28,889 nt of DNA. Origin: a virus. Where the stretch lies: IMG/VR virus record IMGVR_UViG_3300049911_000211, positions 1 through 28,889 of that record; one strand, given 5' to 3'. The notes beneath the pieces are model-generated. The model made no database searches, had not been told where the DNA came from, and saw only the letters and a list, made by a program, of their open reading frames with translations. A program made the position numbers and the translations under genes. Shown piece by piece: positions 1 through 28,889 of this stretch; the stretch's first letter is position 1; each line of letters begins with the position of its first letter.

Positions 1-675
1 GTCTGGTAGCGGCGCAAGGTGCTTTCCGTCGCAGAAGGCTTGGAAGCTTGATTCTTCGCCTTCTATTTTTTCTTCTATAATGACAGAACCGTACTGGTAG
101 TTTGAGAGAAAATGCTCGAAAAGCTGCTCGCGATTCGAGAAGTGGTCTCCCCAGACGCCGACGCCTTTTCCCGCCGCTGGTTTGTCTGGTTTTACGACTG
201 CGTGATTGTCAAGTGTGTCAAGCCAGTCGTAAACCGCTTTCTTTACTTCTGACGTGTTCTTGTAGTCTTTTGGATCGTAGATTTTGAAGCGTGGGTTTAC
301 ACTCGGCACTATCTTCTGGAACAGCAGTCGTTGCTGGACTTTGCTTTCCTCGATGGCGTATTCTTTGGTTGGGCATATCATCGGTATGCCCGTTTTCTTT
401 TCGATGAGGTCGCGGATGCCTTCGATGATAGGCTTTTCCGGGCCGACTATGCCGAAGTCTATGCGGTCTTTGTTTGCTTCTGCGAGTTTTGAGATTTCGT
501 TGATGTTCAGGTCTGGGATGACGACGTGTTTTGTGGAGTTTCTGAGGTTGAAGGGGTTGAGTTGTTTGTCGGCGACGTAGAGTTCAGTGTTGTATTCTGT
601 GCTTCTTGTGAAGGCGTCGACCATGGCTACTTCTCTTGAACCGTAGGATACTACGAGTATACCAACTTTCTCCAT
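1..675 (-). CDS. purD: Phosphoribosylamine--glycine ligase (GAR synthetase), 3' end outside window
   Basis: ATP-grasp enzyme joining glycine to phosphoribosylamine in the second step of purine synthesis; cytosolic. The ATG at 675-673 opens with a Rossmann-like ILVVSYGSREVAMV, in the place of the family's GxGxREHAL motif. It continues with FGIVGPEKPI, the GIPMICPTKEYA segment, VVKPDKPAAGKGVGVWG (the ATP-grasp nucleotide loop) and VIIEEKIEGEESSFQAF. All match PurD in order. About 225 N-terminal residues are present and the rest runs off the left edge. The gene begins 50 bp after the purF stop on the same strand, so the two are probably cotranscribed. The first motif is degenerate (SYGSRE rather than GSGARE). 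The family call is secure; this is a host housekeeping gene. Confidence 0.85.
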   Translation of the reverse strand, partial: MEKVGILVVSYGSREVAMVDAFTRSTEYNTELYVADKQLNPFNLRNSTKHVVIPDLNINEISKLAEANKDRIDFGIVGPEKPIIEGIRDLIEKKTGIPMICPTKEYAIEESKVQQRLLFQKIVPSVNPRFKIYDPKDYKNTSEVKKAVYDWLDTLDNHAVVKPDKPAAGKGVGVWGDHFSNREQLFEHFLSNYQYGSVIIEEKIEGEESSFQAFCDGKHLAPLPD

Positions 676-725
676 AATTGACCCGTCAGACTTTGATGAA
701 CTTGAATGATTAGTTTGCCCTTGCG

Positions 726-2243
726 CTATGATGTCTCGGCGGCTTCTTCTATTTCGTAGATTCTGCCTGTTTCTTCGTAGCCTTCTAGGAATTTCTTCTT
801 CATTTTGTCGGCGATTTTCTGAGCCTGCGGCGTGGGGTATTCGCCTGTTATGCATGCGGTGCAGAGCTGGTTTCGTGTAAAGCCTATTGCCTTGACTAGT
901 CCTTCTATTGATTGGTAGCATACGGCGCTGGCGCCTATGATTCTGGCTATTTCTTCTGGAGTGTGTTGTGAGCCTATGAGTTGGCCGTATGTTGCCATGT
1001 CTATGCCGTATAGGCATGGGCCGATTATGCGTGGGAATGTTACGAACATGTAGACTTTTTTGGCGCCCATTCTGCGGAGTTTTTCTACTGTGACTCTGGT
1101 GGTGTCTCCTCGGACTATGCTGTCTTCGGTGAGTATTACTCGTTTTTCTCTGATTTTTGGCGCGAGGATGTTGATTTTTCTGTCTATGGTTGACTGTCGT
1201 TCCTTGTTGAGAAGGATGAAGGCTCTTTCGGTGACATACCTGTGTCTTCGTGAGGCTCTTTCCCATCTCAGTCCAGATTGTTCGTGGACGCCCATGGCGG
1301 GGTCGTCGCCTGTCTCAGGCACTGAGAGGATTATGTCAGCGTTCTTGACGATTTCGGGGTTTTCTCTTACGAGGTTTCTGCCGAATTCTTCGCGTATTTC
1401 GTAAACGTATTTGTCATCGAATATGGAGTCTGGTCTTGCGAAGTAGGCGAATTCGAACGCGCAGAAAGCTTTTCTTTCGCCTTCGACGAGTTTTTGTCTC
1501 ATGAATCCGCTTGGCGAGACCTTTACGAGTTCGCCTGGTTCGAGTTCAAAGTCTCTTTCGAAGCCGTTTATGTCCAAGCTTACGGTTTCTGACGAGAAAG
1601 CGTAGGTTGACCCGTCCCTGCTGTGGCCGGCGCATAATGGCCTTATTCCGTGGGGGTCTTTGAAGGCGAAGAATTGGCCGTCCCGTGTGACGCATGCTAC
1701 GGAGAAGGCTCCGTCTATTTCTTGCATGCATGCCTTGACGGCGGAGGCGATGCCCTTGCCCTTTAGCATTTCAATCATGAGCTTGTGGCAGACGAGTTCG
1801 GCGTCGCATTCGTATGAGAAGTCTGGGAATTTTGTTTTGATTTCCTTTGAGAGTTGGAATACGTTGACGATGTTGCCGTTGAAGGAGATGGCGATTTTCA
1901 GCCCGTTTTTGGAGGCGGTTACGGGTTGTGTGCCCCTTATTAAGGATTTTTCGTCTGTTTTTCCGGATGTTGTGTATCTGACATTTCCGATGCCTAGGTT
2001 TCCTGGGAGTCGTCCGAACCATTCTTGGATGGCGCTTGACTTTATTTTGGGAACGAGGTCTAGGCTTCGGTGGATGTGGAACTTCCCTTCGTGAAATGTG
2101 AGGAAGCCGTGTGATTGGTGGCCTCGATGGTTTTGAGCTCGGAGTCCCCAGTATATGTATGAGAATATGGGTTGGTTTTCGTAGTTGATTGCGGCGAAGA
2201 CTCCACAGCCTACGTTGGTTTCCCCCTCTCTGATGATTCGCAA
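726..2243 (-). CDS. purF: Amidophosphoribosyltransferase (PRPP amidotransferase)
   Basis: Commits PRPP to purine synthesis by transferring glutamine-derived ammonia. I start it at TTG 2243, giving a 505-residue protein with a 12-residue propeptide before catalytic Cys13 (NVGCGVFAA); autocleaved propeptides of this size are known in Bacillus-type PurF. The glutaminase domain follows (WGLRAQNHRGHQSHG), then the PRTase domain with the PRPP loop VILTEDSIVRGDTTR at about 369-383. Four cysteines sit where the 4Fe-4S ligands of the Bacillus enzyme lie: CAFEFAYFARPDS, GPCLYGIDM, and LCTAC near the end. The frame stays open to an ATG at 2438, but that would add 65 unrelated residues and overlap the divergent gene at 2385. 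No ribosome binding site precedes the TTG, so translation may be leaderless. Upstream partner of purD. Confidence 0.93.
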   Translation of the reverse strand: MRIIREGETNVGCGVFAAINYENQPIFSYIYWGLRAQNHRGHQSHGFLTFHEGKFHIHRSLDLVPKIKSSAIQEWFGRLPGNLGIGNVRYTTSGKTDEKSLIRGTQPVTASKNGLKIAISFNGNIVNVFQLSKEIKTKFPDFSYECDAELVCHKLMIEMLKGKGIASAVKACMQEIDGAFSVACVTRDGQFFAFKDPHGIRPLCAGHSRDGSTYAFSSETVSLDINGFERDFELEPGELVKVSPSGFMRQKLVEGERKAFCAFEFAYFARPDSIFDDKYVYEIREEFGRNLVRENPEIVKNADIILSVPETGDDPAMGVHEQSGLRWERASRRHRYVTERAFILLNKERQSTIDRKINILAPKIREKRVILTEDSIVRGDTTRVTVEKLRRMGAKKVYMFVTFPRIIGPCLYGIDMATYGQLIGSQHTPEEIARIIGASAVCYQSIEGLVKAIGFTRNQLCTACITGEYPTPQAQKIADKMKKKFLEGYEETGRIYEIEEAAETS

Positions 2244-2293
2244 GTAAGAGGAGGGATGTTTATCAGCTTTTAGGACATTTTCAAATAAAATCG

Positions 2294-2318
2294 TTATCTC
2301 CACTACATTATCTCCACT
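2294..2318. repeat. Two 11-bp direct repeats between divergent genes
   Basis: TTATCTCCACT occurs at 2294-2304 and again at 2308-2318, a 14-bp period, in the 141-bp gap between purF and the divergent gene at 2385. An AT-rich block (AAATAAAAT, about 2283-2291) just upstream could serve as a TATA box for the rightward gene. The repeats would then sit near the transcript start, as an operator would. No function is proven. Confidence 0.4.
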
Positions 2319-2384
2319 GATTTCTCCCGCGCAATCCCCTCTTTTTCTGTTTTCAAGCGCAAGCGCGAAAGTGGAGGCTTCCGT

Positions 2385-2573
2385 TTGAGCAGTAATGAAA
2401 TGCGCCAGACGCAACAGTACTGCCCAGACACAGATCACGTCGTAGTACTCAAAATTGAAGGTGTCGTTAAGGGCACCTTAATTGAAGGTGAAGTTGTTGG
2501 CTGTAACCGTGTATGCGCTAAAGACAAGCCTTTCTGCTGGAAAAAACGCCGCATTTCAACAAGCCTATGGTGA
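2385..2573 (+). CDS. Small cysteine-containing protein (possibly the 5' half of a frameshifted gene)
   Basis: 62 residues from a TTG start with a strong GGAGG (2372-2376) 8 nt upstream. That spacing is the main reason to believe the gene and this start. Cysteines are spaced like metal ligands: YCPDTDH near residue 13, then GCNRVCAKDKPFCW. The middle (VVVLKIEGVVKGTLIEGE) reads as beta strands. The last few residues (KRRISTSLW) look out of place. The frame one base away continues as a plausible zinc-binding protein from the A6 run at 2541-2546, so this may be the first half of one 111-residue protein. Divergent from purF and probably the first gene of the foreign element or of an early operon. 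Function unknown. Confidence 0.55.
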   Translation: MSSNEMRQTQQYCPDTDHVVVLKIEGVVKGTLIEGEVVGCNRVCAKDKPFCWKKRRISTSLW

Positions 2574-2721
2574 TTTTCTGGCAGGGAAAATTACGGTAAA
2601 ATGCTCTTTCTGCGGCCACACCTGGACACCTAGGGTTCCAAAACCGAAGGAATGCCCGCGCTGCAAGAGAAGGCTGGACCGAGTCCGGAGGCGTCTGCCA
2701 AAATGCTTCAGAAACATGTGA
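2482..2721 (+). CDS. Small zinc-ribbon-like protein (start uncertain)
   Basis: The C-terminal half is a clear two-knuckle zinc site: KCSFCGHTW, then KECPRCKRRLD, followed by a basic tail (RVRRRLPK). The first possible start is TTG 2482, but the part before about 2540 lies inside the preceding gene in another frame and reads poorly. The convincing coding stretch begins near NAAFQQAYGDFLAGK. There is no well-placed ATG or ribosome binding site for a shorter version. It is either translated from a weak internal start or, more likely, is the 3' half of the gene starting at 2385, joined through the A6 run. Zinc ribbons of this kind bind DNA, RNA or protein; the partner is unknown. Confidence 0.5.
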   Translation: MKVKLLAVTVYALKTSLSAGKNAAFQQAYGDFLAGKITVKCSFCGHTWTPRVPKPKECPRCKRRLDRVRRRLPKCFRNM

Positions 2722-2729
2722 GTTGACGA

Positions 2730-3188
2730 TTGTTGGGCGAAGATAATAGTAGAAAAGAGATAGATAGAAAGAAAGAAGAATTAATAATTAATATTAATAA
2801 TAAATCTACTATCAACGCGTTCAGCTTTCCCGCGAATAAGTTAGAAATACTTGAAAAGTTCAGGCAGATTGCCAGGCGAGAGAAAGGCCACCGAGGGTTC
2901 AGTCTCAAACTTCAAGAAATGATAATAAAAGAGGTTGGAGAGCATTGGCGTGGCAACGAGCAGTTACTTATGGATCATTATGTAAACCCTGACGCTCCAA
3001 ACCCGAACCATTCTCTCTGCAACTATCAGCGCGGCCATAAAAGAGATGGGAAAGTTTTTTGCACTAATCCCTCAGCGGTTCCAAGACACAATATGATTGT
3101 TGACAAGGGAATCGAAGGCATGTGGATCCCCGGCGTGTCGTGCTACAGCTGCAAAAGCAATCGTCTCAAGGGGGCGGACAAAAAATGA
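2730..3188 (+). CDS. Putative DNA-binding protein with ribbon-helix-helix-like N-terminus and Cys-rich C-terminus
   Basis: 152 residues from TTG 2730. After a charged Lys/Asn-rich head (residues 1-28) comes a strand (INAFSFPANK), a helix (LEILEKFRQIARREK), a turn (GHRGF) and a second helix (SLKLQEMIIKEVGEHW). That layout resembles a ribbon-helix-helix domain. The C-terminal half carries potential zinc ligands: LCNYQRGH, KVFCTN and CYSCKSNRL. The DNA for residues 10-28 is very AT-rich (about 2760-2815). The stop overlaps the next ATG (ATGA at 3185-3188), so the genes are coupled. I do not recognise the family; a regulator or nucleic-acid-binding role is inference from the fold pattern. Confidence 0.6.
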   Translation: MLGEDNSRKEIDRKKEELIININNKSTINAFSFPANKLEILEKFRQIARREKGHRGFSLKLQEMIIKEVGEHWRGNEQLLMDHYVNPDAPNPNHSLCNYQRGHKRDGKVFCTNPSAVPRHNMIVDKGIEGMWIPGVSCYSCKSNRLKGADKK

Positions 3189-3385
3189 TTTGCTACGAGC
3201 ATGTGTGTACTCGTAGTAAGGGCCCTTTTTCGTCTGTGAAACCCTGCGCAATCGGTGTTTCTAGGCCTCGGCCGGGGCATGGGAAAAGTCCATGCATTTC
3301 ACGATCATGCATTCTGGGGTTTGTTGGTGTAGGGCAACAGGGCCTAGTCTCTTATGTTGTTGATGTTGGTGGTTTCGATGGTTGA
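3185..3385 (+). CDS. Hypothetical small Cys-containing protein
   Basis: 66 residues from ATG 3185, which overlaps the previous stop by 4 nt (ATGA), with a G-rich ribosome-binding-like stretch (GGGGGCGG) just upstream. It has scattered cysteines (ICYEHVC near the start, PCISRSC near residue 38) and a hydrophobic Gly-rich end. There is no recognisable domain. The frame also reads upstream inside the previous gene, so length alone does not prove coding. The case rests on the tight overlap and on the gap it fills between two better genes. Confidence 0.42.
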   Translation: MICYEHVCTRSKGPFSSVKPCAIGVSRPRPGHGKSPCISRSCILGFVGVGQQGLVSYVVDVGGFDG

Positions 3386-3905
3386 GCAGTCTACACAAGA
3401 ATCTACTGTAGGGGCCGCGCAGACCATGGGAGAAACTGCTAAAAAACGCAGTCAAGAGGAGAAAGTTGGGCGGCTTAAGTATAATCAGCAGCTCCTCAAG
3501 CGGATCCTATCGGAGATCCAGCAGCTTCGGGGGACGCAGCGGATAATTCTTAACGGTTTGAAGGGCGCCGGCTACTTTCATTTTAGCATGCCGATGCTTC
3601 ATAAGATTTCTTGCGTCGACCAAGTTGATATCGAGATCCTGGAAGCGGTTCACGAGGCTGGCGTGCAGGGCATTTACCCGAAGGACGTTGCGAGCCAACT
3701 GAAGCAGTACGGCTTGAGGTATTGGCACGTTAGCCGTAGAATCTTGCGCATGAATAGGCGTCTGGAATATGAGACTGGCGAGAAATTGTTTGAGAAGCGA
3801 GGCTGGAAATGGGCCCTAACGCGGTTTGCGTTCGACGTTTGGGGCGAAACTGAGGCGGTTGTCGGTTCTGGCGAATCGGGTTCCGTTACCTCTTCGGTTG
3901 ATTAG
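3378..3905 (+). CDS. Winged-helix DNA-binding protein
   Basis: 175 residues from ATG 3378; an ATG at 3354 is also in frame, but it would add only hydrophobic residues and overlap the previous gene further. The first third is polar and charged with a probable coiled coil (LKYNQQLLKRILSEIQQLRG). Residues about 85-150 look like a winged helix: VDIEILEAVHEAG, then the recognition-type unit YPKDVASQLKQYGLRYWHV, then a basic wing (RRLEYETGEKLFEKRGWKW). The tail is Gly/Ser-rich. It ends a run of four or five small plus-strand genes. A transcription regulator is most likely; a replication or packaging DNA-binding role is possible. Confidence 0.65.
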   Translation: MVEQSTQESTVGAAQTMGETAKKRSQEEKVGRLKYNQQLLKRILSEIQQLRGTQRIILNGLKGAGYFHFSMPMLHKISCVDQVDIEILEAVHEAGVQGIYPKDVASQLKQYGLRYWHVSRRILRMNRRLEYETGEKLFEKRGWKWALTRFAFDVWGETEAVVGSGESGSVTSSVD

Positions 3906-3945
3906 CCTTTTCTGCGTTGCTGTTACTTTTCGGTTGATGGTTAGC
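3885..3945. repeat. Imperfect 22-24-bp direct repeat
   Basis: A GTTAC...TTCGGTTGAT...TTAGC-type unit occurs at 3885-3906 and, with small indels, at 3922-3945, a period of about 37 bp. The first copy forms the last codons and stop of the winged-helix gene; the second lies upstream of the AbrB promoter. It could be a binding-site pair or a leftover duplication from insertion of the 4005-5160 cassette. Confidence 0.45.
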
Positions 3946-3951
3946 GTTTTC

Positions 3952-3971
3952 GGTACCTAAAAACTTATAAA
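3952..3971 (+). promoter_or_regulatory. Archaeal promoter of the AbrB-like gene, with GGTACCTAA box
   Basis: TTATAAA at 3965-3971 is a good archaeal TATA box. A transcript starting about 25 bp downstream would begin near 3994-3998, leaving fewer than 12 nt before ATG 4005, so the message is nearly leaderless. GGTACCTAA (3952-3960) abuts it on the upstream side, where TFB or a regulator would bind. The same 9-mer appears in the promoter of the convergent gene. Confidence 0.6.
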
Positions 3972-4004
3972 GTAGAACATCTATTTTACGCAATAGGTGC
4001 CTCA

Positions 4005-4184
4005 ATGCGGTTACAGAAACAACTTTCGAGAAAAGTAGCGGACAAAAAATACCCAAAGTATGTTATCACTATTTCACCCAAATACATCGAACAATTAGGT
4101 TGGAAAGAGGGTACTGAATTGGAAGCGAAAGTCAGGGATGGAAAAGTTATCTTGTACCCGAAACCAGCCGAGGTACACGAATAG
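4005..4184 (+). CDS. AbrB/SpoVT-type swapped-hairpin regulator, 59 aa
   Basis: 59 residues. MRLQKQLSRKVADKKY leads into the typical AbrB-fold core: YVITISPKYIEQLGWKEG (strand plus short helix), then TELEAKVRDGKVILYPKP (paired strands). This is the usual layout of archaeal AbrB-like transition regulators and antitoxins, which bind DNA as dimers through a basic edge. A TATA box at 3965-3971 makes the message almost leaderless. Its 3' end overlaps the 3' end of the minus-strand Ntn hydrolase by 38 bp. With the shared promoter motif, this suggests that it regulates itself and that neighbour. The family is clear; whether it is an antitoxin or a general repressor is not. Confidence 0.8.
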   Translation: MRLQKQLSRKVADKKYPKYVITISPKYIEQLGWKEGTELEAKVRDGKVILYPKPAEVHE

Positions 4185-5088
4185 TTGTTTCTGATGGCAG
4201 CAACACTTTTGACTGCAATTTAGTTATCTTTGTATCATGGATTAAGTCATCAAATCTCTTGACTCCAGCCTCAATGTTATTCAAGACTTCTTTTTCATTC
4301 TCGAAAACAAGTCTGCCACAACGCCCATCATTAAATACGACATAAGCCTCTGGAGGAAATTCGTCAGAATATCCAACGGAAGACTCTTTCGCTATTTTTT
4401 GCACATACGTGATCGTTAAGAAAGCGAGAGCCACAAGGTCGTACATGCCATTATTGAAATTGTACAAACGATCAAAGAATTGTCTCACGTGAGGATAGCC
4501 TGACCCTATCGCGAAATAGTTTTCAACTTCGTGTTCATGTCCATCACAATCTATATAGTGTAATGAAGGCAGAACACCCACATCTTTTCTGACTCCAATC
4601 AACACATCGAGAGGGTTCGATGTTTCTTCTTTGCGTTGTTTGCTGATTTCTCTAATCAGTTGTTTACAGTCATCCATGAAGCGTTCGTATGTATAAAAAT
4701 AGGGAATCAGCATGGGGGTGCCACTTTCAATTATTGGGGGCATAGTCTTTTCGACTGATTCTCTAGTCTGTTGTGTTACTCGCGCTCTTGGTTCAAGCTG
4801 TTCCAGATAGTTTATTGCTTGTTCGCGTGTGAATCCTGTTCTTAACAAAGCCTCGATGTTTGAAATCTTGTACTCAATTAATCTTTGCCCTACGATCAAA
4901 GGTATCTTTCTGTTAAATTCCAAGAATAGGTCGCTGTATCCCGCTGCACCTACGATAAATGGAGCTTGAGGCATTGGGCGCAAGATTTTTGGTGCAAAAC
5001 TCTCCTCACCCGACGTTATATCGATGATCTTGGTATCTGAGACTAGAGCAACACCATGTGTGCATTTGAAACCTATTATCAATGTCAT
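4147..5088 (-). CDS. Proteasome-like N-terminal-nucleophile hydrolase (peptidase T1 type)
   Basis: The start chosen is ATG 5088, preceded by GAAGG at 8 nt and by a TATA box, giving 313 residues. Removing Met exposes Thr1 in TLIIGFKCTHGVALVSDTK. Asp falls at position 17 and Lys at 33 (ESFAPKI), the catalytic spacing of 20S proteasome beta subunits. Downstream proteasome-like landmarks follow: FIVGAAGYSD, DVLIGV, LHYIDCDG, VENYFAIGSGYPHVRQFF and a late AYVVFNDGRCG. The usual Asp166/Ser169 pair appears as Glu/Val (KESSVG). It is about 100 residues longer than a beta subunit, mainly through a helical insertion near residues 60-150 and a C-terminal tail. The frame continues upstream to an ATG at 5160, but the TATA box lies inside that extension. 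A threonine peptidase or amidase is likely; substrate unknown. Confidence 0.75.
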   Translation of the reverse strand: MTLIIGFKCTHGVALVSDTKIIDITSGEESFAPKILRPMPQAPFIVGAAGYSDLFLEFNRKIPLIVGQRLIEYKISNIEALLRTGFTREQAINYLEQLEPRARVTQQTRESVEKTMPPIIESGTPMLIPYFYTYERFMDDCKQLIREISKQRKEETSNPLDVLIGVRKDVGVLPSLHYIDCDGHEHEVENYFAIGSGYPHVRQFFDRLYNFNNGMYDLVALAFLTITYVQKIAKESSVGYSDEFPPEAYVVFNDGRCGRLVFENEKEVLNNIEAGVKRFDDLIHDTKITKLQSKVLLPSETTIRVPRLVSGTR

Positions 5089-5111
5089 CCGTTTAGCCTT
5101 CAGTCTATCTG

Positions 5112-5145
5112 TTAGGTACCTATCGTATGATTTCTTGTATAAATT
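5112..5145 (-). promoter_or_regulatory. Promoter and operator-like palindrome of the Ntn hydrolase
   Basis: On the minus strand AATTTATAC (5145-5137) is a TATA-like box. The expected transcript start falls near 5116, inside the perfect palindrome TAGGTACCTA (5113-5122). Minus-strand GGTACCTAA (5120-5112) is identical to the box beside the AbrB TATA at 3952-3960. A dimeric regulator bound here would block initiation. Confidence 0.5.
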
Positions 5146-5175
5146 GTTATCTCTCATCATTCAAACTATCTCCAT

Positions 5176-5221
5176 CAACCGAAGAGTAACACCGCTACAA
5201 AATGTCTCGAACAACCGAAGA
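5176..5221. repeat. Direct repeat CAACCGAAGA, two copies
   Basis: CAACCGAAGA occurs at 5176-5185 and 5212-5221 (36-bp period), each followed within a base or two by GTAACA. The pair lies between the divergent Ntn hydrolase promoter and the promoter of the virion operon, a natural place for a regulator. The rest of the 5161-5247 stretch shows no gene. Confidence 0.4.
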
Positions 5222-5247
5222 CGTAACAGAACCACGAATCGCAACTG

Positions 5248-5258
5248 TTATAAATTAA
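5248..5258 (+). promoter_or_regulatory. TATA box of the virion gene cluster
   Basis: TTATAAATTAA is the best rightward TATA element before the first structural gene. Initiation about 25 bp downstream (near 5275) would leave a leader of about 105 nt before ATG 5381; this leader contains a strong stem-loop. Confidence 0.5.
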
Positions 5259-5284
5259 CTCTTGCGTATTACTATATCGAACAG

Positions 5285-5329
5285 GCAGCCTGGGAAAACA
5301 GTGAGCTTCAACGCTCAATCCCGGGCTGC
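5285..5329 (+). promoter_or_regulatory. Structured 5' leader: 11-bp stem with nested 5-bp hairpin
   Basis: GCAGCCTGGGA (5285-5295) pairs with TCCCGGGCTGC (5319-5329) over 11 bp with one G-U wobble. Inside, TGAGC (5302-5306) pairs with GCTCA (5313-5317) around a 6-nt loop. A 10-bp palindrome GCTTCGAAGC (5328-5337) adjoins. The element lies in the predicted untranslated leader of the virion operon, about 50 nt before ATG 5381, whose ribosome binding site is weak. It could control translation or RNA stability. Confidence 0.5.
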
Positions 5330-5380
5330 TTCGAAGCTTATTGTTTTCTCCGGGCTGACCCACATGTATGAGCCTTTGAT

Positions 5381-6706
5381 ATGCCCTGGGAAGACGGTCA
5401 AGATTACGTTCGGTCTGGCCATAGAAGCCCTGACGATTTTGAGAAGGACAGTTTTCGGACTATAACTATTGATGCTGAGAAGGGGATTAAGGCTGTTATT
5501 GGTAAGCCGAAGGGCAAGGATACAACTGAGGTGCAGAGTTATCTTTTTGCGAAAGATAAGGACTGGACGGTTGATAAGGCCAAGGCTTGGTTTGAGAACC
5601 ACAAGAGCGAGGCTTTGCATAGCCACAGTTTGTTTTTTGATGTGAAGTTTTTAACGGAGAAAGCTGATCCTGAAGCGCGTATTTTTCCGTGGAGCATGCC
5701 CGCGCGGTACTACGTGAAGCCTAGTCGTATGCTGATTTATGGCACTGCATTGACAGCTGGCAAGACTCGTAAAGGCGATGTTTTCAATTGTGAAGAGCTT
5801 AGACGTGGAGCTCGCAGCCTAATTGGTGGGCCTATTGAGGTTTTTGAGCATACGTGGGATGCTGGTGAAAGTCGGTGGTTGCCTTTCCCTGATAATGCTG
5901 TTTTGGATGGAGAAGAAGTTGATGGCAAAGTTGAATACATTGCCGGTGTCAGCGAGTCTAGAGTTCAGCAACTGATTCGCGAGGGCGTAATTAACCAGGT
6001 TAGTGTTAACGCAATTTGCCGTCATGTTCCGGCTGATGACCCGGGGCAATGTAACGGCATGATTCTGAACGGTTTCTGTCTGCTGCATAAAGATAGTCTT
6101 GCAGCAAGCCCAGGGACCAATGTCAAAATTTGGAATTGTTTAAGGGCTAATGCCCGTCGGCTGGAAGGCGGTAAACCTCCAGAGTCCGAAGTGAACAAGA
6201 TGAGTGAAAACAAAAATGAAGGAAGTACGTCGCAAGCTGATCCTTCGCAGAAGACTCAGCAAGTCAGTGGACATGGCCCAGTGGCTGGTCAAGCTGAGCC
6301 TAGCATTGAAGACCGCGTTAAGGCCCTTGAAGACAACTTCAAAAGGCTGGAAGACTGGATGACCAACCAGTTCACATCGATCAACGCAAAGTTGGATACG
6401 CTGATTCTGGTCAAATCCGCTGCGGTTGCCGTGGCGACTCCGCCTGCGCAACCTCCATCCCCAACGATTGTGGCTGCTCCTGCAACGGCTTCTGTTGAGA
6501 AAACTGAGCAGGTGCCTTGTGGACATGGAAAGAAGACTGAAGATGTCGTTGCAGCCATTAAGCCAGTCGAGCCAGTTCAGCATATGGTTGTTTTGACTGA
6601 GCAGGAGATTCTTGGAGTTTTAACTGATAAGCGTAGGTTCACGCCAGCTCTGCAGTTGAATGGGATTTTGGATTTGCTTGAGGCTAAGAAACGGGAGGCT
6701 GCTTAG
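5381..6706 (+). CDS. Prohead protease fused to scaffold-like C-terminus
   Basis: 441 residues. Residues 1-80 resemble the leader seen in XkdF-like phage proteases (IKAVIGKPKGKDTTEVQSYL, then WTVDKAKAWFENH). Residues about 110-255 are the serine protease core: GTALTAGKTRKG, candidate catalytic His157 in EHTWD and Ser208 in NQVSVNA, then NGFCLLHKDSLAASPG. Residues 308-345 form a probable coiled coil, followed by an Ala/Pro-rich linker and a C-terminal helical end (EILGVLTDKRRF...LLEAKKREAA), as in scaffolds. It would shape and then cleave the procapsid. An internal ATG at codon 274 (MSENKNEG) could yield a separate scaffold, though no good ribosome binding site precedes it. First gene of the virion operon, after a structured leader. 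Confidence 0.8.
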   Translation: MPWEDGQDYVRSGHRSPDDFEKDSFRTITIDAEKGIKAVIGKPKGKDTTEVQSYLFAKDKDWTVDKAKAWFENHKSEALHSHSLFFDVKFLTEKADPEARIFPWSMPARYYVKPSRMLIYGTALTAGKTRKGDVFNCEELRRGARSLIGGPIEVFEHTWDAGESRWLPFPDNAVLDGEEVDGKVEYIAGVSESRVQQLIREGVINQVSVNAICRHVPADDPGQCNGMILNGFCLLHKDSLAASPGTNVKIWNCLRANARRLEGGKPPESEVNKMSENKNEGSTSQADPSQKTQQVSGHGPVAGQAEPSIEDRVKALEDNFKRLEDWMTNQFTSINAKLDTLILVKSAAVAVATPPAQPPSPTIVAAPATASVEKTEQVPCGHGKKTEDVVAAIKPVEPVQHMVVLTEQEILGVLTDKRRFTPALQLNGILDLLEAKKREAA

Positions 6707-6708
6707 AA

Positions 6709-6921
6709 TTGACTAGGCGCATAGAGGTTTTGTTGGCTGACATTAAACGGTTACGAGCACAGATGCAAGCCGCTGGAACGCTCAGCGACGAATCGAAGCC
6801 TGAAACGCAGCTTGTTAAGGTTGTGGATGAGCTTGCTTTCATTGTGCAGGGCCAGTTTGGCGAGATTGGAAAGTTGAAGCGTGAAGTTCGCAAGTCTGCG
6901 CGGAGAGCTGTGAAGAGATAG
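6709..6921 (+). CDS. Small basic coiled-coil protein in head module
   Basis: 70 residues from TTG 6709, just after the protease stop, with GGAGG at 6691-6695. It is almost entirely helical and charged: RRIEVLLADIKRLRAQMQ, a short polar turn, then LVKVVDELAFIVQGQFGEIGKLKREVRK and a basic end. Its place between the protease-scaffold and the decoration protein suggests an assembly or scaffold partner. I do not recognise the family. Confidence 0.6.
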   Translation: MTRRIEVLLADIKRLRAQMQAAGTLSDESKPETQLVKVVDELAFIVQGQFGEIGKLKREVRKSARRAVKR

Positions 6922-6995
6922 TTATGCTCACATTGGAGGGATTGAGGGCGACCGCTGCCCAGTGCGGAAGTAAAATTGACTAAAAGGTGATGGTT

Positions 6996-7436
6996 ATGGC
7001 TGTTGGTGAATTGCTGCCTAAAATTTTTGAGGGTCCTGTAGGACCTGAAAGTCAAGTGGTCGATAAGATTGCAGCAGGGGCTATTGACTTGTGGGCTCCT
7101 GTTATACTAGTGGCTCCGGGAACAGGCGAAGACCTTGCAAGAGTTAACACTACAACGACCGCAAACAACGTTCTCTGTTATGGCGTCGTAGTTGGTCCCA
7201 TTCGAGCAAGTGGTAAGGCTGCTGACGCTGCAGGCGACAAAGTGAATGTCTGCGTATTTGGAAGATGTAAGGTGAAAGTCAATGCTGCCTTGGCTGTTGG
7301 CGTGATGATTGCCACTACAACCACTGCTGGCAAAGCTGGAGCTGCAACTCCTGCTATTGGCGCTGTAATTGGAAAGCTTGAGGCTGCTTCAGGCGCTGAT
7401 AGCGACATAGTGCCGTGCTTCGTGGATGCCGCTTAG
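6996..7436 (+). CDS. Capsid decoration / head-stabilising protein (DUF2190-like)
   Basis: 146 residues from ATG 6996, preceded by AAGGTGA; GTG 6987 and ATG 6990 are also in frame. It is rich in Ala, Gly, Val and Thr with regular beta strands: AIDLWAPVILVAPGTGEDL, NNVLCYGVVVGPI, GDKVNVCVFGRCKVKVNA, VGVMIATTTTAGKA, and a GAVIGKLEAASGADSDIVPCFVD end. This is the pattern of the small beta-barrel decoration proteins (DUF2190 type) usually encoded just before the major capsid gene, as here. It probably sits on the outer capsid surface. Confidence 0.7.
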   Translation: MAVGELLPKIFEGPVGPESQVVDKIAAGAIDLWAPVILVAPGTGEDLARVNTTTTANNVLCYGVVVGPIRASGKAADAAGDKVNVCVFGRCKVKVNAALAVGVMIATTTTAGKAGAATPAIGAVIGKLEAASGADSDIVPCFVDAA

Positions 7437-7442
7437 GTTAAG

Positions 7443-8483
7443 GTGTCTATTATGGACGGAATTGTTGATAAATCACTGCTCTTTAATCCTGAGACGCAGT
7501 CTGAGCTTCAGAAACTTCACGAAAAAGCTGGCGATAAATTCTTTGACGCTTGGGATTTCGGGGTTTGTGTCCATAGAATAGCAGGGTTTGGTCATCATCC
7601 TAATCCAATGTACCTTGGGCGTATGCCATTCAGTAAGATAACGAGGCCTGAAGACTTGTGGATGGTTCCGATGCAGGAAACCGTAAACGTAGGCGCTGCA
7701 TTGATACAGCAAAAAGTTCTGGCAGATGTGTTGCATGGGGCAGAGGCAAACAAGGCTTGGAAGGACTGGGTTAAGGTTGCGGAAATGGATGAGCCAAAGG
7801 ATCAGATTGCCACGATAACCGAGGATGATTTCATAATTGTTGAAGGAACTGCCGGAGCTAAAGGTCGTTATACTGGCGGTAAATTCGGTTCCGTATCCTT
7901 GGACTGCAGCGAAGACAAAGGCATGCACAAAGTCATTCTCGGAATCAAAAAGACATGGATCCAAGACAACAAATGGAATAGCATCCAGGAAGCGACAACT
8001 GTTGCTGGTTCAGCCATGTATAAACACGTGGCAACAGACATTGCAGTGAAGTTGCTTGCGTCGATCGGCGGAACAGAAACGTTCGACACAGACCTCTACA
8101 AAACAATCGTTAAGGCAATAAGCACAAACAGAAAGGCAGGTTTCAATCCTGACGCTATCCTAGTGAACCCTGACCAAGAGGCTACGTTGATGGCGATGGA
8201 CAAATTTCTTTCAATCGATTTTCTCGGGCGTGTTGGTCGACTTGCTGAGGAAGGTGTGATCGGAAACTTCTATGGTACAATACCTGTCTACAGCACAAGC
8301 GTTTGCGGTGCTAACCCGCTTGTTTACACTAGAGCAAAAGGCGTGGTGGCCGGTCTAAGGCAAGACATTCAGATCGAAGATTACGATGATCCGATTCAAA
8401 GCCTCGAGGGCGCCGTGTTGACAATGCGGTTCGACTTGGCAGCGGCCTTTACTGCAGCAATCCGTAAAGTCAACACTGCTTAA
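7443..8483 (+). CDS. Major capsid protein, HK97 fold
   Basis: 346 residues from GTG 7443; ATG 7452 is an alternative. It has the HK97 layout: an N-terminal helical arm (SELQKLHEKAGDKFFDAWDF), strands typical of the E-loop and P-domain (FIIVEGTAGAKGRYTGGKFG), the spine-helix region (NSIQEATTVAGSAMYKHVATDI), the A-domain segment (FNPDAILVNPDQEATLMAMD), VIGNFYGTIPVYST, and the closing strand (LEGAVLTMRFDLAAAFTAA). It follows the protease and decoration genes and is followed by a T-tract terminator, as befits a highly expressed product. A separate delta domain is not evident; scaffolding is probably supplied by the fused protease protein. Confidence 0.85.
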   Translation: MSIMDGIVDKSLLFNPETQSELQKLHEKAGDKFFDAWDFGVCVHRIAGFGHHPNPMYLGRMPFSKITRPEDLWMVPMQETVNVGAALIQQKVLADVLHGAEANKAWKDWVKVAEMDEPKDQIATITEDDFIIVEGTAGAKGRYTGGKFGSVSLDCSEDKGMHKVILGIKKTWIQDNKWNSIQEATTVAGSAMYKHVATDIAVKLLASIGGTETFDTDLYKTIVKAISTNRKAGFNPDAILVNPDQEATLMAMDKFLSIDFLGRVGRLAEEGVIGNFYGTIPVYSTSVCGANPLVYTRAKGVVAGLRQDIQIEDYDDPIQSLEGAVLTMRFDLAAAFTAAIRKVNTA

Positions 8484-8502
8484 ACATAGTCTCTTCATGG
8501 AC

Positions 8503-8520
8503 CTTTTTTCCCCTTTTTTA
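8503..8520 (+). terminator. T-tract terminator after the capsid gene
   Basis: Two T6 runs separated by four C residues lie 20-36 nt after the capsid stop. Archaeal transcription ends at such T runs on the coding strand. It would set capsid mRNA apart from the downstream portal operon. Confidence 0.6.
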
Positions 8521-8548
8521 GTCGTTTTGAAAATGTGGAGCAGCTAAC

Positions 8549-8791
8549 GTGAGAAGTCTCGAGGAAAGGTTAACCCTTGCAAAAACTATTCTGCGTGAAC
8601 TTAGCAAGGAGCCTTTACCTCGCATTATTCTTGATAAAAGAACTACTTACGAGTTTGGGACACACGCAACTTTTGAGGGCATGTTCCACTATCTCATTCA
8701 AAAGGGCTGCATTGAAAAGAGCGGGCAGAAGATACGAGATTTTTATCGTATAACTGAAAAGGGCAGGAAACTGATGGAGGCCTTGCCTTGA
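8549..8791 (+). CDS. Winged-helix protein between capsid and portal genes
   Basis: 80 residues from GTG 8549 with GGAG (8537-8540) 8 nt upstream. Helices (LEERLTLAKTILRELSK, FEGMFHYLIQKGCIEKSG) lead to a wing and C-terminal helix (IRDFYRITEKGRKLMEAL), the signature end of PadR/MarR-like archaeal winged helices. It overlaps the portal start by 4 nt, so the two are translationally coupled. A DNA-binding regulator in this position is unusual; it might regulate late genes or act in packaging. No ligand site is visible. Confidence 0.65.
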   Translation: MRSLEERLTLAKTILRELSKEPLPRIILDKRTTYEFGTHATFEGMFHYLIQKGCIEKSGQKIRDFYRITEKGRKLMEALP

Positions 8792-10077
8792 GCGTTTTCA
8801 GACAGATATACAATGCATTGAAGTCTGATGCTTATGCGAAGGCCCTTAAAGCGAAGGCCCTTAAGCCTTCTAAGGAAGGTGTCGGTGAACCTCCGAGAAT
8901 CGCCTTCAAGAAGCAGATTGAAGCTTACTTTAAGGATGCGGCTGCCAGAGATTTTGTTGACGTTTTGGCCATGCAGGCTGTGGGCATGGGTTTCTACACT
9001 ACTTGTGCCAGCCAGGAGAAGTATCCTAAAGCTGAAGATGCCAAGAACATTGTTGACGCGTTTAATGAAGACAACGATATCGATGACTTGCTGCAGGATA
9101 CAGGGCGGGAGTTGGTCGCGACTGGGAACAGTCTGTGGCAGCTTTTGACTCCTGGAAGCGTGAAGAATGTTCTGCGCGTACCTATAGTGAGTTTTGAACG
9201 TGTCTTCACGAATGAGTTTCTGAAGTTTACAGAGACTGAGCTCACGCGACAAAAGAAGATTAAGCTTGGTTTTAAGCAGACAACGGAGTACGGAGGAAAT
9301 CTGATCCCTCCTGATAGCGTCTGGTTTTTCCGGCTCAACACTCTTGATGGTTCAGGTTGGGGTTCAGGTGTTATGCGTGTTCTCTTGGAAGAGTACAGCT
9401 GGCAAGAGTATGAGAAAAACACCGGGCAATATACTACGCGTACTCGTCCAAGCCTTTTGGAGATTAAGGCTAAGCTTGACTTGGACCTTATTGAGATTTT
9501 TGAGAAGTTTGCGGGTCCGCTTGAGGCTTATGTTACTGAGGATAAGAAGCTTGCTGAAAAAATAGAGGCTGAATTGCAAACTCTGCCTAAATATGGTGGC
9601 AGGTTGGTTGCTTGTGGCAAAGGCGGATTGGATATTAAGACTCCGCCATTAGAGCCTAGGGCACGTTTTGGAGAGAGCATCGAATACTTGTGGAATCAGT
9701 TCTGTTTGGGCGGCTTGACACCTTTACCTAAGTTGTTTACGACGCCGGGTTTCACGGAAGCGAGCGCGAAAGCAGCGATTAATATTGCCGATCGTTTGAT
9801 TTTGCCAACTCAAAGATTGGTAAAGCGTGGTGTTGAGGCTCTTTGGCGAAAAGTGATCGTTGCTGCTGATTCGAGTCTTGACTCTGTGAAGGCGTCTGTT
9901 CGGCTTAATTGGGGGACGCCTGAAACTCCTGAGGTTATTGCAGCTGATCTGATTCATGCTGCTGAGCTGGATTTAATTCGTTCTGAAGAGTTTCGGAAGA
10001 ACGCGGTTAAGTTTGGCTGGGAATTATGGCAAGAAACAGCTCAGCAGCCAAACGTTTCTCAGGCGGCTAAAAAATGA
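8788..10077 (+). CDS. Portal protein
   Basis: 429 residues from TTG 8788 with GGAGG (8776-8780) 7 nt upstream. It contains the portal-family order: FVDVLAMQAVGMGFYTTCAS (early helix), NSLWQLLTPG, IPPDSVWFFRLNTLDGSGWGSGVMRVL (wing/clip transition), a long central helix (LLEIKAKLDLDLIEIFEKFAGPLEAYV), YGGRLVACGKGGLDIKT, GGLTPLPKLFTTPGFTEASAKAA, and C-terminal helices with VRLNWGTPETPEVIAADL. It forms the dodecameric DNA gate of the head. It lies after the capsid gene instead of before the protease. The N-terminus carries a tandem repeat. Confidence 0.85.
   Translation: MSVFRQIYNALKSDAYAKALKAKALKPSKEGVGEPPRIAFKKQIEAYFKDAAARDFVDVLAMQAVGMGFYTTCASQEKYPKAEDAKNIVDAFNEDNDIDDLLQDTGRELVATGNSLWQLLTPGSVKNVLRVPIVSFERVFTNEFLKFTETELTRQKKIKLGFKQTTEYGGNLIPPDSVWFFRLNTLDGSGWGSGVMRVLLEEYSWQEYEKNTGQYTTRTRPSLLEIKAKLDLDLIEIFEKFAGPLEAYVTEDKKLAEKIEAELQTLPKYGGRLVACGKGGLDIKTPPLEPRARFGESIEYLWNQFCLGGLTPLPKLFTTPGFTEASAKAAINIADRLILPTQRLVKRGVEALWRKVIVAADSSLDSVKASVRLNWGTPETPEVIAADLIHAAELDLIRSEEFRKNAVKFGWELWQETAQQPNVSQAAKK
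8836..8865 (+). repeat. 15-bp tandem repeat inside the portal gene
   Basis: GCGAAGGCCCTTAAA (8836-8850) is followed at once by GCGAAGGCCCTTAAG (8851-8865), coding for AKALK twice in the basic N-terminal stretch of the portal. The single-base difference suggests a recent in-frame duplication; it may vary among relatives. Confidence 0.75.
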
Positions 10078-10099
10078 TTTCTTTTCTCCTTTCTCTCTT
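10078..10099 (+). terminator. Pyrimidine-rich terminator after the portal gene
   Basis: TTTCTTTTCTCCTTTCTCTC follows the portal stop directly: short T runs on the coding strand in a purine-free tract, typical of archaeal termination sites. It precedes the perfect palindrome at 10100-10113. Confidence 0.45.
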
Positions 10100-10113
10100 G
10101 CGACGTACGTCGC
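10100..10113. promoter_or_regulatory. 14-bp perfect palindrome
   Basis: GCGACGTACGTCGC is its own reverse complement and lies in the 109-bp gap between the portal and the membrane protein gene. It may be an operator or part of a terminator. No TATA box was found close by, so a promoter role is unsupported. Confidence 0.4.
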
Positions 10114-10186
10114 CATGTCTCCTGGGAAGCGGACACTTACTTCATGCTCACCCGAAAACGGTGGGAAGAGGAGGTGAAAAGGTAAA

Positions 10187-10621
10187 ATGAGGAAAATGGC
10201 TTTTGCGGTTATCTTCTTTGTGGTTGTAAGTTTGGTTATGGCATCGGCGCCTTTGGCTTTCGCTCAAAACGGGAACGAGACCGGGACCGTGCCTACCTCA
10301 GGCTTTCAGCCAATCTACGAAGTCTTTAAAAGCATTGGATATGCTGCGCCTATAGCTGTTCTGGTGGGCTTGGTAACTTGCATCTTTGGTTACTTAAAGT
10401 CGACACCTCCAGAGGAGTTTAAGCTTGTTGAGCTCATCTACACATTCCTAATCAGCCTCATAATTGGGATTGCTACAATCTTTGGTGGATGGACTTATGC
10501 AGAGATTTCGCAGTGGCTTGCAAATGGTTGTCTGAGTGTTTGGCTCTATTGGATTGCGAAGATAATTGCAAAAAAGTTAGGTTGGATACCACAAGCGACA
10601 GGCCCGCCTGCAACAGCTTAG
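10187..10621 (+). CDS. Membrane protein with signal peptide, holin-like
   Basis: 144 residues from ATG 10187, with strong ribosome binding signals (GAGGAGGTGA) upstream. Residues 1-27 form a signal peptide (KMAFAVIFFVVVSLVMAS, cleavage near AFAQ). Two clear membrane segments follow: IGYAAPIAVLVGLVTCIFGY (about 50-67) and LIYTFLISLIIGIATIFGG (about 86-104), then an amphipathic stretch with WLYWIAKIIAKKL. Size and topology fit a holin or another envelope protein. Its place in the head genes rather than beside lysis genes is odd; it could also mediate virion or receptor contact at the membrane. Confidence 0.6.
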   Translation: MRKMAFAVIFFVVVSLVMASAPLAFAQNGNETGTVPTSGFQPIYEVFKSIGYAAPIAVLVGLVTCIFGYLKSTPPEEFKLVELIYTFLISLIIGIATIFGGWTYAEISQWLANGCLSVWLYWIAKIIAKKLGWIPQATGPPATA

Positions 10622-10629
10622 AATGGTAT

Positions 10630-10667
10630 TTTCTTTTCAGTTGCCTAGTTTCCTTTTTTGTTTGTTT
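10630..10667 (+). terminator. T-rich terminator region
   Basis: Runs of T (TTTTCTTTTC, then CCTTTTTTGTTTGTTT) lie 10-47 nt after the membrane protein stop, consistent with archaeal termination, before the next gene at 10691. Confidence 0.45.
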
Positions 10668-10690
10668 AAAGTCATGGTGAGAGTGAAAGA

Positions 10691-10918
10691 ATGAGTCAAG
10701 AAGTTCCAACAGAACATCTGCAGCTGCAGTATATTCGTGCTGCCTTAAGTGACATTATGGCTCCGCCCAAGGACAAGAAGGTCACGAAAGTTGCCTTTAC
10801 TTGGTATGGGGATAAGACGCTTGAGACTTTGAAGGCGTATGATGGCGGTGAGCTGCTTTTCACTCTCACGTTCTCGTGGAATGCTGAAGGCACATTGAAA
10901 GAGGTGGCTCGAACATAG
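10691..10918 (+). CDS. Small conserved-type virion or accessory protein
   Basis: 75 residues from ATG 10691, with GGTGAGAGTGA upstream. It has a short helical start (LQLQYIRAALSDIMAPP) and a beta meander: KVTKVAFTWYGDKTLETLKAYDGGELLFTLTFSWNAEGTL. Proteins of this shape (strand-turn-strand ending in a 'tooltip'-like hairpin) occur near fibre and baseplate genes in phages, but I cannot name the family. A hairpin directly at the stop separates it from the next gene. Confidence 0.6.
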   Translation: MSQEVPTEHLQLQYIRAALSDIMAPPKDKKVTKVAFTWYGDKTLETLKAYDGGELLFTLTFSWNAEGTLKEVART

Positions 10919-10933
10919 TCAGCATGCCTGACT
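10917..10933 (+). terminator. 6-bp hairpin at the stop codon of the 75-aa gene
   Basis: AGTCAG (10917-10922) pairs with CTGACT (10928-10933) around the 5-nt loop CATGC, overlapping the stop codon. No T tract follows, so it may protect or process RNA rather than terminate transcription. The very strong AGGAGG at 10954-10959 for the next gene follows. Confidence 0.35.
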
Positions 10934-10968
10934 GTGCGAGAAACCGAAAATAAAGGAGGAATAAAAAA

Positions 10969-11454
10969 ATGAGTTTAAACCAAAACGTAAAACTGGCAGT
11001 CAAGTATCGCGTGATTAAGCGAAAAGTCGGCGCAAAAAAACCTTACGAGGTCCTCGAAACCAACCAAGACAAGTTTCTGGTGGAAGGGATGAACCTCATG
11101 TGGGAGTTAATTTGCGGTGCTGGAGGAAACGCTTACAACAATGCTAACGCAAGAATAGGTGTTGGAGATAGTTCTACAGCAGAGGATGAAACTCAAACAG
11201 GTTTACAGGCGGCAACCAATAAACTTTGGAAAGGCATGGTAGCAACATATCCACTGCATAATGTTGACAAGAAAATCACCTTCAGAAGCGTATTTGTGAA
11301 CGGCGAAGCAGAGTTTGCATGGAACGAAGTTACCATTGTAAATGCTTCAGACGATACCGGACAAAACATGCTCAGAATCGTAAGCGCTAAAGGAACGAAA
11401 CCCGCTGGCGAAGAGTGGACTGCTGAAATAGAGTGCACGCTAGCGAACCCGTAA
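10969..11454 (+). CDS. Phage-type structural protein (head or tail, conserved beta-rich)
   Basis: 161 residues from ATG 10969, with AGGAGG (10954-10959) 9 nt upstream, the best ribosome binding site in the cluster, implying abundant product. The segments NLMWELICGAGGNAYNNANA, RIGVGDSSTAEDETQTGLQA, KITFRSVFVNGEAEFAWNEV and ECTLANP match a common but poorly characterised phage virion family that begins with a helical domain and ends as a beta-sandwich; the 'IGVGDS.TA....TDLQ' pattern is typical. It is probably exposed on the capsid or tail. The exact role is unknown. Confidence 0.65.
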   Translation: MSLNQNVKLAVKYRVIKRKVGAKKPYEVLETNQDKFLVEGMNLMWELICGAGGNAYNNANARIGVGDSSTAEDETQTGLQAATNKLWKGMVATYPLHNVDKKITFRSVFVNGEAEFAWNEVTIVNASDDTGQNMLRIVSAKGTKPAGEEWTAEIECTLANP

Positions 11455-11519
11455 ACGGAAGGATAACTAACGACGTTGGAGCGTGTGCATTCTGCATTAT
11501 CAAGAGATAAACAGATGCC

Positions 11520-12602
11520 ATGCTCTATGAGATGAAACTGATGGCTGATTGGACTACGCCTTCTGCTATTCACAGCAAATGTGGACAAACAAGCACTTAC
11601 TATGCTACAAAAGCTATAGACACCGACACGGGAACGTATTGGAACCATAACGTCAGCGAACTGCATTGGATTATTTTTGATATGGGAAGCACCAAAACAA
11701 TCACTAAAATCAAACTGTTTCAAGTCGCAGGCTATAGATGGGGTGAAGCTTCAGGTCTCACGGTGTATGTGGGCGACGACCCCGCAGATCTTGGCGCCGC
11801 AGTTTGGGACGGAGTATTAAACGCTAACGGTTGGCAAGAGAGTGGAGCTTTCAGTAAGGATGGCCGATACATTAAGTTAGTGACCAAGACCACAGCTTCA
11901 TATCAACGTATGTACGAGTTTCAAGCTCTTGTAGAGACGGCGATAATCAAATCTTGGGCTGGAAGCCTAAACGTAGGTCACGCTTTGAGCAGACCATATC
12001 GTTCCATGAAGTTAATACCAACCTTGAACGCTACACACGCGTTTACACGACCAACACGCTTTATGAAGTTGACGCAAACGGCAAACTTGACTCACACCTT
12101 CTTGAGACATCGTTTCATGCGGTTCACGCAAGCATTACAAGCACTTCATACATGGACGGTAACTAAACCCGGATTAGTTCTTAAACAATGGGCTGCGACT
12201 TTACAATTATCACACACTTTCAAAAGACCTTTAAGACTAATGAAATTCACTCAGACACTTCAAGCCGTCCACACTCTCACATTAAAACGCCTCTTCAAAT
12301 TCGCCCAAACCCTAAACCCTTCACACATCCTTAGGAGACCACAACGGAAAATAGGTTACACACAAACCTTGCAAACCACACACATCTTTAGCAGACCATT
12401 CCGAGTAATCACGTTTCCAGTATCATTACAGTTAACCCATCTCTTCTCGAGACCTTCACGGTTAATCACTTGGCTGCAAACCGTAGGGCCTATCCACGAA
12501 TACTACGTGATTAAGCCTGGCGTGGAACCCATGAAAATTATGCTACTGCTGGGCAACATTGGAATCAATCCTAAAACAGGCGAGATTATATTCGTTCTGT
12601 AA
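11520..12602 (+). CDS. Fibre-like protein: discoidin-type domain plus ten His-containing 19-residue repeats
   Basis: 360 residues. Start ATG 11520 is uncertain; ATG 11541 is in frame. Residues 8-140 look like an F5/8 type C (discoidin) carbohydrate-binding domain: CGQTSTYYATKAIDTDTGTYW, HWIIFDMGSTKTITKIKLFQ, GLTVYVGDDP, DGRYIKLVTK, and a closing MYEFQALVE. Residues 145-327 are ten repeats of about 19 residues built on a xxLQxTHxFxRPxRxMKFTQT pattern with one His each. The end is a hydrophobic strand pair with GNIGINPKTGEIIFVL. This suggests a sugar-binding head on a repetitive stalk, probably a receptor-binding or capsid fibre. Encoded just before the connector genes. Confidence 0.65.
   Translation: MLYEMKLMADWTTPSAIHSKCGQTSTYYATKAIDTDTGTYWNHNVSELHWIIFDMGSTKTITKIKLFQVAGYRWGEASGLTVYVGDDPADLGAAVWDGVLNANGWQESGAFSKDGRYIKLVTKTTASYQRMYEFQALVETAIIKSWAGSLNVGHALSRPYRSMKLIPTLNATHAFTRPTRFMKLTQTANLTHTFLRHRFMRFTQALQALHTWTVTKPGLVLKQWAATLQLSHTFKRPLRLMKFTQTLQAVHTLTLKRLFKFAQTLNPSHILRRPQRKIGYTQTLQTTHIFSRPFRVITFPVSLQLTHLFSRPSRLITWLQTVGPIHEYYVIKPGVEPMKIMLLLGNIGINPKTGEIIFVL
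11952..12500 (+). repeat. Ten protein-level repeats with periodic histidine
   Basis: Histidines at residues 154, 173, 192, 210, 231, 251, 269, 288, 307 and 326 of the fibre-like protein mark repeats 18-21 residues apart. Most units carry an RPxR turn and a following basic-aromatic strand (MKFTQTLQ type). The DNA copies have diverged, so these are old repeats kept at the protein level. Confidence 0.75.
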
Positions 12603-12621
12603 TGATTAATCAGATTACCTT

Positions 12622-12700
12622 ATTTTTTAATGCTTATTGTCCCGCAAGAATGCTTACGTTTTCGCACTCGTATCTTACTATTAAATATACGTTGTTGGAG
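12622..12700 (+). promoter_or_regulatory. T6 terminator followed by an internal promoter
   Basis: TTATTTTTTAA near 12619-12630 is a likely terminator for the fibre gene. TTAAATATA (12681-12689) is a TATA-like box whose predicted start site falls about at 12710, the TTG chosen for the connector gene, and GGAG (12697-12700) lies 9 nt before that TTG. The connector, neck and tail genes may therefore have their own transcript. Confidence 0.45.
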
Positions 12701-12709
12701 CCTTGGCTG

Positions 12710-13084
12710 TTGGTTGCCGTAACGCCTGAAAGTGTTCGAGAACGCATAAACGTCAATGCGGCTGAAGCGCCTGACGATGTTGTCAACCGCTTCATAACCG
12801 ATGCTGCTGTAACGGTTGAAAGCGAAACTGGGCTTGAGATTGACCCTGCAAACTGTACCGATGCCGAGGCCGTGGCTATCCGAAACTTGGCAGCTATCTA
12901 TTGTGCTTGTCGAATAACTGGCGGCTCGGCTGCTGGGCTCAGCTTTCGCGTAGGCGACCTTGCTGTCAACGAGTCTAGTAGCTCCTCGCCTAGTGGATTG
13001 AGCAGTAGCAACCTTGAGTTCTTGTATAATCAAGCCCTCAAGATAATTGACAATTTGAAGCAGCCCTACGTGGGAAGGGTATAG
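12710..13084 (+). CDS. Head-tail connector (adaptor) protein
   Basis: 124 residues from TTG 12710, with GGAG 9 nt upstream. The ATG at 12602 is in frame but adds 36 residues encoded by AT-rich DNA holding a T tract and TATA box, so I reject it. The core matches phage adaptors (gp6/gp15-like): VTPESVRERINV, APDDVVNRFITDAAVTVESETG, then AVAIRNLAAIYCACRITGGSAAGLSFRVGDLAV, and a C-terminal helix NLEFLYNQALKIIDNL. It would form a ring under the portal. Ordered correctly before the neck proteins. Confidence 0.75.
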   Translation: MVAVTPESVRERINVNAAEAPDDVVNRFITDAAVTVESETGLEIDPANCTDAEAVAIRNLAAIYCACRITGGSAAGLSFRVGDLAVNESSSSSPSGLSSSNLEFLYNQALKIIDNLKQPYVGRV

Positions 13085-13086
13085 CC

Positions 13087-14709
13087 ATGGGCACCGTTCC
13101 CGACGCTTATTACGACTTTGTCATGCATTATGCGCCTTGGTTTTATGTGATAACTACTGCTATGGCTGCTGATCCGCCTGCTGGCCAGAAGAATGTCACG
13201 GTTGCGGATGGCACTAAATTTAGTGCTGGCATGCCCTGCGAAATCAAAGACTCAGCTCACAGCGAATGGAATGAAGTTGATTCTGTTGCTGGCAATGTTG
13301 TGACCATGAAAAACAATCTAGCCTATACTTATTATGTGGCTAAAGGCGGAACCGTGGATCACGGGGATAAGAGTTTTGGAAAGGGCGCTTTTCCAGCTGC
13401 TTTTGCCATCGAGTTTCTGTCTGAGGCTTATTCTGTTCCTCAGTTTGCTTCTTTGCAAGCGACTATTTTGACGAAGATTGTGGAATTGGCTAATTGGCTT
13501 CTTACTCAACAATGCACTGATCCAGCGAAAAAAGCTTATGGCGGGTTCAAATCCGCTGAGTCGAGTACTCAGTATTGGGCTGTTGATGCGGGTCGTGTCA
13601 TTCCTGCTCTGTTGAAAGCGTATGCCCTGACGTCGACTGCAGGCTATTTGGATGCTGCTAAGCTCGCTGGTTACACTTTTCTCTACACGATGCAGCAACA
13701 ACCAAGCATTCTGGGCATTCATGACAAATACTATGGTGGCTTCGCAAACTACGTCAGCATAACCGATACCTGGGACACTGTGATGAGCATTGAAAACTTA
13801 TACTGCTTGATCGCCTTGAAGCTCTTGGCGGACACGTACGATGTGGCTAATGCCTCTCGGTATAGTGTCATGATGGCAGATGCTGCAGGCTTCCTCAGGG
13901 ATGGGTTTGAGCAGCTCTATTTGTATTATCAACCTCCGCCTTCGGGTTCTGGCGTCTGGTACCGGGTGGGAATCAATGATACCGAAGTCTACGATGATCC
14001 TGTGAGCTTCGCTCTGCTGGGGCTGTACGTGTATGAAGGCTGGAGTTTCACGTGTCAGCGCGCCTACAACTTCATTCAGTCGATTAGGGCTTCGGGGCAA
14101 TATCCTGCTTATTGGCCAGAGATCTGTTGGCCAGGCTATGTTGATGTGGTTACGAGGTTCCCAGCATGTGCGTACTATGATGCGATCACTACGGGAATCT
14201 TGTGGAAGATCAGGAAAGAGCGAGATGCTCCAAGCTTCAAGCTTGGCCACGATGTCGTGAGCAAGTATAGTGACGAGTTTCTTTATTGGGGTCCTGTTTT
14301 CACGGATTATAGTCCGATCACGGCGCAGAAGGCTATGGCAAATGTCACATGGCTAGCCCGCATGTTTCTCAACTACGAGGAGCCCTTGACTAGATTCATG
14401 AAGATTTTGAATAGCAAAGGCGAGGCTGTCCTCCTTTACCCAATCCGTCAAGCTGTTGAGACTGTTTCTTATGGCGAGGCTTTGGACTTATTGGCGATTG
14501 TCTCGCTTGTCAGAGCTGAAGAGGTTCTCTTGGAGGCTGGATATTTGCTGAATGACTATCTTGCCGTCTATACTTTCGTGCCGGTTCGCAATCATGACAA
14601 GATACATCGCAAGGGCGAGGATTACGAGCTACAGAGCGTTCAACCTTTCACTTTCGAGAATCAGACGATTTATTTCAAATCGATTGCGAGGAGGTTGTTA
14701 GCGACTTGA
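13087..14709 (+). CDS. Neck (head-closure-like) protein carrying an alpha/alpha-toroid enzyme-like domain
   Basis: 540 residues from ATG 13087. Residues about 30-90 form a small beta-barrel (NVTVADGTKFSAGMPCEIKD, VVTMKNNLAYTYYV) as in phage structural proteins. Residues about 98-470 are helical hairpins typical of six-hairpin or N-acylglucosamine-epimerase-like toroids: YGGFKSAESSTQYWAVDAGR, VIPALLKAYALTSTAGYLDA, YYGGFANYVS, MSIENLYCLIALKLLADTYD, SFALLGLYVYEGW. The C-terminal 60 residues (NHDKIHRKGEDYELQSVQPF, FENQTIYFKSIARRLL) read like a head-closure protein. A sugar-acting enzyme built into the virion neck is the likely meaning. Catalytic residues cannot be assigned. It overlaps the next gene by 4 nt. 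Confidence 0.6.
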   Translation: MGTVPDAYYDFVMHYAPWFYVITTAMAADPPAGQKNVTVADGTKFSAGMPCEIKDSAHSEWNEVDSVAGNVVTMKNNLAYTYYVAKGGTVDHGDKSFGKGAFPAAFAIEFLSEAYSVPQFASLQATILTKIVELANWLLTQQCTDPAKKAYGGFKSAESSTQYWAVDAGRVIPALLKAYALTSTAGYLDAAKLAGYTFLYTMQQQPSILGIHDKYYGGFANYVSITDTWDTVMSIENLYCLIALKLLADTYDVANASRYSVMMADAAGFLRDGFEQLYLYYQPPPSGSGVWYRVGINDTEVYDDPVSFALLGLYVYEGWSFTCQRAYNFIQSIRASGQYPAYWPEICWPGYVDVVTRFPACAYYDAITTGILWKIRKERDAPSFKLGHDVVSKYSDEFLYWGPVFTDYSPITAQKAMANVTWLARMFLNYEEPLTRFMKILNSKGEAVLLYPIRQAVETVSYGEALDLLAIVSLVRAEEVLLEAGYLLNDYLAVYTFVPVRNHDKIHRKGEDYELQSVQPFTFENQTIYFKSIARRLLAT

Positions 14710-15695
14710 GCGAGCTCGAAGATCCCATCATAACTCTGCTGCGGTTGATTACTACGAGGATCCGTGTAGTCAAGGATAACGGTTCGCTTGCCAGCATTCT
14801 GGCGACGAAAGAGGCTTATGATCGGGAGCTGCTCAAGGAATATGACGCTCAAATAACAATGGGGCTCGACAGCAGCCAGGACCAGAAACTTGAGCTTGCT
14901 GGACGTCTGAGACGTCGCTCCATGGTTTTCAGATGTAACATCTACACGGTAGACAAGACGGCTCCTGGAGCTGATGCGGGCAAGGTCATGCGAGATAAGG
15001 TGACTGCTCAAATCAACGCTATCATCCGCGAGAACCGAAACTTGCCATATCAGACGGTTTACAATTTCTATGGGCTCGGATACCCTAGCGGAGATCCGCA
15101 CAAGGCTTTTGCTGCAGGTGCAGCCACTGAGCTCTCGCCTTCGAGCACTTCTTGGGCTGAGCTCACAAACCTAGAGTATCAGAAGATCTGGTCCAGCGAC
15201 GATGTTCACCACAGCAAAAGCGTGAGCGTTAACGGCCAGTACGGGTTGATGTTGTTTAGGCTCAAGCTAGGCCCACGGGAGAACTGCGTCAAGAAGATAG
15301 TTCTCAGTTTCGAAGGATACGGGACTTCCCCCGGGGGAAATGGAGTTACGATTAAGATTTGGAATCATGTCGCTTCCGCCTGGCAAGAAGCCCAGTCCGG
15401 GACTGGCGGTGGAGATGAAACTCTTACTATCACGATTTCAGCTAACTGGCCTAATTTCATTGATTCGAGCGGCTATGTTTGGCTTCTGGCCAAGACTGCG
15501 AACCCAAGCAATGGGTCTACGCCTGCGGTTCTCTATTGTGATTTTGTTCAATGCACGATTCAGGTTTATGGATTAACTCATTGTGACGTCGTGAGCTACA
15601 GGAATATTGACGTCACGGATGTTAAGCCATACCTTTCTAGAGCCGAGTTTCTGTTGAAGGGTTGGCTTTTCGAGCCGATTTCAGGAGTATTCTAG
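14706..15695 (+). CDS. Tail terminator/completion-like protein with inserted beta-sandwich domain
   Basis: 329 residues from TTG 14706, with GGAGG (14690-14694) upstream and a 4-nt overlap with the neck gene. Residues 1-135 (DPIITLLRLITTRIRVVKDN, RSMVFRCNIYTVD, VMRDKVTAQINAIIREN) and the last 40 (VVSYRNIDVTDVKPYLSRAEFLL) together resemble a tail terminator. Residues about 140-290 form a separate beta-rich domain with Trp/Gly-rich strands (FRLKLGPRENCVKKIVLSFE, GVTIKIWNHVASAWQEA, SGYVWLLAKTANPSNGS), a jelly-roll of carbohydrate-binding type. Tail terminator is inferred from position and flanks; the insertion is the odd part. Confidence 0.55.
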   Translation: MSELEDPIITLLRLITTRIRVVKDNGSLASILATKEAYDRELLKEYDAQITMGLDSSQDQKLELAGRLRRRSMVFRCNIYTVDKTAPGADAGKVMRDKVTAQINAIIRENRNLPYQTVYNFYGLGYPSGDPHKAFAAGAATELSPSSTSWAELTNLEYQKIWSSDDVHHSKSVSVNGQYGLMLFRLKLGPRENCVKKIVLSFEGYGTSPGGNGVTIKIWNHVASAWQEAQSGTGGGDETLTITISANWPNFIDSSGYVWLLAKTANPSNGSTPAVLYCDFVQCTIQVYGLTHCDVVSYRNIDVTDVKPYLSRAEFLLKGWLFEPISGVF

Positions 15696-15716
15696 TCATG
15701 GAGGAATGAATAGAAA

Positions 15717-16583
15717 ATGGTTGATACGTATGGAGTTGACGAAGAGCGGTTCTACTATGCGACCGAAACTGTCTTTGGCACTACGCCCACGAATCCGTCA
15801 ATGTTAAGCGTGCCCTGTGACGTCATTGACCCGGGATTTGATCCCAGCAACCTCAAACTTAGAGGCGCTGGTAGCTACGACCTGCAAGCAATAAAGAAGG
15901 GCCTTCGGAAGCCCAGCCTCAAGGTTGGCTATGTGTTGCCTTCTGCAGCGCCTATTGAACTGCTTCAATGGGCAAAGATGGACCTAGACAAAAGCCTTAG
16001 CTGCCAAGTAATCTATTACAAGGGAACCTTCGCCTCTGCCACGGATATCATTTCATTGCTTTTCAAAGGCATACGCATCAGCAAGGTCTCGGTCGAGTGT
16101 AGCATTGAAGATGTCGTCAAGGCTGTGATGGAGCTTGAAGGTCAGGATCTCGAGACAGGAACTGCAAAGATTACAGGAGCAACCTACACGGACCATGCTG
16201 GCGCAGTTGCTTTTCATGAAAGCTATGCGAAGAAGGACACAACAGTTCTGGACCGCGTTACCGATTGGAGATTTGATATCATCAATAATCCAAGAAGAGT
16301 ACCAGTAATTCGCACGTCAAACGGACATCTTGCGAAGTACATTCCATTCGGACACAGAGAGCTCTCTGGAGAACTCACGTTTGAATTTGAAAGCAAGGCA
16401 GAAATGGACGAAGCATTAGTCGATACGGAGTTTACGTTGGAATTTGGGTTAAGTGGGACGAACAAGGCTGTTTTCACCTATTGTAAATGGGATAACATAA
16501 CGCATTCGAAATGGCTTGAGGATCTGATCTGCGCTAAGGCTCGGTTTGTCGCCAAGGGCCCTGTTGCGATCAGCGCCAGCTAG
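15717..16583 (+). CDS. Major tail tube protein
   Basis: 288 residues from ATG 15717, with GGAGGA upstream. It has features of the tube family in archaeal and actinobacterial head-tail viruses: GVDEERFYYATETVFGTTP, SYDLQAIKKGLRKPSLKVGY, GIRISKVSVECSIEDVVKAVMELEG, then TVLDRVTDWRFDIINNPRRV and ELSGELTFEFESKAEMD, with a closing strand set. The repeated 'E-G-x-x-x-x-x-E' beta pattern and position just before two chaperone-size genes support the call. It polymerises into the tail tube. Confidence 0.8.
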   Translation: MVDTYGVDEERFYYATETVFGTTPTNPSMLSVPCDVIDPGFDPSNLKLRGAGSYDLQAIKKGLRKPSLKVGYVLPSAAPIELLQWAKMDLDKSLSCQVIYYKGTFASATDIISLLFKGIRISKVSVECSIEDVVKAVMELEGQDLETGTAKITGATYTDHAGAVAFHESYAKKDTTVLDRVTDWRFDIINNPRRVPVIRTSNGHLAKYIPFGHRELSGELTFEFESKAEMDEALVDTEFTLEFGLSGTNKAVFTYCKWDNITHSKWLEDLICAKARFVAKGPVAISAS

Positions 16584-16594
16584 GGGGAACAGAA

Positions 16595-16801
16595 GTGGCT
16601 ATTGAAGTTAGTGTTTTGGAGAATTTCGGGCGAGAAGCTGACTTAAGAAAGAAATGGTTGAAGATGTGGAAAAATCTAGGAGCTCGCATTCTCAAACTTC
16701 CCAAGTGGATGCAAGACATCGTGCTCGAAGACATTAACACAGCCATCAAAAACCGAATAGCCACCATGGAGATGATTCAAAATGCAAACAGAAAACATTG
16801 A
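16595..16801 (+). CDS. Small helical protein, possible tail assembly chaperone partner
   Basis: 68 residues from GTG 16595, 11 bp after the tube stop with a GGGGGA ribosome-binding stretch. It is all helical and basic: LENFGREADLRKKWLKMWKN, LKLPKWMQDIVLEDINTAIK, MEMIQNANRK. It overlaps the next gene by 20 nt. Two small genes between tail tube and tape measure are the standard place of tail assembly chaperones. The sequence itself gives no family. Confidence 0.6.
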   Translation: MAIEVSVLENFGREADLRKKWLKMWKNLGARILKLPKWMQDIVLEDINTAIKNRIATMEMIQNANRKH

Positions 16802-17246
16802 GCTTGACGAAAGATTCGGCAAAGAATACGCTGGACGCTACCTGTTCCAAGAGATCACTTGGGCTAAGCGGAACCGCATCATTCAGAAGTACACGAAGTA
16901 CAGTAAGGTCAGTGGTGAAGTTGAAAGCAGCGACTTCATCCCAATTCAAGCAGAGACGATCTGGGCGGCCCTCAAGGAGCAGCCAGAGAGCAAACCTATT
17001 TCACTTGAAAAGCTAGTGGGCGAGGATATCGGGATTCCCGTTGAGCTTGGTGAATTATTCTCAAAGATTGCAAACAAACTCAATGGCATGAGCCACGAGG
17101 ATCTCCGTTTTTTACTCTCGCAATTAGACGAGGAAAGCCGCATCCGGCTCTTTCAGAGTTTCGGCTTTGTCAAGCCTTCGGATGGCTCCCAACGCAGCTC
17201 GCAAGACAGCCAGCAAAAACCATCCAACAATTCTGTGTTATCTTGA
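16782..17246 (+). CDS. Tail assembly chaperone-like protein
   Basis: 154 residues from ATG 16782. The first half (IELDERFGKEYAGRYLFQEI, TWAKRNRIIQKYTKY) looks like an engaged-tail chaperone. The middle is LVGEDIGIPVELGELFSKIANKLNGM, and the helix HEDLRFLLSQLDEESRIRLF is followed by a Ser/Gln-rich disordered tail. It lies between tail tube and tape measure, where phages often make a frameshifted longer product. The -1 frame is open across its 3' end and ends in a charged coiled-coil-like stretch at 17249-17317. Confidence 0.65.
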   Translation: MQTENIELDERFGKEYAGRYLFQEITWAKRNRIIQKYTKYSKVSGEVESSDFIPIQAETIWAALKEQPESKPISLEKLVGEDIGIPVELGELFSKIANKLNGMSHEDLRFLLSQLDEESRIRLFQSFGFVKPSDGSQRSSQDSQQKPSNNSVLS

Positions 17247-17248
17247 AT

Positions 17249-17317
17249 GTGATGGATCAGATGGTCCTCGAGGAAAAGGAAAAGGCGGAGAAAGAGGCGA
17301 AGAAACATGGCCGTTGA
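17249..17317 (+). CDS. Possible 22-residue ORF or frameshift tail of the chaperone
   Basis: GTG 17249 opens a 22-codon frame with a highly charged helix (EEKEKAEKEAKKHGR) ending at TGA 17315-17317, overlapping the next gene by 11 nt. It lies in the -1 frame relative to the chaperone, and that frame stays open well upstream into the chaperone's 3' end. It could be reached by -1 slippage near the A5 run at 17215-17219 or by restart at the stop. No classical X XXY YYZ slip site is present, so this is weakly supported. Confidence 0.3.
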   Translation: MMDQMVLEEKEKAEKEAKKHGR

Positions 17318-17675
17318 AATAACCTGCGACATCGAAGGTGTTGAAGAGTTTCAAGTGGCTATGCAGAGGTTTGACTCTGCAATGCAAAATCAGGTCTACC
17401 GCTTTCTAGCTAGTTGGGCGGCTGACGTCAAGGGTGCAGCGATGCGGAACGCTCCAGTCCGCTCTGGCTACCTTCGCAGCACAATCTACGCAACGATTAA
17501 GGATTGGGTTGCCCAGATCGGCGCTGAAGCCACTTATGCTCTCTTCGTGGAGATGGGAACACGGCACATGCAAGCTCGGCCCTTCCTGTATCCAGCCATC
17601 CAGGAATACCTTCCTATGCTCGAAATGAATATCGTCGGGGCCCTCGAGCAGGCTAAAGCGGAGGCTGGCTTATAG
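17307..17675 (+). CDS. HK97 gp10-like tail/neck protein
   Basis: 122 residues from ATG 17307. It has the family's hallmark order: an N-terminal strand (VEITCDIEGVEEFQVAMQRF), a helix with ADVKGAAMRNAPVRSGYLRSTI (the conserved 'APVRTGxLR' motif), a strand pair (VAQIGAEATYALFVEMGT), and RPFLYPAIQEYLPML. Such proteins sit at the head-tail joint or tail completion and are normally encoded between connector and tail terminator. Here it is placed after the chaperones. Confidence 0.8.
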   Translation: MAVEITCDIEGVEEFQVAMQRFDSAMQNQVYRFLASWAADVKGAAMRNAPVRSGYLRSTIYATIKDWVAQIGAEATYALFVEMGTRHMQARPFLYPAIQEYLPMLEMNIVGALEQAKAEAGL

Positions 17676-18217
17676 TGTCATTTCGGGAAATTGCAGTTAC
17701 GATTCGAGCGGTTAACCGGGCAAGTGCAGAGTTCTCCAGGATTCAGACCGACGCTGAGGCCCTCTCTGTGAGGGTGAAGAGTCTTGGCGCCGCTATTGCT
17801 GGTTTAGGCGCGACTGGGCTAGCTATCGGGCATATTGCTCACCAATTCGGCATATTAAATGATGAGCAAGCTAAAGTCTTCAATTCTGCTATGATGGTTG
17901 TCACGGTTATGGGCATGTTTATGCGGACTAGTATGGGCGTGGCCATCGCTCAGAAGGTCTACGCTGCTGCATGCTGGATCGCTACTGCGGCCCAGAACAG
18001 CCTCAACATTTCTTACGCAACATTTCTAGCTCTAACAGGGGTCGGGATTGCCGTGATCGTCGCGGCTGCCGCGGCCATGTGGTCTTTCGCAAGCAGCATG
18101 AATGCAGCCACATCTAGTGTCCAAGGCTTCAACGCAGCCACTAGCGAGGTGCCTTCCCGCACTCGTGGCGTTCACAAAGCTGGAGAGCAAGCCATGTATC
18201 GCAGAGGAGTTGAATGA
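17675..18217 (+). CDS. Very short tape measure protein
   Basis: 180 residues from GTG 17675, with GGAGG (17660-17664) 10 nt upstream. The N-terminus (VTIRAVNRASAEFSRIQTDA, EALSVRVKSLGAAIAGLGAT) is typical of tape measures. Long hydrophobic helices follow (FNSAMMVVTVMGMFMRTS, LTGVGIAVIVAAAAAMW), and the end, RGVHKAGEQAMYRRGVE, resembles the conserved 'G-x-x-x-LHxGE' close. At about 1.5 angstrom per residue it predicts a tail of only some 27 nm. It directly precedes the baseplate hub. A deletion is possible, but both ends look intact. Confidence 0.65.
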   Translation: MSFREIAVTIRAVNRASAEFSRIQTDAEALSVRVKSLGAAIAGLGATGLAIGHIAHQFGILNDEQAKVFNSAMMVVTVMGMFMRTSMGVAIAQKVYAAACWIATAAQNSLNISYATFLALTGVGIAVIVAAAAAMWSFASSMNAATSSVQGFNAATSEVPSRTRGVHKAGEQAMYRRGVE

Positions 18218-19838
18218 AACGTCTGTAGAGATTCCAAAGTGTGCCATTGCTTTTGGCGCCGTTGCGCCGCCTCAGGGCGACATAGTAGATCTTCAAGTCC
18301 ATCTGGGCTGCACGAAGGAAGTAAGCAGTTTCGAAGTTCTATTACAGAATTGGGATAACAAGTACGGTCCCGGCGGAACGACGCCCATCCTTGTTGGAGT
18401 GGACGGGCACATCGACATTGGCAGAGGCGTGTTTGTTCCGCAGTTGATTACCTGCCGCGTTGAAAGCGTCAAGTGCGAATCAACTCCAACCGAAAACTAC
18501 ATTCGTGTTAGTGGTCGTTGCTGGGGAGAGAAGCTTTTCCGCAGAACCGTGACCAAAACTTACGAGAACAAAAAAGGCGAAGAGATCATCAAGGACTTAC
18601 TTGACTATTACGTTGGATTAAGCCACGTTCGCTATTTTGATGGCACAGGCGTTGAGCTGGTCGAGGCCACTGATACAACCTTTACAAAGCTGGCCTATGA
18701 AAACACGCCTGTCTGGGACATAATCAAATACGTTGCAGAGTCATCTGACTTGGCTGGCGTTATCGGCTACGATTTTCGTGTAGCGTATGATGGCAAGTTC
18801 GAGTTTTTTGCAAAGAACAGTAAAGCTTCAGAAGTAAGCATCTCCGAGAAAATCGAGGCGAGCGAGTACCGCAAGGACATCCATCGCATAAGAAACAAGA
18901 TAATCAGTCAAGGAGCAAATGAAAAACAATATCCATCCGATGCGAATGACGACGGCTTAACGGAGACCACAACCGACTGGACGGGCAGTGACCCGGTGAT
19001 TCTGAGCAGCACCCACGTTATTGAGGATGGACAAAAAAAGTACACGGACTCCTATAGCATCTGCAACGACGCGTACGGTACGGTGCTAGAAAGATGGCTG
19101 CATAGAACGTTTTCAGCAATAAAAATGCGGGGACCTGACGGCTATAAACAAGTCGTGTTCTGGCATCACTGGACCGGGACCCAAGATGCGTTAGCCTCAG
19201 CGAAAGTTAGGCTCTATTCAGGGGCTAGTTACTTCGAGACTGACATTCTACCATTGATCGGCTCTAAGGCAGCTTGGGCTAAAGTAACACTGCAGACGCA
19301 GACACCCGACTGGACCGTAAACGGCACGCCCAACTGGGACGCCATAGACGCCATCCGCTTCATAATCGCGTATCCTGCGATAGGCATAGCATACATTCGC
19401 ATAGATCATCTGCGTTTCTGTGACTGCCGCTACTCCGCAGTCGCAGAGCATGCAGGAAGCCAATCCGCTTATGGTTTACGTGAGCTCGTGGAAGTTGACG
19501 AGGAGCTTTACAGCGATAATGAGTGCCTATTGAGAGCCGAAGCATTGCTGGCATACTTGAAGGACCCGGCTGAATACCTGACGGTAACGAGTACGGTTAT
19601 CGATTACGGCAGCACACCCATCAAGCAAGCCGACAAAATCCACGTCACACTGCCTAACGAGAACGTAGATGCTGATTTCCGCATAGAAAGCGTTGAGTAC
19701 CATGTAGACGCTAAAATGCAGACGCTTGAAGTGACACTGGAGCTTGGCAAGGTTCCTCCGATGCTCGCCGATTATTTGTATGGTCTCCGTAGCAAGACGG
19801 ACCATTTGAGCCGTTACAAGGTTGCGAGGTTGATATAA
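18210..19838 (+). CDS. Baseplate hub / distal tail protein with inserted beta-sandwich domain
   Basis: 542 residues from TTG 18210, preceded by GAGGAG with almost no spacer; starts as early as ATG 18102 are in frame but lie inside the tape measure gene. The N-terminal half matches hub proteins (gp27/gpD-like): DLQVHLGCTKEVSSFEVLLQ, RVSGRCWGEKLFRRTV, GEEIIKDLLDYYV, NTPVWDIIKYVAESS, YDGKFEFFAKNS. Residues about 239-406 are an extra beta-sandwich (KYTDSYSICNDAYGTVLERW, YKQVVFWHHWTGTQDALASA, YIRIDHLRFCDC). The hub fold then resumes to the end (ADKIHVTLPNENVDADFRIE, SVEYHVDAKMQTLEVTLELG). The insertion is probably a surface-binding module. Confidence 0.7.
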   Translation: MNETSVEIPKCAIAFGAVAPPQGDIVDLQVHLGCTKEVSSFEVLLQNWDNKYGPGGTTPILVGVDGHIDIGRGVFVPQLITCRVESVKCESTPTENYIRVSGRCWGEKLFRRTVTKTYENKKGEEIIKDLLDYYVGLSHVRYFDGTGVELVEATDTTFTKLAYENTPVWDIIKYVAESSDLAGVIGYDFRVAYDGKFEFFAKNSKASEVSISEKIEASEYRKDIHRIRNKIISQGANEKQYPSDANDDGLTETTTDWTGSDPVILSSTHVIEDGQKKYTDSYSICNDAYGTVLERWLHRTFSAIKMRGPDGYKQVVFWHHWTGTQDALASAKVRLYSGASYFETDILPLIGSKAAWAKVTLQTQTPDWTVNGTPNWDAIDAIRFIIAYPAIGIAYIRIDHLRFCDCRYSAVAEHAGSQSAYGLRELVEVDEELYSDNECLLRAEALLAYLKDPAEYLTVTSTVIDYGSTPIKQADKIHVTLPNENVDADFRIESVEYHVDAKMQTLEVTLELGKVPPMLADYLYGLRSKTDHLSRYKVARLI

Positions 19839-20242
19839 TGAAGAATAAGCAGGTTTCGCAACAGATTAAGGCTTTGCGGCCGGGGGATCTGGTCCGTGTC
19901 GACTGGCATGACGCTTCAATAGGCAAAAGTTTGAGCAGCGGGTATGGCGGAATAGATGTTCCAGTGTATAGTATCGGCATTTTCATAGGTTTGCTGGGTG
20001 AAAATGATAAGCACATCATTTTGGGCCAGAACCACTTCAGATATGCGGATGGTGTTTTCGACATTGATTATATTGCTATACCGCTTGTTTGGGGTGTTAG
20101 CATTAAGGTCATTCAGGTTGGATACATAAGCCCTGAGGAGGCTCAGCAGCTTCTAAACAGTTTTCTGCTACGGGGTAGAAGGATCGTTTCGAAACGTTCA
20201 CGCCAAGAGCATTTGAGGAACCATCATGACAGACTGGGTTAA
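19838..20242 (+). CDS. Conserved-type tail-region protein of unknown function
   Basis: 134 residues from ATG 19838, overlapping the hub stop (TAATG). It begins with a beta-barrel-like segment (LRPGDLVRVDWHDASIGKS, YSIGIFIGLLGENDKHIILG) and continues as VFDIDYIAIPLVWGVSIKVI and a basic helical end (EEAQQLLNSFLLRGRRIVSK). It reads like a small SH3-like barrel followed by a helix. It is encoded between the hub and a holin-like gene. The role is unknown; it could be a baseplate accessory. Confidence 0.6.
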   Translation: MKNKQVSQQIKALRPGDLVRVDWHDASIGKSLSSGYGGIDVPVYSIGIFIGLLGENDKHIILGQNHFRYADGVFDIDYIAIPLVWGVSIKVIQVGYISPEEAQQLLNSFLLRGRRIVSKRSRQEHLRNHHDRLG

Positions 20243-20483
20243 ACGGGCTTTAACGAAGACTATTCAGCGTAAGGGTTCTCGCGGGAAAACGGAAGTTATT
20301 ATTGTGCAGCCTAATGAGAAGCTTGTTTTAGGCCTGAAGTTCGCGATTGGCATGACTGCTTGTCTATCAGTTCTCGAAGTTGCCCACCTAGCTTTTCTAG
20401 GCTCCTGGAATAGTGAGATATTCGCAGCGATAACGGGCTTGTCGGGAACTGTGATGGGTATTTTTGTAGGACAGAAGGTGTAG
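20226..20483 (+). CDS. Two-helix membrane protein, holin-like
   Basis: 85 residues from ATG 20226, with GAGGAA upstream and a 17-nt overlap with the previous gene. A basic cytosolic N-terminus (about residues 1-25) leads to a membrane segment LGLKFAIGMTACLSVLEVAHLAFLG (split here: LGLKFAIGMTACL then SVLEVAHLAFLG), a short loop, and a second segment (FAAITGLSGTVMGIFVGQKV). Small two-span proteins beside the terminase and tail genes are often holins. No endolysin is nearby, so lysis remains an inference. Confidence 0.6.
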   Translation: MTDWVKRALTKTIQRKGSRGKTEVIIVQPNEKLVLGLKFAIGMTACLSVLEVAHLAFLGSWNSEIFAAITGLSGTVMGIFVGQKV

Positions 20484-20488
20484 AATAA

Positions 20489-20923
20489 ATGCCGGGAAAA
20501 CTTTGGAACCATGAAGAGGAAGAACTTCTTCGCAGACTTTGGGATAATGGCATTCGCGATCTAAAGGTTTTGTCGGAAAAGGTTAAGCGTCCTGAAGGAG
20601 CCGTGAGAGAAAAATCGAAGCGTATGGGCTTGCGTGTTGTTGTTGAAGCGCCGCGGAAAAGGGTAACAACAACACCTGTGCCTCTCGAAGGCTTGGTAAC
20701 CCATGAGGAAGCCTTGAAGGTTTTGGCTGGAGTTCTAGCGAAATTACGCGAGCCAGGCCAAGACAAGGTAGAGCTGCAGCGTCTCCGTATCTTGGTCGTT
20801 GCGCTTCAGACCTACGATTCAGTTTTAGAGAAATTCGAGCGGTGGAGCGAAATTGAAAAACGTATTTTGGAGATGGATGAGAAAATCGCTGAGCTTCAAA
20901 AGGCCCAGAAGATGCAGGCCTGA
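20489..20923 (+). CDS. Terminase small subunit-like DNA-binding protein
   Basis: 144 residues from ATG 20489. Residues 1-50 are a SANT/Myb-like helix-turn-helix: WNHEEEELLRRLWDNG, IRDLKVLSEKVKRPEGAVRE, KSKRMGL. After a linker with TTPVPLEG come helices (HEEALKVLAGVLAKLREPG, VELQRLRILVVALQTYDSVL) and a C-terminal coiled coil (EIEKRILEMDEKIAELQKAQ) suited to oligomerisation. It lies directly before the large terminase, consistent with recognising viral DNA and recruiting the motor. Confidence 0.7.
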   Translation: MPGKLWNHEEEELLRRLWDNGIRDLKVLSEKVKRPEGAVREKSKRMGLRVVVEAPRKRVTTTPVPLEGLVTHEEALKVLAGVLAKLREPGQDKVELQRLRILVVALQTYDSVLEKFERWSEIEKRILEMDEKIAELQKAQKMQA

Positions 20924-20948
20924 CAACCGAGAGCATACCTTAGGCATT

Positions 20949-22337
20949 TTGGAGTCTCGGTTAAGCGAGATTTGGCTTCAGGCTGAACAGAAGCGAGTGA
21001 GGCTCAGCTCTGATCCAATCACGTTTTTTGAGCAGGTTGTCGGTTTCAAGCCTACCGCCTACCAGAAAGATTTGGCGAAAAGATTTGTGGAAAATCAGTT
21101 TGTCGGTATGCGTTGGTGTAGACAGAGCGGCAAGTCTTGGATCGCTGCGGCTCTTCTCCTGAATTATGCATTGATGCGCCCAGCTTCTTACATTGGTATT
21201 GTTGCTCCCGGTTGGCGCCAAAGCAAATTGATTATTCGGCGCATACGATTCTTTCTCCGCAAACTTCCGAAGGACCTATGTCCAAAGCCAGCTCGAACTG
21301 TGCTCTATTTCTCCAATGAATCAATCATCGAAGCTTTCCCAAACAACCCTGACACCATCCGTGGGCCCACATTACAAGTTATATACTGGGATGAAGCAAA
21401 CTTCACTCCTGGCGACATTGACCTCTGGACCGCCATACTGTTCACAATTTCAACCACAAAAGGCAAGGTTCTCGTAAGTAGCACACCTTGGAATACTGAT
21501 TCCGTCTTCTATAAAATATTTCACAACCCAGAATTCAGCGACTTCTCCAGAAGCCATGTGGCTTGGCAGCAAGCATTGGAGCCAAACGGACCCTTAGATA
21601 AGAAAACGCTGGAAGCCATACGAAAACAATTTGAAAATGATCCTTGGAGGTTCAGAAGAGAATGTGAGGCTGAGTGGTCAGAAGACGAGTCGGCTTGGTT
21701 GCCGCAATCGCTGATCACGAAGTGCATCGCAACGGAGAAGACGCTTGGGGAAGAATTGGAGCTGTGGGATTGGGAAAGTGTACAGAAAGGCTCCACATTA
21801 TTCGCTGGGGTAGACTTGGGTCGCGTGCAAGATCATAGTGTCCTCGTAGTGATTGAGCAGCTCAAGGAAAGTAAGTATGTCCTTCGTCATCTGAAAATCT
21901 TTGATTTAGGAATTAGCTACGCCTCTGTGATCGGTTATGTCAAGACCCTTCAGGATCGTTGGGGCGGCTTTGCTAAAATCCGTGTCGACTCAACTAATCA
22001 GGATTATGTTGTTGAAGACATGACAAACAGCGGCATAGACAACTGCGAGGGAGTCCGCTTTAGTTTACCACGGAAGCAGGAGATGGCGACACTTCTGAAG
22101 CAGCGCATGGCGAATAATCAGTTTTGGTATCCATATTTCACTTGGCAGAAGCCTTATCCCGGTGAGTGGGTTAGTGAACTTAATGTTGAGCGCTTCGAGT
22201 TGAGAAAAGATGGGTCCATAGCCCTCAATCACCCAAGCGGAACACATGATGACTGCTTCTGGGCTTGTGCTCTCGCCTTGTTTGCCACAGTTGAAATGCA
22301 ACCTGAACCTTTCCTTGCGGTGATTTCAACCCGATGA
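20949..22337 (+). CDS. terL: Terminase large subunit (packaging ATPase and nuclease)
   Basis: 462 residues from TTG 20949, placed just after the small subunit; in-frame ATG 20877 or TTG 20853 would overlap it and add basic residues. ATPase domain: the adenine-binding region FKPTAYQKDLAKRF, Walker A CRQSGKS (about 57-63), Walker B LQVIYWDEAN with Asp148-Glu149, and coupling motif LVSSTPW. Nuclease domain (RNase H fold): Asp289 in AGVDLGRVQD, Asp347 in IRVDSTN, and the DD pair at 434-435 in GTHDDCFWA. It pumps DNA into the head and cuts it. Its place at the end of the virion cluster is unusual. Confidence 0.92.
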   Translation: MESRLSEIWLQAEQKRVRLSSDPITFFEQVVGFKPTAYQKDLAKRFVENQFVGMRWCRQSGKSWIAAALLLNYALMRPASYIGIVAPGWRQSKLIIRRIRFFLRKLPKDLCPKPARTVLYFSNESIIEAFPNNPDTIRGPTLQVIYWDEANFTPGDIDLWTAILFTISTTKGKVLVSSTPWNTDSVFYKIFHNPEFSDFSRSHVAWQQALEPNGPLDKKTLEAIRKQFENDPWRFRRECEAEWSEDESAWLPQSLITKCIATEKTLGEELELWDWESVQKGSTLFAGVDLGRVQDHSVLVVIEQLKESKYVLRHLKIFDLGISYASVIGYVKTLQDRWGGFAKIRVDSTNQDYVVEDMTNSGIDNCEGVRFSLPRKQEMATLLKQRMANNQFWYPYFTWQKPYPGEWVSELNVERFELRKDGSIALNHPSGTHDDCFWACALALFATVEMQPEPFLAVISTR

Positions 22338-23779
22338 CAAGGCATCGAGAGTTTTTCCGCATCCGCCAGCTTCGCAGGGTCTACGACAGGAGCCAGAATC
22401 GTTTCACGTTTAATATTTCGTATGAGACAGCTGCCAAGATCACGCCGAGGAGTATAGCGGTTGCTGAGGCGTTCGGCCTTGGTCTTGATGACGAACGGAG
22501 ATTTGTCATCTATGATAATGTTGAGCTGAAAATAAGTCCTAACGATATTGTTCTCATCACCGGCAGTTCAGGGAGCGGCAAAAGCGTTCTCTTGCGAGCT
22601 CTCCTCGAGGACTTGGGACCTGAAGCAGTTAACATGGCAACTGTGAAAGTGGATCCTGACCAGCCTCTGATTGAAACAGTTGGCAAAACAGTTGAAGAAG
22701 GCCTCGAGCTGCTGAGTCGTGTGGGCCTTAATGATGCGTTTCTCTTCCTGCGTACGTACAATCAGCTTTCAGACGGGCAACGGTATCGTTATCGAGTTGC
22801 GAAGTTGATCGAGAGTGGCAAGCAATGGTGGGTGATGGATGAGTTTTGCGCAACTCTCGACCGGGACACTGCGAAAATCGTGGCTTTTAATGTTCAGAAA
22901 ATCTGCAGGTCTATGGGAAAATCTCTGGTTGTCGCAACGACTCATATGGACCTGGTTGACGATTTGAAGCCCAGCGTGCACATCCACAAGAGGTTCGGCA
23001 AGGAAATCTCTGTCGGCTACTTCCCAAATGAGCCCGCAAGGGAATGCAGTTTGATGAGCGAGATGCGAGTTATCGAAGGCACAACTAAGGATTGGAAGGA
23101 GCTCGCCGGCTTTCATTATCGCAGTCATAGGATCTGTGCGCCTCGGAAGGTTTTCTGCCTCAAACGCGGTGAGGAGCTGTGCGGAGTGATCGTTTATTGT
23201 TATCCGCCTCCCAGTGCCTACGGTCGAAGAATGGTTCTGCCCAAAATGAGCATGAAGGAATTGAATGAGAAGTTGAGCATTATCAACCGTGTGGTTGTGC
23301 ATCCGAAGTATCGGAGTGTCGGTTTGGGTGCTAGGCTTATTCGCGAGTCGTTGGGTTTGGCTGGGACGGAGTTTGTGGAGATGGTTGCGGTCATGGCTAA
23401 GTACAATCCTTTTGCAGAGAAGGCGGGGATGAAGAAGGTTACTGAGCAGGAGCCTCAGAGGGAGATTTTGCGGGCTTCTAAGGTCCTTCAAGAGGTCGGG
23501 TTTAATGTTCAGCTGCTTGGAAGCGGGAACCATGTATTCCAGAAACTACAGGCACTCAATGCCGATGAGCTGGAAAGGGTTAGGGAGGCCTTCGTCAAAG
23601 CCGACCATCCGCGCTTCTCAAAGTTTTTCAGCTCAGGCCTTCCGTTCGGGCATATGGGGGATTATGAGAGAAAGGTGAATGCTGCAACCTTGGAGCAGCT
23701 TGCAGGACTTATCAAGATCTGCGGTTTCTTGATGCAGACGAAGGCTTACCTTTTCTGGCGGCTCGCGCGTTTGGGATAA
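22334..23779 (+). CDS. ABC-type ATPase fused to GNAT acetyltransferase (COG2401-like)
   Basis: 481 residues from ATG 22334, overlapping terL by 4 nt. ABC ATPase: Walker A GSSGSGKS (77-84), signature LSDGQ (145-149), Walker B WWVMDEF (165-171), H-loop His204 in ATTHMD. There is no transporter partner, and the ATPase is of the soluble kind. GNAT domain about residues 250-400: WKELAGFHYRSHRI, INRVVVHPKYRSVGLGARLI with the acetyl-CoA loop RSVGLG (327-332). A C-terminal helical region follows. This fusion is known as COG2401 in archaea and in some viruses; its job is not established. The overlap with terL ties it to packaging or late functions. Confidence 0.85.
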   Translation: MTRHREFFRIRQLRRVYDRSQNRFTFNISYETAAKITPRSIAVAEAFGLGLDDERRFVIYDNVELKISPNDIVLITGSSGSGKSVLLRALLEDLGPEAVNMATVKVDPDQPLIETVGKTVEEGLELLSRVGLNDAFLFLRTYNQLSDGQRYRYRVAKLIESGKQWWVMDEFCATLDRDTAKIVAFNVQKICRSMGKSLVVATTHMDLVDDLKPSVHIHKRFGKEISVGYFPNEPARECSLMSEMRVIEGTTKDWKELAGFHYRSHRICAPRKVFCLKRGEELCGVIVYCYPPPSAYGRRMVLPKMSMKELNEKLSIINRVVVHPKYRSVGLGARLIRESLGLAGTEFVEMVAVMAKYNPFAEKAGMKKVTEQEPQREILRASKVLQEVGFNVQLLGSGNHVFQKLQALNADELERVREAFVKADHPRFSKFFSSGLPFGHMGDYERKVNAATLEQLAGLIKICGFLMQTKAYLFWRLARLG

Positions 23780-24054
23780 AACTTCACCCCAACCAACCAA
23801 CATCACTGACTCTGCCTACAAATCACTTCTCCAACCACAACTCCAATGTCACTGCCTATACCTACCCCTACAACGCACACGGTGAGTGAGAGTGTGAATG
23901 AAGAGTGCACTTCTGCACCAGTCTTGGAATGGAGAGAAATTTCTCCTGCGCCTTCAACCTTAATGCTTTTCCAGTACCACTAATAAATTCAATGTTTCAC
24001 TATCCCATTTAACCTCAAACTGTTGATTTGGAAAACAAGAGAACACGCGCGCTT
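23780..24054. other. Intergenic region: strand-biased tract, hairpin and 12-bp palindrome
   Basis: This 275-bp gap lies between two converging genes. Its first 100 bases (about 23783-23880) have only about five G residues on the plus strand and start with a CCAA triplet repeat. It then turns G-rich (GGTGAGTGAGAGTGTGAATG). GTGCA-CTTC-TGCAC near 23905-23918 can form a 5-bp hairpin, and GAGAAATTTCTC (23934-23945) is a perfect palindrome. I see no gene. It may be a bidirectional terminator, an end of the element, or a packaging site next to terL. Confidence 0.4.
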
Positions 24055-25359
24055 TCACTTTCCAAGTCTCTTGTTGGACGTGTTTAGACTGTATTTCTTT
24101 TTGAAGTCGTAGACAATGACTTCCCAGTTTGGGGATCGTAACTTGGCAATCTTCTCGGCGATTCCCTCGGTCGTGCCTCCCAGAAGCTTGTCTATCACGG
24201 AAAATCCAAGTCCAGCCAGTATCCCTCCAATTCCGCCTGATATCCCGCAAGCAAGTCCTCCCACGACGCCAAATAGAACTGGAACCCCCACCTTCAATTC
24301 TCTGACCCTTTTTGGCAGACTCTTATCCTTCCAAATATCATCAAGCACCACAGAAAGATCCTTGCTGCTCTTGGTTACGACGTCTGGCGCATTTTTGACT
24401 ATCCCCTCGGCCAATGCATTGTGAAGTTTGTAGAGATCCGTATCTTCATATTCGTAGATCAGTTGTTTGCATGAATTTAGACTAGGTGCACAGTGCACCA
24501 ACTTTCTGATGACAAACTCACCTATTTCAACTGGAAAAGTAGGCGTAGGGATATCAAGCGAATGCGCCTTTGCAAATCCCACCGCAAGGCTGTAAAACGA
24601 GGTATCGTATGCAAACGAGTGAACTAAAGGATCAAAGAATGGCTGCGTAATTAGTAATCCTGCAATCGTTATGATTTTTGCTGCCTCATCTATGGCTGTG
24701 ACTAAGGAGTTCTCGAGTTCTTCAACGATCCGTCTATAACCCAAAGCTTTCAAACCCATGTACGTATGCCTGTACTGCCCAATCAGTACCTCAGCTGGTT
24801 CGATTGTTCCTGTCGCATCGAGAGACCAGCTTCGTATATGAGGGTAGGCTTTCAATTCCGCAAGCGTGTCGAATTCGACAAGACCTCGTTTCCACTCTCG
24901 CTTTTCGAAAAAAAAGTCTGGTGGAAAATTCACACCAACCGGAGGTCTCAATTCAGAAAAAATCGGTTCTAAGTATTCACACTTGAGATATTTGGTCGGA
25001 AAATGCCGAAGCACGAATTGAAGCTTCCCTGTTTCTTTCGTGAATTCTATTACTTCAGGGATTTGCTTTGGCGAAAAACCGACATACCTGCTAAACATAC
25101 TTTCAGGGTAAGGCGGAAGCCCTTGGATTGAAGAGCCTGCCAGCGGAATTCGGGACCAGATTGAATCTTGAGCTGAGGACTCTATTATGTCAAAAACTCT
25201 GGAAATAGGCTTGCGAAGTTCTGGAAAACGATTTGTTTGCGGGAAGACATCGTCAGGCCCAAACTTGCCGTCTATGATTCGTTTCTTGAATTTCCCGTAC
25301 TCCTCCAATTCCTTAGCTTCGTAGTCTTCAAGAAACTCTTTCCATTTCAATTGGTTCAC
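24055..25359 (-). CDS. Unknown protein with Gly-rich hydrophobic C-terminal segment
   Basis: 434 residues from GTG 25359; no ribosome binding site, so possibly leaderless. The first 60 residues are charged and helical (WKEFLEDYEAKELEEYGKFK). A mixed middle part includes SLDATGTIEPAEVLIGQYRH and YRRIVEELENSLVTAIDEAA. Near residues 357-391 comes a long Gly/Val/Ile segment (VPVLFGVVGGLACGIS, GGIGGILAGLGFSVIDKLL) that could be one membrane hairpin, then a soluble tail. I recognise no family. It is transcribed towards the virion module, between it and a restriction system. An accessory, perhaps defence or exclusion, function is a guess from location and layout only. Confidence 0.6.
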   Translation of the reverse strand: MNQLKWKEFLEDYEAKELEEYGKFKKRIIDGKFGPDDVFPQTNRFPELRKPISRVFDIIESSAQDSIWSRIPLAGSSIQGLPPYPESMFSRYVGFSPKQIPEVIEFTKETGKLQFVLRHFPTKYLKCEYLEPIFSELRPPVGVNFPPDFFFEKREWKRGLVEFDTLAELKAYPHIRSWSLDATGTIEPAEVLIGQYRHTYMGLKALGYRRIVEELENSLVTAIDEAAKIITIAGLLITQPFFDPLVHSFAYDTSFYSLAVGFAKAHSLDIPTPTFPVEIGEFVIRKLVHCAPSLNSCKQLIYEYEDTDLYKLHNALAEGIVKNAPDVVTKSSKDLSVVLDDIWKDKSLPKRVRELKVGVPVLFGVVGGLACGISGGIGGILAGLGFSVIDKLLGGTTEGIAEKIAKLRSPNWEVIVYDFKKKYSLNTSNKRLGK

Positions 25360-25556
25360 CAGTCTTTTTTTAGCTGCGGTGATCCAACACGGATGTTCAG
25401 CTATCGAGACTCAAATAGTTAGCGGATTGAGGTTCTGGTTAAAATAGGGTTGGTTATTTAGGGTTGTTCAATTCGGGTCGATGTTTTGCTTCTAGGCTTT
25501 TCGTGATGAGTCCGAGCCACTTGTTTCTATCATCTGTTCCGATCCTTGCCAACGCT

Positions 25557-25597
25557 ATAGGTAACCCTTTATATAAGTTACAGCTCAGTTTACCTAT
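25557..25597 (+). promoter_or_regulatory. Restriction-operon promoter bracketed by an 8-bp inverted repeat
   Basis: TTTATATAA (25568-25576) is a strong TATA box. ATAGGTAA (25557-25564) and its exact complement TTACCTAT (25590-25597) bracket it, the second arm covering the first bases of ATG 25596. A smaller pair GTAAC/GTTAC (25561-25565, 25577-25581) hugs the TATA box. Transcription should begin almost at the ATG (leaderless). Protein bound here would block both TFB/TBP loading and initiation. Confidence 0.65.
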
Positions 25598-25856
25598 GGA
25601 GATACATAAAGTGGAAGATTTCGGAGAGATAACCAAATTAACGCTGGCCAAAACGAAAAGCGAGTCTTTGAGAACAACAGTACCCATGAGCATAGTAAGA
25701 CAGTTCACCCTAAAGGCAGGAGACAGAATAGGTTGGAAAATCGACATAAAAAACGGGGAACTAGTGGTAGTTGTCCGTCCTATAAAAAGTTCCAGCGGAA
25801 ATAGAGGTGTTTCCACTGAAAATTTAAGAGATTCAAAAACAGCAATTGAAAGATAG
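25596..25856 (+). CDS. AbrB-like regulator heading the restriction-modification operon
   Basis: 86 residues from ATG 25596, chosen because the TATA box at 25568-25576 makes a leaderless start; in-frame starts back to 25464 lie upstream of that promoter. The core KLTLAKTKSESLRTTVPMSI, VRQFTLKAGDRIGWKIDIKN, GELVVVVRP is an AbrB/SpoVT swapped-hairpin fold, with a polar Ser-rich tail. It lies 8 bp before the methyltransferase. By position it takes the place of the C (controller) proteins that time expression in many type II systems, and its own promoter carries an inverted repeat. Regulation is inferred, not shown. Confidence 0.75.
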   Translation: MEIHKVEDFGEITKLTLAKTKSESLRTTVPMSIVRQFTLKAGDRIGWKIDIKNGELVVVVRPIKSSSGNRGVSTENLRDSKTAIER

Positions 25857-25864
25857 GATGCTAA

Positions 25865-27766
25865 ATGAGATTTATCGGAAGTAAAGAATCAATGAAGGAG
25901 GAAATATCAGGGTTACTAGAGCAAAAAGGGCTTCTAAGCGAAAAATTAACGTTTTTCGATGCCTTTTGTGGAACTGGATCGGTGGCAGATGCATTAAAAG
26001 GCTCGTTTAATATTGTTATCAACGATATTTTGAATTGGTGTGTTGTTTATACAAAGGGTCGTATCGTGGCTAATGATTGCCATTTTGGTAAATTAGGGTT
26101 AGATCCATTTGAGCTTTTAAATACATCTGACAGAACGACAGAAGGTTTTATTTATGGTAATTATGCTCCAACTGATTCAAAAAGAATGTATTTTACTCCC
26201 AAAAATGCCAGTAGAATTGATTATTTTCGTCAACAGATCGAAGAATGGAACAAACAAAAATTACTTTCTGAGGAAGAATATGCATACCTTTTAGCTTGCT
26301 TAATTGAGTCGGTTTCGAGGGTGTCAAATACAGCAGGGGTATATGGTGCTTTCCTAAAGAAATGGGATTCAAGGGCTATGAAGCCGATAGTTTTCAATAA
26401 GGTAGATTCGAATGCAGAACCGCATAATTTACTCAGTACGTACAATGGAAAAATTGAAGAAATTATTCCTAATGTACCCTGTGACGTGTTGTACTTAGAC
26501 CCGCCATATACACAAAATCAGTACGGTACACAGTATCATTTGTTGGAAACACTTGTTTTGAATGATAAGCCATCCATTAGCCCTGTTACTGGGTCTAGAT
26601 ATACTGCTCCTATGCGGTCGGACTGGTCAAAGGAATATAAAACAAATATCAAATTTGATTCTGTAATAGCTAATACTCAAGCTAGATACATCGTTTTCAG
26701 CTACAATAACGACGGATTCATGTCTAAGGAATATATTGAAGCTTGCCTAAAACGCTACGGCAAACCAGAAACATATTATTGTAAGAAGATACCCTACAAA
26801 AAGTATCGAAATTTCAAAACGAATGGACACAAAGAACATTTTGAATATTTGTTTTTTGTAGAAAAAAGAGAAGCAAAAGACATCTGCTATGAATCTCCTC
26901 TAAATTATATCGGTAGCAAATCAAAGATGGTAACTGCGATCAAAAGAAATCTCCCGAATAATGTTCAAGAATTTTACGATTTATTTGGCGGTGGGTTCAA
27001 TGTTGGAATAAACATTGATGGAAGCCCAGTAATATATAATGACATTAATCACTTCGTAAGAGAATTAGTGGAATCATTTAGAACATATGATACTTATGAG
27101 TACCTTTTGTATATGCGTCAAATAATAAAGAAATTTGGACTAGAAAAGGGAAACGCTGACAGCTACACAAAAGCTAGGGACTACTATAACAGTTTACCTA
27201 CGAATAAGAGAGACCCTAGGCTTTTGTATACTATCATACTTTATGGTTATCAACAACAGATTCGCTTTAATGGCGATCATAATTTTAACAACCCAGTAGG
27301 TATGCGTTGGTTTAATGATAAAGTACTTGAAAAAATGATTAGCTTTTCAAGAGTTATAAAAACAGGCAGTTTCAAGTTTCTCTCTCAGGATTTTTCAAAG
27401 ACATTGGGAGAAATAAAGCCAAATGCTTTCGTATATATGGACCCCCCCTATATGTTGACAACAGGCTCTTACAACGATGGCAAGAGGGGCTTCTCAGGCT
27501 GGACAATAAAGGATGAAGAAAGGCTTTTGGAATTTGCTGATAGTTTGAATAAGTCAGGGATTCGTTTTATGATTTCGTATGTACTTGAGCATGGAGGAAA
27601 AATAAATTCACGAATATCAAGCTGGATAGAGGAAAGAAAATATAAGTTGATAGAAGTAAATGAGATTCCAAAGACTGCGAGTTGGTGGAGTGGACGAAAA
27701 AGGAAGGAGGTTCTAATAATCAATTATGAACAACCGCAGGCTACCTCATTTTACGATAAAAAATAG
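25865..27766 (+). CDS. Double-domain DNA adenine methyltransferase (FokI type)
   Basis: 633 residues from ATG 25865. Two complete D12-class N6-adenine methyltransferase domains are fused. The first starts MRFIGSKESM, has SAM motif FDAFCGTGSV (31-40) and catalytic LDPPY (211-215). The second starts LNYIGSKSKM, has DLFGGGFNVG (372-381) and MDPPY (525-529). M.FokI has the same size and layout, with each half methylating one strand of an asymmetric site. An asymmetric recognition sequence is therefore likely, though the site cannot be read from sequence. The gene is clearly AT-richer than the virion genes, suggesting separate acquisition. It overlaps the endonuclease by 41 nt. Confidence 0.9.
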   Translation: MRFIGSKESMKEEISGLLEQKGLLSEKLTFFDAFCGTGSVADALKGSFNIVINDILNWCVVYTKGRIVANDCHFGKLGLDPFELLNTSDRTTEGFIYGNYAPTDSKRMYFTPKNASRIDYFRQQIEEWNKQKLLSEEEYAYLLACLIESVSRVSNTAGVYGAFLKKWDSRAMKPIVFNKVDSNAEPHNLLSTYNGKIEEIIPNVPCDVLYLDPPYTQNQYGTQYHLLETLVLNDKPSISPVTGSRYTAPMRSDWSKEYKTNIKFDSVIANTQARYIVFSYNNDGFMSKEYIEACLKRYGKPETYYCKKIPYKKYRNFKTNGHKEHFEYLFFVEKREAKDICYESPLNYIGSKSKMVTAIKRNLPNNVQEFYDLFGGGFNVGINIDGSPVIYNDINHFVRELVESFRTYDTYEYLLYMRQIIKKFGLEKGNADSYTKARDYYNSLPTNKRDPRLLYTIILYGYQQQIRFNGDHNFNNPVGMRWFNDKVLEKMISFSRVIKTGSFKFLSQDFSKTLGEIKPNAFVYMDPPYMLTTGSYNDGKRGFSGWTIKDEERLLEFADSLNKSGIRFMISYVLEHGGKINSRISSWIEERKYKLIEVNEIPKTASWWSGRKRKEVLIINYEQPQATSFYDKK

Positions 27767-28889
27767 ATTTCAAAAGAAACAAGAGAGTTACTCAGATATT
27801 CTCACAGAAGACATTTTAAGAGATGTCTGCTTAAGAGTTACAGGCTCGGCGCATTATACTTGCGAATTTGATGAAGAAGGATATAATATCGGTCGCATGG
27901 CCATTTTAGAATATAATGGAGTAAAAGCATACATTTCTTTTTCTGATACGGAAGCTAGGGGGCGTAATTCAAGTTTTCAAAGTGTGCCAAGTGCATTGTC
28001 TCGTTATATTTTAGATAATCAACGAAGAAAAAGGATATGTTTTTACTTCTTGCCTTCTTCGGGAAATGTAGAGACATATTATTTCTTGTTTATGTATCGG
28101 TTGATGATGACTGCTGGAATAGAATTTCTCAATGCCCAAGAATTTTTATCCCAACAAATTCAGCCATTTAACACTATTGTAGATGTTATTGCTTCAAGAA
28201 ATGCGAATAGAGGACGTAATAGAAGCAATAATTCAACGTATATAACACAAAGTTCAGATCGAGTCACGCAGATTTTCGGTAAGACATATGGGGCTAGCAA
28301 GTATGAAACTACCTTGTTATGTGTGGCATTGTCGCGTTTAACATCGTTACCAATAGAATTGTATGAGATATGTGAGCAAACTCTGACTGTTTTACCCGAA
28401 TTGAGTCAGCAAGCTATCGAATCATTGGGTAAAGTCAAACTCATCCCGACTGATTTAACAATGGAGCGATTTGATTTTGAAAGCGAAAATAGCCTTCGTT
28501 CACCTTTGTATACTTACAATCTCCTTGCTAAATTAGGGCCGAAGAAATGTGCTTTGTGCGGATGTGAAATTCCAGAGCTGATTCAAGGGGCACATATTTG
28601 GCCCGTTTCGGAAATAAAGAAAGAAGTGGCTATTAGCATTGATGAAAAACTAAGATGGGCAACTGATGGTGACAATGGCTTATGGTTGTGCGAGAATCAC
28701 CATAGAATGTTAGATGCAAACTTAATAATAATTGATAAACATGGGCATATAGAATATCAAGAGGATTTGGAGGAAAATCACAGAGACTTTATTGAATGGA
28801 CTACGCCAAACATGGTTTTAGCGACTTCTGTTCTTACAACTGCCTTTATGATTTACTTGCGGAAAAGAAATGCTGTTCTCTCAACATAA
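27726..28889 (+). CDS. HNH-type restriction endonuclease
   Basis: 387 residues from ATG 27726, overlapping the methyltransferase by 41 nt; the stop is the last codon of the window. The C-terminal third is an HNH nuclease: CALCGC (275-280), GAH with His290, DGDNGLWLCENHHRML with Asn317, Cys322 and His325/326. The cysteines would hold a structural zinc while His290 and Asn317 act with the catalytic metal. The N-terminal two thirds (about 1-265) have no motif I recognise and should hold target recognition (VKAYISFSDTEARGRNSSFQ). Paired with the FokI-type methyltransferase, it makes a type II restriction system, probably cutting at or near an asymmetric site. Confidence 0.85.
   Translation: MNNRRLPHFTIKNRFQKKQESYSDILTEDILRDVCLRVTGSAHYTCEFDEEGYNIGRMAILEYNGVKAYISFSDTEARGRNSSFQSVPSALSRYILDNQRRKRICFYFLPSSGNVETYYFLFMYRLMMTAGIEFLNAQEFLSQQIQPFNTIVDVIASRNANRGRNRSNNSTYITQSSDRVTQIFGKTYGASKYETTLLCVALSRLTSLPIELYEICEQTLTVLPELSQQAIESLGKVKLIPTDLTMERFDFESENSLRSPLYTYNLLAKLGPKKCALCGCEIPELIQGAHIWPVSEIKKEVAISIDEKLRWATDGDNGLWLCENHHRMLDANLIIIDKHGHIEYQEDLEENHRDFIEWTTPNMVLATSVLTTAFMIYLRKRNAVLST

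Follow-up and report, generated by a model that had tools for sequence, protein, structure and literature searches.

The window, i.e. the whole stretch of 28,889 nucleotides analysed here, comprises an entire IMG/VR record. Its left end is the host purD-purF flank (the purF product has 98% protein identity to that of the Bathyarchaeota MAG PFL10), and its middle is a head-tailed virus module with the terminase, the major head protein and tail proteins, the virion module starting at 5381. An inserted segment (3879..5233) separates the gene at 3354 from the virion gene at 5381; it contains just two genes, which converge and share 38 bp at their 3' ends. These encode an AbrB/MazE-type DNA-binding protein of 59 aa (4005..4184, plus strand; PF04014, 30.1 bits) and a proteasome-like N-terminal-threonine hydrolase (4147..5088, minus strand; 313 codons plus the stop codon) starting with Met-Thr.

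Numbered from the threonine, i.e. with the methionine removed, the hydrolase has Thr1, Asp17 and Lys33 at the proteasome beta positions. This assignment, made in the initial annotation, was confirmed by the reading frame, by the match to the Pfam Proteasome family (PF00227, 32.7 bits against the cut-off of 22.4) and by a structural overlay, in which model residue 2 (Thr) falls on residue 1 of the matched chain. A profile built from eight relatives retrieved proteasome subunits from PDB with E 1e-8. The AlphaFold2 monomer model (pLDDT 79, pTM 0.78) matches the 20S proteasome beta subunit with Z 23 over 215 residues and Anbu with Z 21; in the Foldseek search Anbu ranked first among the matches listed, and neither connectase nor HslV was among the structure matches listed. 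As modelled, the hydrolase has the four-layer alpha-beta-beta-alpha fold of proteasome subunits. Its length is 312 aa vs. about 200 aa, in agreement with the previously noted excess of about 100 residues, and most of the extra length belongs to a C-terminal tail and to a helix plus disordered stretch at about 83-133. It had also been claimed that the Asp166/Ser169 pair is replaced; in the sequence alignment the closer relatives have [ED]xSVG instead of DxxSG, hence the serine would be displaced, as claimed, whereas the acid would be retained in most of them.

Thr1, Asp17 and a lysine (at 31-33) are conserved in all nine homologues, so that no loss of the nucleophile was observed, and in eight of them ATG, GTG or TTG directly precedes Thr1, the exception being L093 with ACG at this place. 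The hydrolase of L140 has no usual Gly-containing oxyanion region. Neither PHROGs nor PADLOC yielded a match to the hydrolase. As the start codon immediately precedes Thr1, removal of the methionine would expose the nucleophile without a propeptide, and the propeptide that in PsmB stands before Thr1 is indeed absent here. A common upstream peptide, FIRYRN, had suggested such a propeptide, but it is a palindromic DNA motif read in frame, and this candidate was rejected for that reason and because the start codons abut Thr1.

The same purF site in a PFL10 contig (L017) is occupied by a sister provirus with about 98% DNA identity. In L017 the DNA to the left of window position 3879 is joined directly to the DNA to the right of 5233; the segment is absent from the sister provirus, and the hydrolase/AbrB pair is a transposon insertion, 1,355 bp in size. 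The insertion is flanked by a target-site duplication, GCGAATCG on the left (3871..3878) and ACGAATCG on the right (5234..5241; 7/8 identical to the left copy), while the empty site of L017 contains GCGAATCG as a single copy. The outer terminal inverted repeats, GGTTCCGTTACCTCTTCGGTTG (3879..3900, plus strand) and GGTTCTGTTACGTCTTCGGTTG (5212..5233, minus strand), lie exactly at the indel boundary and are complementary at 20/22 positions, the chance of which is about 1e-10, as the ends are fixed by the L017 comparison. Nested within them are the inner inverted repeats TGTTACTTTTCGGTTGATGG (3921..3940, plus strand) and TGTTACTCTTCGGTTGATGG (5172..5191, minus strand), complementary at 19/20 positions. 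The window copy hence has both marks of an IS6-like element, the 8-bp target duplication (7/8 bp) and the terminal inverted repeats (20/22 bp). No DDE transposase is encoded within 3879-5233, and the copy is a derivative rather than an autonomous IS6-like member. A 688-bp segment in another viral contig (L203) has the outer end at both sides, one perfect and the other with two mismatches, and no target duplication is evident around it. In yet another viral contig (L202, 2652-4360) an IS6-like end, a cargo ORF and a transposase fragment interrupt the homologue of the window gene at 13087.

In five loci with hydrolase relatives (L102, L103, L137, L138, L140) the hydrolase gene is adjacent to that of a 369-394-aa transposase. 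The DDE_Tnp_IS240 core was found in the transposases of L102, L103 and L138, and those of L137 and L140 were assigned on the basis of their 55-59% identity to that of L103. With the IS6 family model NF033587 (cut-off 125 bits) the L103 protein passes (129.5 bits) and the L102 protein comes close (108.8 bits). The elements of L102, L103 and L138 end in clear terminal repeats of 20-53 bp, and each is flanked by a perfect 8-bp duplication (GTAAAAGA, TGTTTTAG and TCAGGATC, respectively). The ends of L140 are diverged, with the perfect 8-bp duplication ATTTTAAA at both sides, and in L137 there is only a left-end-like motif, read by eye. End repeats were not found around L093, L101 and L139, and thus not every homologue is shown to reside in an element. 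The layout with double-repeat ends is common to the window element, L103, L095 and L096; the last two are elements with AbrB and a transposase but no hydrolase, and they too have 8-bp duplications. The passenger at L096 5024-6211 is a fusion of ParB-N, HTH_ParB and DUF488.

Related IS6-like transposases are present in 49/151 genomes of the ammonia-oxidiser family and in 29/256 genomes of the Bathyarchaeota class. Among 30 transposase loci retrieved from the ammonia-oxidiser family, three have AbrB between the transposase and the neighbour gene, and in all three this neighbour is the hydrolase; a fourth locus, L163 (the same as L140), has the hydrolase without AbrB of that type, and L143 has a weak AbrB match and no hydrolase. 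No hydrolase was found alongside the transposase in the Bathyarchaeota loci examined. Since many transposase relatives have no adjoining hydrolase, the latter is not needed for transposition. The PFL10 genome contains a fragment of an IS6-like transposase 85% identical to that of L096, which makes mobilisation in trans plausible in the Bathyarchaeota host group.

AbrB accompanies the hydrolase in six of the nine homologues (the window, L093, L102, L103, L137, L138), and so the neighbourhood first noted in the window proved to be recurrent; in L140, L139 and L101 the hydrolase occurs without AbrB of this type. In L102, L103, L137 and L138 the AbrB gene is situated between the other two, being convergent to the hydrolase gene and divergent from the transposase gene. 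All six AbrB-bearing elements have a TTAGGTACCTAA-type palindrome 26-35 nt before the hydrolase start, and the palindrome is repeated either upstream of AbrB (the window, L093) or between the genes for AbrB and the transposase (L102, L103, L137, L138), with L137 having the GGCGCC variant at both places. In L140, where AbrB is missing, CCGTACGG occurs three times in the transposase region, and the hydrolase region has no similar motif. All four matches of the palindrome in the window are inside the element. Three putative AbrB operators were assigned: TTCGGTACCTAA (3949..3960, plus strand), just upstream of a TATA-like box at 3967-3972; ATAGGTGCCTCA (3993..4004, plus strand), at the AbrB start; and ATAGGTACCTAA (5112..5123, minus strand), located 35 nt ahead of the hydrolase start codon, within the promoter and downstream of a TATA-like box at 5138-5143 (both boxes were identified by eye).

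Two distant hydrolase homologues were retrieved from the 256 genomes searched in the host's class; one of them, in G106 (L042/L093), is paired in the same tail-to-tail overlap with AbrB 66% identical to the window AbrB. The homologues from L102, L103, L137, L138, L139 and L140 come from a phylum sample and a family sample. The hydrolases encoded beside IS6-like transposases, in presumed ammonia-oxidising archaea, are 22-45% identical, and the window protein shares 42-45% identity with those of L137, L138 and L139. In two genera the hydrolase is present in 1/95 and 1/17 genomes, respectively, and this patchy spread is the pattern of a mobile gene. The L140 genome belongs to an ammonia oxidiser, since the hydrolase locus adjoins archaeal amoA; the hydrolase-bearing IS6-like element (L140 4554-10600) is about 2 kb from amoA. 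The other homologues were obtained by searching the same family.

In the phylogenetic tree the window hydrolase forms a branch with three hydrolases of the ammonia-oxidiser family, those of L137, L138 and L139 (100/99), outside the separate branch of PsmA plus PsmB (99/97); the tree includes E. coli HslV, with a long branch of unsure placement, and leaves out Anbu and connectase. The tree and the inserted segment bear out the initial description of a proteasome-family Ntn hydrolase that stands alone in accessory DNA and is distinct from the host PsmB. A displaced ordinary beta subunit of the archaeal host, which would have the same fold and catalytic residues, is thus extremely improbable, given both branches, the absent propeptide and the start codon abutting Thr1.

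Taken together, it is highly probable that an IS6-like archaeal transposon carries the hydrolase as a passenger, under regulation shared with AbrB and the transposase. In the relatives with both the transposase and AbrB, the hydrolase gene faces the AbrB gene, followed by the transposase gene diverging from the latter, and the window element has the hydrolase/AbrB half only, residing in a Bathyarchaeota head-tailed provirus. As this half encodes no transposase, it was probably moved in trans, or else the transposase was lost after arrival. The suggestion of a viral gene, or of a factor in the virus-host conflict, is not supported, given that the insertion is absent from the sister provirus and that most relatives adjoin transposases in archaeal genomes.

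Given the positions of the palindrome, AbrB probably binds TTAGGTACCTAA in its own promoter and in those of the transposase and the hydrolase, and would repress all three genes. With a common operator, the hydrolase and the transposase would be produced together once repression fails, e.g. upon entry into a naive cell. The motif shared with the AbrB-transposase region argues for the hydrolase serving the element. As for its purpose, the best single candidate, offered tentatively and with less than even confidence, is hydrolysis or ligation in the service of the element, for example turnover of AbrB, the transposase or a host factor. It is possible, but somewhat doubtful, that the hydrolase is a part of the transposon control proper, being released along with the transposase and proteolytically removing (or ligating) the AbrB repressor or the transposase; if true, this would be a timed proteolytic switch in archaeal transposons.

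Alternatively, the passenger could benefit the host or the virus, with a role in stress, in quality control or against competitors that repays the upkeep of the element, perhaps in virus-host or virus-virus conflict. In a related virus (L040, 4221-6191) the insertion hotspot is indeed occupied by a fusion of a ParB-N domain with an N4/N6 DNA methyltransferase, and the chromosomal hydrolase of L139 retains intact catalytic residues without a transposase neighbour. However, most homologues adjoin transposases in archaeal genomes and share the motif with the AbrB-transposase region, while other viral contigs, phages and plasmids yielded no homologue, nor were close relatives found in genome contigs. 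Hence we consider this alternative unlikely.

Still less likely is a toxin-antitoxin system, with the hydrolase being a toxic protease and AbrB, having the MazE fold, both the antitoxin and the repressor of an addiction module ensuring retention of the transposon or the provirus. Besides the fold of the partner, it would agree with the recurrent hydrolase-AbrB pairing with its common motif, and toxin-antitoxin pairs have been reported within the transposition module of Tn3 transposons (PMC7157771). At the same time, the AbrB proteins of the elements are about 54-60 aa long, i.e. no more than the DNA-binding domain, and no tail that might bind a toxin is evident; the two genes converge and have promoters of their own, overlapping only by their 3' ends, instead of forming an operon; PADLOC gave no match; and in L140, L139 and L101 the hydrolase is kept without this AbrB. 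The Tn3 transposons resemble our elements in that an accessory gene pair is built into the transposition module, but they have another transposase and other proteins, and toxicity of the hydrolase is putative.

We compared the hydrolase with known proteasome homologues. It shares the C-terminal helix with Anbu, which provided the best Foldseek matches among those listed, although Anbu is bacterial and about 235 aa long, and the hydrolase has an additional helical and disordered stretch. We know of no link between Anbu and transposons. By description, it resembles WPH, PHI, ACC and PMI (Fuchs, Alva and Lupas 2021; PMC8665760), which likewise adopt the proteasome fold with Thr1/Asp17/Lys33, lack a propeptide, contain insertions as well as a C-terminal helix, and are similar to both alpha and beta subunits. 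No function-suggestive genomic context was reported for these four, and the word transposon is absent from the main text of that paper. The PPH and AAH proteins of phages (PMC8665760) are also virus-linked proteasome-like hydrolases, but they belong to the bacterial group I, PPH being about 140 residues long, whereas the link of our hydrolase to the virus is a transposon insertion.

The elements share with IS6 transposons and MITEs (PMC7986276, PMC6807381) the 8-bp duplications, GGTTCTG-type ends and, in the relatives, the DDE_Tnp_IS240 transposase, and differ from them in that the transposases are longer, having zinc-ribbon/SWIM-like parts at the N-terminus, the inverted repeats are double, and passenger genes are present. 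In the IS6 review (PMC7986276) just one member is named as having a passenger gene. We use the name "IS6-like", as the archaeal elements have been argued to merit a separate family (PMC6807381). Recurrent passenger genes are now added to an archaeal group earlier viewed as nearly passenger-free, and in the literature searched we found no earlier report of a proteasome homologue as a transposon passenger.

Many proteasome homologues have neither an assigned function nor an informative gene neighbourhood. A set of them is now linked to mobile elements of a single type, in which a partner gene recurs and a promoter motif covaries, this being the first telling genomic setting for this enzyme group, and hence the search for substrates becomes concrete (AbrB, the transposase). 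The link also points to mobile DNA as a vehicle for the spread of proteasome relatives between archaeal classes and into viruses.

Two other regions of the window are worth mentioning. Downstream of the terminase gene, 22334-23779 encodes an ABC-type ATPase of 481 aa that includes a GNAT-like acetyltransferase part and is conserved in related viral contigs. In the region 25464-28889 a second AbrB-type gene precedes two others: the first encodes a fused D12 adenine methyltransferase, which PADLOC matched as a type II methyltransferase with 535 bits, and the other, where the contig ends, is HNH endonuclease-like. Together they suggest a restriction-modification cassette in the provirus.
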